From assembly GCF_007860095.1 (NCBI RefSeq), contig NZ_SJPT01000011.1, positions 62,001 to 126,000 of the forward strand: 64,000 nt of DNA, in the 5' to 3' direction. Position 1 is the stretch's first letter, and each line of letters begins with the position of its first letter. The notes under the pieces are model-generated. The model saw only the letters and a list, made by a program, of their open reading frames with translations, did no database searches and was not told where the DNA came from. The position numbers were made by a program, and so were the translations under genes. This document shows, piece by piece, positions 1-64,000 of this stretch. Source of the stretch: Novipirellula galeiformis. GTDB taxonomy: Bacteria; Planctomycetota; Planctomycetia; Pirellulales; Pirellulaceae.

Positions 1-72
1 TGGACCAGACAAGGGCGTGTGGAGTGAACCCCACGCGGCCGTTGAGCAGGACGCTTGATCGAGCCGCCGATC

Positions 73-1353
73 CTAACGAAAAAATGTGGGAGAGGGAGGA
101 CGAATATCGGACCCGCCAGGATAGGATTGTGCGGATTCAGGAGCTTGTTGGAGGGGGCGTAACGCGATCCCCGAGCGTGAAAACGATTGCTCCGGTTGAG
201 GCTGTGCGGCGGAATAGGTGCTGCTGCGTCGAACCGAAGGGGGGAGCAGCCGATCCGATGCCATCCCGCGGTTCGAATTCGAGGGTGGTGTGCTGCGTCC
301 GTAGCCAGGCTGCGCGGCGGGATTGGCCGCGACCGCATCGGTTTGGTGATCTCCGTCCAACTTGCGACGTTGGTACCATCCGTTCGCGTGCGAGCTGGCG
401 AGCGCTGTCGCCTGCGTGGCTGCCGATTGCGATCGGGTTGCTGGTGAAGGTGTTTCCATTTGAGCTAAACGAACCGAACCAGTGGCCCGGGGGTCAACCG
501 TCGAGTTCACAGGTGCAACGTTGTTCGAGGGCGAGTTGATTGCGACACGACTGTCTCCGACATCGATGTTCGAGCCGCGTTTGGCAAACTTCTCTACCGG
601 TCCGCTGCCCGCGGCAACCCAGGCGAGCCAGTAGTCCTGCAGCTCGGCCAACGATTCATAGCCGTAGTGTTTGCGAACATTCGCAGTCCACGATGGATTC
701 TGCATGTAATCTTGCAGGAATTGAATGAACGTTTGCGGGCTGTCTTGATCGATCAAAAAGCGACAGACCGAGTAGCCTTGGGCGTACATCGGCAAGACAT
801 CGTTAGGGTACTCGGTCAACAGAAACAATTTGTTCATGGCGATCCCGCGACGCGTTCCCAGGAACTCTCGCAGCTTCGCTTCGTGTTTTTGACGCTCCGA
901 CTCGTGCTCGACGGTCGTGCAAATGCCCTCATCGGCCCAGCGAGGTAGCGGGCGTCCGAAATGGGTGGCCAGAATGGTATGGGTGACTTCGTGGGGAAGG
1001 ACACTGTCAAGAATTCGCTCGGGCGTGCCCACCACTTCCATCTGGAAATCGCGAACCGGAGCACGGTTGTACGTCGTCACTCCTTGAGCCGCTAATTGCG
1101 GTCCCGAAACAACGCGGACGGGACAGGGCACAGGCCATGGTGGCAACGGGGCACCCAGCCAATACGTCGCTAAGTCCTTGCGGTAACGCTCGGCAGCTTC
1201 GCCAACCGCTTGAGCTAACGCTTGATCGGGCGCGTGGATTAGAAAGTTCTGAGTTCGGAAGTTCGCGGCTTCCGCGCCGTTCCCAACCAACACGGCTGAT
1301 GCAATACCAGCCACCGCGAATACGAGACGTCGTAATATCAATCCGGCTTCCAT
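73..1353 (-). CDS. secreted gluzincin-like (peptidase MA-type) protein
   Basis: 426-residue protein with an N-terminal signal sequence (about residues 1-30, ending in an AEA-type cleavage site), so it is probably exported. The motif HEVTH at residues 121-125 is a HExxH zinc site, and ADEG at 140-143 offers the glutamate third ligand. This HExxH plus ADE spacing is that of peptidase-MA-like gluzincins, so a zinc metallopeptidase is the likely role; substrate unknown. The C-terminal 170 residues are Ser/Pro/Gln-rich, low-complexity and probably disordered. The start ATG has a GGGGAG ribosome-binding site about ten bases upstream. The gene stands alone on the minus strand, with 587 bases of gene-free DNA in front of it. 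Activity is unproven, and a non-catalytic structural role is possible. Confidence 0.8.
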   Translation of the reverse strand: MEAGLILRRLVFAVAGIASAVLVGNGAEAANFRTQNFLIHAPDQALAQAVGEAAERYRKDLATYWLGAPLPPWPVPCPVRVVSGPQLAAQGVTTYNRAPVRDFQMEVVGTPERILDSVLPHEVTHTILATHFGRPLPRWADEGICTTVEHESERQKHEAKLREFLGTRRGIAMNKLFLLTEYPNDVLPMYAQGYSVCRFLIDQDSPQTFIQFLQDYMQNPSWTANVRKHYGYESLAELQDYWLAWVAAGSGPVEKFAKRGSNIDVGDSRVAINSPSNNVAPVNSTVDPRATGSVRLAQMETPSPATRSQSAATQATALASSHANGWYQRRKLDGDHQTDAVAANPAAQPGYGRSTPPSNSNRGMASDRLLPPSVRRSSTYSAAQPQPEQSFSRSGIALRPLQQAPESAQSYPGGSDIRPPSPTFFR

Positions 1354-1940
1354 GCCGCAGCACTCCCCGTAGTATCCGTACTAGTTTCGACTCATTGATC
1401 GCTCGGTTAGTCGTTCTTGCTTGCAACCTTCGATGACAATCCTCGCCACCAGGGTCACCAAACCGACCAGCGTCGCGGGCAGTCTAGGCGAATCAAACGC
1501 GTTAGAGATAGACGAATAATCCCGATCGCGACCTCGGCGGCGGATTCCCGCTTCATCAAATCCGTTTTCTTGAGCCCTTTTTGCCCGATTTTCGAATTAA
1601 ATTCTGCTAAATCGGCGTGTCGAAAAACGAGTGAATTTTGACAAGACGCTCACCATGGCGACGGTCATCCTGCCTGAGGTGGGGCAGGTGCCTGCGTCCG
1701 CTTTCACCGAAACTCTCGGCCTCCGAGTTTCAACCATCGCTCGAGGTTTCCCCGGGCAATTCCGCAGTTGAGGCAAGCTGTGCAGTCGCTCATCTACAAT
1801 GCTTCGTCGCTTCCGTCGTCGCGGACCAGGAAAATTTGCTCGTTCGGCAATCCTTGCCACCGTTCGCGCCGTAGAAGCTACGAAATGTAGATAGCATTAG
1901 GCGCTAGCCACGCGTTTCTTCGTGGTTTTTGGATAGATTG
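1354..1940. other. gene-free stretch
   Basis: Between the secreted HExxH protein and the DUF2461 gene. Short open frames exist on both strands but none has a family signature, a good ribosome-binding site or a consistent coding pattern. The minus-strand promoter of the HExxH gene should lie near 1360-1450. No repeat or RNA gene was recognised. Confidence 0.5.
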
Positions 1941-2627
1941 CTAATAGGGGACCTCGATCGCATCACATAAAAATTGCATTAGCGGCCGCGCGGCACGGAC
2001 ACGAGCGATCAAAATTTGCACGATCTCCGCGCTGGTCATCTCGGCTTCGCTGAGCGTCGCGAGTGCAATGAAATCGATCCTTCGCAAATCATCGATCATC
2101 GGATGGGTTTTGTCGTATTGGCGAGGCGTCGTCTTTAACCTCTCGCCGGCAAACTCAAAATCCTGGCGAAATTTCTTATGATCGCGAGTTTTGATCCACG
2201 CTTTGGGGTCTTTGTCGATGGCATTGCGAATCGCCGCCAAGACGTTTCGCTCAGGCCGCCAGCACCCCATGCCGATAAAACACTCGTCTGGGGCCAGATG
2301 GATGTAGGCTCCGGGAGCGTGGATGTTCGTGTCGGCTTGATGCCGTAGTGAGATGCCGACGTTGGTTTTATACGGCGTTTTATCCTTGGAAAATCGTGTG
2401 TCGCGATAGATTCGCATCACCGACCCGCCATGAGACTTGGGGATTGCCGAAAGCATCGGGGCCGAGCGAGCCAGCGGTTTATCGAGCTGCCGCACCAATT
2501 CCACAGCAGGGTCGCGTACCTCCGTTTGGTATCGAAGCTTGTTTTCGTTGAACCAATCTCGATTGTTATTCGATTGCAGTTCACGCAAGAAACGAAATAA
2601 TGCCTGGGGAATAACGGGCTGTGCCAT
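1941..2627 (-). CDS. DUF2461 (TIGR02453-type) family protein
   Basis: 228-residue cytoplasmic protein matching the DUF2461 family throughout its length. Family-typical stretches are the N-terminal FLRELQSNNNRDWFNENK, the central RIYRDTRFSKDKTPYKTN and HLAPDECFIGMGCWRPE. The length is normal for the family, whose biochemical function is unknown. No signal peptide or membrane segment. It is a single gene, divergent from nadE downstream, with several short palindromic repeats in the shared upstream region. Family assignment is secure, function is not. Confidence 0.88.
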   Translation of the reverse strand: MAQPVIPQALFRFLRELQSNNNRDWFNENKLRYQTEVRDPAVELVRQLDKPLARSAPMLSAIPKSHGGSVMRIYRDTRFSKDKTPYKTNVGISLRHQADTNIHAPGAYIHLAPDECFIGMGCWRPERNVLAAIRNAIDKDPKAWIKTRDHKKFRQDFEFAGERLKTTPRQYDKTHPMIDDLRRIDFIALATLSEAEMTSAEIVQILIARVRAARPLMQFLCDAIEVPY

Positions 2628-2651
2628 GCAAAGATCACAAGTGGGGGGAGA

Positions 2652-2769
2652 GTCGTGGATCGCTCCGCGATCCTGACGTGGCGCGAGATTGCGGAACTGA
2701 TGCCCGGCGTAAAGACCGCGGAGCGATCAACGACATTTGCGTCACGACCGCGGAGCGATCAACGACATT
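2652..2769. repeat. three copies of a short dispersed palindrome (GATCGCnGAGCGATC type)
   Basis: A motif of the form GATCGCGGAGCGATCAACGAC, with an inner palindrome GATCGC / GCGATC, occurs three times in this intergenic region: inverted at 2652-2672, and direct at 2714-2737 and 2746-2769 (the last two share a 24-base core and start 32 bases apart). Further copies lie at 7928-7949 and 55886-55907. All are outside genes, as expected of a REP-like extragenic element. Confidence 0.75.
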
Positions 2770-2904
2770 GTTCAGATTCAATGGCGACTTTACTGGAATT
2801 CCTCCTCTCACGCACACTCCCCATTATTCCTGTGGGATTTGGCAAGTAAAATCGTGTCACTCCCCCCCCTCGAACTGATCTTCTTCCTTTAAAGGCCTTT
2901 CGCT

Positions 2905-4899
2905 TTGTCTGCACACGGTTTCTTTCGGATCACGGTCGCGTCCCCCGTGGTCTTGGTCGCCAATCCCGCAGCGAATGCCAAGGCGATGATTCGGGTCATG
3001 GATTCATGCGACTCGGACCTCATCCTGTTTCCGGAACTGAGCTTGACCGGTTACACGTGTGGCGATCTGTTCGCAACCGAATCGCTACAGAAGGCGACGC
3101 TTGCCGCCTTGAAAATGTTGGTTGATCATAGTCGTTTGGCTCCGCGGCAAACGGTGATTGTCGGGTTGCCGATCGCGGTGGACGATTCCTTGATGAACAC
3201 CGCTGCGGTGATCGCCAACGGTCGAATCGAAGGCATCGTGCCAAAATCGTTCCTGCCGACGTATCGCGAGTTTTATGAAGGTCGCCATTTCCGCGCCGCT
3301 TCCACCTGCGATCCTTCTTGGGTCGAAATCTTGGGAACGAGGGTGCCGTTCGGGATCGATCTATTGTTCCAACAAGCCGATGCAACCATTGGGATCGAAA
3401 TTTGTGAAGACCTCTGGGTTCCGATTCCCCCGTCGAGCAGCGCGGCACTGGCCGGTGCAAATGTTTTGGTCAATCTATCGGCCAGCAACGAAACGATCGG
3501 GAAAGCCCAGTGGCGACGCGATTTGATTCGCAGCCAATCGGGGCGCTGCATTGCCGCCTACGCGTACGCTTCGGCGGGTCCCGGCGAATCCAGTTCCGAT
3601 CTGGTTTTCGGAGGCCACTGCTTGATCGCTGAAAACGGTGCGATCTTGGACGAGTCACGCACGATCGTCGATCAAGCCGCGGCGACCCAGGCAAGCGAAA
3701 CCGTGGTCACGGTCGATGTTGATTTGGCGCGTCTGGCTCACGATCGACGTGTGACTGGATCGTTTGATGACGCCAAGCCTTCCCTGCGGATGGACTATCG
3801 TTGGATTGAAATGGAGCATGGCGAAACGCCCTCTACGGCGCGATCTCCCGATTTGATTCGTGTTGTCGACGCCCATCCCTTTGTGCCCAAGACGTCGAGT
3901 GAATTAGAAGCTCGTTGTGAAGAGATCTTTGCGATTCAAGCCAGCGGACTATGTAAGCGTTTATCGCGGTTGTCCAATACGACGACGTTGGCGATCGGTA
4001 TTTCCGGAGGCCTCGATAGCACCTTGGCATTGTTGGTGGCGCTGCGTGCAGTTGACGCAATGAAGCTACCGCGCGGCAACATTCGCGGGATCACGATGCC
4101 GGGCTACGGTACCACCGTGCACACCAAGACGAGCGCGGATCGGTTGATTGAATTGACCGAGATCCGTAGCGAGACGATTGACATTCGGCAATTGTGTCTC
4201 GACACATTTCGGTCCCTCGATCACAAACCGCTGGGGATCGAGATCAACGAAACCACGACGCCCGAATCGCTGCAAGCGGCGCTGCACGACGTCCCAGTGG
4301 AAACTGCCGATTTGACTTTCGAGAATGTGCAGGCGCGAATTCGCACGATGTTATTGATGAACCGTGGCTTTGTGCTTGGCACCGGTGACATGAGCGAGCA
4401 AGCACTCGGTTGGTCGACCTACAATGCCGACCACATGTCGATGTACAACGTCAATACATCGATTCCGAAAACCTTGGTGAAGTTTCTCGTGCGTTACGCC
4501 GCGGACCATTATTTCAGCGGGGAGGTTACGGAGTTATTGCATCGCATCGCCGACACGCCAATCTCGCCGGAATTGATGCCCCCGCGTGCCGACGGAACCA
4601 TTCGTCAGGAGACCGAGGCCTCGATCGGCGCCTACGAATTGCATGATTTCTTTTTGTATCATTTTGTGCGTCATGGCTGTGATCGAGATCGAATTCGCTT
4701 CCTCGCCAAGCATGCCGAGTTCGATGCCCCGCACGATGACGCGACCATCGACGCAACGCTCGATACGTTCTTCGAGCGTTTCTTCAAGAATCAATTCAAA
4801 CGCAACTGCGTCCCAGATGGCCCCAAGGTGGGATCGGTCAGCCTCTCACCGCGAGGCGATTGGCGAATGCCGAGCGATGCCGACAGCGACGCGTTCTAG
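2905..4899 (+). CDS. nadE: glutamine-dependent NAD(+) synthetase
   Basis: 664-residue two-domain enzyme that makes NAD from deamido-NAD with ammonia from glutamine. The N-terminal nitrilase-type amidase has the Glu (PELSLTGY), the Lys (VPKSFLPTYREFYE) and the nucleophilic Cys at about residue 167 (GIEICEDLW). The C-terminal synthetase carries the ATP pyrophosphatase loop SGGLDS near residue 367, followed by TMPGYGT and GTGDMSEQALGW. The start is TTG: an in-frame stop lies just upstream at 2890-2892, AAAGG precedes it, and the resulting N-terminus (HGFFRITVASP) is that expected of long NadE enzymes. The stop codon shares a CTAG palindrome with the stop of the convergent downstream gene. Function is confident. 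Confidence 0.95.
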   Translation: MSAHGFFRITVASPVVLVANPAANAKAMIRVMDSCDSDLILFPELSLTGYTCGDLFATESLQKATLAALKMLVDHSRLAPRQTVIVGLPIAVDDSLMNTAAVIANGRIEGIVPKSFLPTYREFYEGRHFRAASTCDPSWVEILGTRVPFGIDLLFQQADATIGIEICEDLWVPIPPSSSAALAGANVLVNLSASNETIGKAQWRRDLIRSQSGRCIAAYAYASAGPGESSSDLVFGGHCLIAENGAILDESRTIVDQAAATQASETVVTVDVDLARLAHDRRVTGSFDDAKPSLRMDYRWIEMEHGETPSTARSPDLIRVVDAHPFVPKTSSELEARCEEIFAIQASGLCKRLSRLSNTTTLAIGISGGLDSTLALLVALRAVDAMKLPRGNIRGITMPGYGTTVHTKTSADRLIELTEIRSETIDIRQLCLDTFRSLDHKPLGIEINETTTPESLQAALHDVPVETADLTFENVQARIRTMLLMNRGFVLGTGDMSEQALGWSTYNADHMSMYNVNTSIPKTLVKFLVRYAADHYFSGEVTELLHRIADTPISPELMPPRADGTIRQETEASIGAYELHDFFLYHFVRHGCDRDRIRFLAKHAEFDAPHDDATIDATLDTFFERFFKNQFKRNCVPDGPKVGSVSLSPRGDWRMPSDADSDAF

Positions 4900-6023
4900 C
4901 GAAGCCCGTGGACGCCGAGTGTTTTCGCCCAGGTTGCGTTGAAGCTGCCCAAACGGTCGCTTTCACTGACGCTGCATAACGATTCATAGAGTCCTCGAAA
5001 CCGCTCCGTCAACTCACCCAAGTGTTCACGAGCAAAATCCCCCCAGCGTGGATCGTACTCGTGCGGTTTGTCCGAGGGGGTCGCGGGATGTGAGGTCGGC
5101 TTGGATGGCTGCGATTGGCGTGTCAAATCGATCAATTCGTTGCACCATCCATCGACGGCGACCGCCGACGCGCCTAAGGTCACCAACTTCACCGCATCGT
5201 CTGGGGTGATCACCCCCGGCACCACCCAAAGTGGAACATGCGAATGATTCTCGGTATTCATCATCTGGCGAGCCCGTCGTGTGATCGCAGCCAGTTCTAA
5301 ACCTTCGAGCTGGATTTCATCAAGTCGGAGGATCAATCCATCGGGTTGTGACGCTAGCAGCTTTGGCAATTCATCCGCCATTCGATACGGGCCCATCGAG
5401 ACGAACACGGCGGCGGAGTTTGCCAATCGTCGCAATTGGCGCACCTTGGAATCCAAGTGGTCGATGGAAACGACATCGGGCGGAAACGTTGCTGCCGGCA
5501 CCCAACCGCCACCGGCGACCGGTGCTGTCGCCGGAGCGGCTTCCCAGCGCTGGATTTGTGCAGGCGAATAGGCAAATCGTCCAGAGACATCGCGCGCCAT
5601 CATCAAACGCAAATCGACGATGTCCGCGTGATCGAAATCAGTGACCGTTAATCCGTAGCGCTCCGAGCGATAAGGCACAATCCGTCGATAGCGGCGGCGA
5701 GTCGATTCCTCGTTTGCAGCACTCGAATCAACGGTTCGCCCGGCATGAAAGACAGGTTCATGGTGTGGCGCTGACAGATCGCTGCGCATGGCGGTGACAA
5801 GAATATCGAGTTCACCAACCGCGACCGCTAAGTTGTCCGCTTGCTCCAACGTCACTTGATACCACGGTGGATCGTACCAGAATAGCGGTAAAGGCAGCGG
5901 CAAGGCCTCGCCATGCTGCCGTGCAATCGTTCCCCGTTGGGAATCAACCTGCACTCCGGTCCACGGTGTATTGACCGTTGGGGGGAGTAGATGCAGCGGC
6001 GCGAGTCGATGTTTTGTGTTCAT
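4896..6023 (-). CDS. degenerate glutamate-synthase FMN-domain-like protein
   Basis: About 375 residues from the ATG at 6023, which has a purine-rich GGAAAGAGA upstream; a TTG at 6044 would add seven residues. The second half reads like a worn copy of the glutamate synthase central barrel: GGGWVPAA resembles the KPGEGGxLPG segment, VVSIDHLDSKVRQLRR resembles the IYSIEDLAQLIYDLK helix, and VITPDDAVKLVTLGASAVAVDG resembles the late barrel strand that lists flavin-binding turns. The HDGGTGASP signature and iron-sulfur cysteines are not visible, so normal glutamate synthase activity is doubtful. It sits 27 bases behind a GXGXG protein, the other GltS module, in the same direction, which supports the kinship. 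The first 150 residues are unrecognised. It could equally be a scaffold or regulatory relic. Homology is my reading, not a search result. Confidence 0.7.
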   Translation of the reverse strand: MNTKHRLAPLHLLPPTVNTPWTGVQVDSQRGTIARQHGEALPLPLPLFWYDPPWYQVTLEQADNLAVAVGELDILVTAMRSDLSAPHHEPVFHAGRTVDSSAANEESTRRRYRRIVPYRSERYGLTVTDFDHADIVDLRLMMARDVSGRFAYSPAQIQRWEAAPATAPVAGGGWVPAATFPPDVVSIDHLDSKVRQLRRLANSAAVFVSMGPYRMADELPKLLASQPDGLILRLDEIQLEGLELAAITRRARQMMNTENHSHVPLWVVPGVITPDDAVKLVTLGASAVAVDGWCNELIDLTRQSQPSKPTSHPATPSDKPHEYDPRWGDFAREHLGELTERFRGLYESLCSVSESDRLGSFNATWAKTLGVHGLR

Positions 6024-6050
6024 GGATGCGTCTCTTTCCGACAAATCAAG

Positions 6051-6806
6051 CTATCGCCAATTCGGGACTACTTCGCCTCGCCGAGCCTCTTCGGCACGCA
6101 ACATCGCTTCGGGAACGACGCGGCGAAACTCGTTGGCATCGCCGCGAATCGATGCGTTGATTAGTAACAGCCCCAGTCGCAGTTGTTCGCGTTTTCGCAG
6201 CGGCGCCTCGGTCACTCCATCTGCTAAACTTTCCGCGCGGCCGCGAATAAAGACGGTGACGTTGTTCATTGCATCCCCCAGATTTCGGCCCGCATCCCCT
6301 CCGATCACAATCATCCCTCCGATCGCCCCGACCCCCACTTCGTGGCCCACGTCCTCGCGCACAAAGATGCCGCCTGAGCGCATCCCCGCGCCGCAACGGT
6401 CGCCCGATTCGCCATAGATCGCCAACGTACCGCCGGTCATCGCCGCTCCCGCGCCCACGCCCGCGTTGCCGCGAATCCGCACCGCACCACTGCGCATCCC
6501 TTCGCCGACGCCATGGCCGACGTTGCCGGTTTGACGAATGTCGGCTTCGGCGTTGTAGGCAAACGCATAATCGCCCAGCGAGCCCGCGATTTGAATCCGC
6601 ACCGTTGCGTTCAATCGCATCAGCGCTGCGTGTTGGCCATCGGCACCGTCGATTTGAATCTGGGGTAGCGAAGCGTCGCCCTCCGCACCGGCAACCGCAT
6701 CGATGGCGGCAATCAACTCGGCATCGGTCATCGTTTTCATCGAAAAAACATGACGCTTACCCGACGACGAATCTTTTTGCGGTAGTTCCGCTTCATCCGA
6801 CGACAT
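6051..6806 (-). CDS. GXGXG-domain protein (glutamate synthase C-terminal-type beta-helix)
   Basis: 251 residues. The core, about residues 70-195, is a run of glycine-rich turns of the type GNVGHGVGEGMRSG, GNAGVGAGAAMTGG and GESGDRCGAGMRSG, each about 20 residues. This is the right-handed beta-helix of the glutamate synthase C-terminal GXGXG domain, also found as free subunits in GlxC/MgsB proteins and in formylmethanofuran dehydrogenase subunit C. A free subunit with an FMN-barrel-like partner immediately downstream favours the glutamate-synthase lineage. No glutamine amidotransferase subunit is adjacent, unlike glx/mgs operons. The start at 6806 lacks a clear ribosome-binding site, and ATG at 6740 (MKTMTDAEL) is an alternative. 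A sigma-54-like element lies about 90 bases upstream. Confidence 0.8.
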   Translation of the reverse strand: MSSDEAELPQKDSSSGKRHVFSMKTMTDAELIAAIDAVAGAEGDASLPQIQIDGADGQHAALMRLNATVRIQIAGSLGDYAFAYNAEADIRQTGNVGHGVGEGMRSGAVRIRGNAGVGAGAAMTGGTLAIYGESGDRCGAGMRSGGIFVREDVGHEVGVGAIGGMIVIGGDAGRNLGDAMNNVTVFIRGRAESLADGVTEAPLRKREQLRLGLLLINASIRGDANEFRRVVPEAMLRAEEARRGEVVPNWR

Positions 6807-6895
6807 AAATCTTTGGCTTTGATTTTAAAAATGAGGAGAGAAACCGTAGCGGCGTTGATGCGTCACCAAACTTGCGCAATGGTTCGTCCATCGTT

Positions 6896-6909
6896 GCAAG
6901 CAGTGTACC
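6896..6909 (-). promoter_or_regulatory. possible sigma-54 promoter for the GXGXG / GltS-like operon
   Basis: Read on the minus strand the sequence is GGTAC-N5-TTGC, followed by A. This differs by one base from the core GGCAC-N5-TTGC with exact -24/-12 spacing. It lies about 90 bases before the start codon, close to the distance of the better site in front of glnN. One mismatch in the -24 element makes it tentative. Confidence 0.35.
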
Positions 6910-6965
6910 TTACGGGGGCAAAGCTCGCGCTGCATTTCCCCGCTACCGAATTGGGTCATGAAAAT

Positions 6966-7865
6966 TCACGCTAGGAACTCCTGTCGCAGCACCGCTCGCA
7001 CGATTGCTTCCATTTTACCTTCGGCCGCTCGCCCCGCAGCCAAGACTTCCTCGTGATTGGCTACCGCAGCGGAATCGGGGTTCGCCACGTTGCTGACCAT
7101 CGACAAACCTAACGTTCGCATGCCCACGCTCATCGCCGCCAAAACCTCGGGAACCGTGCTCATCCCCGCCACATCCGCTCCCATCCGACGCATCATCCGG
7201 TATTCGGCCCGCGTCTCATAATTGGGACCTAGCGTGGCCAAATAGGTCCCCTGGTACGCCGCAAAGTTGTTTTCCATTGCGGCGGTCAGGGCGATTTTGG
7301 ACATAGCGGGGTCGTAAGCGTTGCCATGGTGCAGGGGAGGGAAACCGCCACGGGGTTCGCCCAGATTGCCTAGGTTCGCGTCCCTCACGCCTGAGTCATT
7401 CGATAGGCCGTTGCCACGCAAGAAATCAAGGTGATCGCGAATCACGACGATATCACCGACCTTTAGTTTGGGGTTCAAACCGCCCGCTGCGTTGCTAACG
7501 ACAAGCTGTTTCGCTCCGATCGCCGCCATCACCTGCACCGGAAACGCGACCTGATCGCGGTTCCATCCCTCATAGCAATGAAAGCGGCCCGCCATCGCGA
7601 CGACCGGCACTTGTTCACATTGGCCGATCAGCAATTGGCCTCGATGCCCGCTGGCGGTCGAAGTGGCAAAGCCAGGGATCGCGGCAAACGGGATGGCAAC
7701 CGCGTCTTCGATTTTTTCGGCGAATCCGCCCAATCCGCTCCCCAGGATAATCGCGACAGCGGGAGCAAGTTCGGTATGTTGGCGGATCAAGGCCACCGCT
7801 TCATCGATGCGGCGGAGTGATGGGGCCGTTTGCGGGGGAGCGTTGGTGGAACGATTCTGCTGCAT
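6966..7865 (-). CDS. purine nucleoside phosphorylase, paralogue 1 (6-oxopurine type)
   Basis: 299-residue trimeric-type purine nucleoside phosphorylase, which cleaves inosine or guanosine with phosphate. Recognisable sites: phosphate loop ILGSGLGG, SGHRGQL, GRFHCYEG, SNAAGGLNP, GPNYETRAE with the purine-binding Glu, GMSTVPE, and VSN with the Asn that binds 6-oxopurines, followed twelve residues later by the ribose-binding His (ANHEEV). All key residues of the human-type enzyme are present, so activity on inosine/guanosine is likely. The ATG has a strong AGGAG site seven bases upstream. A second paralogue lies 89 bases upstream on the same strand, probably ahead of it in one transcript. Confidence 0.93.
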   Translation of the reverse strand: MQQNRSTNAPPQTAPSLRRIDEAVALIRQHTELAPAVAIILGSGLGGFAEKIEDAVAIPFAAIPGFATSTASGHRGQLLIGQCEQVPVVAMAGRFHCYEGWNRDQVAFPVQVMAAIGAKQLVVSNAAGGLNPKLKVGDIVVIRDHLDFLRGNGLSNDSGVRDANLGNLGEPRGGFPPLHHGNAYDPAMSKIALTAAMENNFAAYQGTYLATLGPNYETRAEYRMMRRMGADVAGMSTVPEVLAAMSVGMRTLGLSMVSNVANPDSAAVANHEEVLAAGRAAEGKMEAIVRAVLRQEFLA

Positions 7866-7927
7866 CTTGTTACTCCTGAAAATGGCGTCTTTCCTAAATT
7901 CGAAGCCGATGCAGATGCAGGCGTATC

Positions 7928-7949
7928 GATCGCGGAGCGATCAACGACA
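7928..7949 (+). repeat. dispersed palindrome copy between the two phosphorylase genes
   Basis: GATCGCGGAGCGATCAACGA at 7928-7947, matching the copies at 2652-2769 and 55886-55907. It lies just past the stop of the upstream phosphorylase gene and could form a short hairpin in the transcript. Confidence 0.75.
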
Positions 7950-7954
7950 AACGC

Positions 7955-8794
7955 TTACGCGATCCGGACTTGTCCCGCTTCGCTGACGATTTCGCGAACC
8001 ATCGTTTCTAGTTTCGGCGCGGCCGCATTTGCCGTTGCAATGATCTCGTTCACGTCGGCGGGTTTCAGGGCGTCGGGCAAGCACATGTCGGTGATCACGC
8101 TCAAACCGACCACCTTCAAACCGCAGTGCACCGCGACAATCGTTTCGGGCACCGTGCTCATGCCGACAACATCGGCACCAATCATGCGCAAGAACCGATA
8201 TTCCGCTCGAGTTTCTAGATTGGGGCCGGTCACGGCAACAAAGACCCCTTTGTGGACGGGAATGCCTTCGCGTCGCCCGATTTCCATTGCACGGTCAACC
8301 CATTGTTGATCGTAAGGTTCGCACATGTCGGGAAAGCGAGGTCCTAGGCGATCGTCGTTGACACCAATCAGCGGGTTATCGCCCATCAGATTGATCTGGT
8401 CTTCGATGACCATGATGTCGCCGTTTGAAAAGTAGGGATTCAAACCGCCACACGCGTTGCTGACGATCAGCATCTCGGCGCCGAGGGCTTTGAAAACTCG
8501 CACCGGAAGCGTGATTTGCTTCAGTGGATAGCCTTCGTATTGATGAAAACGGCCCTCCATGGCCACGACCGGTACGCCAGCAAGTTGCCCGCATACCAAC
8601 CGTCCTCGATGGCTCGTCGCCGTCGATGTCGGGAAATGGGGAATGTCCCCGTATTCGATTGAGGTTTCGACTTCGATTTGTTCGGCGAGTCCACCGAGCC
8701 CCGTGCCCAGGATGATACCGACCTTGGGTACTTTCGCAAACTGACTGCGAATTTTTTTACAAGCGTCTTCGATCTTGTCAAATAAATCGAGCAT
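7955..8794 (-). CDS. purine nucleoside phosphorylase paralogue 2 with MTAP-like active-site residues
   Basis: 279 residues, same fold as its neighbour (SHRGRL, GRFHQYEGYPL, SNACGGLNP, GPNLETRAE, GMSTVPE). Three specificity positions differ from paralogue 1 and from the human enzyme. The phosphate-loop Ser is Thr (ILGTGLGG). The base-binding Asn is Asp (VITDM), and the ribose-binding His is Val (ADVNEI); the last two align without gaps over 32 residues with paralogue 1. Thr, Asp and Val are what methylthioadenosine phosphorylase carries at these places, while the Glu typical of PNP is kept. I infer a preference for 6-aminopurine nucleosides, perhaps methylthioadenosine. No strong ribosome-binding site was seen at the ATG. 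Family is certain, substrate is inferred. Confidence 0.9.
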   Translation of the reverse strand: MLDLFDKIEDACKKIRSQFAKVPKVGIILGTGLGGLAEQIEVETSIEYGDIPHFPTSTATSHRGRLVCGQLAGVPVVAMEGRFHQYEGYPLKQITLPVRVFKALGAEMLIVSNACGGLNPYFSNGDIMVIEDQINLMGDNPLIGVNDDRLGPRFPDMCEPYDQQWVDRAMEIGRREGIPVHKGVFVAVTGPNLETRAEYRFLRMIGADVVGMSTVPETIVAVHCGLKVVGLSVITDMCLPDALKPADVNEIIATANAAAPKLETMVREIVSEAGQVRIA

Positions 8795-9260
8795 GGGGGT
8801 GTCGTCAAAAATGAGTCAATGATCAGTTCAGGTTGTGCTACGATCAATGGAAAAAGATCGTAGCGTTTGCCATCGGTAGGTCGGTATCATAGCGCGCCCG
8901 AGCATAGTCTGCGAGCAGACTTGTTTCGGTTAAAATTTTGTTTCGATTAAAATTAAGTACCATTAAGTTCGCGGCACTCCCAACGGCGCCGTGGACTTCC
9001 CAAGTATCGACAATCCACTTCCCACGAACGCTTTGCGTGAACCTTGTCTCTTGATTGCACTTGTCTCTTGATTGCACTGCACAGCGAACTTCACCCCTAA
9101 CTGGTGAATCGCGATTCGCACTACCAAGTAGCAGCATGGTGCCAGAGAGTACATTCGCTAACCCGTTCGACAAAATAACAACGTAGGGATCTTCCCCAAG
9201 GTCCCAAATTTTCCAAACGATTCTCCATTGACTTGCTAATCGAAGGACATCGCCTTTCTT
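8795..9260. other. gene-free stretch with a 17-base tandem duplication
   Basis: Region between divergent genes, lower in GC than its surroundings (AT-rich near 8925-8965). A 17-base unit CTTGTCTCTTGATTGCA is repeated head to tail at 9043-9059 and 9060-9076. It should contain the promoters of paralogue 2 (minus strand) and of the ATPase (plus strand). A 158-codon minus-strand open frame spans most of it, but has no recognisable domain and overlaps the start of the ATPase. Confidence 0.5.
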
Positions 9261-11699
9261 ATGCCAGTTCCCTCCCCCGATGTTTTCGAGAAGCTCGCGT
9301 CGTTTTACCTCGGTCGTCATTACGAGTTAGCCCGCGGCGAACTCAAAGACGATTTGTTAATGTACGACGCCAAAGATCTGTGCACGCATGCGATGTGTGT
9401 GGGGATGACCGGCAGCGGTAAAACGGGGCTTTGTCTGTCGCTCTTAGAGGAAGCCGCGATCGACGGCATTCCCGCGATCTGTGTCGACCCCAAAGGCGAC
9501 TTGGCCAACTTGTTATTGACCTTTCCCGAGCTCCGTTCTGAAGATTTCAAGCCGTGGCTCGAGCAAGGGGAAGCGACTCGCAAAGGGGTGACCCTCGACC
9601 AACTCGCGACAGACAAGGCTGCGATGTGGCGGAAGGGACTCGCACAATGGGGGCAGGACGGCGAGCGCATTGCCAAGTTTCGCAACAGCGTCGATATCGC
9701 CATCTACACCCCCGGCAGCAATGCGGGCATTCCGCTGACCGTGCTCAAGAGTTTTGATGCACCACCACCGGAAGTGTTGGCCGATTCGGACGCCATGCGT
9801 GAACGGATCACAGGGTCCGCCTCGGGGCTGCTGACCTTGATGGGCATCAATGCCGATCCGCTGCTCTCGCGTGAGCACATTTTGGTTTCGACGATCCTCA
9901 GTGTGTGTTGGCAAGAGGGCCGAAACGTCAATGTCGGCGAGCTGATCGGATTGATTCAATCACCTCCGATCCAACGTGTTGGCGTCCTCGACTTGGATTC
10001 GTTTATGCCGCCGTCGGACCGCGCCAAGTTGGCGATGCAGCTGAACAATCTGCTTGCCTCGCCCGCGTTCTCGACTTGGCTTGATGGTGAACCGCTATCG
10101 ATCTCGAAGCTGCTGTATACCGACGATGGCAAACCACGCGTATCGATCCTTTCGATCGCCCACCTTAATGACAACGAACGGATGTTCTTTCTGACCATCC
10201 TGCTGAACGAATTGCTCGCTTGGATGCGCACTCAGAGTGGAACGAGTTCTTTACGAGCGTTGTTCTACATGGACGAAATTGCTGGCTACTTCCCACCGGT
10301 TGCCAATCCGCCTTCCAAGCCGCCGATGCTAACGCTGCTAAAACAGGCTCGTGCTTATGGTTTGGGGATTGTCTTGGCGACGCAAAACCCCGTCGATCTC
10401 GACTACAAAGGGTTGTCGAACATCGGAACTTGGTTCCTCGGGCGATTGCAAACCGAACGCGACAAGGCACGCGTGCTCGAAGGGCTCGAGGGATCCGCCG
10501 TCCAATCGGGACATCCGTTCGATCGAGCCGCGATGGAACAGAAACTCGCCTCGCTCGGCAATCGTGTGTTCTTGATGAACAACGTCCACGACGATGCCCC
10601 TAGCACGTTCCAAACACGTTGGGCACTTTCGTTTCTAGCCGGACCGCTCGCGCGAGACCAAATCGGCCGCTTGATGGCCGAACGCAAAAGGTTGCTTCAC
10701 GAAACAAACCGAGAACAAAAATCAGAATCGATCCAAGAGGAGCCGGTTGCTCCAACGCGCCCAGTGATCCCGAGTGGAATCAACGAGCGATTCCTGGTGC
10801 CCACCGAGAGGGCGAACGCAGACGCTCGTTTAGTCTATCGAGCGGCGGTTTATGCCGAAGGAACGTTGCACCACATCCGCAGTTCGGCCAACCTTGATGT
10901 TTGGAGCGACGTTCGCTTATTGGTGCGCTGTGGTAACGGCGTCCCCGAAGAGCTTTGGGAAACCAGTGAATTGGTTCCGCGCGACATCGAACTGGAAGAT
11001 CAACCCGACGGTGATTATGCGTTCAGCGAATTACCTAACGGGTTGCGGAACGCTAAGCGATTCAAGAATTATGAAAAACAGTTCAAGGATTACTTGTATC
11101 GCCATCACACGATGACGTTGTACAAAAGTTCGCTGCTACGCAGCTACGCTCCGGGGGGAGTCAGCGAAACCGATGCGAGGACCTCTTTCCAGCAAGCGGC
11201 CCGCGAAGAACGCGATCGGCAAGTGGAGAAACTTCGTGACAAATTTGCTGGCAAGATGAAAGCGTTGGACAAGCGAATCCAAGCGGCCAACGATCGAATC
11301 GCGGTGGAAGAAGCACAGTACTCCCAAGCGAAATTGTCCACCGTGTTGTCGTTTGGCGCTTCGCTGGTCGGTGCCTTTCTTGGTAAAAAGATGGCGAGTC
11401 GTACGAACGTTTCAAAAATGTCCACGGCCGCACGGGGAGTCGGGCGGGCAGCACAACAGCGCGCCGATGTCACGCGAGCCGAAGACACCGCTCGATCGCT
11501 GGCCTTGGAAATGACCGAGCTCGACCAGGAACTGCGAGAAGAGATCGCCGTCTTCAATGAGAAGTACGATGTCAATCATCTGGAGCTCGAAACCACGGTC
11601 ATTGCTCCACGCAAAAGCGACCTAAAGGTGACCGAGCCGATGATCGTTTGGACTCCATGGCAAGTCGACTCAAGCGGCATCGCAACCAGGCTCTTCTGA
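9261..11699 (+). CDS. HerA/FtsK-like P-loop ATPase with C-terminal coiled coils
   Basis: 812 residues. Walker A GMTGSGKT lies near residue 49 and is followed by CVDPKGDLANLL, the strand-turn typical of DUF87/HerA ATPases. The Walker B strand ALFYMDEIAGYF is near 335. GTWFLGRLQTERDKARV near 390 supplies a conserved arginine region typical of these ring ATPases. Residues 640-690 and 730-775 are strongly charged and predicted coiled coil, with a glycine-zipper-like segment FGASLVGAFLGKKM around 697-711 between them, perhaps a membrane-contact hairpin. Such hexameric ATPases move DNA or other polymers. No NurA nuclease, SIR2 or DUF4297 partner is next to it, so a defence role is not supported by context. 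AAGGA precedes the ATG at a slightly long distance. Confidence 0.85.
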   Translation: MPVPSPDVFEKLASFYLGRHYELARGELKDDLLMYDAKDLCTHAMCVGMTGSGKTGLCLSLLEEAAIDGIPAICVDPKGDLANLLLTFPELRSEDFKPWLEQGEATRKGVTLDQLATDKAAMWRKGLAQWGQDGERIAKFRNSVDIAIYTPGSNAGIPLTVLKSFDAPPPEVLADSDAMRERITGSASGLLTLMGINADPLLSREHILVSTILSVCWQEGRNVNVGELIGLIQSPPIQRVGVLDLDSFMPPSDRAKLAMQLNNLLASPAFSTWLDGEPLSISKLLYTDDGKPRVSILSIAHLNDNERMFFLTILLNELLAWMRTQSGTSSLRALFYMDEIAGYFPPVANPPSKPPMLTLLKQARAYGLGIVLATQNPVDLDYKGLSNIGTWFLGRLQTERDKARVLEGLEGSAVQSGHPFDRAAMEQKLASLGNRVFLMNNVHDDAPSTFQTRWALSFLAGPLARDQIGRLMAERKRLLHETNREQKSESIQEEPVAPTRPVIPSGINERFLVPTERANADARLVYRAAVYAEGTLHHIRSSANLDVWSDVRLLVRCGNGVPEELWETSELVPRDIELEDQPDGDYAFSELPNGLRNAKRFKNYEKQFKDYLYRHHTMTLYKSSLLRSYAPGGVSETDARTSFQQAAREERDRQVEKLRDKFAGKMKALDKRIQAANDRIAVEEAQYSQAKLSTVLSFGASLVGAFLGKKMASRTNVSKMSTAARGVGRAAQQRADVTRAEDTARSLALEMTELDQELREEIAVFNEKYDVNHLELETTVIAPRKSDLKVTEPMIVWTPWQVDSSGIATRLF

Positions 11700-11729
11700 A
11701 TGCGTCACGACTTGGTCAACGATCGCCGC

Positions 11730-12065
11730 TCACTCGTCGCTGCCAACGTTACCGCCGTAGCGTGCGAAAACGGATTTGATATGAGGGGTTAAGATTTCGA
11801 TCAAGCCCGTGTCATCCGCCGAGAGCGAGCGGCCCGCATCGATCTCGTTTTGGTGTGCGGCCATCACGATTGCCGCGACCACATGCTCGAAATCGACGGG
11901 CAAACGGGTTGGCGTTTCAAGGCGTAGGGCGAGGTCGAACAAGGCATCGTGGACCGACGGATCGATCGTCGCGTGTCCCGCAGCGTTAAGCGAAATGCCA
12001 GGTACAATTTGACGCGGAACAATTTGACGTGGAATGATGGGGCGTTCGATATTCATGAGACGCAT
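11730..12065 (-). CDS. small conserved-looking hypothetical protein
   Basis: About 111 residues from ATG 12065, or three fewer from ATG 12056. An upstream ATG in the same frame at 12251 would overlap the next gene extensively and is unlikely. The N-terminus has a short duplicated element (RQIVP twice). The rest looks like two or three amphipathic helices (DALFDLALRLE, VDFEHVVAAIVMAAHQNEI, LIEILTPHIKSVFARYG) with an acidic C-terminus. No signal peptide, no membrane segment, no known domain recognised. It is convergent with the ATPase gene, 30 bases away, and follows the EEP-family gene at close spacing, so it may be co-transcribed with that. Confidence 0.6.
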   Translation of the reverse strand: MRLMNIERPIIPRQIVPRQIVPGISLNAAGHATIDPSVHDALFDLALRLETPTRLPVDFEHVVAAIVMAAHQNEIDAGRSLSADDTGLIEILTPHIKSVFARYGGNVGSDE

Positions 12066-12112
12066 TGTAGCGGGTTGTTTGCTCTTGGAAGCGTTTTTAC
12101 AACGGATCTGAA

Positions 12113-13141
12113 TCAGCGAAAGTCGACGATGACGGGGCGATGATCCGAACCGATCGAGGGGCCGACCATGCGATCCGCAATCTCGATCTCGGATCCAACC
12201 AAAACATGGTCGATCGCGAGGCCCGGGAACGGTAATGACGTCGGATTCCATGTGCTCTGCAATCCTTGTCCCCGTGAGGAGTCGCGTAAGCCCGATTCCT
12301 TCAACAACCGCTTAAACCAATAGGACCATGGCGTACTGTTTAAGTCACCTGCCACGATCGTGCGATGGCTCCCCCTTTGCTGCACCTCTTTGGCAACTCC
12401 CTTAAACGCACGATTGCGAGCGGTCCATGTCGAATGACGGATCGGTGGTAAGGGGTGCGTGGCAATTAATTGCAATTCGGTGCCGTCGGGTAGCTGGAAT
12501 TCCGCAATCAAAGATGGCAATTGGATCTCCGGTGAGAACGAAATGACCTCGCATTTGGACCAGCGATGTTTGCTGAACATTGCGATGCCAAAGTTGTCAT
12601 CGCGAGGCTCTAGTCGGTGATAAGGATACTTCTGGTGTAAGCCTCGTTGGATCGCCTGGGTCCAAGCGTTGTCGGTTTCTTGTAAGAGGACAAAATCAGG
12701 GTCCATTTGATCGATCGATTGCAACACCAAGCTCTTGTTCGTATTGCGAGTCAGTACGTTTGCGGTCATCAATCGATACGTCTTGCCGGTCATGGGCTTC
12801 GGTGGCCAGTAGTATGGCGTCAGGGTGGTCGCCATGCCGATGCCAACTAGCACACATGCGGTGGCGACGCGTCTGCGGCCGAGCATCGCCAACATCACTC
12901 CCGAAGCCAACACCGCAATTGTTGCCTGGACGCGTAGGTGGCTGGCGAGATCCAGCAAAAAATGCCACTTCCCCAACATTCCGGCGATCATCGTGACGAG
13001 AGAGAAAACCGAAATCGCCACCAGTAGATTTGCGACGGAACGCTTCACAAGTCGCCCATCGGAATGCGTCTCCCTGAAGAGGTTGTTTTCGCTATCGGGT
13101 TGGGGAGCATCGTGATGCGTCATCGAGAGTGTGATTTTCAT
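12113..13141 (-). CDS. membrane-anchored endonuclease/exonuclease/phosphatase (EEP) family protein
   Basis: 342 residues. Two or three hydrophobic segments occupy about residues 35-110 and the catalytic domain follows, probably outside the membrane. EEP landmarks: LMTANVL (first strand with Asn), FVLLQETD with the metal-binding Glu, IATHPLPP, VAGDLNSTPWSYW with the Asp-x-Asn pair, and the terminal SDHRPVIVDF with the Asp-His catalytic dyad. All are intact, so a metal-dependent phosphoesterase is expected; substrate (DNA, phosphoinositide-like or other phosphodiester) cannot be told. It follows the spermidine-synthase-like gene by 47 bases on the same strand, suggesting co-transcription. Confidence 0.88.
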   Translation of the reverse strand: MKITLSMTHHDAPQPDSENNLFRETHSDGRLVKRSVANLLVAISVFSLVTMIAGMLGKWHFLLDLASHLRVQATIAVLASGVMLAMLGRRRVATACVLVGIGMATTLTPYYWPPKPMTGKTYRLMTANVLTRNTNKSLVLQSIDQMDPDFVLLQETDNAWTQAIQRGLHQKYPYHRLEPRDDNFGIAMFSKHRWSKCEVISFSPEIQLPSLIAEFQLPDGTELQLIATHPLPPIRHSTWTARNRAFKGVAKEVQQRGSHRTIVAGDLNSTPWSYWFKRLLKESGLRDSSRGQGLQSTWNPTSLPFPGLAIDHVLVGSEIEIADRMVGPSIGSDHRPVIVDFR

Positions 13142-13188
13142 AACTCGAAGTGTAGGCGAGGGAATCTTTCTCTTGATTCGGTCCCTCG

Positions 13189-15732
13189 CTAACGCTGCGG
13201 GGTATGATTTGCTGAGGAAAACGGAAATAACCCAACTTCAAAACTTGCTTCGGTCCCTCGCGACACGGTTTCGACTTCGGGGAACAACACCGTACGCTGC
13301 CACGAGCGATTGCTCGGTGGTGGCGAATCGGGCGTTTGCAAATACGTCATTGAGTCGTCTGGATTGGTTTCGAGCGTTTGTTTTAGAAAGTCTCGAAGGA
13401 TGTTGCGACGAAGTAGGTTTCCGCTGCGGTGGGACACTGGTGAATGAAACTCGACCCAGGGATGCTCGTCCGTGTTCAAGCGAGCTCCCTCGTGTCGCGG
13501 CCAATCCCCCGCATACCACTCGACGATTCGAGTGGGCGTGGCGAAGGAAGCATCCTCGAATTGACCGGTTGCCGTTAAACGGTTTAAGCGTTGTTGCATT
13601 TCACTTTCGTTAATTCGCAGCCCATGCTCGGAAGCCACCAACGCCAAAATGGGACGCGACCCGTGCAATCGGCCCCACCACAGCGTCACGTGGGGAAACA
13701 CACTGCGAAGGCTGTCCGCGATCATGCGGAATTCGTCGGTCCCGAGTTGATAGAGTGGCAACCATTGGCACAGCAAACCCGATTCGCGCAATCGTGTTCT
13801 TGCCAACGCAAATTGCTCAACGGTGTACAGGTAGCCGGTTTCACTTTCCCAGGGGACAAATAAATCGGAAACGATGACGTCGTAGGTTTGCTCGGTCGTC
13901 GCCAAAAAGTGACGCGCGTCGTCAACGATCATGGTCGTCCGCGGCTCATCGACGATGTTGCGGTTTTCCTCGGCAAGCATGCGCACCGCATCGACGACTT
14001 CGGGGATCAATTCGACAATGTCGATTGACCGCAGCTCGCGATGCGGAACGGCACCCGCGGCAGTCATTCCGGTCCCGAGACCGAGAAAGGCAACGTCGCG
14101 GGGTTGGGGATGGAGCAGTAACGGCAAGTGAGCTTGCCGAAATTCACGTGTGGCGTTGCTGCCGGTGGCTCCGAAGCGGTAGTGTAAATTTTGACGCACC
14201 TTTTTGACGCCGCTCTTGCTGTCTTGGACCACATCGATCCATCCGTAACTGGAGTGCCAACGGCGTAGCAACGTTTCGGACCCTTCGTCACGAACCCATG
14301 CTTCGGGATTGGTCACCGCGAGTGGCAGACAGCTGATGCCGGCTAGGACCACGGCGATGGCAATTCGTGTCGGCCGGAGACTGTTGACTAGACACGCAAT
14401 CGCTGGGATCAACATGACAAAGGCAACCATGGCAAACGACTTCCAAAGCCCTGCCGCGGGGAACAAGACAAAACTGCTCAAGATTGCACCCAAGGCCGCT
14501 GCGATCGTGTTGACGAGTGTGAAACGGCTCACGTCGCGGCTATCGAGTTGCCCCTGGCTGCTGTACGCGGCCCAAGCCGAGGGCAGAAACACCCCTGCCG
14601 AAAATGCAACCGGCAACGTCATTGCCAAGACGAGCAACAAGCCGCCTAAGTAATAAGAGGCAAAGGTTTGCCCGGCACGAAAGTATTCCAAGCGAGTCCC
14701 GATGATAAAACCAAACACCGAAACGGAAATTGCGATCGCCGCGAAACCACTGCCCCCCATCACGATCGTTTTAGGCGAAAAGCGAACGAGCAGCCTTCGT
14801 ACGACCAGCGCGCTGAGCGAAAGTCCCAGCAGAAAACCGATCAACACGAACGAAAACGTATACGTGCTGTTGTGGAAAACCAGACTGAATAGCCGCGTGT
14901 AGAGGACTTCCAAGGCCAACGTGCCTGCGCCCGAAACGATCACCGCCATGATCCAAAAACGGGTGTCGGAATCGCCGGGATGGTGGGACGTCGGGATCAT
15001 CGCCTTGGTTGTCGGTTGGTCCGTCGTCGGCGCTGCTATCGATGATGCTCTGCTTCGCATCCGAATCGCAGCCGCGGCACAGGCAAAGGAAATGATCGCA
15101 GCGAGCTGACTGCTTCGCGTGACGCCGACGGTAGCCAACAGCACCGAGGATGCGGCGATCACGCCGAGCACGGCACCGAGCACATTGAATCCGTACGCAC
15201 GTATCAAACGATCGCGATGGCCGAAGCCGTCATTCGAGTCGGTGAGCGAGCGACGCAGCATCTCGTTCATGATCGGCAACGTCGCGCCGAGTGCGATCGT
15301 CGCGGGCGCCAGTAGCAACAGGCTGAAGATCACCCGTGAGACCAATTGCAGGTTCGCATCACTCGATTGCAGTAGGGGATCAAGAAAGGATCGCGTGCTC
15401 AGATTCACGCACACAGGAATTGCAATCGCCCAAAGTCCCGCGATCAGTTCGCAAGTCGCATAGCCGCGAAACGGACACATTCGACTGGCGAGTCGACCCC
15501 CGATGGCATAGCCGATCGCCATGCCGCCGAAGTACGCCGCCAAAACCACCGCGGCAGCGTGAGAGGTGTGGCCGAACAACAAACCCAATTGCCGGTTCCA
15601 GCTGACCTCGTAAACGAGGGCAGCGAAACCCGATGCTGTGAAAATCAGGTAAAACGGCAACAGACGCGCCGAAGCACTGAGCAGCAAGGGAACGGGGGAA
15701 CGCGGACTTGACGCGGATCGGTTGTGTTCCAT
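13189..15732 (-). CDS. multi-pass membrane protein fused to a spermidine-synthase-like domain
   Basis: 847 residues from ATG 15732, which is preceded by AAGGAG; earlier in-frame ATGs (15855, 15792) would overlap the upstream gene and lack such a site. The first 480 residues hold a dozen or so hydrophobic segments (for example LPFYLIFTASGFAALVYEV and TFSFVLIGFLLGLSLSALVV), the MFS-like half of fused spermidine synthases. The C-terminal methyltransferase-fold domain has the nucleotide loop FLGLGTGMTAAG near 545, DIVELIPEVV, VDDARHFL and VIVSDLF. The DSTDP-type acidic loop that handles the polyamine in true spermidine synthase reads SDLFVPWE, so polyamine synthesis is uncertain. Function remains open. 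Confidence 0.85.
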   Translation of the reverse strand: MEHNRSASSPRSPVPLLLSASARLLPFYLIFTASGFAALVYEVSWNRQLGLLFGHTSHAAAVVLAAYFGGMAIGYAIGGRLASRMCPFRGYATCELIAGLWAIAIPVCVNLSTRSFLDPLLQSSDANLQLVSRVIFSLLLLAPATIALGATLPIMNEMLRRSLTDSNDGFGHRDRLIRAYGFNVLGAVLGVIAASSVLLATVGVTRSSQLAAIISFACAAAAIRMRSRASSIAAPTTDQPTTKAMIPTSHHPGDSDTRFWIMAVIVSGAGTLALEVLYTRLFSLVFHNSTYTFSFVLIGFLLGLSLSALVVRRLLVRFSPKTIVMGGSGFAAIAISVSVFGFIIGTRLEYFRAGQTFASYYLGGLLLVLAMTLPVAFSAGVFLPSAWAAYSSQGQLDSRDVSRFTLVNTIAAALGAILSSFVLFPAAGLWKSFAMVAFVMLIPAIACLVNSLRPTRIAIAVVLAGISCLPLAVTNPEAWVRDEGSETLLRRWHSSYGWIDVVQDSKSGVKKVRQNLHYRFGATGSNATREFRQAHLPLLLHPQPRDVAFLGLGTGMTAAGAVPHRELRSIDIVELIPEVVDAVRMLAEENRNIVDEPRTTMIVDDARHFLATTEQTYDVIVSDLFVPWESETGYLYTVEQFALARTRLRESGLLCQWLPLYQLGTDEFRMIADSLRSVFPHVTLWWGRLHGSRPILALVASEHGLRINESEMQQRLNRLTATGQFEDASFATPTRIVEWYAGDWPRHEGARLNTDEHPWVEFHSPVSHRSGNLLRRNILRDFLKQTLETNPDDSMTYLQTPDSPPPSNRSWQRTVLFPEVETVSRGTEASFEVGLFPFSSANHTPQR

Positions 15733-15805
15733 CACGCCGTTTTCTCCTTGGCTGTTGTTCTTCGACACACGCTCGCCGTTTTTAATGGGCATCGTTAATG
15801 ATGAG

Positions 15806-16348
15806 TTAGTGATCGTGTCCATGATCATGGTCATGATCGTGATGAATTTCGCCACGATAAGGCGTGCCGTTGATGGTGACGCTCAACTTGGGGGCGGAAG
15901 CATCGTCGTCGATGTGTCCGACCAGCTCAGCATCGGCCAGGGTGAAGCGAGACGATTTGCCCGCGGGGTCGCTCGCATCCGGGCTGGCGGCAAGCTTGAA
16001 TTGCTCGGGAGTCCCGTCGTGTAACAAGTTGATCGTCAAATCCGATGCGTCGATGGGGACCGCTTTTTTCGCAGAGGAATCGAGGATGTAAACGGTCACC
16101 GATTTGTCATCGTGAATGACTTCGGCATGGAATTCTTCGTTGCCGAGCTCGACCAACGTACCATGGTGCGGCCCTTCGCTGGGATGGTTGTGTACGTCGG
16201 CGGTGGCGGGCGGAGGCCCGTCCATGGTGACCTCGGTGTTCGATGCGCTCAGATTGGTGTCCGTGGTGGAGTCGGCCGTCTTGTCGCCACAGCCGGTGGT
16301 CAACATCATTAGGCCCGCGGTGATGGTTGCGAAGTAGGTGATGCGCAT
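15806..16348 (-). CDS. His-rich lipoprotein of the metal-efflux locus
   Basis: 180 residues from ATG 16348, with AGAAAGAAG upstream. Signal peptide with lipobox LTTGC places the mature protein on a membrane facing the periplasm. The mature N-terminus has HNHPSEGPHHG, and the C-terminus ends in an alternating His/Asp tail (HHDHDHDHGHDH), both likely to bind divalent metal. The middle is beta-rich and unrecognised. It is the last gene of the czc-like run, 101 bases behind czcA, suggesting a metal-binding accessory lipoprotein or chaperone for the efflux pump. No family name was recognised. Confidence 0.8.
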   Translation of the reverse strand: MRITYFATITAGLMMLTTGCGDKTADSTTDTNLSASNTEVTMDGPPPATADVHNHPSEGPHHGTLVELGNEEFHAEVIHDDKSVTVYILDSSAKKAVPIDASDLTINLLHDGTPEQFKLAASPDASDPAGKSSRFTLADAELVGHIDDDASAPKLSVTINGTPYRGEIHHDHDHDHGHDH

Positions 16349-16449
16349 GGGGATCTTCTTTCTGTGAAAAAAAGGGAGGAAGTGAACGTGGAAGGAGGAC
16401 AGGATAGGATTGTGAAGGGGCGTCTCGTACTGCATTATTTTGGGTCGAT

Positions 16450-19400
16450 TTAGAGTTCCTCGAGTTCAATTGTGTTGCTCGAGTCATCGACCACTCGCTC
16501 GGCCGATTTCATTCCGAACAACCAGAACAGTGCGGGGTGAACGAAGAAGTCCAGCATGGTGGAGCTGATTAGACCGCCTAGAATCACGGTGGCCACGGGA
16601 TACAGAATTTCTTTGCCCGCTTCGCCGGCCGACAAAACCAGCGGGACCAAGCCAATGCCGGAGGTCAACGCGGTCATCAACACCGGGGCGAGTCGTTCAA
16701 GACCGGCGCGAACAATCATCGCGGGAGTGAACTGTTCGCCTTCGTGTTGGACTAAGTGCAGGTAATGCTGTAGCAAGAGAATGCCGTTTCGCGAGGCGAT
16801 CCCAGCGAGTGAGATGAAGCCGACCATCGCGGCGATCGTGAGCGTTTGCCCGGTCAAGACCAACGCCGCAACCGAACCGATGAACGCCATCGGCAACGCC
16901 GCCATGACTTGCAATGCCAAGTTGGCGCTGCGGAACAGGGTGAAGAGTACGAGGAACACGCCGATCATCGAGATCACAAACAGCGCCATGATGGTTCGGC
17001 TTGCCGATTGTTGACTTTGGAATTGGCCGCCGTATTCAACGAAGTATCCCGAGGGTAATTGGGCAATGATGGGCTTGACCGTGTTTTGGATATCGCTGAC
17101 CACATCCACCACACCGCGATCGGCCACGTTGCACTGAATCACGATGCGGCGACGAACGTTCTCTCGATTCACAACATTCGGGCCACCCGATTCGTAAACC
17201 TTTGCGAGTCCCGACAGCGGGATCGTGCCTCCATCGGGCAATTGGATCGACAAACGCTTTAGTTCTTCGATGTCTTCGCGGTAGTCTTCCTTGAGCCGCA
17301 CTAACAAGTCAAATGTGCGCATCCCATCGAGGACTTCGGAGACAATCACACCGTTCATTGCCGTTTCGATGTATTCGTTGACCGACGCGGCGCTGAGTCC
17401 GTATTGCAGCAACCGATCGCGATCGAGTTCGATTCGCAGTTGAGGGATGATGACTTGCGGTTCGACCATGGCGTCGGTTACGCCTGGGACAAGCTCGATA
17501 TCGGCCTTGATCTGTTCGGCTTTTTGACGCAGCAGGTCCAAGTCGTCGCCATAGAGTTTGATCCCGATCTGAGCCTTGACGCCCGATAGCATGTGTGAAA
17601 TCAAGTGTGCAATCGGCTGTTCCACCGCTGTGACAATGTGCGGGAAACCGTCCATCGCCTCGCGGATTTCGGTTAGTTGTTCTTCTCGTGATCGCGGGGA
17701 ATTGGGATCGAGTTCGATGATCATTTCGGACATGTTCACGCCTTCGGCATGCTCGTCCAATTCCGCACGCCCGGTTCGTCGAGCAAAGCGTTGCACGTCG
17801 GGGATTTTTTTCAGCGACGTTTCGACCGACTGCGCGATTTCGTTGGAAGCGGCTAGCGATGTCCCGGGTGGCAAGACCACGTTCAACTGGATCGTGCCTT
17901 CGTTGAACGGCGGCAGGAAATCCTTTTCGAGTCGCGATACAAAGATCGCGGCGAGTGCCACGAGCACACAGGTTACCCCCAAATTGAAGCGTGGAAAGGT
18001 GAGACTAAATCGGATCACCTTGTCGGCCACCCATTTCAGTCCTGACAAGATGAAACCGTCTTTCTCTTCGCCGCCGCCCTGATTCAAGCCGAGCAACCAA
18101 TACGAAAGCACGGGGGTCACGGTCAACGAAACCAGCAATGAAGAGAGGATCGAAACGATATAAGCGATCCCCAACGGGACAAATAATTTGCCTTCCATGC
18201 CGCCTAGGGCAAACAACGGAATGAAAACCAAGACCACAATCATCGTGCCGAAGACAATGCTGCGGCGCACCTCGGTGCTGGCCCGAAACACCACCAACAA
18301 CGGGTTCAGCGGACTGCCCTTGGATCGGTTTTCCTTCAATCGACGGAAAATGTTTTCAACGTCGACGATCGCGTCATCAACGAGTTCCCCCATCGCCACG
18401 GCGATGCCACCTAACGTCATCGTGTTGATCGACAATCCAAAAATGGAAAACACGATCGCGGTCATCACCAGCGATAACGGGATCGCGGTCAACGTGATGA
18501 AGGTGGTGCGTAGATTCAGTAGAAACAGGAACAGCACGATGACGACTAGGATGCTGCCGTCGCGGAGCGCTTCGACCACGTTGTCGATAGCGCGGTCGAT
18601 GAATGCTTTTTGCGAGTAGACGGTCGATAGTTGCATTCCCGCAGGCAGCGTCGGCTTCAATTCCTCGATCGCTTTGAGCACGTCGTTGGTCACACGGCGG
18701 GTGTCGGCACCGGGTTGCTTGTTGATCGTCAGCACCACCGCCGGCCCGCCCCGCCAGTCCGAAGTTGCGTCCTCGGGGGAAAGCGAAGAAGGATCCGCAT
18801 CGGAGGTGCGGACAAATGCCGAGCTGTCGCCTCGTTTGACCTGCGCCCCTTCGACGACCTCGGCGACTTGGGATAGCAAGACCGGTCGGCCTTCACGAAT
18901 CTTTACCGGTACCTTTTTTAAATCGTCCAACGATTCAATCCGCCCCAGCGAACGCACCAATAACTCATTGGGCCCTTGTTTGTCGAGGTAACCGCCGGTT
19001 CCGTTTTCGTTGCTTTCGGCGACCGCCGTTTCAATCTCAGCCAACGTCACTCCAAAACGAAGCATTGCATCGGGATCGACCAAGACTTGAAACTGTTTAC
19101 GCTCGCCTCCCATCGTAAAGACTTGCGACACGCCCGGGATCGTTAACAAACGTTGACGTACGACCCAATCCGCGGTCATGCGAAGATCCATCGGACTGTT
19201 GTCGGGAGTGTCGCTCCACATCCCCAACATTAAAACTTGTCCCATGATCGAAGAGATCGGAGCGAGTTGCGTCGTGATTCCCTGGGGTAAACGATCCTGA
19301 ACCATCTGCATCCGTTCGGCAACGATTTGCCGGTCGGTGTAGACATCGGTGCCGTAGGCAAATTCGACATAGATCACCGACATTCCCACGCCCGAGGAAC

Positions 19401-19650
19401 TGCGAACCGCCTCGACCCCATTGGCACCATTCATGGTGGTTTCGATCGGAAACGTGATCAGCGATTCAACTTCCTCGGGAGCCATCCCGGGGGCTTCGGT
19501 CATGATCACGACGCGTGGACGGTTCAAATCGGGAAAGACGTCGATCGGCATCACCGTCGTCTGCCACGTTCCATAGCCGATCAGGAACAAGGCGATTGCG
19601 ATGACAAGCAATCGTTGATGAAGTGCGAAGCGAATGACGGCGTTGAGCAT
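16450..19650 (-). CDS. czcA: heavy-metal efflux RND transporter, CzcA/CusA family
   Basis: 1066 residues, the standard length of the inner-membrane proton-driven pump of a tripartite metal exporter. TM1 at 10-30 (LLVIAIALFLIGYG), porter-domain signature PIDVFPDLNRPRV, and a TM4 motif GGIAVAMGELVDDAIVDVEN near residue 420 with four acidic residues for proton relay. This TM4 sequence has neither the DFGxxxDGA form of classical CzcA nor the AIAVGAMVDAA form of CusA, so the metal cannot be named. Methionines line up by eye with two CusA substrate methionines (NMSEMIIELDP and HMLSGVKAQIGIK). Its ATG has no clear ribosome-binding site. Partners czcB and czcC are upstream on the same strand. Confidence 0.93.
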   Translation of the reverse strand: MLNAVIRFALHQRLLVIAIALFLIGYGTWQTTVMPIDVFPDLNRPRVVIMTEAPGMAPEEVESLITFPIETTMNGANGVEAVRSSSGVGMSVIYVEFAYGTDVYTDRQIVAERMQMVQDRLPQGITTQLAPISSIMGQVLMLGMWSDTPDNSPMDLRMTADWVVRQRLLTIPGVSQVFTMGGERKQFQVLVDPDAMLRFGVTLAEIETAVAESNENGTGGYLDKQGPNELLVRSLGRIESLDDLKKVPVKIREGRPVLLSQVAEVVEGAQVKRGDSSAFVRTSDADPSSLSPEDATSDWRGGPAVVLTINKQPGADTRRVTNDVLKAIEELKPTLPAGMQLSTVYSQKAFIDRAIDNVVEALRDGSILVVIVLFLFLLNLRTTFITLTAIPLSLVMTAIVFSIFGLSINTMTLGGIAVAMGELVDDAIVDVENIFRRLKENRSKGSPLNPLLVVFRASTEVRRSIVFGTMIVVLVFIPLFALGGMEGKLFVPLGIAYIVSILSSLLVSLTVTPVLSYWLLGLNQGGGEEKDGFILSGLKWVADKVIRFSLTFPRFNLGVTCVLVALAAIFVSRLEKDFLPPFNEGTIQLNVVLPPGTSLAASNEIAQSVETSLKKIPDVQRFARRTGRAELDEHAEGVNMSEMIIELDPNSPRSREEQLTEIREAMDGFPHIVTAVEQPIAHLISHMLSGVKAQIGIKLYGDDLDLLRQKAEQIKADIELVPGVTDAMVEPQVIIPQLRIELDRDRLLQYGLSAASVNEYIETAMNGVIVSEVLDGMRTFDLLVRLKEDYREDIEELKRLSIQLPDGGTIPLSGLAKVYESGGPNVVNRENVRRRIVIQCNVADRGVVDVVSDIQNTVKPIIAQLPSGYFVEYGGQFQSQQSASRTIMALFVISMIGVFLVLFTLFRSANLALQVMAALPMAFIGSVAALVLTGQTLTIAAMVGFISLAGIASRNGILLLQHYLHLVQHEGEQFTPAMIVRAGLERLAPVLMTALTSGIGLVPLVLSAGEAGKEILYPVATVILGGLISSTMLDFFVHPALFWLFGMKSAERVVDDSSNTIELEEL

Positions 19651-19785
19651 TAGGAAGGGAGGGGAATGAGGGATGGAGAATCAGGAATCAGGAGTCGAGC
19701 AACTGCAACCCTTGCTTCTTCGCAAAGATCTCGGGGGTTGGGAGTTGAACGAGGTGGACGATCGGATCGATGGTTTCTTCTTCCC

Positions 19786-21273
19786 TTAGTGAGCGTGGCC
19801 AGCGTGGGGATCGATGGCGCCGCCGGATTGGTTCTTGATGGCCATTTGCATCTGGTGCGCCGCTTTGCGGGCAATCACATCCCCGGGATAAATCGAGCCA
19901 TCGTTGGCGATCACGACCGTCCTTTGGTCGCGGTGCCGAACGTGCACAGGCACCCGGGTAAAGTGTTTGCCGTTCTGTTGAAAAACGAACCAATCCGCAC
20001 CCTCTTTTACTACCGCGTCGATCGGCAACACAATTTGATTTTCCCACTCCTCGACTGGAATACGAAGCTCAAGTCGTTGGCCGAGTCGGTACTTCCAAGC
20101 GACAAATCGTTGCCCCTCGGCGTTGGTTTTGTCACGGACCATTTCGTTGGGCAGTTCCACGAACAGCGACAGGGTCCGTGATTCGGGATGGATCGAATTG
20201 GAGACAAACGCCAAATTCAATCCGCGGACGACCTGCTGGCCCGTCGAACCGCTGAAGACGGCATCCACGGTCCAGCCTTGTTGTGCCGCTTCGGCGATTG
20301 CCGTTACATCGTTTTCGAACGCTTTGCCTTCGATAAACAATTGGGTGTAATCGGATAGCGAGCACAGTCGTTCGCCTGACGTAATCGCTTGCCCCTTGTG
20401 GATCCGTAAGTCATCGATCACAAGCAATTTTTGCTCCGAGGAATGGGCCTTGGGGAGCGGGGTGTCGAGAGACTGGGTGAAGGAGACGGGATGGGCCGCA
20501 ATTTGACTCAATCGCAGCTCATCGTCCTGTGCATGAGAATCGACATCGGGAGCGACGATCTTCAGATCGCCCAGCAACTTGCCATCTCGGCCAATCGCTT
20601 CGATTTGGCGATCCGACAACCCGTGTAGCCGGAGGGCCTCGCGTTGTGACTTGGCAAAGGCTTCGAGTTTTTCTTTGGCATAACGCCGCTCTAAGAGTTG
20701 TTTTCCAGAAATCGCTCCCGATCGCGTGGCTTCTTCGAGACGCACAATCTCGCGGTTTTCGACCTCCAATTCGCTGATTGTTTTTAAGTACGCGGTCTGC
20801 GTTTCCACTAGGTCTTCGTAGGTCAAACGAACCTCGAACAACAAGTCGCCTGGCTGCACCGCTTCGCCGGTCACGGCATGGACATGAGTGACCACACCGT
20901 TGAGCGGCGACGAGACCACGATCGACGAACGTCCCGGTTTGGCGACGACGACCGCAGGCACCGTGATCGATCGGCGATAATTCGACAATTCGATCGGGGT
21001 TAGAAATTCGGGGGTCAGCCCGAGATTCATCCTCGCTTGGGGTGTCAGTTCCAACGAGGTCACTTCGGCGACGCCGCTCTCGGGGGCATCATCTGCTGCG
21101 TGTCCGTTTTCGTTGGCAGCACTCGCGGTTCGCTGCGCAGAAAGTGTCGTGTCGATCCATCCCGATAGCGGCGGCCACCACAGCGAATAGCTCAAACCAA
21201 CCGCCACGACGATAACGACGCTCATGACGATTCGGATCGCTGCCCAAGGCAGTTTTGATAGATTGGGTCGCAT
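19786..21273 (-). CDS. czcB: RND efflux periplasmic adaptor, CzcB family
   Basis: About 495 residues from ATG 21273; an in-frame ATG at 21348 adds 25 residues without a better ribosome-binding site. An N-terminal membrane anchor (VMSVVIVVAVGLSYSLW) is followed by a barrel-sandwich hybrid half (VSSPLNGVVTHVHAVTGEAVQPGDLL), a long helical hairpin (about 165-240) and the second half plus beta-barrel region (IHKGQAITSGERLCSLSDYTQLFIEG). The C-terminus ends in DPHAGHAH, a possible metal site. It links CzcA to the outer-membrane CzcC. czcA follows after 135 bases. Confidence 0.9.
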   Translation of the reverse strand: MRPNLSKLPWAAIRIVMSVVIVVAVGLSYSLWWPPLSGWIDTTLSAQRTASAANENGHAADDAPESGVAEVTSLELTPQARMNLGLTPEFLTPIELSNYRRSITVPAVVVAKPGRSSIVVSSPLNGVVTHVHAVTGEAVQPGDLLFEVRLTYEDLVETQTAYLKTISELEVENREIVRLEEATRSGAISGKQLLERRYAKEKLEAFAKSQREALRLHGLSDRQIEAIGRDGKLLGDLKIVAPDVDSHAQDDELRLSQIAAHPVSFTQSLDTPLPKAHSSEQKLLVIDDLRIHKGQAITSGERLCSLSDYTQLFIEGKAFENDVTAIAEAAQQGWTVDAVFSGSTGQQVVRGLNLAFVSNSIHPESRTLSLFVELPNEMVRDKTNAEGQRFVAWKYRLGQRLELRIPVEEWENQIVLPIDAVVKEGADWFVFQQNGKHFTRVPVHVRHRDQRTVVIANDGSIYPGDVIARKAAHQMQMAIKNQSGGAIDPHAGHAH

Positions 21274-21511
21274 CAATCGAACTCGATAATAACGTAAGTG
21301 AAAAGGGATGCCCCAGGGGCGCAGCGGGATGTAATGATCATGGCGCAAGGATTTTCAGTGCCGGAGATCCCGTTTGCGATTGGGGGGCGTCATGCGGACG
21401 AAGACGCAAATTCTCGTGAATTGCCAGTACTGGGAATGGCGTTTCGCGGAACGTCAATAATGACGTTTAGCTACGCTTAAACCCGAGCGGCGAAGAGAGA
21501 AAAGATGAGGC

Positions 21512-22105
21512 TCAAATCTGCCAAGATTGCAGACGAACGCAGTGCTGAGTCGATGTCAGGAACTGAGACCGAGATGCCCGATGCCGCTCACAATCTGTCG
21601 AATGTGCGGGCGGTTGTGCAAATGCGGCAACGTCGGTAGAAGGGACTTCGCCAAACGCGATTTCGAAATTCAAATCCAATGACTTCACTTGCATCGCAGC
21701 GAAGTTGCAATTCGCTTCGTTACAATCGTGTGAATCTTGACATGGCAAATCGGCGTGGTCGAGCGTTTCGCTTTCCATCGCACCGCTTTCCATCGCTCCA
21801 CTTTCTATCGCTCCATGGTTCATCGCCGCGTTTTGGATCACGACGAGGCCATGATCGGCTGTTGCGAACGCGACCGCCGCAGGGCTTTGCAAGTGATCGT
21901 TGTCATGGTCACAGCAAGCGTGGGGCAAAGAGGCTTTCGCAGTGACGGGAACGACATGCGACGCCATCTCGGGAGGCGAAGCGGGTTCGGAGTGTTGCAC
22001 GCAACACTCATTTCCCAACGCGTGAGAGTGATGCCAACAACAACCCAACACCGCGTGAGCGGCGAACGCAATCAGCGTCACTAGATGGGTGTAGCGGGCA
22101 AACAC
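21512..22105 (-). CDS. Cys/His-rich exported protein of the metal-efflux locus
   Basis: 197 residues. The N-terminal hydrophobic stretch VTLIAFAAHAVLGCCW looks like a signal or anchor segment, and Cys at its end could act as a lipid or metal site. The mature part is rich in Cys and His: CCWHHSH, NECCVQH, HACCDHDNDH and CQDSHDCNEANCN. A short tandem repeat (AIESGAMESGAMES) lies near the middle. It is encoded between czcC and czcB on the same strand, so a periplasmic metal-binding accessory role is a reasonable inference. No named family was recognised. Confidence 0.7.
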   Translation of the reverse strand: MFARYTHLVTLIAFAAHAVLGCCWHHSHALGNECCVQHSEPASPPEMASHVVPVTAKASLPHACCDHDNDHLQSPAAVAFATADHGLVVIQNAAMNHGAIESGAMESGAMESETLDHADLPCQDSHDCNEANCNFAAMQVKSLDLNFEIAFGEVPSTDVAAFAQPPAHSTDCERHRASRSQFLTSTQHCVRLQSWQI

Positions 22106-22275
22106 TTCGTAAACATCCTGCGAGAGATTACTGAGATTGTTGACGAGGGACCCGTCTTAATTATCTTTCCTAATAAGGTAAGTCGGGTCAATGGGAACAA
22201 AACTTGATTTGAATCGGCAAACGGGGACGGAGGGCCTCCGTCCCCGCTCCTGTGTTCCGAGCCGGCGGCTAGCAG

Positions 22276-23856
22276 CTACTGCTGGCTGAACGTTAGGCCT
22301 CGTAAGCCATCGTCGCCGCTATTGTCGAGGACCGCTTCGAGAGCCCCGGTGAGGACATATCCATCGACGCGGGCACGAGCTTGAGCAAGCTGAGCTTGAG
22401 AGGCGACGTATTGTAGATTGGTATCGAAATAGCTACGTCGAGCCACCAACACTTGGACAAAACTGGTCTCGCCCGCTTTATAAGCGGTCTCTGCCAATGT
22501 GAGGCCATCGGCGGCATTGGGAAGAATGTCCTCGCTATACTTTGCAACCGCAACGCGTGACGAATCGTATTCGCGAGATACGGCCGCGAGTCTCGCTTTA
22601 ATCGAGTTTTCAATCCGCTCGAGCTCTTTGCTTGCCCGCACCCATTCCGCCCGTGCGGCGGCAATGTTTCCCTGGTTTTTATTGAAAACGGGGATCGGAG
22701 CACCGACTTGGACGTTGATCAATCCCGAGCCCGTCGCGTTATCCCGGCCGGTAGCAAATTGTAGATCCAAATTGGGGATCGGCTGGACACATTGGCGGTC
22801 AAGGTTGGCACGCGCTTGGCTGACTCGCGTTTGAGCGGCTTGGTATTCGGGGCTCGACACCACCATCGTGGACGCCACGGTCGGCCAATCCATCGCGGCG
22901 TCGGCATCAGGCAATTCACCCTGCAACGTCACCGGGGCGAGGTGGGGAGTGCCCGCCAGTGCCGCGAGTTCTCGCCAAGCAGTGGCCAAGCTGATCTCGG
23001 CCTGTTGGAGTGCTAAATCAATCTCGTTCTTTTGCACCTTCGCTTGAACGACGTCGAGTTGGGAGCCTTCGAGCGCCTGCTTGCGCAATTCCGCTAATTC
23101 AAGCCCTTTCTCCACGACCGATTGAAAATCACTGATCAATTTCACGCGTTGCTGCGCTGCTAAAGCATCAAAGAATTTCACGCGAATGTCGGTCGCCACT
23201 CGATACTTTTGTGCTTCCAATTCGAGCAACTGAGAACGCACCGCTTCGTTGACAACACGGCGATTTAGCTTGAGCTTGTCCGCTGTGACGATCGTTTGCG
23301 ACACAGAAACGGTGTGTTGGTCGGTACCCTGGTCGGCTAGTTGGACGCCTTGATACCCTAGCGTTGGGTTCGCCCATAAACCGACTTGAGTGCGAAAACC
23401 GGCAGCTTTTTGTGTGGTGGCAACGAGCTCTTGGATCGTGGGATTGCCCGCCAAAGCGAGCGCCTCGAAGTCGGCAAGCGTCATCACGGATTGGCCTGAT
23501 TCCAATGGGCCCGATTCCAATGGATTCGAGGTAAAGGTCATCGGCGATGCATCGTAGGTCGCTTCGGCGAACGGAATCGCGACTTGGACGGTCGCGTTCG
23601 TAGAAGCGTCGTCATGGTTGTCCTGGCTCCGTTGATCGAACACGACTTGCGCTACAGCTACGTCGCTGGCTGGTTCGCTCGCCTCGGGAATGGAATCATC
23701 CAATAGCGACGCGTCAAGCAACGTCCCTTGATCCGAATCGGCTTGCGATGAAAACGGAGCGATGGAGGAAAACGGAGCGGTTGAGGCACACCCGATGAAG
23801 CCGGTGGTTGAGGCAGCTAGCAACAGATGGGCAAAGTAGATTCGTCGTTTAGACAT
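22276..23856 (-). CDS. czcC: outer-membrane efflux lipoprotein, TolC/CzcC family
   Basis: About 526 residues from ATG 23856, which gives a clean lipoprotein signal (LLLAASTTGFIGCAS); an ATG 20 codons earlier would bury it. Two TolC-type helical repeats follow: FEALALAGNPTIQELVATT through AQQRVKLISDFQSVVEKG, and PNLDLQFATGRD through SFVQVLVARRSYFDTN. Residues 27-140 are a low-complexity linker. As first gene of the run it should lead the transcript czcC - Cys/His-rich protein - czcB - czcA - His-rich lipoprotein. No metal-responsive regulator is adjacent. Confidence 0.9.
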   Translation of the reverse strand: MSKRRIYFAHLLLAASTTGFIGCASTAPFSSIAPFSSQADSDQGTLLDASLLDDSIPEASEPASDVAVAQVVFDQRSQDNHDDASTNATVQVAIPFAEATYDASPMTFTSNPLESGPLESGQSVMTLADFEALALAGNPTIQELVATTQKAAGFRTQVGLWANPTLGYQGVQLADQGTDQHTVSVSQTIVTADKLKLNRRVVNEAVRSQLLELEAQKYRVATDIRVKFFDALAAQQRVKLISDFQSVVEKGLELAELRKQALEGSQLDVVQAKVQKNEIDLALQQAEISLATAWRELAALAGTPHLAPVTLQGELPDADAAMDWPTVASTMVVSSPEYQAAQTRVSQARANLDRQCVQPIPNLDLQFATGRDNATGSGLINVQVGAPIPVFNKNQGNIAAARAEWVRASKELERIENSIKARLAAVSREYDSSRVAVAKYSEDILPNAADGLTLAETAYKAGETSFVQVLVARRSYFDTNLQYVASQAQLAQARARVDGYVLTGALEAVLDNSGDDGLRGLTFSQQ

Positions 23857-24716
23857 GAGGTACACCGAAATGCAAGGCGAGTCCGTTGTCGTGAAACTCG
23901 AAGGTGATAGAAACAAACGATCGATGCCGCAGCAAAGGTGATCTAGGTCGAGGGGGGCCTGCTGATGTGTGTGCCCGTCGATGTGTGGGATCGATTGTTA
24001 CAGTATTTCATCGGATAGCATTGGTGAGCATCGTTGGGAATAAGCATGTTGCAACGGATTTCTGGTGTCCCTGGATGTGAATGACCGCTGTAACCAGCAG
24101 GGTCACTTCAGTCCGCGTAACCCCGAGTGCGAAGCAGCTAGCAAGGAATGATTCGGTGACGTCCTCCTCAACCGCAGGGGCGTTGGCCGCGGTGGTTGCA
24201 CGAACCGCGGCGAACCTCATGCGGCTACGTTTACGGAGAGATGACTGCCTCGCTGGTGAGCGAAGACGAAACGCCGGTTCCGACCGGTCATGTTGTAATT
24301 GGCCGCTGGGAACCGGCCCTCCATCCCTGTACCGACCGGGGACATGGGGGGCGCTTTTTGCAGTAATGCTCCTCGCTTTCTTCAGCAGCGAGAGTGGGGC
24401 TGGAAAGCGTTCGGTTGAGTGTCCCAACGAGAAGAGTCTGCGACGCGGTGACAGAGTCTGCGACGCGGTGACCGCGAATGGAGTCGCTTGTCGCAAGGCG
24501 AACTCGATCCGTATTCCGGTCTGGGGCCCGCGCGTTCAAGAAGATATTGGCATCGAGCGCTGCGGGGATTGTTTCAGCCCAGAGGGGCAGCCCAGTGCAG
24601 CAGTCCAGTTCAGCAGCCCAGGGGAGTTCGCTCGGTCAACGGACGCGACGAGCTCACGAACAAAACGGGATCGCTCGATTGACGAGGGAGCTTGGAGACG
24701 GCGCGAGTCTCGGCGG
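23857..24716. other. gene-free stretch with repeats, upstream of the efflux locus
   Basis: About 860 bases holding the presumed czcC promoter. Open frames on both strands (up to 243 codons) have no domain, low-complexity Arg/Ser content and no ribosome-binding site, and I regard them as noise. The stretch around 24278-24345 contains variants of the GGTTCCGACCGG motif that begins the large repeats at 48.8 and 51.8 kb. A 20-base tandem duplication lies at 24433-24472. Confidence 0.5.
24433..24472. repeat. 20-base tandem duplication
   Basis: AGAGTCTGCGACGCGGTGAC occurs twice head to tail (24433-24452 and 24453-24472) with no mismatch. It lies in gene-free DNA and is of recent origin or slippage-prone. 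Confidence 0.9.
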
Positions 24717-26006
24717 TTAGCTGGACAGCCCGTTCATCGTTCCGGTGCTCGTTGCAAATTGGTCGATCTCCATGCCAAGGTTTTGCAACATGGAAACGTA
24801 CAAGTTTGGTAGTGGGTAGTTATTCCGTTGGTCAAACGCGAGGTGTTGTCCATGGCGAAACCCGCCACCGGCCAACAGCACGGGCATATTGCGATTGTCG
24901 TGATTCGAAGCGTTACCAAGGTTGCTGGTTAAAAAGACGGTGGTTAGGTCCAACAATGACGTGCCGGAATCATCCGTCTCGTGAAGGGCTCGCAAGAACT
25001 CTCCCCATTGCGTTAGAAATGCTTCTTCGACGAGGGCAAGTTGAGCCAGTTTTTCTTCGTCCCGGCCATGATGACTTAGCGAGTGATAACCTTCGTCGAC
25101 ACCCTCGATCGGCAAAACACCACCGCTGCCGGGGACGTGAAACGAGATATAGCGAGTCGAATCGGTTTGCAAGGCGAGCTTGATGACTTCGCACATCGTT
25201 TTCTGCCGAGCGATCAAATCGTTCGGGTTCCCCACGTCCACGGGCTTTTTGGCATCGACAACCGGTTTGGGAAGGTTGGCCCAACGCTCGGATAACGCCA
25301 TCCGTTTTTCGAGTTGCCGGACGCTGGTGAAGTAGGCGTCCAACCGATTGCGGTCCCCGGTACCAAGTTGCCGCTCAAGTGATTTCACATCCTCGCCGAC
25401 GAGATCCATGATGCTGCGACCTTCGCGGACCCGTTGGGCTTGGATCGTTCGTTGTTTTGGGGGATCGTTGATGAACAGCTTGGCGAACAGACGCGAGGGA
25501 GACGATTCCGGTGGGATCATCGATCCATTTTCGGTGTACGACGGGCTGGTGGATCCGCCGTTGCTGAGCACGAGCGATGGAAATCGGGTGGCGTCGCCAT
25601 AATGCTTGGCGAGCAATTGATCCATCGAGATCGAGTTCTTTGCCGTGCCGGCGGAACCCATCGGGGTTGCGGTCAAAATGCTCGCTTCGGCGCGGTGTCC
25701 CCCTTTAACGCCTGGGTGCGAGGTGCCCGAGACGATGGTGAATTGGTCACGAAGGTCTTCCAACGAGCGCAGGTAGGGGCTCGCTTGATAGTCGCGTCCC
25801 TTGGTTTGCGGGAACAAGTTGTCCGCGACCAATCCCAATCCAAGCGTCATGGCGACAAACCGCTTCGGTTTGGTTTCGCGTTTTTCGTTGGCAAACGTTG
25901 ATTGCATCGCGCTCAACCACGGCAACCCCATCGAGATGCCGACGCCGCGCAGCACGCTGCGGCGATTCAGTGGAGATTTCAGATTGAAGTAAATGGATTT
26001 CTTCAT
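24717..26006 (-). CDS. DUF1552 family exported protein
   Basis: 429 residues. The N-terminal [17 protein letters not shown] is a twin-arginine signal, so the folded protein is exported. The rest is DUF1552 throughout ([66 protein letters not shown]), a family related to DUF1501/alkaline-phosphatase-like planctomycete proteins. Exact activity unknown. It follows the DUF1592 gene by 79 bases on the same strand. Pairing of a DUF1592-type cytochrome with a DUF1552 protein is a common planctomycete arrangement, which suggests they act together at the cell surface. Confidence 0.92.
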
Positions 26007-26085
26007 GGTTCGTCTCTTCGCTAGCGATAAGTTCGCGGTGCTTCAGTGAGGGATAGGAGAGGCTTGGGAGGAACGCGGTCGAATT

Positions 26086-28530
26086 CTATTTTGATAAAAA
26101 GAGCGGGCTTAACACGACCGCGTTGAGCAGCGATCGCATTCCATAGTTGTCATCCGAAGTGGAATCGACCATTTGCTCAATGGTCTGGCGGTCCGCGAAC
26201 GCGATCGGTGCTCCGGTGCCGTAGACCAATAGTTTTTCTGCGAAGTTACGAGCCAGCAGTTTTTTTTCGCTCGCAATCAGTGCACGAAATTGGTTGAAAC
26301 CATCAAACGGACGGCCATCGGAAAGTTGGTAGCTTGAATCCACCGGAGGGCCTTTGCGGTTGCCCTTTCCTGGAATCGCATAATGCTTGCGCCATTGTCC
26401 GGCCGCATCAAAGCTCTCCAGTGCAAACCCCGGCGGGTCAATCTTGGAGTGGCAACTTGCACACTCGGTATGGTTACGGTGCATCTCCAGTTGGTCGCGA
26501 ATCGTTTTTGCGCCGCGAATGTCGGGTTCAATCGCCGGAACACTCTCCGGTGGCGGCGGGACGGGTTGGCCTAAGATGCGATCACACACCCAAACGCCTC
26601 TCAACACAGGCGAAGTGGTGGTGCCGTTTGCCGTGACCTTTAAAATCGATCCTTGGGCCAAGAGTCCTCCCCGCGACGATCCTTTGTCAAGCTTGACAAG
26701 TTGCATGGCATCCCCGGTGACCCCATCGATGCCATAGAACCTCGCCAATCGACTATTCAAGAACGTAAAGTCCGAGCGAACCAGTTGGTCCACACTGGCG
26801 TTTTTACTGAGCAATGTGTCGATGTAATGATGCGTTTCCGCCAACATCGCGTTCTGCACTACCGAGTCGAAGCGAGGATAAAGTTTGCGATCGGGTTCGG
26901 TAAAGTTGATGTCAACTAAATCGAGCCATTGAGCGGTAAAGTCAGTGACAAATTGCTGTTGTCCCCCGTTGTCTAGCAAACGATCGATTTGAGAAACCAG
27001 TACCTTGGGATCGCGAAGACGATGTTGCCGAGCAAGTTGGAATAATTCGGTGTCGGGCATGGTTCCCGTTAAGAAGTAGCTCAACCGCGACGCGATGGCA
27101 AAGTCATCTAACGGAGCCCGTGACGGCTTGCTGTTTTCCTGCTTGGTGGACGTCGGTTCCACCAAGTACATGAATCGAGCCGAGCAGAGGATCGCACGAT
27201 AGCTCGATCGCAACGCTTCAAGCGGATTGCCTTGGTTCTCTAATACGCTCGAAAGCAGCTCAGCGTAAGGCTGTAATTCTAGCTTGGACACCGGTCGCCG
27301 AAACGCGTGGTGGGCAAATCGATTTAATTGAGAATGCAGCTCGGCTCGAGTGACATCCTTGTCCAATTCCAGACGATTCGATTTGCCCTGCTTGCTAAGC
27401 TTGAGGTCTCCAAACAAGGTGGCGCGAACGGCTTGCCTGTCTCCGCCCGGGTGGATTTCTTCGATCTGTATCTGGTGAAACGCCACCCCAGGAAGATTCT
27501 GTGGCGTGCCTTCTCCTGCACCCACTTGGCCTCCCTTGAATCGCCCCCGCTTCAATGTTCCATCGCCTGGACGAATCTCGAACATCTGTCCCTTAGGGAT
27601 CCACGCTTCAAAGGTTCGCTCGGTTGGTTCATCGGTCGCTTCGAACGATCCAACCCAAGACATCAGCGGAGCTCCCGAAGTGCAAAAGCCCGTGTGAACC
27701 GTGCACCAAACGCCATGGTCCTTTGGCTTGTTCATCGCTGATGCGGTCACCTTGATGCGGTACCAACCATCTTTGGGAGCCGTCGTGGATTTGATGCGGC
27801 CATAGAACGTCACATTGCCTGACCATATGACGGCTTTGCCATCGAGCATTTCCGGTTCACGACATCGCTGGTTCGGATTCGATCGGGCAATTTGTTTGGC
27901 CGTTAACGTTTTCGTATGAGGCGACTCCTCGGTGCTTGCGCGAGCAAACGCTTCGTCGAGCGCCGCGTCGACGATGTTTAGGTGCGAGTCGAGCTGGAAG
28001 TGTGACATCGCCTGGGCGGAGGCAATGTTCGTAAACCCATCGACGCGAGGATCCTCGGGCACGAGCGCGGCAAGGGGGATGTCGATCGAGAGCAGGTCGT
28101 GCAGCGTTCGCTCGAGCTGCAGTGTGGTCAATCGTCGTGCTCGCACGCGGCCGCGTGCGGCAAACTCGCTGAGCTGAGTCGTCGTGATCCAGTCGGAGGT
28201 CGCCTCGAGAAATTGCTTGCGGGCCTTGGGGGCCAACGTTTCCGCATCGCGTGGCGGCATTTCGCCAAGTTGGACTCGGTCAAACACACGTTGCCACGTC
28301 GCGATCGTTCTGGGGTTGGATAAATCGGCGCCCAATGTACTCGCATCAAACCCGCCGTCGCCCGACTCGTCGGCATGACAATCGACGCACGAGTTTTCCA
28401 GCAATTGCCTTGCTGCTGCGGGAACCCGCACCGATGCATCGCTGTCGGCGCCGTGGACACTCAAGGGGGCAAGGGCGATCAATATCGCCACGAGTCGGGT
28501 GCGGGAGCGCGAGAGCAAAAGGTGCGGCAT
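26086..28530 (-). CDS. planctomycete cytochrome with DUF1587/1592/1588/1585 domains
   Basis: 814 residues with a signal peptide (LVAILIALAPLSVHGADS). An N-terminal haem site CVDCH at 48-52 is followed by the DUF1587 segment (RRLTTLQLERTLHDLLSID), a jelly-roll-like insert near 225-330, DUF1592 (DDFAIASRLSYFLTGTMPD), DUF1588 with the second CxxCH (ECASCHSKIDPPGFALE, about 690), and DUF1585 at the C-terminus (FAEKLLVYGTGAPIAF). Such proteins are abundant in Planctomycetes and thought to act in extracellular carbohydrate or sulfated-polymer breakdown with electron transfer, without a proven reaction. It is the first gene of the pair with the DUF1552 protein. Confidence 0.93.
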   Translation of the reverse strand: MPHLLLSRSRTRLVAILIALAPLSVHGADSDASVRVPAAARQLLENSCVDCHADESGDGGFDASTLGADLSNPRTIATWQRVFDRVQLGEMPPRDAETLAPKARKQFLEATSDWITTTQLSEFAARGRVRARRLTTLQLERTLHDLLSIDIPLAALVPEDPRVDGFTNIASAQAMSHFQLDSHLNIVDAALDEAFARASTEESPHTKTLTAKQIARSNPNQRCREPEMLDGKAVIWSGNVTFYGRIKSTTAPKDGWYRIKVTASAMNKPKDHGVWCTVHTGFCTSGAPLMSWVGSFEATDEPTERTFEAWIPKGQMFEIRPGDGTLKRGRFKGGQVGAGEGTPQNLPGVAFHQIQIEEIHPGGDRQAVRATLFGDLKLSKQGKSNRLELDKDVTRAELHSQLNRFAHHAFRRPVSKLELQPYAELLSSVLENQGNPLEALRSSYRAILCSARFMYLVEPTSTKQENSKPSRAPLDDFAIASRLSYFLTGTMPDTELFQLARQHRLRDPKVLVSQIDRLLDNGGQQQFVTDFTAQWLDLVDINFTEPDRKLYPRFDSVVQNAMLAETHHYIDTLLSKNASVDQLVRSDFTFLNSRLARFYGIDGVTGDAMQLVKLDKGSSRGGLLAQGSILKVTANGTTTSPVLRGVWVCDRILGQPVPPPPESVPAIEPDIRGAKTIRDQLEMHRNHTECASCHSKIDPPGFALESFDAAGQWRKHYAIPGKGNRKGPPVDSSYQLSDGRPFDGFNQFRALIASEKKLLARNFAEKLLVYGTGAPIAFADRQTIEQMVDSTSDDNYGMRSLLNAVVLSPLFLSK

Positions 28531-28695
28531 AGACGGTGCGGAGGGCTAGAGTGTCGCCGTGGCCGCAACGATTGCGGTGCGGAAGGGGTGAGGAGATAAC
28601 ACTTCATTTTAGTCAAGGCGACAAGGATTGGGCGACACCTTTTTCCCACTGAAATTACCACTTCACTGCTAAAATGCGGTCCACCGCATGCCATT

Positions 28696-29604
28696 TCACA
28701 GCGATCCCGTCTCCGCTTGACGGCAATTCGCAGCGTCGACATTGGCTTCGAATTGGACCGTTGCGTGACTGATTTGGAATCGGTGATCTAGATCGTGCGA
28801 GATTTTCTTGAGCAGCGCATCGTTGTTTTCAACGTCCGGTTTGACGAGATGAGCGGTCAAAGCGACCTCGGTCGTACTCATCGCCCAGACATGCAAATCG
28901 TGGATCGCCGTCACTCCCGGAAGACTCAGCAAGTAATCGTTGACATCCTCGAGGTCGATTTTCCCCGGCACGGCTTGCAGGGCTAAGTTAACCGATTCGC
29001 GAAGCAGTTCGATCGTTGCGAAGAAGATGATTACCGCGATCGCCAAGCTGATCGCCGGATCGATCCAGTTCCACTGCGTGTACAGGATCAGGACGCCAGC
29101 GATCGCGACGCCCAAGGACAATAGCGCGTCGGCGGCCATATGTAGAAACGCGCCACGAATATTCAAGTCACCGTGGCGGCCTTTCATGAACAACATCGCC
29201 GTGATCGTATTGATGACCACTCCAATGAGGGCGACGGCGATCACGGTGGGAGCGATCACTTCACTCGGTTCTTGAAAGCGGTGAATCGCCTCCCAGCCGA
29301 TGCCGCCAATGGCGACCAGTAGGAACAATGCGTTAAACAGGGCTGCTAGGATCGTGGTGCTGCGCCATCCATACGTGCGTTTGTTGCACGGTGGCACTTT
29401 CGCAAGCGCGTATCCGCCCCAAGCCATCAACAAGCCGAGCACATCCGACAGATTGTGTCCTGCGTCGGCTAACAACGCGAGCGAATGACTGTAGAAGCCA
29501 TAGCCGGCTTCGACTAAGACAAACACCACGTTTAGACCGACACCGATCGCAAATGCCGGTCCGTAGTTTTGGTTCTCGGTAGCGTGATGGGCACACTGAT
29601 GCAT
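28696..29604 (-). CDS. czcD: cation diffusion facilitator, zinc-type exporter
   Basis: 302 residues from ATG 29604, which has GAGG six bases ahead and gives the usual N-terminus (MHQCAHHATENQNYG). An in-frame ATG at 29868 would add 88 residues of low-complexity sequence read through a poly-C tract. Six membrane segments are visible. The metal site is HxxxD in TM2 (DAGHNLSD) and HxxxD in TM5 (HMAAD), the pattern of Zn/Cd/Co exporters. The C-terminal cytoplasmic domain (PGVTAIHDLHVWAMS) is intact. It probably complements the Czc-like RND pump 5 kb away by moving metal into the periplasm. Confidence 0.92.
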   Translation of the reverse strand: MHQCAHHATENQNYGPAFAIGVGLNVVFVLVEAGYGFYSHSLALLADAGHNLSDVLGLLMAWGGYALAKVPPCNKRTYGWRSTTILAALFNALFLLVAIGGIGWEAIHRFQEPSEVIAPTVIAVALIGVVINTITAMLFMKGRHGDLNIRGAFLHMAADALLSLGVAIAGVLILYTQWNWIDPAISLAIAVIIFFATIELLRESVNLALQAVPGKIDLEDVNDYLLSLPGVTAIHDLHVWAMSTTEVALTAHLVKPDVENNDALLKKISHDLDHRFQISHATVQFEANVDAANCRQAETGSL

Positions 29605-29613
29605 CGTTGCCTC

Positions 29614-29625
29614 GGGGGGGGGGGG
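29614..29625. repeat. 12-base poly-G/poly-C tract just upstream of czcD
   Basis: Twelve consecutive G on the plus strand (C in the sense of the gene) nine bases before the chosen czcD start, in the 5' leader. Tracts this long are prone to slipped-strand length change and could vary expression or, if the upstream start is used, the reading frame. Confidence 0.9.
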
Positions 29626-30194
29626 ATGTGTGATCGTGCGTAAGCCATCCGGGCTGGATCCGACGTTATAGAACAAATGGCTTGCTTTTTCGATGTCGGT
29701 TACCCGATCGGGCGTCGCCGGAGATCGCGCCGCCAGTTGGGGGTGAGAATCGCGCGCTTGCGAGTTTGACATTTTGCTTTTTGGGGGCTGGTAAGTCATA
29801 GATGCAAAAGAACTTATGGCGGGGTTGCCGCAGCCTCGGCTGATCCACGTCGCTCCCGCGTGGTCCATGCCGAGATGGAGGCAAACAGGTCCCGTTGAGC
29901 ATCAGGGCTGCTAACGCGAGACACACAGGGCGAGTCATTTTTGCGACGGGTTTGCCGGCGGTGCCTCTCATCCTTCGCTCGCTTGGGATCGCCTGACTTT
30001 GCGGTGGTTTGGGACCTTGGGGGGGATCGATGGCTGCGTTTTCGCTCTATTCGGCCTAACCCTCACTTCAAACGGATTGGTACAGCAAGTTTGGGGGTGG
30101 CGTCAATGATTTGCTCAACTCTGACCTAGGTTCCCTGTGAGAGCCGATGGACTCTCGTTTAGTCATTTATCAAACCATTGCCGCAGACGAGACC
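29626..30194. other. gene-free stretch between divergent czcD and the Tad-type operon
   Basis: Contains the leader and promoters of czcD (minus) and of the HAMP/TadE operon (plus). Open frames here are short and without family signatures. No repeat or RNA element was recognised apart from the poly-G tract at its left edge. Confidence 0.45.
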
Positions 30195-30653
30195 ATGTTC
30201 GATACCCAATCACGCCGCAGTCGTACGTTTGTCGATCGAGAAGTTCAGGGAGGCTTGCTTCGTAGGATCGCCTTGCATTGGATCATCTTCTTCGTTTGCA
30301 ACGCGATTGCACTGACCATTTGGATTCGCTTGTTTGAGCAACCCGATGTGGATTGGGGACGCACGTTTGCCGACACCCTGCAGCGGTTCCTTCCGTTCTT
30401 TGTGATCACGATGGCACTCATTCCCGCATTTGTCTGGGACACCTTGAAGTTGACCAACCGTTTCGCAGGTCCGATCCTGCGACTACGCCATGCATTGTCC
30501 GATGTGCGTGCGGGCCGCACGGTCGCTCCGCTGCAATTTCGTAGTAACGACTTTTGGCATCAAATGGCAGTGGACTTCAACGCCATTGCTGAGCGTGTTC
30601 ATGGAACAAACAAGAGTGGTGATGATTCCTCGGCTACGGGCAAGGAGGTTTAA
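30195..30653 (+). CDS. two-TM HAMP-like membrane protein heading the TadE/TadG operon
   Basis: 152 residues from ATG 30195; ATG 30147 in the same frame would add 16. Two hydrophobic segments (WIIFFVCNAIALTIWI and FLPFFVITMALIPAFVW) are followed by a HAMP-like linker (RFAGPILRLRHALSDVRAGRTVAPLQFRSNDFWHQ) and a short helix, but no kinase, cyclase or methyl-accepting domain. Such truncated HAMP proteins recur upstream of TadE genes in planctomycetes by my recollection. The next gene starts five bases after the stop, so they are co-transcribed. Possibly a signal relay or assembly factor. Confidence 0.8.
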   Translation: MFDTQSRRSRTFVDREVQGGLLRRIALHWIIFFVCNAIALTIWIRLFEQPDVDWGRTFADTLQRFLPFFVITMALIPAFVWDTLKLTNRFAGPILRLRHALSDVRAGRTVAPLQFRSNDFWHQMAVDFNAIAERVHGTNKSGDDSSATGKEV

Positions 30654-30658
30654 GAACG

Positions 30659-31189
30659 ATGACGTCAACCATGACAAACCCATTCCAATCGATGCATTCA
30701 ATTTCCAGCAATCGTGTTTCCGATCCGAGTAATCCGGGTCAGCAAAACCAAAGTGGAGTTCCGCACCGACGTGGGGTTCCGCACCGACGTGGGGTTCCGC
30801 GGCGTGGCCGAGCTCGCCGAGCAGTGGCTGCTGCCGAGTTCGCCGTTTGCTTGCCGATTCTGGTACTGCTGGTCTTTGGCGCGATCGAAGCGAGCAGTTT
30901 TATTTTTCTGAAACAGGCACTCAGCGTGGCGGCGTACGAAGGGGCTCGCGAAGCGGCGTTGAACAATTCGACGTCAACCGCGGCCAAAGATCGAGCTGCC
31001 AATATTTTGGCCGCACGAAATGTGCAAGGCTTTGAAGTTCGTTTTCCGGATGGAGATCCTAATGCGGTGCAACGCGGAAACGAAATCTCCGTTGAAGTTG
31101 TTGCTCCGACACAGCCCAACAGTCCGTTGGCGGGTCAGTTTGTTTCCAATCGTGATTTAGTCGCTCGCGTCGTGATGTTGAAAGAATAA
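30659..31189 (+). CDS. TadE-like pilus-assembly/pseudopilin protein (first copy)
   Basis: 176 residues. After an Arg-rich N-terminus comes the TadE signature EFAVCLPILVLLVFGAIEAS (about residues 60-79), one membrane helix with the Glu-containing pilin-like start, then a small periplasmic domain (EISVEVVAPTQPN). The region before the helix contains a near-perfect 18-base repeat at 30753-30800 encoding GVPHRR units, giving a strongly positive cytoplasmic face. It starts five bases after the HAMP gene and ends five before the next gene. Role: minor pilin-like subunit of a Tad-type secretion or surface system. Confidence 0.85.
   Translation: MTSTMTNPFQSMHSISSNRVSDPSNPGQQNQSGVPHRRGVPHRRGVPRRGRARRAVAAAEFAVCLPILVLLVFGAIEASSFIFLKQALSVAAYEGAREAALNNSTSTAAKDRAANILAARNVQGFEVRFPDGDPNAVQRGNEISVEVVAPTQPNSPLAGQFVSNRDLVARVVMLKE
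30753..30800. repeat. in-frame 18-base repeat inside the first tadE-like gene
   Basis: Units GTGGAGTTCCGCACCGAC (30753-30770), GTGGGGTTCCGCACCGAC (30771-30788) and a partial third (30789-30800). They encode GVPHRR, GVPHRR, GVPRRG. Copy number may vary without breaking the frame. Confidence 0.85.
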
Positions 31190-31194
31190 TCCTT

Positions 31195-32223
31195 ATGAGA
31201 AATCTAGCCTCCCAGCCTGGATCCCAACGTCGCGGGGCGATGTTGGTGTTGATCGTGCTGATGCTCGTTGCCTTCATGATTGCCGTTGCATTTTCGATCG
31301 ACATTGCCCAAATGCATCTGGCCCGAACCGAGCTTCGCAGTGCGACGGACGCGGCATCCAAAGCCGCTGCACTCGAACTATCGCGATCGTTGAGCACAAC
31401 GAAAGCGATTCAGCGAGGTCAACAGGTCTCGCTTCGTAATTCGGTCATCGGTGAACCGCTAGTGATCGCTGCGGATCAATTTGAATTTGGGAGCAGCAAG
31501 GAATCGGATTCTGGAAAATTTCAATTCCAATCGGGACAAACGCCGCTCAACAGCGTGAGAGTCAACGGCAAGCGAACCCACGATTCGGTCGCCGGAGCGA
31601 TCCCAATGTTCTTTGGCAACTTTGTCGGTTTTGAGTTCTTTGAACCTCAAGCCCTCGCGACCGCCACCTATATCGAACGCGATGTGGTGCTGGTTGTCGA
31701 TCGTAGCGGTTCGATGAGCGGCCAGAAAATTAGAGACTTGCGAGAGGCGATTAAGATATTTACGGAAACCCTTGCGGGAACGCCGGTCAAAGAACAAGTG
31801 GGCTTGGCATCGTACAGCGAGTTTGCGAGCGAAGACGTTCAATTGACGGTCGATTTAAATCTGATCACCACGGCGATGGATTCATTGCCGGTCAATGGGC
31901 TCACCAGTATTTCGCGGGGCATGGATGCGGGGCACCAGATTATGAACCGCAGTCGTGATCCTAGGTTTATCGAAAAGACGATGATTGTGATGACCGATGG
32001 AAAACACAATCGAGGTCCTGAACCGCGCGGAGCGGCGACTCGGATTGCCGCCGATGGAGTGACCATTCACACGATTACCTTTGGTGCCGGCGCGGACGTC
32101 GCACGCATGCGAGAGATTGCCAAGATCGGTAACGGACGCGCCTTCAACGCCGTCAGCGGTGATGAATTGCGGAATATCTATCGCGAAATCGCACTCACCT
32201 TGTCAACGATGATGACGCAGTAA
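31195..32223 (+). CDS. TadG-like protein with von Willebrand factor A domain
   Basis: 342 residues. The N-terminus (RRGAMLVLIVLMLVAFMIAVAFSIDIA) is the TadG/Tad_N membrane helix. Residues 160-340 form a VWA domain with a complete MIDAS: DRSGSMS near 168, a conserved Thr in the GLTSISRG loop, and MTDGKHN supplying the third Asp, so a divalent metal and a ligand can be bound. It lies between two TadE-like genes with gaps of 5 and 10 bases, in one operon. No TadA/TadB/TadC or secretin gene is nearby, so the machinery must be encoded elsewhere. Confidence 0.88.
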   Translation: MRNLASQPGSQRRGAMLVLIVLMLVAFMIAVAFSIDIAQMHLARTELRSATDAASKAAALELSRSLSTTKAIQRGQQVSLRNSVIGEPLVIAADQFEFGSSKESDSGKFQFQSGQTPLNSVRVNGKRTHDSVAGAIPMFFGNFVGFEFFEPQALATATYIERDVVLVVDRSGSMSGQKIRDLREAIKIFTETLAGTPVKEQVGLASYSEFASEDVQLTVDLNLITTAMDSLPVNGLTSISRGMDAGHQIMNRSRDPRFIEKTMIVMTDGKHNRGPEPRGAATRIAADGVTIHTITFGAGADVARMREIAKIGNGRAFNAVSGDELRNIYREIALTLSTMMTQ

Positions 32224-32233
32224 GAGGCCAATC

Positions 32234-32689
32234 ATGATGTCAAGTTCGAAGCTCAATCCAAACCCAACCTGCGATCGGCAAAAGTCAATGAAGCCAGTGC
32301 AAAAACAACGTCCGCGGCAAGGCGCGGCCTTGGTGGAATTCGCGATCGTAGCGCCCCTCTTGTTTCTGTTTTTCTTTGCCGCGTTTGAGTTTTGTCGCGC
32401 CGCGATGATTCGTCACACCGCCGACAATGCCGTCTACGAAGCCGCGCGGACCGGAATCCTGCCCGGTGCCACTGCGGCAGAAACCGAAGCAAAAGCACGC
32501 TCGCTACTGAATTCGCTGGGGCTTGTCGATGTTCGTGTCCAAGTGATCCCCAACAAAATCAATCGCGATACACGTGAAGTGACTGTTCGAGTGGGCGTGC
32601 CGATGGCGAACAATAACTTTGTACCGATCAAGTACGTGCAGGGCGAGATCCGCCGCGAATTGACGTTGCGGCGCGAAGGGGTGCAGTAA
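32234..32689 (+). CDS. TadE-like pilus-assembly/pseudopilin protein (second copy)
   Basis: 151 residues from ATG 32234; ATG 32237 in the same frame would remove one residue. The motif RQGAALVEFAIVAPLLFLFF at about 30-49 is classic TadE, with the Glu-containing first helix, followed by a periplasmic domain (YEAARTGILPGATAAETEAKAR, VRVGVPMANNNF). Last gene of the HAMP-TadE-TadG-TadE operon. It converges with the glycosyltransferase gene, whose stop is one base away, so the two transcripts must overlap. Confidence 0.88.
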   Translation: MMSSSKLNPNPTCDRQKSMKPVQKQRPRQGAALVEFAIVAPLLFLFFFAAFEFCRAAMIRHTADNAVYEAARTGILPGATAAETEAKARSLLNSLGLVDVRVQVIPNKINRDTREVTVRVGVPMANNNFVPIKYVQGEIRRELTLRREGVQ

Positions 32690-32690
32690 C

Positions 32691-33992
32691 TCAAGCTGTC
32701 GACGTCAACTCGTTGAACAGCAAGACGAGTCGCTCGGCGGTCGTTTCAATCGAATGCGTTTGTTGGACATTGATCCGTCCCGTGCGAGCCAAATGATGAC
32801 GGAGTTCGTGATCGCGGGCGAGTCGCCCGATACCGTCGGAGAGGGCATGGTGATCATTGGCCGGCACGAGCACGCCACCTGCGGTCGAGGCAATCAATTC
32901 TCCGAAGGCTCCGTGGTCCGGCAGCACGACCGGTACCCCCGAGGCGATGGCTTCGAGTGCAAACAATCCTTTCGGGTCTTCGTACTCGGTAGGAACGCAA
33001 AGCAGGTCCAGGGAACGGAGGAATTGCGACTTTTCATCAAGCGAGGGACTGCCGTGATAGGTGAAACGATGGCGGAGATTGGCTTTGTCGATTCGCTGCT
33101 GAATCGAGTCGAGGTAGGGCCGATTGGCTTCGCCGAGCCAGCCAGCGACTTCGAGCGTGAGGTTGGCGTGCGGTGGCTGGTGCGCTAATTCGATGAATGC
33201 ATCGACGAGCCGGTGCAGTCCTTTTTCCGGGGCGATGCGAGCTAGGTATCCAAGTCGAATTCGTTCCACGTTTTCTGTTGATGATTCTCGCGGCGCGAAG
33301 GGATGTAGATCAATCGACAGCGGGATCGTTGTCAATTTGCGTTCGGGAATGCTTAGCAGCGAGCCCATCTTGTCCGCGTAGAAGCGGCTGTTGACGATAA
33401 ATTGGTCAACCGAATCGACAAGCTTGGCGCACAACTCAATTGCCTGGGCACGCGCCTCGGCGGGTAAGTGATCCAGGAAAATGTCATCGCCTTGAAGCAG
33501 CACGACAATCTTCGTGTTTGGCAACCGCTGGCGAATCGTCGGCAACGCACCCCCGATCAACAGATTGCTCAAAACCAGAACGTCGGGCTGCATCTCGGAC
33601 TCCAGCCAAGTGGTCAACCGCTGGACTTCTTCGGCTTGCCGACCCTCGGTTCCCTTGAGCATCGAGATTGCCAACGCACCAAGCTTGGCCGCATCGGTCG
33701 ACATCGCACGTCGGGTCGCCATCTGTATCAGCGGTGGCCAATCGAGTAGCCGTCGAATCGATTTGGGAAAAAATCGTGTCCACGGCAGTTGTTGCAACAG
33801 ATAGATGTGAATCCCACCAAAGAAAATTTGTTCCTGAGCGATACTTGGCTCATCGGTCCGAATCGGTGTGTAGATGGGCTGTAAGATGCAATCGATTCCT
33901 GAGGCCTGGAGCACTCGCGCGGTGGCATTGTCGTGCATGCAACTTCCGCAATACATGCCTGCGGCGCCGGCCGTTAAGAAGACAACTTTCAT
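32691..33992 (-). CDS. glycosyltransferase family 4 protein
   Basis: 433 residues from ATG 33992, which places the N-terminal strand MKVVFLTAGAAGMYCGSCM at the start as expected; an ATG 29 codons earlier adds an unlikely leader. The donor-binding half has RLGYLARIAPEKGLHRLV and the EDPKGLFALE motif (E-x7-E) with ASGVPVV, typical of retaining GT4 enzymes using NDP-sugars. Acceptor unknown. No membrane segment. The gene is not in an obvious polysaccharide cluster, though an asparagine-synthetase-like gene of the kind found in such clusters is 3 kb away. Confidence 0.92.
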   Translation of the reverse strand: MKVVFLTAGAAGMYCGSCMHDNATARVLQASGIDCILQPIYTPIRTDEPSIAQEQIFFGGIHIYLLQQLPWTRFFPKSIRRLLDWPPLIQMATRRAMSTDAAKLGALAISMLKGTEGRQAEEVQRLTTWLESEMQPDVLVLSNLLIGGALPTIRQRLPNTKIVVLLQGDDIFLDHLPAEARAQAIELCAKLVDSVDQFIVNSRFYADKMGSLLSIPERKLTTIPLSIDLHPFAPRESSTENVERIRLGYLARIAPEKGLHRLVDAFIELAHQPPHANLTLEVAGWLGEANRPYLDSIQQRIDKANLRHRFTYHGSPSLDEKSQFLRSLDLLCVPTEYEDPKGLFALEAIASGVPVVLPDHGAFGELIASTAGGVLVPANDHHALSDGIGRLARDHELRHHLARTGRINVQQTHSIETTAERLVLLFNELTSTA

Positions 33993-34126
33993 ATTGGCTT
34001 GGTAGGGATCGTGGAGAGGGGTGCGGTTGAATCGCAAGCCGTTGCTCGGCTCGCTCTCAAACGGATGCCAGCCGAGCATGGATCCGATGGTGTCCGGTGG
34101 GGGCCGTCGTTAATTGGGGGCCATCG

Positions 34127-34498
34127 TTAATTGGATTGGATACGGAATTTAAGATCGCCGATCTTGGATGTCGGATGTGCTTTTTGAAGCTTCTTGAGGA
34201 TCGAGCGTTTTTGAAAATTCAGTTCCTGGAGCGTGACGGAATCGGAGGCGTAGATCTCCAGCACGCCGCGCTTCAGATTTCCCACCCGGATGTTCGCTCG
34301 AATGCGCTCGTCGATCAACGCGATGACGGCCTCTTGGAGCTCATTGACGGCGGCGACTTGAGCATAGCCTCGACGGGCAATCAATTGGTTCACCAAGGAC
34401 CCGATCTTGCGTACACGAGGCCCCTCGTCTGTGGCGGGGGCTTTCGCTTTTAAGGGCCGCTTTTTTACGGTTTTTTTCGCAGGCAATCCGTCGGACAC
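34127..34498 (-). CDS. DUF721 / DciA-like protein
   Basis: About 123 residues from GTG 34498, preceded by AAGGA nine bases upstream. The open frame continues to an ATG at 34732, but that extension includes a 16-base repeat (GGGTTCGGCAAGTTGC twice) and low-complexity sequence, so I prefer the shorter form. The basic N-terminus (KKTVKKRPLKAK) leads into a DUF721 domain: IGSLVNQLIARRGYAQV, RIRANIRVGNLKRGVLEIYA, LQELNFQKRSILKKL. Proteins of this family load the replicative helicase DnaB in most bacteria lacking DnaC. The gene is divergent from rimB. Start is uncertain, family is likely. Confidence 0.75.
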   Translation of the reverse strand: MSDGLPAKKTVKKRPLKAKAPATDEGPRVRKIGSLVNQLIARRGYAQVAAVNELQEAVIALIDERIRANIRVGNLKRGVLEIYASDSVTLQELNFQKRSILKKLQKAHPTSKIGDLKFRIQSN

Positions 34499-34759
34499 TT
34501 TCCAGGTTCCTTGGTGGGCAACATTGGGTTCGGCAAGTTGCTTGGGGTTCGGCAAGTTGCCCTGAGAGGCAATTCGGAGCGGCAATTTACTCGAGCGGGA
34601 TGTTCGGTGACGTGTTCCGGAAAACTCAGTGTATTCGATTTGTGAGAGTTTGCCGTCTGGACATCTTGTAGCGGCCAGGGGTAACTTCTTGATATGGACG
34701 TTCCAGTGGCTCCGATGTTGCTTGGAAGCCAATGTTGTTTGGAAGACCGTTAAGAAACT

Positions 34760-35308
34760 ATGTCCGATGACGAATCGGGATTAATCGCTTTGACATTTCC
34801 GACAGATTCAGATGGCGCATCCGCCCGCCGCTCAAACGTACCCGCACCCGTCACCGTAGGGGATCAATGGATCATCGGGTGGCGTGAATGGGTTTCTTTG
34901 CCAAGTTTGGGGATTCGTCATATTAAGGCGAAAATTGATACAGGGGCGAGATCGTCAAGTTTGCATGCGTTCAATATCGAAACCTTCGAGACCAACGGCG
35001 TCGAGATGGTCAGGTTTGATGTGCATCCCCATCAACGCTCCGATGCCAAAACGATTGTATGTGAAGCCCCGATTCATGATATCCGCAGTGTCCGCAGTTC
35101 CAGCGGGGAAGCCTCCAAGCGGATCTTTATCCTGACCGAGGTGCATTGGCTTGAGACGACTTGGCAGGTGGAGTTGACGCTGGCGAATCGTTACAAGATG
35201 GGATTCCGCATGTTGTTGGGACGCGAGGCGGTTCGCGGACGCATGCTGGTTGAACCAGGACAATCGTACTTTGGTGGACGCCCGCCCAAGAAAAAGAAAA
35301 AGCATTAG
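34760..35308 (+). CDS. rimB: RimB-type retropepsin-like protease (ATP-dependent zinc protease family)
   Basis: 182 residues. The domain from about residue 38 (GWREWVSLPSLG) has the aspartyl motif AKIDTGARSSSLHA near 58-71 and the closing MLLGREAVRG, as in the RimB/Zn_protease family (PF05618). In Pseudomonas RimB trims poly-glutamate tails that RimK adds to ribosomal protein S6. Here rimK follows on the same strand after 275 bases, which supports that pairing. The C-terminus is very basic (KKKKKH). No RimA gene was seen. Confidence 0.88.
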   Translation: MSDDESGLIALTFPTDSDGASARRSNVPAPVTVGDQWIIGWREWVSLPSLGIRHIKAKIDTGARSSSLHAFNIETFETNGVEMVRFDVHPHQRSDAKTIVCEAPIHDIRSVRSSSGEASKRIFILTEVHWLETTWQVELTLANRYKMGFRMLLGREAVRGRMLVEPGQSYFGGRPPKKKKKH

Positions 35309-35583
35309 AGCGGGATGATGACTTTCATGGTCGAGTCCTTTTTTGCCGAGTCTTGGTTTTGTGTGGGAGTAAAAGAGGATTCCGGTTTCGTTTTTGAATG
35401 TTCGCGTCGTCATGGTTGGTGCGTTTTTCTCCTCGTCGGTGAAGCCGCTTTGTTGAATCGGGTTGCCCCCATTAGGGATCGCAGCCCATTCTCTTTTCGC
35501 CTTTGTGCCCTTTTGCCTTTGTGCTCGCCGAATAAGCTGGCCGAAGATCGTTGCCCCTAAAATTTTTGCTTTGAGATCATTTA

Positions 35584-36807
35584 ATGAAGTTGGCGATTCT
35601 CTCGTGCAGTCCAAATTGCTACAGCACGCGGCGTTTAAAAGAAGCGGCGCTGTCGCGTGGTCACGAAGTGAAGGTTCTCAACACGCTCCGTTTTTCCATT
35701 GACCTAAAGCAAGGCGAACCGGATCTCTACTTTCGTTCCAAGTTGCTCAGTCATTACGACGCGGTGATTCCTCGCATCGGTTCGTCGATTTCCTTCTACG
35801 GAACCGCGGTGGTGCGTCAGTTCGAGCAGATGGATATCTTTACGACCAACTCGTCCGCTGGGATTACCAACGCGCGCGACAAGTTACGTTGTCTGCAGAT
35901 CCTCAGCCGCCATCACATCGGCATTCCCGAAACCGCCTTTGTTCGCGAGAAGCGAGACGTGCTGCCTGCGATCGAACGCGTCGGGGGCGTGCCGATCATC
36001 ATCAAGTTGCTCGAAGGCACGCAGGGCGTCGGCGTCATTTTGGCGGAATCGGTCAAGACCGCCGAAGCGATCATTGAAACCTTGCAAAGCACTCGTCAAA
36101 ACGTCCTCGTGCAAAAGTTTGTCGCCGAGAGTCGAGGGCGTGACATTCGTGCCTTTGTCGTCGGCGATCGCGTGGTCGCGGCGATGCGACGCGTGGCTCA
36201 GGGCCAAGAGTTTCGTAGCAATGTGCACCGCGGCGGTCGTACCGAATTGGTAGAGCTCGATGACGAGTACTGCGAAACCGCTGTCCGCTGTGCACAAATC
36301 ATGGGACTTCGCGTCGCCGGCGTCGACATGCTCGAAGGCCGCGATGGACCTCAAGTGATGGAAGTGAATTCTTCGCCCGGCTTAGAAGGGATCGAGACCT
36401 GCACCCAGCTTGATATCGCGGGAGCGATCATCGACTACGTTTCGGCGCAAGTCGATTTTCCCGAAGTCGATGTGAGGCAACGGTTGACCGTCAGTCGTGG
36501 GTACGGGGTGACCGAAATTCACATCCCCGAGGGCTCCGAGTTTTGTGGCAAAACGATCGACCAATCGGGACTTCCCGAGCAAGACATCAACGTGTTGACG
36601 CTCTATCGCGGGACCAGTGTGATTCCCAATCCGCGTCTCAAACGCACGCTCGAACCGGGCGACCGCTTGTTGTGCTTTGGAAAACTCGAAGCGATGCGGG
36701 CGATGATTCCAGGCAAAACTCGCCGCAAACGTCGTCCTAAAGTCAAGCAACTCGCCACCGAGATTTCGGGCACCGGCGCAAGTGGCCAGGACCGCGATTA
36801 CCGCTAA
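35584..36807 (+). CDS. rimK: RimK ribosomal protein S6-L-glutamate ligase with C-terminal RCK_C-like domain
   Basis: 407 residues, about 100 more than a standard RimK. Residues 1-295 are the ATP-grasp ligase: MKLAILSCSPNCYSTRRLKE, TNSSAGITNARDKLRCLQIL, GTQGVGVILAE (ATP loop), RDIRAFVVGDRVVAAMRR and VMEVNSSPGLEGIE with the metal-binding Glu-Asn. The extra tail (about 298-385: GVTEIHIPEGSEFCGKTI, INVLTLYRGTSVIPNP, LEPGDRLLCFG) reads as a TrkA-C/RCK_C domain, the small-ligand sensor of potassium transporters, which may make the ligase responsive to a nucleotide such as a cyclic dinucleotide. The very end is basic. Confidence 0.93.
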   Translation: MKLAILSCSPNCYSTRRLKEAALSRGHEVKVLNTLRFSIDLKQGEPDLYFRSKLLSHYDAVIPRIGSSISFYGTAVVRQFEQMDIFTTNSSAGITNARDKLRCLQILSRHHIGIPETAFVREKRDVLPAIERVGGVPIIIKLLEGTQGVGVILAESVKTAEAIIETLQSTRQNVLVQKFVAESRGRDIRAFVVGDRVVAAMRRVAQGQEFRSNVHRGGRTELVELDDEYCETAVRCAQIMGLRVAGVDMLEGRDGPQVMEVNSSPGLEGIETCTQLDIAGAIIDYVSAQVDFPEVDVRQRLTVSRGYGVTEIHIPEGSEFCGKTIDQSGLPEQDINVLTLYRGTSVIPNPRLKRTLEPGDRLLCFGKLEAMRAMIPGKTRRKRRPKVKQLATEISGTGASGQDRDYR

Positions 36808-36903
36808 GTCGGATTGGTCCCAACCCGACGCGTCCCTCTTGAAGTGACGCGTTTGGATTTAGCGGTCCAGGGCCAAAGGCCTGCAACACATCGTTGGCAC
36901 CGC

Positions 36904-38811
36904 TCAAGTCCAACGCCGCAACCACTTTTCGAGAATTAGTAGATTCCAGAGTCGGTAGCCGTGGTTTTGTTCGTTCTGTTCGTGCGATCGGACCAATTCG
37001 GCTACCGTCGAGCGACGCAAAAAAGGAAGGATCTTGGCATCGTCGGCTAACAAGGTGTCGTGGACCATCGGTTTGAGTTCGTCGCGAAACCAGTTTGCAA
37101 TCGGGATCCCAAAACCCATCTTTTTGCGTGTGAAAATCGATTTGGGAATCAGCGAGCCAAACGCGTCTTGCAGGATCAACTTTCCTCGACCCCCGCGGAA
37201 TTTGTATCGCACCGGCAACGACGCTGCAAATTCGACCACGCGGTAATCGAGCAACGGTTGCCGCACCTCCAATCCGTTGCCCATCGAGGCAATGTCGACT
37301 TTGGTGCAAAGGTCGCAGGGCAGATAGCTCAACACGTCGCTCGTCGAAGCGCGCGTGACGACATCGCGTCCTGCGGAACGAGCCCACACGGAATCGAGGA
37401 AATCAAACGGATCATCCCCTGGTAACTGTTGCACGAAGTCGTCCGTGTACAGGCCCGCACGCAACGATTCGGGAAAGATTTGTAGCCAATTCAAATAACG
37501 CCGCGCGGCCGGTTGCCCAAGGGCTTCGAGGAAGCGTTTGGCGCGGCGCGTGAACGAGCGACGCTTCGCAGAATCAGGCAACCGCTGGACCAATCCGATG
37601 CCCGGCATGCGGTGCAGAGGAAACATCTTTTGCAGCTTATTGCTAAGCCACAAAGCACGATACCGTTCATAGCCCGCGAACAATTCATCGCCGCCGTCGC
37701 CCGAAAGTGCGACCGTCACCTGTTTTCGCGTTAGCTCGGACAAATACCACGTCGGAACCGCCGACGAATCTCCAAACGGTTCGTCGTAGTGCCATACCAA
37801 GTGGTCGATCACGTCGACGCCACGGGGAGTGACTTCGAAGCGTTGGTGGTCGGTCCCGAGATGCTTGGCGACCTGGGCCGCGTAAGCGGTTTCGTCGAAA
37901 TCGGCGATCGGGAAACCGATGCTAAAGGTCTTGACCGGTTGATCCGAAAGCGATTGAGCAATCGCGGTGATCAGCGACGAGTCGATGCCACCGGACAGGA
38001 ACGACCCGAGCGGAACGTCGCTGTGCATCCGCAGTCGGACCGAATCGGTCAACAATTCTCGCAATCGATCACAGGCATCGGCATGCGAGATCGGAATCTC
38101 GAGAGTGGGATCGTAGTTCCAGTATCGCTCGACGCGAACTTGGCCATTTTCGAATACCGCGAAGTGACCCGGCGGCAATTTGTGTACGCCTTTCCAAATC
38201 GTGCCAGGGTGAGGGATGTATTGGTAGGTCAGGAATTCGTCGATCGCCGCAGGGTCGATCTCGTTGCAAACGCCACCGGCCGCCACCAAGCACTTTAGCT
38301 CGCTGCCGAAGACAAGCCGATCGTCCTTGAGCGCGTAGTAGAGAGGCTTTTGACCAATCCGATCGCGTGCCAACACGAGTCGATTCCGGTTGGCATCCCA
38401 GATCGCGATCGCGAACATGCCGTTGAGATGTGAAAAGCAATCGGTGCCGATGTCCTCGTAGAGATGCAGGATTGATTCGCCATCGCCATGGGTCGCGAAG
38501 GTGTGTCCGCTACCTTCGAGTCGACGCCGCAGCGTTTCGAAATTATAGATTTCGCCGTTAAAGACCATCCGCACGGTGCCGTCTTCGTTGGCCATCGGTT
38601 GGCGGGCACCTTCGAGATCGATGATGCTAAGCCGACGAAATCCGAGCCCCACTCCGACCTGGCGTCCGTAGGCGTCATGCTGGTCCGTGCAAATCCAGGT
38701 TTGGGAGTCATCGGGCCCACGGTGGGCAATCGAGTCGGTCATCTTGCTCAGCCGCGACGCATCGACAGCTCGTCGCGGATCGAGCCAAACCGCCCCAGTA
38801 ATGCCACACAT
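36904..38811 (-). CDS. asnB: glutamine-hydrolysing asparagine synthetase
   Basis: 635 residues from ATG 38811; Met is followed by Cys2 (MCGITGA), the glutaminase nucleophile, which fixes the start. The N-terminal Ntn domain has HRGPDDS, GFRRLSIIDLEGARQP and VFNGEIYNF. The synthetase domain has the ATP loop SGGIDSS near 273 and YDEPFGDSSAVPTW. Product may be asparagine, but related enzymes also amidate sugars or peptides in surface-polymer clusters, and the glycosyltransferase 3 kb away leaves that open. Single gene; a large palindrome lies upstream. Confidence 0.93.
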   Translation of the reverse strand: MCGITGAVWLDPRRAVDASRLSKMTDSIAHRGPDDSQTWICTDQHDAYGRQVGVGLGFRRLSIIDLEGARQPMANEDGTVRMVFNGEIYNFETLRRRLEGSGHTFATHGDGESILHLYEDIGTDCFSHLNGMFAIAIWDANRNRLVLARDRIGQKPLYYALKDDRLVFGSELKCLVAAGGVCNEIDPAAIDEFLTYQYIPHPGTIWKGVHKLPPGHFAVFENGQVRVERYWNYDPTLEIPISHADACDRLRELLTDSVRLRMHSDVPLGSFLSGGIDSSLITAIAQSLSDQPVKTFSIGFPIADFDETAYAAQVAKHLGTDHQRFEVTPRGVDVIDHLVWHYDEPFGDSSAVPTWYLSELTRKQVTVALSGDGGDELFAGYERYRALWLSNKLQKMFPLHRMPGIGLVQRLPDSAKRRSFTRRAKRFLEALGQPAARRYLNWLQIFPESLRAGLYTDDFVQQLPGDDPFDFLDSVWARSAGRDVVTRASTSDVLSYLPCDLCTKVDIASMGNGLEVRQPLLDYRVVEFAASLPVRYKFRGGRGKLILQDAFGSLIPKSIFTRKKMGFGIPIANWFRDELKPMVHDTLLADDAKILPFLRRSTVAELVRSHEQNEQNHGYRLWNLLILEKWLRRWT

Positions 38812-39241
38812 TGCGTTGTTGTTCCGTGTCGTTGGAGAAAGGGGGGGCGTTCGAAGATGGGGTATCGATGACGTGGGATTCAAGCCGTAGCTGCGTTCGC
38901 CAGAACGTGGTCCACCGTTGGGCGGCACTAGACTACATCAAAATTAAAAATGCTCTAAGCAGCTAGGCAGGAGTCTTTCCGTATATTAGCCGATTTGGCG
39001 TTAGCCACGGTTCCCACATTCAACCGGGGCTAACGCCCAAGCGGCTAATGGGTTTTCTTCCAATTATTCTGCCTACCTGCTTAGCAAGCGGTCAATCGCA
39101 GTGACACCAACGAGCCAGTAATACCAATGAACGCTCCCAAGGGCTGAGCGGAAGCGACTGCGATGCGAAAAAACGGAACAAGATAGGGCATCGCTCGTAA
39201 CACGAGAACGCGTCGGCTTCCCAGCGTTTCCGATCCAGCGT
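38812..39241. other. gene-free stretch around the palindromic element
   Basis: Upstream region of asnB and downstream region of the kinase gene. Besides the inverted-repeat element at 38955-39084 I see no gene, RNA or clear promoter motif. Confidence 0.5.
38955..39084. repeat. 130-base nested inverted-repeat element
   Basis: Outer arms CTAAGCAGCTAGGCAG (38955-38970) and CTGCCTACCTGCTTAG (39069-39084) are inverted copies with one mismatch. Inner arms, 38985-39012 (ATTAGCCGATTTGGCGTTAG...) and 39022-39049 (...GGGGCTAACGCCCAAGCGGC...TAAT), pair imperfectly around a short loop. The layout is like a small non-autonomous mobile element or a structured extragenic repeat. It lies upstream of asnB. 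Confidence 0.75.
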
Positions 39242-40225
39242 TTACGAGCAATCGATTGCTCGAATCGCCTCGATCAAGTCTCGCATGGATTGAAAGCGAT
39301 TGCCAGGGCGTTTTTGGATCGCTCGCATCACCACCTCGTCGGCCGCCTTGGGGATGTGGCGATCGGGCGACCGCTGGCTCGGCGGTTCGAGCTCTTTATG
39401 CCTGATGTTGTCGAAGGTCTCGTTGATATCCGCACCACGAAACGGTTCGCGAAGGGCCAGCATTTCGTACAACACGACACCGGCACTGAAGATATCGGTG
39501 CGTTCGTCAATGCCGCGATTGCCATCGACTTGCTCAGGCGACATGTACAGTGGCGTGCCCGGGCGTTGACCGCCTCCGGTGAGGGTGCGCAGTTGTTCGT
39601 GCTCGGCTTCTTCCCGCGTTTCGAGAACGCTGCGATTGACGGGTTCGTTGTCGTCGGCGTGTCCCCACACCTTGGCAACACCCCAATCGAGCAGGATCAC
39701 TTCGCCGAAATTTCCCACCCAAATGTTTTCGGGCTTGAAATCGCGATGGATCACGCCTCGCGCGTGCGAGTAGGCGAGCGCTTGGCAAGCGCTGGCGACA
39801 ATCTCCAATCTCGCATGCGTCGGAAAGGCGGTGATGGTCGCTTCGTCGCCGCGTGCAATTCGTTTGAGGATCTCGAAAAAGTTCTCTCCCGAGATCCGCT
39901 TCATGACAAAGTACATCCCTTCGACCTCATCGTTGCCAATGTCATAAACCGGCACGGTGTTGGGATGTTGTAGTTGCGCGGTGACGCGTGCTTCGCGCAG
40001 GATTCGTCGCTGTTCACGCCGATCATGGCGAGTTTCCGGCAGCAGCGATTTGATGGCCACGGTGCGTCCGGTGACACAGTCGAATCCAGCCCGGAGGACC
40101 GCACTGCCGCCACGAGCCATCTCGCGCAGATGACTGTAACGGGCCAGCCCAAGAGGTACGTTCTGGGGGAGGTCCGGATCGGTGCCTGACAGAATGATGG
40201 TAGGTTCGCTAATCATAACCTTCAT
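39242..40225 (-). CDS. soluble Ser/Thr protein kinase
   Basis: 327 residues, consisting almost only of a Hanks-type kinase domain. Visible: degenerate glycine loop (MARGGSAVLRAGFD), catalytic Lys in VAIKSLLPE, HRDFKPEN near 157, DWG in place of DFG (LLDWGVAKVWG), activation segment end GTPLYMSPEQ, and DIFSAGVVLYEML. All catalytic residues are kept, so it should be active. No membrane segment or sensor domain, unlike most planctomycete kinases. The ATG overlaps the stop of a small upstream frame as ATGA; a second ATG at 40216 is possible. Substrates unknown. Confidence 0.92.
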   Translation of the reverse strand: MKVMISEPTIILSGTDPDLPQNVPLGLARYSHLREMARGGSAVLRAGFDCVTGRTVAIKSLLPETRHDRREQRRILREARVTAQLQHPNTVPVYDIGNDEVEGMYFVMKRISGENFFEILKRIARGDEATITAFPTHARLEIVASACQALAYSHARGVIHRDFKPENIWVGNFGEVILLDWGVAKVWGHADDNEPVNRSVLETREEAEHEQLRTLTGGGQRPGTPLYMSPEQVDGNRGIDERTDIFSAGVVLYEMLALREPFRGADINETFDNIRHKELEPPSQRSPDRHIPKAADEVVMRAIQKRPGNRFQSMRDLIEAIRAIDCS

Positions 40226-40437
40226 TGTATGCCAAAGGGGGACGCTCTGGCACTCCAGTCCGGCGCGACCGCTTTCGCCCCGCTAATCGCCTCGGTGGCT
40301 TGGGAAACCGATCCGAAAACCTCGAAGAAACCCGATGAAGGGTCGGGCCGTTGCCCCTTGGTTTTGTGGGCAACCAAGATCTGGCCCGCTGGGCCAGACG
40401 AGGCAAATTGCTGGGGCTTCGGCCCGGAACACTGCAA
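40222..40437 (-). CDS. possible small protein coupled to the kinase gene
   Basis: 71 codons from ATG 40437, ending in TGA that overlaps the kinase ATG (ATGA), a layout typical of translational coupling. It starts 25 bases after the stop of the alcohol dehydrogenase. No known domain; the middle is Gly/Pro-rich and the end (FFEVFGSVSQATEAISGAKAV) could form a short helix. Other frames of this stretch are also open and a palindrome lies inside it, so it may be chance. Confidence 0.3.
   Translation of the reverse strand: MQCSGPKPQQFASSGPAGQILVAHKTKGQRPDPSSGFFEVFGSVSQATEAISGAKAVAPDWSARASPFGIQ
40380..40398. repeat. short perfect hairpin between adh and kinase genes
   Basis: TCTGGCCC-GCT-GGGCCAGA, eight paired bases with a three-base loop. 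No T-run follows on either strand, so it is more likely an RNA-stability or attenuating structure than a simple terminator. Confidence 0.6.
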
Positions 40438-40461
40438 AACTTTTACGCAACCGATGGAGGC

Positions 40462-41502
40462 TTAGTGTTTTTGCGGCTCCACGACGACTTTCATCTGATC
40501 GGGATCGCCAGCGTGCAAGCGTTCGAACCACGCTGGGGCCTCGTCTAATGAGATCTTGGCGGTAATCAAAGGTGCGACTTGGATAATCCCTCGGTTCATC
40601 AAATCGATGCATTGCGGGTACTCGCCATTGCAACCACAGGTGCCTCGCAACGTGATCTCACGCGTCACGACCGATTGCAAAGGCAATTCGATGGTGGGCG
40701 ACACATTTCCGATCAACGTCACGCTGCCGCCTTTGCGGACCGACTCGATCGCAGTGTGGATCGTCGGCGTCGCCCCGACGACTTCCAAGGCCACATCCGC
40801 ACCGCGTCCCCCGGTCCATTTGCGGACTTCCGCTGGGACGTCGACTTGGTCACCACGCAACACCACATCGGCACCGAGTTGTTTGGCGACGGCCAAACGT
40901 TTGTCGTTCAAATCGACCGCGATCACTTGGCTAGCCCCCGCCGCCCGGATCGCTTGCAGCGTCAGCAGCCCGATCATTCCCGCCCCCACCACCACGGCGG
41001 TGTCCCCCAGCGTCACCTGGGTCACATTGGCCGCGTGCACGGCCACCGAAACGGCTTCCACCAGCGCCGCGTGTTCAAACGGCAACGTGTCGGGCAACGT
41101 ATAAACGATGCGGCGCGGCACGCAAATTTGTTCCGCAAACGCTCCATGACGACGATATTCGCCACACGAGACGCCCAACACTCGTCGGTTATCGCACAAG
41201 TTGGCATCGCCTTGGCGACAAAAATGGCATTCGCCGCACGAAACCATCGAGTCAAACGTGACTCGCGTTCCGGCGGGCAAGTCGGTTACATTCTTGCCCG
41301 TGGCAATCACAATGCCGGCCGCTTCGTGCCCCATCACCAAGGGCGGAATGCGGCGACCGGTGCTGCCGTCGTAGCCATGAATGTCACTGCCGCAGATGCC
41401 GCACGCTTCGACTTGAATGAGCACGTCGTCCGGACCCGTCTCGGGCGCGTCGACGTCGGTGACTTGCATCTCTTTGTATTGGGTTAACAATAACGCTTTC
41501 AT
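40462..41502 (-). CDS. zinc-dependent alcohol/polyol dehydrogenase (MDR family)
   Basis: 346 residues. Catalytic zinc site: CGICGSDIHG, then GHEAAG. Structural zinc lobe: CGECHFCRQGDANLC with four Cys. The Rossmann domain has VVGAGMIGLLTLQAIRAAG and an Asp at the end of the second strand (VIAVDLN), which favours NAD over NADP. Closest by eye to sorbitol, threonine or galactitol-1-phosphate dehydrogenases. Substrate cannot be fixed from sequence. It is transcribed toward the small frame and the kinase gene and may share their transcript. Confidence 0.92.
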   Translation of the reverse strand: MKALLLTQYKEMQVTDVDAPETGPDDVLIQVEACGICGSDIHGYDGSTGRRIPPLVMGHEAAGIVIATGKNVTDLPAGTRVTFDSMVSCGECHFCRQGDANLCDNRRVLGVSCGEYRRHGAFAEQICVPRRIVYTLPDTLPFEHAALVEAVSVAVHAANVTQVTLGDTAVVVGAGMIGLLTLQAIRAAGASQVIAVDLNDKRLAVAKQLGADVVLRGDQVDVPAEVRKWTGGRGADVALEVVGATPTIHTAIESVRKGGSVTLIGNVSPTIELPLQSVVTREITLRGTCGCNGEYPQCIDLMNRGIIQVAPLITAKISLDEAPAWFERLHAGDPDQMKVVVEPQKH

Positions 41503-41583
41503 GGGGGTCTCGATCGCAGAGTGATGGATGGGCGGCGTGAACTTGAATTCAGGCCGCCGCAGTTTATCACAAGGAAGTCAACT

Positions 41584-42078
41584 TTGAACGACGACGATGA
41601 AACTCTGACCGCTTACCACGAGGCGGGGCATGTGGTCGTTGGCTATCTGCTCGGAGCCCAGATCGACGAAGTGCGGCTCGATAGCATGATTGACGACGAT
41701 TTACCCCGCCGCTTCGGCGATTGCTTGGTCAATTGGGGCCACGTCGATGCCGGCTGTGATTGGCAACGCCAGCGAGAATTGATGACGATTTTAGCCGGGC
41801 CGGTCGCCGAGATGGTCTATCGCGGCGAGCGGCTACATCCCGCCCACTTCGGCCCTTGGCAGGGCGATTGGCAACAAGCATGTGAGCGATCGATGGGCGT
41901 TTTTGCCGACCCGGTTCAACAGGTCCGTTTTCTGGAGCAATTGATCGCGCAACTCTATCGCAAGATGGAGCAGGATCCTTGGTGGGCCGCGATCGCTGCC
42001 GTCGCCGACGAGTTGCTCGCCCACGAAGCCTTGGAGCACGAGGACGTTGCCGCCGCCGTGTCGTTCTGGCTCGGCTAA
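41584..42078 (+). CDS. stand-alone M41 (FtsH-type) peptidase-domain protein
   Basis: About 164 residues from TTG 41584. This start has a strong AAGGAAG ribosome-binding site six bases ahead; GTG 41521 and ATG 41524 in the same frame have none. The sequence begins at the FtsH peptidase domain: AYHEAGHVVVGYLLG with HExxH, ILAGPVAEMVYRG matching the GGRAAEE helix, and GDWQQACERS in the place of the FtsH third-ligand Asp motif (NDIERA). The AAA ATPase domain and membrane anchors are absent. It might cleave small unfolded substrates or serve in another complex. It converges with glnN, with a terminator between them. Confidence 0.8.
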   Translation: MNDDDETLTAYHEAGHVVVGYLLGAQIDEVRLDSMIDDDLPRRFGDCLVNWGHVDAGCDWQRQRELMTILAGPVAEMVYRGERLHPAHFGPWQGDWQQACERSMGVFADPVQQVRFLEQLIAQLYRKMEQDPWWAAIAAVADELLAHEALEHEDVAAAVSFWLG

Positions 42079-42186
42079 GCCGCGCCCCAGCACAAAGCGG
42101 GTGGCACCCCATGAATCGTGCACGACACCCTTTTAGCCCGCAACACGTCCAGCCCGCAACACGTCAACCGCGATCTCTCGATTGAA

Positions 42187-42222
42187 AAACCACTGGTACC
42201 CTCAACCGGGTACCAGTGGTTT
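42187..42222 (-). terminator. intrinsic terminator of glnN
   Basis: Perfect 15-base stem AAACCACTGGTACCC / GGGTACCAGTGGTTT with a six-base loop. On the minus strand it runs into a T-tract (TTTTTC), the form of a Rho-independent terminator, 28 bases after the glnN stop. The symmetric arms may also stop the convergent transcript. Confidence 0.85.
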
Positions 42223-42249
42223 GGCGAAAGAAAAGGGTTCGATGGGAAA

Positions 42250-44508
42250 CTATTTGATGAACAACATCTCTTGATACTTCGGTAGCGGCCACAGGTCATC
42301 GGCGACAATGCCTTCGAGGGCATCGACGCTTTCTCGAACCGCGTTCATGGCGGGCAACACCACTCGGCCATAGTGCTGGGCGTGTTCCGTTGAGCTACCT
42401 TCGAACGCGTCGTTCATCGCGCTGTAGAGGGTCGCCAAGTTCTGCTGCAGCGATTGGCGGAGCGAGCTGATCTCGTCCAAGGCGTCGGAGTCAAGCTCGC
42501 AGCCCAGCGATTGCATGTTGACACAGGTCGTAGCGAGTTCGTTCTGGTAACGATTCACCGCGGGCAAGATCATGGTCTTGGCGATGTCAAAGGTCAAATT
42601 CGCTTCGACCTTGATCGACATGCAATATTGTTCCAAGTACGTTTCCAATCGACTTGCTAGCTCGCGAGGCGACAAGACTCCGTACTTTTGGAACATCTCG
42701 GTTACCTCGGGGGCTTCCAAGCTGGGCAATGCATCGGGAGTTGACTTCAGGTTCAACAAGCCCAAACGCTCCGCTTCATCATGCCAAGCGTCGGAATAGC
42801 CATCGCCATTAAAGATAATGCACGAGCACTCGTTCATGATCTCCGCCAACAACGTTTGAATGGCGCCGTGCAACGATTCGGGCTTGCCTTGCGTCGCCGC
42901 TTCCAATTTCGTCGCGCAGTAGTCAATCGACTCGGCCACGATCGTATTCATCGCGACCAACGGTCCCGCGATTGATTGATTTGAGCCGACCGCACGGAAC
43001 TCAAAGCGGTTGCCTGTGAACGCAAAGGGGCTGGTGCGATTGCGATCCCCGGCGTCTTTCGGCAGCGGTGGCAAGACATCCACCCCGACGGTGAGCGTGC
43101 CTCGTTTGATCGAAGAGTTCGCGCCCCCCGCCTTGATCTGCTCGAACACGTCGGTCAATTGGTCGCCCAAGAACACCGACATGATCGCGGGTGGCGCTTC
43201 GTTGGCTCCCAAGCGATGGTCGTTGCTGGCCGAAGCTACGACCGCTCGCAGCAAGCCTTGGTGCTTGTAGACGGCGCGAATCACTGCGGCACAGAACACC
43301 AAAAATTGTGCGTTGTCGTGAGGGGTGTCGCCAGGATCCATTAGGTTCCCCTGCGAGCGACTGCCGAGCGACCAATTCACATGCTTGCCCGAACCATTGA
43401 CGCCGGCGAACGGTTTCTCGTGCATCAAGCAAGTCATGCCATGCTTTTCCGCCATTCGCTTCAGCGTGGTCACTAGCAATTGTTGATGATCGGTCGCCAG
43501 ATTTGCTGATTCGAACATCGGTGCGATTTCATACTGGCCCGGCGCGACCTCGTTGTGCCGCGTCTTGACGGGCACGCCCAATTTGAATAACTCGCGTTCG
43601 GTTTCCATCATGAACGCCAGCACGCGTTCGGGGATCGCGCCGAAGTAGTGATCGTCGAATTCTTGACCCTTGGGCGGCTTGGCACCAAACAGCGTTCGGC
43701 CTGCGTTGATCAGATCGGGGCGTGCGTAGTAGAAATGACGGTCGATCAAGAAGTACTCTTGCTCGGGACCCGCGGTCGAGGCGACGAAGGCGCCATCGTG
43801 GTGCCCGAACAATTTCAAGATCCGCTGGGTTTGTTGGTTCAACGCCTGCATCGATCGCAATACCGGCGTCTTCTTGTCCAACGCCTCTCCCGTCCATGAC
43901 ACAAACGCCGTCGGAATACAGAGCGTTTTTCCGTTGCGGTTTTCCAGGATGTAGGCGGGGCTCGTGACGTCCCAGATCGTGTAGCCACGCGCTTCGAACG
44001 TTTGTCGAATGCCGCCGGTGGGAAAGCTCGAACCGTCCGGTTCCCCTTGGATCAATTGACTGCCACTGAACTCGGCGATCGCGCCACCCTTGCCGTCGGG
44101 GCTAAGGAAGCTGTCGTGTTTCTCGGCCGTAGCCCCGGTTAGCGGATAGAAGACGTGGGCGTAATGGGTCGCGCCCTTGGCGAGCGCCCATTCTTTCATC
44201 GCGGTGGCTGCCGCATCGGCCAACGAGTGATCGAGTTTCTGACCCGATTCGATTGTCTTCATCAACGATTGAAATACCGCTTCGGGCAATCGTTCCTGCA
44301 TCACCTTTTTGCTGAACACATTGGCACAGAACAGGTCTTGCATCGGGACGGCGGAGGAATCGAGCGAGGGGGCACTGGATTGGTGGCCCGTCACCGCCGC
44401 GATCGCCGCGAGTCGCGCCGTGGTGGCAGGGGGCGTGGATGCGTGCCCGTTGCTGACTGGCCCACGTGTCGGCGTGCTCTTGGTCTCGGGGGGCAGCGTG
44501 GAGCTCAT
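42250..44508 (-). CDS. glnN: glutamine synthetase type III
   Basis: 752 residues from ATG 44508, with AGGA eight bases upstream; an ATG 39 codons earlier is less likely. The length and motifs are those of [28 protein letters not shown]-type segment, [16 protein letters not shown] with the metal Glu, [18 protein letters not shown], and [20 protein letters not shown]. It makes glutamine from glutamate, ammonia and ATP. A near-perfect sigma-54 promoter lies 83 bases upstream, so expression is probably nitrogen-regulated. A terminator follows the gene, which appears monocistronic. Residues 1-50 are a low-complexity lead. Confidence 0.95.
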
Positions 44509-44590
44509 GATCGATTCCTGGATTGCAAATGGGAAGTGAAGAGGGAGCGGTAGCCAGTTGCCTGGCGTGTCAGCAAATAGCAAAGCAATA

Positions 44591-44605
44591 GCAAACATTG
44601 TGCCC
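44591..44605 (-). promoter_or_regulatory. sigma-54 (-24/-12) promoter of glnN
   Basis: On the minus strand GGGCAC-AATGT-TTGC, followed by T: the GGCAC-N5-TTGC core is exact with correct GG-to-GC spacing. Predicted transcription start near 44579 gives a leader of about 70 bases before the glnN ATG. This fits NtrC-type nitrogen control known for glutamine synthetase genes. Confidence 0.7.
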
Positions 44606-45096
44606 GTCTCCCAAACCAGCGGCAAATCGAACGCGGAAACGGCTCGCTAAAGGGAACCGTTTACTCGTATTTGACGGTGTTTTGGCTCGGTAAAAAAACA
44701 TCCTGCCGAGCACGCTGCCGCGGGAGCGTGGTTCGCCGAAGAGGCTTGAGTTGCCCTGAATGCGCGCATGGATTGCCTAATCAATGGGCATCTCGACGGG
44801 AGGATGCGAGCTTCGATGGGCGTCGCGAGCTATGCTTGACGTGTTAGGGAAAACAAAGGTTCCAGGAGTCGTTCCCCGCCAGAGTTTGGGGATTTGATTC
44901 ATCAAAGCAGCGGCTCTTCGTCTGGGATCGCATCGTTTTTGCAACGACGGAGCTCCGTACGTAGAATGTCGTGCCCCGCCGCTCGCAATCGCCTACGGGT
45001 TCATTTGAGCTGCTTCAGCCCGCCGCATTCGGATTTGCCCCTTTGAGTCTTCTTGAGATTCCCTCATCTCATCCTTACATCGTTTAGTCAATCAAC
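44606..45096. other. gene-free stretch between divergent glnN and the PL26-like gene
   Basis: Upstream of the sigma-54 site, a place where an enhancer-binding activator could bind, and of the plus-strand secreted-enzyme gene. A weak inverted pair (GGCTCGG ... CCGAGC near 44681-44712) is present. No gene or RNA recognised. Confidence 0.5.
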
Positions 45097-48000
45097 ATGA
45101 AATTTTGCCCGCCCCATTCCGTCTTTGTCACGGTTGTCTTGTCGCTTTCACTTTTGGGGATCCCAGGTCCTGTTAAGTCAGCTGGTGCCGAGGATTCTCC
45201 ACAAGCACCCGTGATCGAGCATCTCAGCACGCAGGCGGTGCTTGCCGAAGAGGGTTCCCGTTGGCATGTGCAGGTGCGTTTCACCACCTCAGCACCGGCG
45301 ATCTGTTACGTGACGAGCGGTCCCTCGGCCGCAGCACTCAAAGCGGGCAGGCCTGAAATCGAAGCCCTGCGCAACCACCGATTCGATGTTGCTGCGACGA
45401 TCGGACAGCCCCATTTCATCCAAGTTCATGGCACGGCCGGAGAGCGGGGCTTTTCGTCGGACGTCATCGAAGTGGCACCGCCGAAACCCTTTCCCGCCGG
45501 ATCCGGAAAGCGAACGGAGGTTCCCCTGACCGTGCGAGAAACGGCCGGCGTCGCTCGCAATGAACCGGTCACGTTTGGTTTGCCGATCCCGCAAGGGGCG
45601 CTCGGCCATCCGGATAGCGTTGCACTCTTGGATGGGAAAAACGCGATCGCCGCGCAATGCCGCGCGCTGGTCCGCTGGCCTGATCGCACGGTGAAATGGC
45701 TACTCGTCAGCGGGCGGGTCGAGCTGAAGGCCAATCAGACCAAAAATCTCACGCTTGCCTTTGGTGGTGACGTCAAACCGGCGACGGATTCCGCTAAATC
45801 CTTGCTGCAGGAAAGCGGCAACTCGATGGTGGTGGATACCGGGAAAACTCGTTTTGTGATGGACCGCAAAACCGGTCTCGGCACCATCGAAACCGCCAAC
45901 GGACTGCTCAGTCAACTGCCCCAGTCCCGTTTGACCAGCACCGACGGACGCGTCTTCATGGGCAAAGTCGAGAGCGGCACGGTGGAGGAGAGCGGGCCGC
46001 AAAGGGTCGTGATTCTGACTCGTGGGCATCATCTCGACGAAGCGGGCGAGCCGCTGTTTGGCTTCGAGTTGCGGTACTTTCTTCACGCAGGGGATCCCTA
46101 TGTCCGCGTCGATCACATTCTGCAGCACGACATCGTGTCGGCGGACATGAAGTATGGCGACGAGATGAAATCGTTCCGCTCGCTGGATCTCGTTTTCGGC
46201 ACCGAAACGGAGGGAGCTCGTGTCGCGATCGATGAAAACAAAAAACACTCGCTTGCTCCTGGTGAACGTCTTTTTCAGCACGAGAGCGATGCCTTCTCGT
46301 TGCCCTCGGGCGGCACCGGAACTCGTTCGCCCGGGCTGGCGACTTCAGGCAAGTTGACCGTCGCGGTGCGAGATTTCTGGCAGCAGTGGCCCAAGGCGAT
46401 CACCGCTGAAAGAGGGGCTCTGGCGCTGGGGCTCTACCCTGCGATTGACTCCGAGGACCGCTACGCGAATCGGCCCAACGAGCACGTCCTTTACTTCTAT
46501 CTGCGTGACGGGAACTACACGTTCCGCTCTGGATTTGAAAAACGGCACGAACTTTTAATCGGTCCCTCGACGGGCGAGGTCCAGTGGGATGAAATCGAGG
46601 GCCGCGTGAACGAACCGCTGCTGGTAACGGCTTCACCGGACTGGTATCTCGGTTCGGGGGCACTGGCGGGTCTGGCGGCCCAGAATGCACCGGAGTTTTC
46701 GGCCTATGACAAAATGCTTGCCGACGATACCGACGGCTACGTCGCGCAGCGTGAGGAAAACAACTGGTATGGACTGATGAACTTCGGCGACTGGTGGGGC
46801 GAGCGAGGCGGCAACTGGGGGAACATCGAATACGATCTGCAAAACGCCATGCTGACCCAGTATTTTCGCACCGCCGACAAACGCTTTTTTGATGTCGCCG
46901 AGGACGCCGCCCGCCACAATGCCGACGTCGACGTCGTGCACTTTGCGGCCGGACAAAAGGCCGGTCCCGGTAACGCCCGGCGGGTCGGACAAGCCTGGGT
47001 TCACTGCATGGGACACACCGGCGGCTACTATCCCCGCGATTACATGGGGATGTCGATCTACGCTCAGGGCTACGCCGAAAACGAAGGGCACATGTGGAAT
47101 CAAGGCAATCTCGCCTATTGGCTGCTGACGGGAGATCAACAGGTCCGTCGTTCCGCGTTGCAGTTGGGCGACTGGCTGGCCGGGCCGAACACCATCGACT
47201 TCCGCTACGGCAACGCCCGCGTTCCCGGTTGGATGGGCATCATCGCGATGTCATCCTACTTCGCCACCCAGGATCCTTATTACCTCAATGCGATGCACTT
47301 GATCTATGAAGAGGTCCAGGAGAAGGCCGACCCCCAAGCGGGATTGTGGGTGCACAAACTCAGCCGCGGTCACTGCAATTGCGAGGAACCCCATTACGGC
47401 GAAGCGGGATTCATGGCCGGCGTGATGATGACGTCCCTCAAATACTATTATCTCGCGACCGGTGACGAGGAGATCGCACAACGGATCGTGAATATCGCTC
47501 GTTGGCTGGTGGATAATCTGTACGATGCGAAGTCCGGTAATTTTCGCTACACCTCGTGCCCGCTGACAGGTGTCGCGTCGACCAGTCCGCTGATTATTGC
47601 CAATGGACTCGCCTTTGCGGCCAACCAATCCCGCGACAGAAATTTGATGCGGGTGGCGCAGGAGACGTTTCTGCGGGGCATGATCGCTGCGGGCACGGCA
47701 ACCCGCGGCAAGTCGCTCGCCTACACCACTTGTTCGGCACCGTTCGCGCTCGATGAGATGGCGCATTTTCCCGGGCCTACGCTCGCCGAGGAGTACCATC
47801 GTAATGTCGAAGCCGCACTGGACCCTACGCGGGGAATTCTGCCCAGTGCCGTGCCGAATCCTGATTTCGAACAGCACACCGACGGTTGGGTGGCCCGTCC
47901 CGGCTTGAAATTGACCCATAGCAGCGAAATTCGTCACAGTGGCGTCGGAGCCGCCAAGATCTCAGGCCGCAGCGACAAACAGAACGAATATGTCGTGACA

Positions 48001-48759
48001 CGTTACGCCAGCGGCCCCCCGTGGGAGATCCTGACGCTTAGACCCGGTAAAAAAATGCGTCTGCTTCTGTGGCTACGGATCGACCAAATCAGTGAGGGTG
48101 CGCCTGCCCCGACCGCGCGACTTTCCACGCGCAGCCGAGGCCGGACGCGGCAATCGTTCCCGACCGAGCCCTACGACCTGACGCGGCTCGGCGAATGGCA
48201 ACTACTGCAGACCGAGTTCACGGTTCCCGCAGGGACCGATGCCGCTTACATCGCCGTCGGCACTCATACTAAAGAGCCCGTCGAAGCCACCCTTTATCTC
48301 GACGATGTCAATCTCGTGCCCGCCGATGCACCGCAGTCGCGCGATACTTATCTGTGGTCGTTGGTCGAAGCGGAAGACGCCAAACGCAGCGGTGCCGTTG
48401 AGCTCATCGATGAAGATCTACTTGATGGGTGGAAGTTCCTCGCCACCGCCTCCGGCGTGAAAGCAGGCACAGCCACCTTTACCGTCAATGTCCCCGAATC
48501 CGCCTCGTATCCGGTCCGTTTACGGGCCCGGAATCCCGCCAACGCCTCCGACGAAGCGGGCTCGGCGGCGCCGATGCAAGTCATTGTTGATGGAGGCGAA
48601 GCGATCAAGCTCGATGTTGACAGCAGTAGTTGGAAATGGTTTTCGCTTCCTGAAGAACTGACGTTTGACGCAGGAGAGCACCAGATCGAAATCCGTTTTC
48701 CCGAGAACAGTGGCGTTCAGTTACATTCCATGTTGATCGGTGGACTTCCGCTGCAGTAG
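45097..48759 (+). CDS. large secreted exo-rhamnogalacturonan-lyase-like (PL26/YetA-type) protein with C-terminal carbohydrate-binding modules
   Basis: 1220 residues with signal peptide (VTVVLSLSLLGIPGPVKSAGA). After a fibronectin-like stretch, residues from about 137 (RTEVPLTVRETAGVARNEPV, FGLPIPQGAL, VKWLLVSGRVELKANQ) match the N-terminal RIFT barrel of PcRGLX/YetA proteins. A beta-sandwich and an alpha/alpha toroid (GDWWGERGGNWGNIEYD, HCMGHTGGYYPRDYMGMS, YAENEGHMWNQGN) follow to about 900. Residues 920-1085 look like a CBM4/9-type sandwich and 1090-1220 like a CBM6-type module. Likely acts on pectin-type or other acidic plant/algal polysaccharide outside the cell. Family reading is by motif; substrate is inferred. 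Confidence 0.8.
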   Translation: MKFCPPHSVFVTVVLSLSLLGIPGPVKSAGAEDSPQAPVIEHLSTQAVLAEEGSRWHVQVRFTTSAPAICYVTSGPSAAALKAGRPEIEALRNHRFDVAATIGQPHFIQVHGTAGERGFSSDVIEVAPPKPFPAGSGKRTEVPLTVRETAGVARNEPVTFGLPIPQGALGHPDSVALLDGKNAIAAQCRALVRWPDRTVKWLLVSGRVELKANQTKNLTLAFGGDVKPATDSAKSLLQESGNSMVVDTGKTRFVMDRKTGLGTIETANGLLSQLPQSRLTSTDGRVFMGKVESGTVEESGPQRVVILTRGHHLDEAGEPLFGFELRYFLHAGDPYVRVDHILQHDIVSADMKYGDEMKSFRSLDLVFGTETEGARVAIDENKKHSLAPGERLFQHESDAFSLPSGGTGTRSPGLATSGKLTVAVRDFWQQWPKAITAERGALALGLYPAIDSEDRYANRPNEHVLYFYLRDGNYTFRSGFEKRHELLIGPSTGEVQWDEIEGRVNEPLLVTASPDWYLGSGALAGLAAQNAPEFSAYDKMLADDTDGYVAQREENNWYGLMNFGDWWGERGGNWGNIEYDLQNAMLTQYFRTADKRFFDVAEDAARHNADVDVVHFAAGQKAGPGNARRVGQAWVHCMGHTGGYYPRDYMGMSIYAQGYAENEGHMWNQGNLAYWLLTGDQQVRRSALQLGDWLAGPNTIDFRYGNARVPGWMGIIAMSSYFATQDPYYLNAMHLIYEEVQEKADPQAGLWVHKLSRGHCNCEEPHYGEAGFMAGVMMTSLKYYYLATGDEEIAQRIVNIARWLVDNLYDAKSGNFRYTSCPLTGVASTSPLIIANGLAFAANQSRDRNLMRVAQETFLRGMIAAGTATRGKSLAYTTCSAPFALDEMAHFPGPTLAEEYHRNVEAALDPTRGILPSAVPNPDFEQHTDGWVARPGLKLTHSSEIRHSGVGAAKISGRSDKQNEYVVTRYASGPPWEILTLRPGKKMRLLLWLRIDQISEGAPAPTARLSTRSRGRTRQSFPTEPYDLTRLGEWQLLQTEFTVPAGTDAAYIAVGTHTKEPVEATLYLDDVNLVPADAPQSRDTYLWSLVEAEDAKRSGAVELIDEDLLDGWKFLATASGVKAGTATFTVNVPESASYPVRLRARNPANASDEAGSAAPMQVIVDGGEAIKLDVDSSSWKWFSLPEELTFDAGEHQIEIRFPENSGVQLHSMLIGGLPLQ

Positions 48760-49153
48760 CTCGAATCGGGGGAGTCGGGTAGGGCCGGTTCCGACCGGCC
48801 AATTTCGATCGGTCACGTCGGCGATGATGATGTTGCTGTAAACGCCAGCCGATACAGCTTCCTCGAGTCCTTGGCCAAGCAACTCGTAATCTTAATCTTA
48901 CTCATAATCTTAATCCCGTCTGCGCAAGCCTGCGCCGGACCGGAACCAGTCGGAGAAGATTAGGATTAAGAGTAAGATTATGATTAAGAGATAGAAGGAG
49001 GTTACGTCGAGTAGTGCCGGTTCCCACCGGTCGATTTCGATCGGTCGTGCTCGCGAAGGCGATGTTGCTGAAAAAGCCAATCGGTACTGCTTCGTGGAAT
49101 CCTTGGCCAAGTAACTCTTTAACGCAGCCCCAACGGGGCGGTCCTGTGTCAGC

Positions 49154-49176
49154 CCAGGGTGAAGCCCTGGTTTTTT
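49154..49176 (+). terminator. terminator-like hairpin inside array I
   Basis: CCAGGG-TGAAG-CCCTGG followed by six T, a compact intrinsic-terminator form on the plus strand, about 395 bases after the PL26-like gene. It may end that transcript or belong to the repeat itself. Confidence 0.5.
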
Positions 49177-49196
49177 GTTTCCGAAATGGGACCTGC

Positions 49197-49252
49197 AGCC
49201 CCAACGGGGCGGCCCTAAACCCATGGTTGATTCGGGCCGCCCCGTTGGGGCT
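49197..49252. repeat. perfect 19-base-stem palindrome nested in array I
   Basis: AGCCCCAACGGGGCGGCCC and its exact inverse, separated by an 18-base loop. The same element with small changes lies at 52163-52218 in array II, and a half copy at 49126-49141. Confidence 0.9.
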
Positions 49253-49573
49253 TTGTGTTCGTAAACGTGTTCCGTTGCCCCAGGGCGGCGCTGTGCTCTG
49301 CCCTGGGCTGACATAGGGCCGCCCCCTTGGAGCTGAACAGTCACGCCCAAATCCATTCGTAGTCAATCGCAAGTCCATAGCCGATTCGACGATCCTCATT
49401 GCCTGATAAAACTTTTGAGGTGCCGCCGACGATATAATCGACGCGTGAGTGCACCGGATGCAGGTTGATGAAGCAAGCGGTAGCTCGATCAATCGAAATC
49501 GAATCAAATCACCCAAACGTAAAGACACAATTTAGGTCGGGGGAACCATTGCACACTAACGTGGCAAAAAACA

Positions 49574-50443
49574 ATGAGCGACTGGCAACCTAACATCTGC
49601 GACTGCCCAGCCGGTGACTTGATTACGATCGATTCGCAGCATTGGGACGCCTGTTTGCGCAGGCTTTCCAAGGGAGATCTCGCGGGCGTTCATATTTCGG
49701 CAATGTCCCGTTACGCGGAGAAGGACCTTGAGTTCTTACGAGACTTTCCCAACATCACGGCAGTCGCTATCAGTTATGGGAAAGGAATTGATCTGGCGGG
49801 GCTGCAGTATCTCAAAGGCTTGCAGTACTTGACTTTGGATACCTACAAAGGTCCGCCGGATTTGGGCCAGTTCTCGAAACTGCGGACGCTGAGCGCCGAG
49901 TGGTCGCCGCAATTGAGTCCGGATGAACGCAACGAGCAACTAGAGAATTTGACGCTTTTTAAGTACAAGTGTCCCCGCTCTGATTTGAGTTGCCTTCCGG
50001 TGGTTCCATCGCTAAAACACCTCGAATTGAACTTGTCTGCGATCACTTCGCTCGAGGGAGTTGAGCGGCAGCGGCATGTGCAATCGCTGCATTTCTACCG
50101 GTTTGCGAAGTTAACCCGCATTGCCGATATCACCTCTCTGTCAGGCGGGAGTTTGCAGCTAGTTAAGTTCGAGCTGTGTAAGAAGATCGAAGACATCGAT
50201 CAACTTGGACAATTGGAGAGCGTTAAGAAGATGACGCTTGATCGTTGTGCTGACATTAAGGACTTGGAGTTTCTGCGAGGATGTTCGCAGCTGGAAGAGT
50301 TCGTCATCTTGGACACGAAGATCCTTAGCGGTGACCTTCGTCCGCTTCTTGATCTACCGAAGCTGAGGTATTTTTGTACTTCCGATAAACGTCACCATTC
50401 TCATTCAAAAGCTGAGATCAACGCCTTGCTGCGAAGTAGGTAG
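49574..50443 (+). CDS. leucine-rich-repeat protein
   Basis: 289 residues without signal peptide. From about residue 55 onward there are irregular repeats of roughly 20-25 residues with LxxLxL cores (LKGLQYLTLDTYKG, SLKHLELNLSAITSLEGV, SVKKMTLDRCADIKDLEFL, QLEEFVILDTKI), a cytoplasmic LRR solenoid for protein binding. The end is His/Lys-rich. It sits alone between repeat array I and a gene-free stretch, followed by a NYN-LOTUS gene. No enzymatic domain. Possibly an accessory or immunity-type protein, but nothing in the sequence proves it. Confidence 0.78.
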   Translation: MSDWQPNICDCPAGDLITIDSQHWDACLRRLSKGDLAGVHISAMSRYAEKDLEFLRDFPNITAVAISYGKGIDLAGLQYLKGLQYLTLDTYKGPPDLGQFSKLRTLSAEWSPQLSPDERNEQLENLTLFKYKCPRSDLSCLPVVPSLKHLELNLSAITSLEGVERQRHVQSLHFYRFAKLTRIADITSLSGGSLQLVKFELCKKIEDIDQLGQLESVKKMTLDRCADIKDLEFLRGCSQLEEFVILDTKILSGDLRPLLDLPKLRYFCTSDKRHHSHSKAEINALLRSR

Positions 50444-51102
50444 GACCGGTTCCTACAGAGCGGGGTTCGAGGGGCTGTTTGGTTTTCTTTGTGAGCTTTG
50501 TGCCCTGTTGTGGCTAGAAAAGTAAAAGACGATGCCACCCAGCGAATGGACGTGTCAGAACGACCAGAGTTTGCCGACGATATCGGAGGTTGCGGTTATG
50601 GAGATGGGCTGGCCACGAAAGGGCACGAGGGACACAACGGAAGAAAAGAAGGTGATGTTAGCGGGCGTACATTCTTAATGCAGTAGAGGAGGGCTTCGCC
50701 GGAGGCAGGCTAAGTGTTCGATTTTCGATTGGCATTGCAGGACGAAGAAAAGGCGAACGGGGTCGATTCGAACGTGCCGGCCTCCGCGTCGTGGATGGAA
50801 GACAGGTTGAAAAATGGGAGGTTAAGAAATCGGAACACAAAATCAAGGAAACCGATTCCGACAGCGGTGTAGCGGGGGAAGGAGAGGAACGAACGGTGGG
50901 AACCAGCCCTACTTTTGCTTATTAATCTGGCGATTGACGGTACAAATCGCGTGCTCCACTTTTCAGCCGTGACCGACGCTATAATCGACCGCGGGGTGGC
51001 ACCCAACACGTTTGTCGCAGCGACCTTCATGCCGTGCTTCGGTCTACGCCTCTTGCTGTGCCCCATTCCCTTGCTCACCGTTCCCTTGAGTGATCGACAT
51101 TC
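50444..51102. other. gene-free stretch with decayed repeat fragments
   Basis: Between the LRR and NYN genes. GTAGGACCGGTTCCTAC near 50441 and an inverted GTGGGAACCAGCCCTAC near 50895-50911 resemble the opening motif of the large repeats. Open frames here are low-complexity and unsupported. Confidence 0.5.
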
Positions 51103-51828
51103 ATGCCTGACAACAGTCTCGACGACAGCATTGCGTTACTGATTGATGCGGACAACGCGCCGGCCGCAAAGATCGACTTCATCATCTCCGAACTGGCCAC
51201 CTACGGCGTCGTCAATATCCGAAAAGCCTATGGAAACTGGACCAAGCGTGCGCTGGATGGTTGGATCAAGGTGCTGCATGAATATGCGATTGCCCCGAAA
51301 CAATGTTTCGACCTGGTGAAAGGAAAAAACGCGGCCGACATGTCGCTGCTGATCGACGCCATGGACATCCTCTACACCAAGCAGGTCAATACGTTTGGTC
51401 TGGTTTCGTCGGACTGCGACTTCACCCCGCTGGTTCTTCGGCTGCGAGAGGATGGTAAGCAAGTCATCGGATTCGGCCGACAAACATCGCCGGAGGCCTT
51501 CGTGTTGGCGTGCAGTCATTTCATCTATCTGGACGAAGACGACACCAGCAAAACGCCGCAGAAGAAGAAGGAGAATTCGCTCTCCTCGCTAAAACAAAAC
51601 ACCAAACTGATCAACACGCTTCGGTCGGCCGTCAAGGACGCAGCCGACGAAGATGGTTGGGCATCGCTTGGCCCCGTAGGGTCTTACATTTCCAACCAAG
51701 GACCGTTCAATCACCGCACCTACGGTTTTCCAAAACTCAGTGACATGTTTGAGGCGATCGATCTGTTCGAAATCAAAAAGAGCAAGCAAGCTGGCCGAAC
51801 CGCCGTTTACGTAAGGCTCCGAAAGTGA
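51103..51828 (+). CDS. NYN-domain ribonuclease-like protein with C-terminal OST-HTH/LOTUS domain
   Basis: 241 residues. N-terminal NYN (PIN-like) domain: IALLIDADNAPA with the first acidic pair near 16-18, NWTKRALDGW, NAADMSLLIDAMD and VSSDCDFTPLVLRLRE, giving the acidic metal site of LabA/DUF88 nucleases. Residues 168-241 (TLRSAVKDAADEDGWASLG, GFPKLSDMFEAIDLFEI) form a LOTUS winged helix that binds RNA. Likely a metal-dependent RNA-processing or RNA-surveillance nuclease. Repeat array II begins at its stop codon. Confidence 0.9.
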   Translation: MPDNSLDDSIALLIDADNAPAAKIDFIISELATYGVVNIRKAYGNWTKRALDGWIKVLHEYAIAPKQCFDLVKGKNAADMSLLIDAMDILYTKQVNTFGLVSSDCDFTPLVLRLREDGKQVIGFGRQTSPEAFVLACSHFIYLDEDDTSKTPQKKKENSLSSLKQNTKLINTLRSAVKDAADEDGWASLGPVGSYISNQGPFNHRTYGFPKLSDMFEAIDLFEIKKSKQAGRTAVYVRLRK

Positions 51829-52700
51829 GTCGAGTAGGGCCGGTACCGACCGGCCGATTTCGAACCGTCACGCTCGCGATGGCGACGTTGCTGTAAACGC
51901 CAATCGATACGGCTTCCTCGAGTCTTTGGCCAAGCAACTCATAATCTTAATCCCGTCTGCGCAAGCCTGCGCCGGACCGGAACCAGTCGGAGAAGATTAG
52001 GATTAAGAGTAAGATTATGATTAAGAATTAAAAGGTGGCCACGTCGAGTAGTGCCGGTTCCGACCGGCCGATTTCGATCAGTCACGCCCGCGATGGCGAC
52101 GTTGCTGTAAACGCCAATCGATACGGTTTCGCCGAGTCCTTGAACAAGCAACTCTTTAACGCAGCCCCAACGGGGCGGTCGTAAACCCGTGGTTGATTCG
52201 GGCCGCCCCGTTGGGGCTTTGGTTTGTAAACTGTTCCGCCCCCCCAGGGCGGCGCTGTGCTGTGCCCTGGGCTGACATAGGACCGCCCCCCTTGGGGCTG
52301 AACAGTCACGCTCGCGATGGCGACGTTGCTGTAAACGCCAATCGATACCGCTTCCTCGAGTCCTTGGCCAAGCAACTCGTAATCTTAATCTTACTCGTAA
52401 TCTTAATCCCGTCTGCGCAAGCCCGCGCCGGACCGGCACCAGTCGGAGAAGATTAGGATTAAGAGTATGATTAAGAATTAAAAGGTGCCACGTCGAGTAG
52501 TGCCGGTTCCGACCGGCCGATTACGGTCGATCACACTCGCGATGGCGACGTTGCTGTAAACGCCAATCGATACAGCTTCCTCAAGTCCTTGAACAAGCAA
52601 CTCATAATCTTAATCCCGTCTGCGCAAGCCTGCGCCGGACCGGCACCAGTCGGAGAAGATTAGGATTAAGAGTAAGGTTAGGATTAAGAAATAGAAGGTG
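51829..52700 (+). repeat. repeat array II: about four tandem ~190-260-base units
   Basis: Units begin near 51829, 52043, 52304 (opening motif missing) and 52492. Each has TTGCTGTAAACGCCAATCGA, a CCTTG...CAAGCAACTC segment and, except the second, the long hairpin (CTTAATCCCGTCTGCGC arm, GGAGAAGATTAGGATTAAG arm). The second unit carries the nested palindromes instead. Similarity between units is roughly 90 percent by eye. Same orientation as array I. The array fills the whole interval to the GGT gene; no gene is supported within it. Confidence 0.88.
52163..52218. repeat. nested palindrome in array II
   Basis: AGCCCCAACGGGGCGG...CCGCCCCGTTGGGGCT around a loop with GTGGTTGATTC, the counterpart of the element at 49197-49252. 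A CCCAGGGCGGCGC...GCCCTGGGC pair follows at about 52244-52271. Confidence 0.88.
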
Positions 52701-52753
52701 ATATCGCATGCTGATGCGAGCTACCCGAGTGCAAGCAATGGTTTCAACCATGC

Positions 52754-54532
52754 CTAGACGCGGGGGTCCGTTGCGGCGGACAAGACGCCTGGCTCCGCTT
52801 GTTCGATCGCTTGGCCCACGCCGACCTGAAAGGGGGCGGACAGTTTGTGTCCCCGTGCGCGAAGTTGGTCTGCGGTGGACGCTCCCCACTGTGGTTCGAG
52901 CATCAACCGATCGGGACGCCACTGGTGATGCACACGCGGTGCTGACAAGGCTTGCTCGACTGTCATTCCCAGGTCCAGAACGCGAACAATGCATTGCAAG
53001 ACGGTGCTGATGATTCTGGGGCCGCCTGCAGCACCACAGGTCAATCGCGGCTGCCCTGCCGCATCGAGCACGATCGTTGGACTCATGCTCGAGAGCGGCC
53101 GTTTTCCCGCTTCGATCGCATTGGCTTCCGCTCCGATCAAGCCAAAGTAGTTGGGCGTGCCCGGAGACATGCTGAAGTCGTCCATTTGATTGTTCATGAC
53201 GACGCCGGTTCCGGGGATCACAACGCAGCTCCCAAAGCTCGTATTGACCGTGCTTGTGATCGCGACCCAATTCCCCTCGACGTCGGCTGTCGTCAGGTGC
53301 GTGGTGTGTTGACGCGAGAACAGATCACTCTCGGCCTGAGGCGGCGTGCCATGCGAGGCAACCGGAGAGACTCGATCCAGATCGATGCTGGCCGCCAGTT
53401 CCCGGCAGTATTGCGGATCAAGCAAGCCTTTGGGGACCGCGGCGAAGTCCGAATCTCCTAACCAATGGGCGCGATCGGCAAACGCGCGACGCAGGACTTC
53501 GGTCAACAAATGTAGGCCGCCGATGGGACTCTCGGCAAAGATCGACTTGACGTCAAACCCTTCCAACATCATCAGCATTTGCGCGATGTGAATTCCGCCC
53601 GAACTCGGCGGTGGGAATCCGACGATTTGCCAATCCCGATAGCGGGTGCGAAGTGGTTGTCGTTGCAACGAGGTGTAGTTGGCAAAGTCCGCTGCTCGGA
53701 GCAAGCCGCCATGGTCACGCATCCACCGGTCGCATTGAATCGCAAAGGGGCCTTTGTAAAACCACTCGGTTCCGTCCTTGGCAAGCGACTCGAGGGTACG
53801 GGCCAGGTCGGGTTGTCTCAATCGATCACCGATCTTGGGAATCTTATCTTCGGCGCTCAGAAACAGTGACGCGCTGGCGGGGAAACGCCGCAGTCGATTG
53901 GCCGCACGCGTGATCGCCGAGTGCGTGGTGGTTCCGATCGGGAATCCTTCACGTGCAACTTGAGCAGCCTCACGCAGTCCCCCCTCCCAACTGATTCGGC
54001 CGTGCAATTGGCTCAGCTTCGACAACGCATGAACTTGCCCAGGCAGCGCCGACGCCAATGGCCCCACTTTGCTCGCCGATGTATCGACGACTCCATCGCG
54101 AACGAACATATCGCGATGCGCCAATCCAGGTGCCGTCTCACGTCCATCGATTGCGATCAATTCTCCTGCGGCGGATCTTGCGAGGATGAAACAGCCACCG
54201 CCGATGCCTGAGTTGTGCCCATCGACCACCCCAAGCATCACCGCAGCGGCAATCGCCGCGTCAAACGCATTGCCGCCACGCACCAACGCGTTCTTCGCGG
54301 CGCGAGTGGCGAGCGGATGCACGGTGGCGACGGCATAAGGATGCTTCGAAGTTGAATCGATTTGTCGTGGTAACCGCGACAGATCCTCCTGCGGCGAGTC
54401 ACTGGTCGCTGTTTCCGCAGCGGCGGGGTTCCCGACCGCGGTGCTCGCCAGTCCCGCCAACGTCCATCGGATCGCAGCGCGTCGATTCAATTGCCCCGTC
54501 AAAGTCGTGGTCAAGCTCTCGTTCGTTCCCAT
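52754..54532 (-). CDS. ggt: gamma-glutamyltransferase, Tat-exported
   Basis: 592 residues from ATG 54532, with GGGGAA about eight bases upstream (an earlier ATG adds 11 residues). The twin-arginine signal NRRAAIRWTLAGLAST indicates export. GGT motifs: GNAFDAAIAAAVMLGVVDGHNSG-type segment near the N-terminus, the autoprocessing and nucleophile Thr in HTTHLTTADVEGN (about 408), and PLSSMSPTIVLD with GAAGGPRI. It should self-cleave to two subunits and hydrolyse or transfer the gamma-glutamyl group of glutathione or related peptides in the periplasm. Single gene next to repeat array II. Confidence 0.94.
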   Translation of the reverse strand: MGTNESLTTTLTGQLNRRAAIRWTLAGLASTAVGNPAAAETATSDSPQEDLSRLPRQIDSTSKHPYAVATVHPLATRAAKNALVRGGNAFDAAIAAAVMLGVVDGHNSGIGGGCFILARSAAGELIAIDGRETAPGLAHRDMFVRDGVVDTSASKVGPLASALPGQVHALSKLSQLHGRISWEGGLREAAQVAREGFPIGTTTHSAITRAANRLRRFPASASLFLSAEDKIPKIGDRLRQPDLARTLESLAKDGTEWFYKGPFAIQCDRWMRDHGGLLRAADFANYTSLQRQPLRTRYRDWQIVGFPPPSSGGIHIAQMLMMLEGFDVKSIFAESPIGGLHLLTEVLRRAFADRAHWLGDSDFAAVPKGLLDPQYCRELAASIDLDRVSPVASHGTPPQAESDLFSRQHTTHLTTADVEGNWVAITSTVNTSFGSCVVIPGTGVVMNNQMDDFSMSPGTPNYFGLIGAEANAIEAGKRPLSSMSPTIVLDAAGQPRLTCGAAGGPRIISTVLQCIVRVLDLGMTVEQALSAPRVHHQWRPDRLMLEPQWGASTADQLRARGHKLSAPFQVGVGQAIEQAEPGVLSAATDPRV

Positions 54533-55060
54533 TGGAATTCCCCGTCTAGTTGCAGTTCGCCGCATCCGTGCTCAACTCGTTTGTCTTCCCACGTGGGATT
54601 TTCTGTCCTCGCATGCGCCCGAAAATCACGCTGCCTCCGATGGGCAAGTGGTTCTAATAGTTATAGGCGAAACGTTTGCGTTGGTGGTGTGATCACCGCG
54701 TCCGGGCTGCTTCGGTTCCATCATGTAAAGTCGCGAACGTGGTCGCGCGATGTTAGTTACCAAGAAGGATCCCGCAAGGATTGCGGACATTAGCCGTAGG
54801 TCGAGTGTCAGTTGCGATTCATCGATCTGAGCGATGATCGTTGAGTTTGGAGGGGTGTCGCCGCATCCAGCGATAATGGATCTACGACCGACCTTCGGGG
54901 GCGGTGTTTGCTGTGCTCGACCGCCGGCTATTCTCTACGACGCCTTCGGCGTGCGAGTCGCGTGCGGCCAAATTTTCGGGGACCATGCAACACTGTGCTC
55001 GCAGCACCCCCTAAACTGAAAACTCCTGTTTCCAATTTCCACCCTTCCCTGTGATCCGCT
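54533..55060. other. gene-free stretch between divergent ggt and the HPS-like gene
   Basis: Should contain both promoters. Small open frames have no signatures. I see no repeat of the families noted elsewhere. Confidence 0.5.
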
Positions 55061-55756
55061 ATGCAGCCCATCGTTCAGATCTCACTTGACTTGACCAATA
55101 TCGCTGAGGCGATCGAGACCGCGCACTTGGCGATTCGCGCTGGCGTCGATTGGCTCGAAGCCGGCACGCCGCTGATCCTGGCCGAAGGACTGCACGGCGT
55201 GCGCGCGCTGCGCAGCGAATTCCCTAATGTGCCGATCGTCGCGGATTTGAAGACGATGGACGGTGGCTATTTGGAAGCCGAGATGATGGCCGGTGCCGGC
55301 GCGACCCATGTCGTCGTGATGGCTCGCGCTCATGAGGAAACCGTCCGTTGTGTGGTCAAGGCCGGAAAGGACTTTGGCGTCCAAGTGATGGGTGACAATA
55401 TGGTTTCCGATGACATGGTCGCCGGTGCGAAATGGTTGGAGGATCTCGGCTGTGACTTTGTTATCCATCACATCGGCTTTGATGAACGTCGTGGGATCGC
55501 CGCCCGAGGCCAGCGCATGCCAAGTCCGCTGGACCAACTTCGCGAAGTTTGTGAAGCGGTCAAAGTGCCGGTGCAAGCGGTCGGTGGGCTGAGTTTAGAG
55601 CAAGCGATTCAGTGCCCGGCTTACGGCGCGCCCTTGGTTGTGCTGGGCGCCCCGCTGACGATCGACGCCGACTCGTTCAAAACCGCCGATGGCGATCTGG
55701 AGTCGTCGCTACGCTTGATCTGCGATGCGGTGCACTCGCAACGGGTGGGCGATTGA
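55061..55756 (+). CDS. 3-hexulose-6-phosphate synthase-like protein (OMP decarboxylase superfamily)
   Basis: 231-residue TIM barrel. Family marks: ISLDLTNIAEA with the first Asp, EAGTPLILAEG, and the DxKxxD metal motif as VADLKTMD near 62-67. The later HTGYD motif of hexulose-phosphate synthases is altered to HHIGFDERRG, with a longer following loop. HPS condenses formaldehyde with ribulose 5-phosphate; relatives decarboxylate keto-gulonate 6-phosphate. No 6-phospho-3-hexuloisomerase gene is adjacent, so the pathway is uncertain. Two hairpins follow the gene. Confidence 0.82.
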   Translation: MQPIVQISLDLTNIAEAIETAHLAIRAGVDWLEAGTPLILAEGLHGVRALRSEFPNVPIVADLKTMDGGYLEAEMMAGAGATHVVVMARAHEETVRCVVKAGKDFGVQVMGDNMVSDDMVAGAKWLEDLGCDFVIHHIGFDERRGIAARGQRMPSPLDQLREVCEAVKVPVQAVGGLSLEQAIQCPAYGAPLVVLGAPLTIDADSFKTADGDLESSLRLICDAVHSQRVGD

Positions 55757-55795
55757 AGATTGGGGAGTGGAGTGGCTGATGCTGTTGCCCGGAGC

Positions 55796-55850
55796 GACTC
55801 AGCAGGCTGCACGCCTGCGAGTCGGTGGAGTTCCCAGACAGGAGCCTGGG
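55796..55850. terminator. two hairpins after the HPS-like gene
   Basis: GACTC-A-GCAGGC-TGCAC-GCCTGC-GAGTC at 55796-55823 is a stem of 11 pairs with one bulge; CCCAG...CTGGG at 55833-55850 follows. No strong T-run, so they may be an extragenic repeat or a Rho-aided stop. Confidence 0.45.
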
Positions 55851-55885
55851 ATCGAAGGTGGGAAGACCAGCGCTGGTTGCGTATT

Positions 55886-55907
55886 GATCGCGGGAGCGAT
55901 CAACGAC
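55886..55907 (+). repeat. dispersed palindrome copy
   Basis: GATCGCGGGAGCGATCAACG with one inserted G relative to the copies at 2714, 2746 and 7928. It lies just beyond the stop of the minus-strand cytochrome gene. Confidence 0.7.
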
Positions 55908-55923
55908 AATCAACGACCATGGC

Positions 55924-58900
55924 CTACTTAGCGCCGAGCGATAGGTAGGCGTACAGGTCGCGGATCTGTTCGTCACTGAGGTCTTTGAGCAGATCCGTGG
56001 GCATCAATGAGGTCGGCAACGCCTGTAACGTTTCGATTTCGTCACGGGCGATCGTCGTGTTTTGGTTATCAGCATTGCGTAGCGTGACCGTGGTCGGCGT
56101 CTGCTCGGCGATAATCCCATTGATTGCGCGACCATCGTCGGTCAGCACCAGGTAGGACTGATAACCTTCGCGAATCTCAAGGTTTGGCAACACGATCGAA
56201 TCGACCCAGAAACCAATTTTACCCCGTTCGTATCCGTCTAGCGGCGGCCCGATCTTGCCGCCTTCACCAAACAATTGGTGGCAAACACCACACGCCTTGG
56301 TGAAGATCGCCTTGCCTGCATCGGCATGTCCCGCCTCCGCTGCGAGCATGTCGCGCAGGCGTTTGGTTTCTGCGATTTGCTCTGGCGTCGCGGTTGCTGA
56401 AATGGGGCCAAAGACCGCTTCGACCTGTTCGGCGATTTCAGGATCCTCGTAGGTGCGAAGTTGTTGAATCACATCGTAGGGAACTTGATCGCGTTTGAGT
56501 CGCCACTCGGTCAACTCTTTGAGCAATTGCAGGGCCCAAACCGGACGTGAGGCGAGGGTCCGGCATGCTGCGGCACGCAAACCATGCTCTTCGGAGATCC
56601 GGCTTCCGAACGATGCCAATAGCACCGTGCCAATCGATGGGGTGTCGTATTGGCGAAGCGAGGCGATCGCAACCCGCTGCAGTGCGGGCTCGGAGGTTCG
56701 GCTTCCTGTCGCCAGGGCGAGCAACGCTTTTGCCGCCGGAGCGTGATGGATTTCGCCGAACACGTTCGCCGCTTCGATCGCCAGCGGTAAATCGGATTGT
56801 GGACTCGTGAGCAAAGCGATCGCTTCGGTGATCGCCTTGGCATCGCCACGACGCAGCGACAAGATCAGATCGGATTCACCAATCGACGCCTTGTAGTCGG
56901 CAAGCGCCTTGTCGAGCGATTCGGGCAACTGGGGAATCGCACGTCCTTGGAACGCCAGGTCGATCCCTTGAATCAATTGCGATCGCGACGCGTCGTCTGG
57001 GGCCATCGCAATCAATTGCCCACAATGCTGCAGGTTTTCCTCGCCGCCGGCCGATGCGTAACGTTGCACCAAGCGTTGCAAAACGGTTTGTTTAACGATC
57101 GTGGTATCCCACAAAGTTTTGTCGGCGAACATTTTTTCAATCGCGGGCCACGCATCGACATGGGCTTCGATCGCCCACCAATTCATCAACGGCATGTGCG
57201 GGTCGTTAGCATCGTCCTCGTGCCGCAGCAGCGCCGCAATGATTCCCAGCCCGACTTCGGGGGAGAGTCGTTTCGCGGTCGCGGCCAATTGGCTGCGAAC
57301 TTGCACGTCGGGCTCATTCGCGGCCATTGCGATCAATCCGCTGTGATCTTCGTGTCGATCTCCGAGTAGTCGGACGACCCAGCGGCGAATGTGGGCATCA
57401 GAGTGAGAAATCCAGCGTGTGGCGAGGTCGTGATCGAATTTGCCGATCAAGTTCAGTGCCCATAGCGCCTCGAGCGACGCTTGTTCATCGATAAGTTTGA
57501 TCAGCGAGTCGGCCACCGACGGGTCGGCTCGCCAACCCAATTCGAGCGCCGCTCGTTGCCGCACCCACTTGTTTTCATGAGCAAAGAGGCCCATCAACGT
57601 GGAATTATCGGCGCGGCTGAGGTCGCCTTGTTGGTAGTTCGCTGTCTTGTCTTCGGGGACGACGCGGTAAACGCGTCCGCTCTCTTTATGCCAATCATCG
57701 ACCGGGCTAACGTGGCTGAGCCGACTGTCGTACCAATCGGCCATGTAGACGGCACCGTCGGGGCCCACGCCTGCATAGACGGGACGAAACCAGCGATCGG
57801 AAGTCTCGGCCAAGTTCGGGGAGTCGACGGTTCGATAGGTCGATCCATCGGGAATCCGCTTGCTTTGCCAAACTAGATTGTGCAGCGAATTGGGGGCAAT
57901 GATGTTTTCGTTGAATTCCGCTGGCAGCAGGCCTCCTTCGTAAATACAGAACGCTTGCGGGAACCGGCGTCCGTCTCCTTCGAACTTCATCGCGCGAAAG
58001 TATCCGAAAGCATAGGGATTGGTGAGCGGACCATGTTTACCCCAGGTTTTTTCGCTGTAACTGCCTTGTGGGAAATAGTAGCCACGCGTGTTGCCACCGT
58101 TGGTGCCGGTGAAGACGCGGCCCTTCGAATCGATGTCCAAGCTAAAGGTGTTGCCACCCCCTTCGGCGTAGATTTCAAACACTTTGGTGTCGGGATGGTA
58201 GCGCCAAACACACTGGCCTTGAAAGCGAACTCCCTTGGTGACCGCGGAGCTGACGTCGCCGCCGGTCGTGCTGCCGTTGCAACCGTAGAGCCATCCGTCG
58301 GGGCCCCAGGTCAAGCTATTGGCAACCGAGTGGGTGTCTTGCAATCCGAATCCCGACAGATGGACTTCGGGCTCCGCATCGGGCACATCGTCTTGATCGG
58401 CATCGGGATAGAACAATAAGTAGGGAGGATTCAAAACCCAAATTCCACCGTGACCGACTTGCACGGCCGAGGCGATATTGAGGCCGGTGATCACGTCTTT
58501 GTTGGTGTCATAGACGCCGTCTCCATCGGTGTCTTCGAAGACCGTGATCTTGTCGGCGCCCGGGGTGCCGTGTGGCGGTGGCTCGGGAACGCGGTCAAAG
58601 ACGGCGCGCAAGTGTTGGTCGTAACGAACGATCTTCAAGCCCGCGGGGAATTGGTATTGGCGGTACTGGACCACCCACATCCGGCCGCGCGAGTCCCACG
58701 ACACGAACAACGGCTGGGAGACGTCGGGTTCCGCCGCGACGGCTTCGATCTTCAGCCCCTCGAGAACGTCGAACTTGGTCACCGCCACATCGACCGGAGT
58801 CGGTTGCGAGTCGTCTCGCATCACCCCGCGGCCGGGACGAGTCCGCATGATTTCCGCGACTTCGGCATTACCAGCAATAGGATTCTCAGCAGCCGGTGCG

Positions 58901-59022
58901 GCGGCGGGCTCCTGTGCGGCAGCACAAGTCGTCAGGCTGGCCAACACAAAGGCAAGCGTGAAGCGAGGTCGAAAAGGGTTCGCAAGCGCAGCAAAACTCA
59001 GTTTGCGATGAGGTGATTGCAT
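55924..59022 (-). CDS. PVC-type haem-binding protein: beta-propeller, HEAT repeats and C-terminal cytochrome c domain
   Basis: 1032 residues with a signal peptide (FTLAFVLASLTTCAAAQE). Residues 60-450 form a glucose-dehydrogenase-like propeller (PDVSQPLFVSWDSRGRMWV, GADKITVFEDTDGDGVYD, YMADWYDSRLSHVSP). Residues 470-870 are HEAT-like helical repeats (WVRQRAALELGW, HIRRWVVRLLGD). The haem site CGVCH is near 908, with downstream IGPPLDGYERGK, and the domain ends in LSDEQIRDLYAYLSL. This architecture is a hallmark of Planctomycetes and relatives; a periplasmic sugar or alcohol oxidation role is assumed, not shown. Single gene. Confidence 0.93.
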   Translation of the reverse strand: MQSPHRKLSFAALANPFRPRFTLAFVLASLTTCAAAQEPAAAPAAENPIAGNAEVAEIMRTRPGRGVMRDDSQPTPVDVAVTKFDVLEGLKIEAVAAEPDVSQPLFVSWDSRGRMWVVQYRQYQFPAGLKIVRYDQHLRAVFDRVPEPPPHGTPGADKITVFEDTDGDGVYDTNKDVITGLNIASAVQVGHGGIWVLNPPYLLFYPDADQDDVPDAEPEVHLSGFGLQDTHSVANSLTWGPDGWLYGCNGSTTGGDVSSAVTKGVRFQGQCVWRYHPDTKVFEIYAEGGGNTFSLDIDSKGRVFTGTNGGNTRGYYFPQGSYSEKTWGKHGPLTNPYAFGYFRAMKFEGDGRRFPQAFCIYEGGLLPAEFNENIIAPNSLHNLVWQSKRIPDGSTYRTVDSPNLAETSDRWFRPVYAGVGPDGAVYMADWYDSRLSHVSPVDDWHKESGRVYRVVPEDKTANYQQGDLSRADNSTLMGLFAHENKWVRQRAALELGWRADPSVADSLIKLIDEQASLEALWALNLIGKFDHDLATRWISHSDAHIRRWVVRLLGDRHEDHSGLIAMAANEPDVQVRSQLAATAKRLSPEVGLGIIAALLRHEDDANDPHMPLMNWWAIEAHVDAWPAIEKMFADKTLWDTTIVKQTVLQRLVQRYASAGGEENLQHCGQLIAMAPDDASRSQLIQGIDLAFQGRAIPQLPESLDKALADYKASIGESDLILSLRRGDAKAITEAIALLTSPQSDLPLAIEAANVFGEIHHAPAAKALLALATGSRTSEPALQRVAIASLRQYDTPSIGTVLLASFGSRISEEHGLRAAACRTLASRPVWALQLLKELTEWRLKRDQVPYDVIQQLRTYEDPEIAEQVEAVFGPISATATPEQIAETKRLRDMLAAEAGHADAGKAIFTKACGVCHQLFGEGGKIGPPLDGYERGKIGFWVDSIVLPNLEIREGYQSYLVLTDDGRAINGIIAEQTPTTVTLRNADNQNTTIARDEIETLQALPTSLMPTDLLKDLSDEQIRDLYAYLSLGAK

Positions 59023-59156
59023 CGAAAGTCACACGCGACGGGGAAGGGGATGGAGGGGTCGTTGAGGAATCGCTGGGAATTTACTTCCCAGCTTTCTCTA
59101 GTGAGGGACCTCAATCTTAACTGCTCGCGGCGAACGATGGGGGGATGACGGCCATT

Positions 59157-60560
59157 TTAGAACAAGCGGTTCATGCCATTCAGGGCGGCGACGCGGTAGG
59201 CTTCGGCCATCGTGGGGTAATTGAACGTCGTTTCCACGAAGTATTCGACCGTATTATGCCCAGCGGGTTGGTTCATGATGGCTTGCCCGATATGGACAAT
59301 TTCCGAGGCGTTGGCTCCGAAACAATGAACTCCCAGGATTTCCAGCGTATCGCGATGGAAGAGCAGCTTGAGCATCCCGGTGGTTTCGCCGGTAATTTGG
59401 GCGCGAGCGAGTGAACGGAACAAGCTGTGCCCGACTTCGTAGGGAACACAGGCGGCCGTCAGCTCTCGCTCGGTCTTGCCAACCGAACTGATTTCCGGGC
59501 TCGTGTAGATGCCGGTCGGAATGTCATTGACTCGCAAATTGCCGTCTTTGCGGCCGAGCATGTGCATGGCCGCGGCGCGGCCTTGGGTGTACGCAGCGCT
59601 GGCGAGTGACGGGAACCCGATCACATCGCCAACGGCGTAGATGTGCGGAATGGCGGTTTGGAATTGTTCGTCGACGACCAATTGGCCACGATTGTTTGCC
59701 TCAATGGGAATATTTTCGAGCCCCAAGTTATCCGTGTTCCCGGTGCGTCCGTTGGCCCACAAAAAGGCATCCGTTTTGACGCGTTTGCCACTTTGCAGAT
59801 GCACGATCACGCCATCGTCGGTCGCTTCGACTTTCTTCATCGTTTCGTTGTGACGAATGATCACCCCTTGATCCCGCAGGTGATAAGCGAGGGCATCGAC
59901 AATTTCGTCATCGAGAAACTCCAGCAGTTTTTCGCGGGTGTTGATCAAATTGACTTTGATCCCCAAGTTGCGAAACATCGAAGCGTACTCGGTTCCGATG
60001 ACGCCTGCCCCGTAAACGGAAAGCGTCGTCGGTTTGTGGGTCATGCCGAGGATGGTGTCGCTGTCGTAGACGCGTGGATGCGAGAAATCGACCCCCTCGG
60101 GCCGAAACGGACGCGATCCGGTGGCAATCACAAAATGCTTGGCGCGGATCGGTTTATCACCATCAATCGAGATCGAATGTGCGTCGAGAAAGCGTGCGGT
60201 GCCCTGGATCACCGGCACGCCATTGCGCTCGTAGAACGATTGCCGCATCGTGACTTGTTTGCCGATAATCGACTGCGTGCCGCGGCGGAGTTGCTGGAGC
60301 GTGGGACTGACCTGCACCCCGAGTTCTTGAAACGTGGGGTTGCGAAGCGCCTTCATCGTCGAGGTGATCGCAAACCGCAATGCCTTGCTAGGGATTGTCC
60401 CCCAATGGGTGCAACCGCCGCCGATTTGCGTGTATTTTTCAGCCACGGCGACGCGCATCCCTCCTTTAGAGGCCTGCATCGCTGCCCCCTCGCCTCCGGG
60501 ACCCGAGCCGATTACGAATAAGTCGTAGTCAAAATGGGAGTCGCTTGTCGTGTCGTTCAT
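59157..60560 (-). CDS. sthA: soluble pyridine nucleotide transhydrogenase
   Basis: 467-residue FAD flavoprotein of the disulfide-reductase fold that lacks the redox disulfide. FAD loop [17 protein letters not shown]; the sequence [16 protein letters not shown] holds one Cys where lipoamide dehydrogenase has CxxxxC, as in SthA. NAD(P) loop [13 protein letters not shown], second FAD motif [11 protein letters not shown], and the dimerisation domain ([15 protein letters not shown]) are intact. It moves hydride between NADPH and NAD to balance cofactor pools. Single gene, divergent from the nitrilase-like gene 129 bases away. Confidence 0.94.
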
Positions 60561-60689
60561 CGAGATGATCGTACCTTCGTGGTTCGTGCTTTCCGGAAGA
60601 TTCTTGCGAAAGAATCAGCATGCGGCAGCGTTGCGCGCACGGCTACAGAAACTCATTCCTAACTTCGCTTCCGATAAGGGTGTTTTACG

Positions 60690-61532
60690 ATGTTGATCGC
60701 TTGCGTCCAGTCCGATGTCACTTTCGCCGATATCGCCGAGAACCGAAAACGGATTGCCGAGCACCTACATGCGGCGGGCAAAATGCAGGCCAAGTTGGTG
60801 GTGATGCCTGAGTGCATGTTATGCGGTTATGCGTATGAGAGCCGCGAACAGGCAATGCAGCACGCGGTCTCGATCAACGATGACTTGTTTAGCGAAATTG
60901 CCGAACTGGCGGCTACCTACGAATTGCATTTGACCTTTGGTTTTCTGGAAAAAGAGGGCGATCGGCTATTTAACGCCGCCGCTTTAGTGGGCCCTAACGG
61001 GGTGGTGGGACGTTATCGCAAAGTGCATTTGCCAGCGCTGGGAGTCGATCGTTTTGTCGATCGCGGCGATATTCCCTACCAACCCCTCACCGCGGGAGAG
61101 GCCCGGGTTGGGCTGGCGATCTGTTACGACAGCTCGTTTCCCGAACCGATGCGGGTGCTCGCCCTGGCAGGGGCGGACATCATTGCCTTGGGGACGAATT
61201 GGCCCGTTTCGGCGTATCGGACGGCCGAGATCGTCCCGCCGGCTCGCAGTATGGAGAACCACTTGTTTTTCGTCGCGGCCAACCGAATCGGCAGCGAAGG
61301 GGGCTTCCAGTTTTGTGGATTGAGTTCGATTTGCGGCCCCGATGGCGTCATTCTCGCCAAAAGCGACGATGACCAAAGCACCATTCTGTATGCCAACATC
61401 GATGTTGCCGAGGCCCGAAACAAACGGATCGAGCGGACCCCCGGAGCGCATGTGATCGACCGATTCGAAGACCGTTGTCCCGATTTCTATGGCGCAATCG
61501 CTGCGACTAAACCCACCGCTACGAATCGCTAA
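60690..61532 (+). CDS. carbon-nitrogen hydrolase (nitrilase superfamily)
   Basis: 280 residues. The catalytic triad is visible: Glu in VVMPECMLCGY (about 40), Lys in YRKVHLPA (about 112) and Cys in LAICYDSSFPE (about 145), with a conserved GTNWPVSA and ANRIGSEGGFQFCG further on. This is an amidase/carbamoylase-type member of the family; typical substrates are omega-amides or N-carbamoyl compounds and the true one is unknown. No signal peptide. The start ATG fits the family's short N-terminal strand MLIACVQSDV. Confidence 0.93.
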   Translation: MLIACVQSDVTFADIAENRKRIAEHLHAAGKMQAKLVVMPECMLCGYAYESREQAMQHAVSINDDLFSEIAELAATYELHLTFGFLEKEGDRLFNAAALVGPNGVVGRYRKVHLPALGVDRFVDRGDIPYQPLTAGEARVGLAICYDSSFPEPMRVLALAGADIIALGTNWPVSAYRTAEIVPPARSMENHLFFVAANRIGSEGGFQFCGLSSICGPDGVILAKSDDDQSTILYANIDVAEARNKRIERTPGAHVIDRFEDRCPDFYGAIAATKPTATNR

Positions 61533-61820
61533 AGTTTCCCCCATCCGATGCGACCGAGCTCAGTCGACCCACGCAAGGGGGTCGATTGTGATGATTGCAT
61601 CGATCGCAGGTCCTCGAGGAGGAAGCCGAAAGCCAAATGAGGCTGAATGATTCGGGGTAGCGTCTTTCAGTTGCCGAACATGGGGGGTGTCAGGCCGCGG
61701 TGTTCGTCATCAGGGCAGGACGCATCTGAGTATTTGGTCGTAGGGATTGCCGGTACGGACGTCTAGTGTCGTCGTCGGATCGGAATCTCGAACGGCCTTG
61801 ACCTCTCACCCTGTTAGCCG

Positions 61821-64000
61821 ATGGATTGGCAGATGACCCAGCAAACCCCCAAACGTTCACACGCCGCTATTCCGACATCGCCTTCGCCCCGCTCGGCACG
61901 TTGGCGTCGCGCTATGCTTGGAGTGTTGATCGCAGCGACCAGCAGCGGAAGCATGGGGCCACTGATCGCGGGCAGTCCAAACTTTCCCTTCTTCACCGCC
62001 AGTCGCATTCACAGCGTGAGTGAAACGTCAGCGGCGCAAACGTCAGCGGACTCGATGATCCAGCCGACCACGTTTGCCAGCGAATCGGAACCCAACAAGG
62101 CGAGTTCCCCGGCGCCGGGATCGGTGTTGGCAATCGCAGCCCCCGAGGGCTACGGCGTCTTCGACGAATCACGCCCGATCGTCTATTTGACCTTAGCCGA
62201 AGCGCGAGCGCGGGTGTTGGACTCGAACCCCGAGCTCGACAGTTTTTCGAATGCTCTCGCTGCGATCGCCGAGAACGTGACGATCGCCGATGCTGACTTT
62301 GATGGCCGGGTCGGCGTCGATATCCAAGGTGGCAAGCTCGATCGCCAACTCAGCAACTCGATCCAAACCTTTGGTTTGCCCACCAACGAATTGCAAACCG
62401 ATTTTTTGCGAGCGGTCGACGGCAACATGCTGTCCTACACTCAACGCACCCGTAGCGGGGGCGAATTCCTGCTGGGCTACAACAACGACTATACCTACCT
62501 GACCCCCGCCGGTCCGGACGTGTTGGTGAACCCGGCATGGGACGCGGATCTTAACTTTCGCTTCAGCCAACAACTCGCTCAAGGGCGTCGGCGTGTCATC
62601 AACGAATCTCCGATTCAATTGGCCCGACTCGCCTACACGTCGCTAAGTGCGGACTTGCGAGCCCGCATCAATACCAATTTCCGCGACGTCGAAATTGCTT
62701 ATTGGAACTACGCAGGTTTGCATGCGGAAGCCGAAGCGGCACAAGCATCGACGGCGCGGTTCAAGAAACTCGTCGACGGCGAGAAAGCACGATTGGACCT
62801 TCGTGAAGCCACCCTTGTTGATGTGGCCCAAGCCGATGAGCTTTATCAAAATGCTCGGCTGACCGCATTGGATTTGAAACGGACCGCCGATGTCGCTGCG
62901 ATTGAATTGCAACGATTGATGGGGGATTATCGAGGCCGATCGATTCAGCTTGTCCCGGTCGATACACCGCAAGTGGATCCCACGCTCGATTTTAATGAAG
63001 GCATGATCCAATCGGGATTCCGTCCTGAGTTGGAATCGCAACGCACGTTGATTCGCTCGGCGAAATTACGGATCTTGCAAGCACGTGATTTATTGCGTCC
63101 CGATATTCGCGCCAACTTTGGCTACGCCCAAACCGGGCTGGAATCGGATCTCGACGATGCTTGGGACACGATCGGCAACGGAAACTATCAAGATTGGTTT
63201 GTCGGTTTTGAATTCCGCCAATCCGTTGGTCAACGAGCGGCCTACGCCAAAGCACGCCAAGCTTGCCGCTTGCTCGCAGCGGAACAATCCCGACTCGAGG
63301 CGCTTCGCCGCGACGTCGTTGCCGAAGTCAACGCGGCTGCGATCAACATCGATCTTCGTCACGAAGCACTTGAAATCAGCTCCCAGCGAGTGATTGCAGC
63401 CACCGCACAAATCGACGGTCGCTCCGAATTGTTTGCTCAGAAAAAAGCGGACATCGACTTGCTGCTTCGCAGTAACCAAACCTTGATTGACGCACAACGC
63501 ACCGCGATCCAAGCGACCTACGGCTACCAACAAGCGTTGGCTCAATGGCGTTTCTCGACCGGAACGATTGATCGAGCGGCACTGGGAATGAACACCACGT
63601 TGGAATCGTCGATCGATTCATTCGAAATGACGCCTTCCTCGACGGACCAACCGGGGACGCCATCGACCGCCGACGAAGCGGCCACCGACGAAGCGGCCGC
63701 CAAGAAGAAGCAGGAATCGGCGAAGAAGCAGGAATCGGTTATCGAAGCCCCGCCGGCACCCAAGTCGAAGGCCAAGTCCAACGAGAGCAAAGCACAGCCG
63801 ACTCCCGCACCGGCACCCGCACCGGCACCGGCACCCAAGGCTGCAGAACCGGCCCCGGCGGCTCCGGCGCCAGCCCTGGACGCCCCAGCCGTAGACGATG
63901 CAGCCGTAGACGATGCTGCCGCTTATCCTTGGAAGGGGTTCGAGCCCGTGGTTTCGACTCCCTACGCCCCCAGCTGGGTTGAGGACTCGGACTTGATGGG
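61821..64000 (+). CDS. TolC-family outer-membrane efflux protein with Ala/Pro-rich tail (cut by window end)
   Basis: More than 726 codons, open to the last base. ATG 61821 and ATG 61833 are in frame. After a basic N-terminus comes a signal-like segment (RRAMLGVLIAATSSGSMG) and an 80-residue linker. Two TolC-type helical repeats follow: VYLTLAEARARVLDSNPELD to RLAYTSLSADLRARINTNF, and MIQSGFRPELESQRTLIRSA to LIDAQRTAIQATYGYQQAL. The tail from about residue 610 is Ala/Pro/Lys-rich and repetitive (EAATDEAAA, PAPAPAPAPAPK, AVDDAAVDDAAA). It differs from czcC in lacking a lipobox. Its partner adaptor and pump may lie past the window. Confidence 0.88.
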   Translation, partial: MDWQMTQQTPKRSHAAIPTSPSPRSARWRRAMLGVLIAATSSGSMGPLIAGSPNFPFFTASRIHSVSETSAAQTSADSMIQPTTFASESEPNKASSPAPGSVLAIAAPEGYGVFDESRPIVYLTLAEARARVLDSNPELDSFSNALAAIAENVTIADADFDGRVGVDIQGGKLDRQLSNSIQTFGLPTNELQTDFLRAVDGNMLSYTQRTRSGGEFLLGYNNDYTYLTPAGPDVLVNPAWDADLNFRFSQQLAQGRRRVINESPIQLARLAYTSLSADLRARINTNFRDVEIAYWNYAGLHAEAEAAQASTARFKKLVDGEKARLDLREATLVDVAQADELYQNARLTALDLKRTADVAAIELQRLMGDYRGRSIQLVPVDTPQVDPTLDFNEGMIQSGFRPELESQRTLIRSAKLRILQARDLLRPDIRANFGYAQTGLESDLDDAWDTIGNGNYQDWFVGFEFRQSVGQRAAYAKARQACRLLAAEQSRLEALRRDVVAEVNAAAINIDLRHEALEISSQRVIAATAQIDGRSELFAQKKADIDLLLRSNQTLIDAQRTAIQATYGYQQALAQWRFSTGTIDRAALGMNTTLESSIDSFEMTPSSTDQPGTPSTADEAATDEAAAKKKQESAKKQESVIEAPPAPKSKAKSNESKAQPTPAPAPAPAPAPKAAEPAPAAPAPALDAPAVDDAAVDDAAAYPWKGFEPVVSTPYAPSWVEDSDLM

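Follow-up and report, generated by a model that had tools for sequence, protein, structure and literature searches.

The locus examined here, in a 64,000-nt stretch of the Novipirellula galeiformis genome (the window), raises the question of why two genes, one for an LRR-like protein and one for a protein with NYN and OST-HTH/LOTUS domains, should lie between structured direct repeats. These repeats could be the ends of a mobile cassette, the genes of a structured RNA, or mobile DNA amplified in place. A first, sequence-only reading counted at least six related units in one orientation, in two direct arrays, and the comparison bears this out: six direct repeat units, all on the + strand, occupy 48774-52700 of the window, two to the left of the gene pair and four to the right (Table 1). 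Exact identity between the two sides extends over as much as 90 nt (48900 versus 51937), whereas no exact direct repeat exceeds 15 nt in first-order Markov simulations (200 sequences of 5.5 kb); the repeats are therefore far beyond chance. The six-unit array is absent from the TRF output on the window, probably because its units are too divergent.

Table 1. Repeat units and genes of the locus, in window positions. Each unit starts with its linker, except that unit 5 has its register at 52267.
Feature	Position	Strand	Remarks
Unit 1 linker	48774..48883	+	GTAG-REP hairpin 48779-48799, then locus-specific sequence that ends in CGAGTCCTTGGCCAAGC, a remnant of the MITE-like element's left end
Unit 1 long hairpin	48884..48998	+	Member of the dispersed family; stem AATCTTAATC with GCGCA/TGCGC inside
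Unit 2 linker	49006..49115	+	GTAG-REP hairpin 49011-49031
GCCCCAACGGGGC palindrome block (REP/TIR type)	49123..49347	+	Replaces the unit 2 hairpin
LRR-like protein gene, 289 aa	49574..50443	+	TAG stop codon falls within the GTAG tag of a REP-like sequence
Degenerate GTAG-REP	50440..50460	+	L035:5441-5461
Degenerate GTAG-REP, opposite orientation	50892..50912	-	L035:5893-5913
NYN + OST-HTH/LOTUS protein gene, 241 aa	51103..51828	+	Domains as described in the sequence-only reading
Unit 3 linker	51829..51938	+	GTAG-REP 51834-51854; begins directly after the NYN stop codon
Unit 3 long hairpin	51937..52037	+	
Unit 4 linker	52043..52152	+	GTAG-REP 52048-52068
Second GCCCCAACGGGGC palindrome block, shorter	52158..52311	+	93% identity to the left block over 153 aligned bases
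Unit 5 linker	52300..52376	+	Lacks the REP and the first ~33 nt
Unit 5 long hairpin	52377..52487	+	
Unit 6 linker	52492..52601	+	GTAG-REP 52497-52517
Unit 6 long hairpin	52600..52700	+	

Each unit is a composite that runs from a GTAG-tagged REP hairpin (in five of the six; it is gone from the truncated unit 5) through a locus-specific linker to either a long hairpin or a palindrome block. The hairpin with an inner GCGCA/TGCGC stem-loop, at first assigned to every full unit, is found in four of the six; units 2 and 4 carry the GCCCCAACGGGGC palindrome block instead. The left module (48774-49347) duplicates 51829-52311 with the internal order kept, a unit with hairpin followed by a unit with palindrome block. 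Between the modules lies 49348-51828, a segment that holds both genes as originally described but measures about 2.5 kb rather than 3 kb. Outside the array, the unit's first 110 nt give one 27-nt REP match and nothing else (40 of 55 candidates scored). Pairwise identity is 81-96% among the six linkers and 94-97% among the four array hairpins, a difference that is unexplained by simple tandem duplication.

The array-unit hairpin corresponds to the left half of a dispersed, MITE-like element. The hairpin family occupies at least about 45 distinct places in its own genome (a hand count of 61 matches minus 16 that are reverse-strand self-overlaps or an adjacent piece), at least 15 in the congener G001 and at least 11 in the congener G002, all of these being lower bounds because scoring covered the best 150 candidates per genome. 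G012 yielded one weak match and the remaining 16 of the 20 genomes none among the best 150 candidates in each; the family is thus nearly restricted to the genus among these 20 genomes. Inverted ends of the form CTAG-N-CCTTAAACAAGC, both within 3 edits, occur in 11 of 34 dispersed copies, and the element spans roughly 240-320 nt (243-318 nt in the 11 two-ended copies, counting CTAG+N at each end). By eye, CTAG stands at the exact expected offset in 4 of 11 left ends and 4 of 11 right ends, and at both ends only in L014; target duplications are mostly decayed and not recognisable. The copies are non-coding by length and reading, and no gene was recognised in them. At one mismatch or fewer, the end pattern occurs 10 times in the own genome versus once in the control, 1 versus 6 times in G001 and 0 versus 2 times in G002; at two or fewer it does not rise above the reversed control in the own genome (26 versus 36).

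Twenty-nine own loci were compared with 800 kb of G002. Both flanks were matched at three (L014, L027 and L086), and the element is missing from all three orthologous spacers, as judged by length and reading rather than base-exactly, the own copies at L027 and L086 being degenerate. Like bacterial MITEs, the element is short, gene-less, dispersed, furnished with inverted ends and missing from these three congener spacers, and the family may be new. The own genome showed no autonomous transposon carrying such inverted ends. A candidate parent element is present in G016, from another family of the order, in which the same ends occur at 6 contig-edge sites versus 1 in the control and a putative insertion sequence with the MITE-like end sequence, perhaps IS1380-like, encodes a 73-aa protein fragment. 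This fragment has no match in Pfam or NCBIfam, and a plasmid tblastn search for the family of the element gave nothing useful. Two viral-contig loci considered for the G016 element were rejected, the matches being short and on the strand opposite to the phage-like reading frame.

The GTAG-tagged hairpin is likewise a dispersed element, with 42 matches in the genome versus 0 in the control; four of the 42 lie in the array, and seven opposed pairs, spaced 34-64 nt, lie outside it. Passages of PMC3733652 describe 24 families of GTAG-tagged REPs, consisting of GTAG followed by a short stem-loop and arranged as opposed dimers, report that REP clusters are reiterated in tandem along with flanking DNA, and name Planctomycetes and R. 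baltica among the carriers. The repeats described here carry the tag and a stem-loop in the 5-13 bp range of the class, as read from the sequence, are repeated in the genome, and share with those families the opposed dimers and the tandem clusters with flanking DNA. They differ from the families as presented in those passages in that the cognate RAYT was not found: 0 of 23 Y1 transposase loci in three genomes, the own genome and two congeners, carry a GTAG-REP (at most 4 mismatches, flanks of ~1.5 kb, several shortened by contig ends). Nor was a link seen between the long hairpin and Y1 transposases. Of the early suggestion that the hairpins are targets of a REP-type transposase, the REP-type elements stand, both the GTAG hairpin and the palindrome block treated below, but none of the 23 Y1 loci examined carries the GTAG repeat. 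The array could still be mainly a RAYT-driven REP cluster, with the GTAG hairpin as its active element and the rest as passenger; this hairpin heads every linker but that of unit 5, and several of its many genomic copies form opposed pairs. We regard such an origin as rather unlikely given the 23 Y1 loci and the tandem arrays of contig 7 (344-412 kb), which hold the MITE hairpin and show no match to the GTAG-REP.

The third component, the GCCCCAACGGGGC palindrome block, gives 31 matches at 13 places in its own genome, two of which are in the array. In G001, relatives of the block, in inverted copies at 74-84% identity, lie on both sides of a 152-aa Y1_Tnp gene (G001:C782, L103), an arrangement seen in that genome only. 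The TIRYT/TIRtron elements in passages of PMC3733652 are Y1 transposase genes flanked by TIRs, with repeated TIR families. The bracketed gene in G001 and the gene-less, dispersed block of the own genome agree with that description; the difference is that the block matches of the own genome all lie more than 1.5 kb from its four Y1 genes, the closest of them, on contig 2, at a distance of about 4.9 kb.

Whether the two modules are instead the ends of a mobile cassette, a composite element with the LRR and NYN genes as cargo, depends on the genes and their surroundings. The modules are direct copies with the same internal order and 90 nt of identity, and neither congener shows a DNA match to the flanking PcRGLX-like and gamma-glutamyltransferase genes, with 40 candidates scored in each genome; the NYN gene is located elsewhere in both. 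Against a cassette, which we consider unlikely, neither of the two inter-module genes is a transposase or integrase by Pfam, relatives of the LRR and NYN genes never share a contig in the other genomes searched, and on contig 7 the same hairpin also adjoins housekeeping and polysaccharide genes. PADLOC gave no match for either gene. The LRR gene has two Pfam LRR matches, one barely above the cut-off and the other below it. Integron attC cassettes were also considered, and set aside on the basis of the motif.

NYN is a ribonuclease-type domain. With such a gene next door, the units might be genes or processing sites of a structured non-coding RNA that the NYN-LOTUS protein may bind or cut, and their predicted folding is strong (z = -8.1 for a full dispersed copy, which folds far better than shuffles, and z = -2.95 for a single unit); within the array, the hairpins are also better conserved than the linkers. 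In an alignment of 24 of the roughly 45 own copies, however, the stem lacks significant covariation: 37 of 500 shuffles attain its score. Pairing holds in 87.8% of cells versus 87.3% in shuffles, and versus at most 48.2% in slid versions, the latter gap being expected because the stem was itself read off these sequences. RNAalifold found 0 pairs in the hairpin alignment, so that the covariance model R1 is sequence-only. Rfam gave no match on the window at the gathering threshold; for nine loci containing dispersed or array copies, a search at E up to 1 returned ten matches, each of them below its gathering score. Among the roughly 45 hairpin places, only the array sits beside the NYN gene. Both congeners have the NYN gene, each time outside such an array: TRF reports no tandem array near it, and the hairpin is represented in G001 by one partial copy, about 650 nt upstream, and in G002 by a weak partial match at a distance of 1.7 kb. 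An RNA role tied to these genes, whose nearness to the repeats the sequence-only reading called a suggestive coincidence only, is highly improbable on this evidence, and it retains what probability it has because of the folding of the full copy and a stem pairing far above slid versions. The sequence-only reading had itself named unexpressed repeats scattered over the genome, together with LRR and NYN genes conserved in place without them, as observations that would speak against it; the repeats are genome-wide and the NYN genes of the congeners stand without arrays, but the LRR gene is not conserved, no relative being found in G001 or G002. Most likely, the hairpins are by-products of mobile-DNA structure rather than RNA substrates dedicated to the NYN nuclease.

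We propose, with considerable confidence, that in the array dispersed MITE-like, GTAG-REP and palindrome elements form a local mosaic, amplified in tandem and unconnected to a special RNA system. The three elements would have inserted next to one another in an intergenic spacer, through past transposition by a transposase acting in trans. The composite would then have been reiterated in tandem along with flanking DNA, by unequal recombination or replication slippage, and have ended up on either side of the LRR-NYN segment. Intergenic tandem arrays also occur elsewhere in the own genome and in G002. The 90-nt identical direct repeats could permit deletion or amplification of the segment by recombination, which is consistent with what was first suggested for them. 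It is possible, though not probable, that the long hairpin of this nearly genus-restricted element is itself what causes flanking DNA of any kind to be duplicated in tandem, and that the separate arrays with different linkers (in the window, on contig 7 and on contig 9 of a congener) arose independently and act as hot spots of recombination through which genes are gained and lost.

In summary, the array is a known kind of thing, and the tempting link between an RNA nuclease gene and the RNA-like repeats beside it is unsupported and can be removed. A planctomycete genus gains in its place a defined family of MITE-like repeats, complete with inverted ends, congener spacers that lack the element and a candidate parent element. 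MITE-like repeats and REP-type palindromes here combine into tandem arrays able to reshape gene neighbourhoods.

The sequence-only reading described six direct units bracketing two genes, and this arrangement is present as reported (coordinates below): two units form a left module and four a right module, with an LRR-like gene and a NYN-LOTUS gene between them. The repetition cannot be chance because the modules share 90 identical nt, whereas no direct repeat exceeded 15 nt in 200 simulated sequences. The left module reproduces, in unchanged order, the beginning of the right one. The long hairpin once ascribed to every full unit occurs in four of the six; in units 2 and 4 its position is occupied by a GCCCCAACGGGGC palindrome block, and unit 5 is without its head. 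The array hairpins are 94-97% alike versus 81-96% for the linkers, an excess that gene conversion or selection could have caused.

Coordinates of array features in the window
Feature	Position	Strand	Remark
Six direct repeat units	48774-52700	+	two left, four right of the genes
Array hairpins	48900-48998, 51937-52037, 52393-52487, 52600-52700		
LRR-like gene	49574-50443		between modules
NYN + LOTUS gene	51103-51828		between modules
REP-like sequence	50440-50460		its GTAG contains the LRR gene's TAG stop
Promoter-like motif GACGNTATAATCGA	49411-49442		upstream of LRR
Promoter-like motif GACGNTATAATCGA	50958-50989		upstream of NYN

Outside the array, the hairpin is dispersed. By hand count the window's genome (7.4 Mb, 30 contigs) has it at no fewer than about 45 separate places (61 matches), the congener G001 at no fewer than 15 (22 matches) and the congener G002 at no fewer than 11 (13 matches), all lower bounds since 150 candidates were scored in each genome. 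On the same best 150 candidates, a fourth genome gave one weak match and the remaining 16 of the 20 gave none. Matches to the unit's initial 110 nt, among 40 of 55 candidates scored, are confined to the window array except for 27 nt of REP. The repeat unit as first defined is therefore a composite.

Its head carries a GTAG-REP with 42 genome matches at up to one mismatch (control, zero), four of them within the array; seven opposed pairs, 34-64 nt apart, lie outside it. This REP was absent from all 23 Y1-transposase loci examined in three genomes. The palindrome block has 31 matches in 13 places, two of these in the array, and in G001 its relatives (74-84% identity), oppositely oriented, bracket a 152-aa Y1_Tnp gene (Pfam, 74.7 bits, over the cut-off; NCBIfam IS200 model, 53.2 bits, slightly below the cut-off of 55). 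Both the GTAG-REP kind and the kind that brackets Y1 genes are known in bacteria, including R. baltica, according to a published account (PMC3733652). Overall, the window array combines dispersed repeats of known kinds into a mosaic that is reiterated in tandem. The REP-like sequence at the LRR stop may have set the 3' end of that gene.

The hairpin itself belongs to a longer, MITE-like element, a family of which literature keyword searches surfaced no mention. In an alignment of 20 dispersed copies, common sequence extends well past the hairpin. The left end is CTAG-N-CCTTAAACAAGC and the right end GCTTGTTTAAGG-N-CTAG; between them lie the hairpin and then another, small hairpin. Array copies retain only the left end and hairpin. 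Both ends are found within three edits in 11 of 34 dispersed copies, which measure 243-318 nt with CTAG+N at each end counted in; CTAG stands at the exact position at four of 11 left and four of 11 right ends, and at both only in locus L014. When 29 loci of the window's genome were compared with 800 kb of G002 and a few other loci, both flanks matched at three and a single flank at one (L012). At all three the element is absent from G002, whose spacers are the shorter ones: 84 versus 425 nt (L014), 31 versus 333 nt (L027) and 197 versus 689 nt (L086), the copies at the last two being degenerate. At L018 (1034-1351) and L019 (1029-1316), the inverted ends run on into copy-specific palindromes (e.g., GGGCGTCT), as if these copies had been inserted at the centre of a CTAG-bearing palindrome.

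Against an element that is still mobile, the window's genome yielded no complete transposon bounded by these ends, and the end pattern is no commoner than control in G001 and G002. In G016, whose genome represents another family, the end sequence does lie beside CTAG at six contig edges (control, one), where a multi-copy insertion sequence probably interrupted the assembly. These edges (L122-L127) read CTAG-N-CCTTAAA(C/T)AAGC and fall into two sequence subfamilies. A fragmentary 73-aa reading frame adjoins one of the six, with no match in Pfam or NCBIfam; we take the putative insertion sequence to be a candidate IS1380-like element.

An RNA role for the hairpin would agree with the good folding of a full element copy (z = -8.1) and the moderate folding of a window unit (z = -2.95). 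Covariation in the 15-bp stem is not significant across 24 copies, however: 37 of 500 shuffles reach the score, and the two stem pairs changed on both sides are equalled in 76 of 500. RNAalifold returned zero consensus pairs, and stem retention ranges from 4 to all 15 pairs, some copies being largely without the stem. Decaying mobile DNA thus fits the data better than selected RNA, with an RNA role left as a less likely reading.

A special tie between the repeats and the LRR and NYN genes found nothing in its favour, the hairpin being so widely dispersed and NYN standing without an array in the congeners. NYN relatives in G001 and G002 are 89% identical, with flanks that do not match the window's. 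In G001 one partial hairpin lies roughly 650 nt upstream of the gene, and the sole match near it in G002 is weak, partial and 1.7 kb distant. TRF detected no long-period array in either stretch. The LRR gene was not found in G001 or G002, and its relatives, in six other genomes, are all distant. Neither gene flanking the segment has a DNA match in the congeners among the 40 candidates scored per genome. The LRR-NYN neighbourhood is variable. Deletion or amplification of the segment via its direct repeats would be plausible. A motif similar to the promoter-like one shared by the two genes lies upstream of NYN in both congeners.

Finally, contig 7 of the window's genome holds further tandem hairpin copies, with a different linker, in four spacers at 344-412 kb; the contig terminates inside one such array, and an array at 360 kb is without the hairpin. 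These intergenic arrays (L037-L040; TRF periods, 128-308 nt) have housekeeping and polysaccharide genes among their neighbours, in a stretch with SpoU methylase, prephenate dehydratase, glycosyltransferase and exosortase genes. Together with the window array, the contig 7 region holds 18 of the roughly 45 hairpin places, 16 of them in tandem. Arrays on G002 contig 9 have units of 250-330 nt, and four hairpin copies cluster on G001 contig 1024. The stretch at 165-177 kb of the G002 contig (L083/L084) is syntenic with that on the G001 contig (L085); hairpin clusters stand in both and tandem arrays in G002, some 7-15 kb from the ortholog of the window gene at 55061-55756. With arrays and clusters in these other places, the window array is therefore one instance of a wider habit: clustering or arraying of the hairpin is common to all three congeners examined, the window's genome included.
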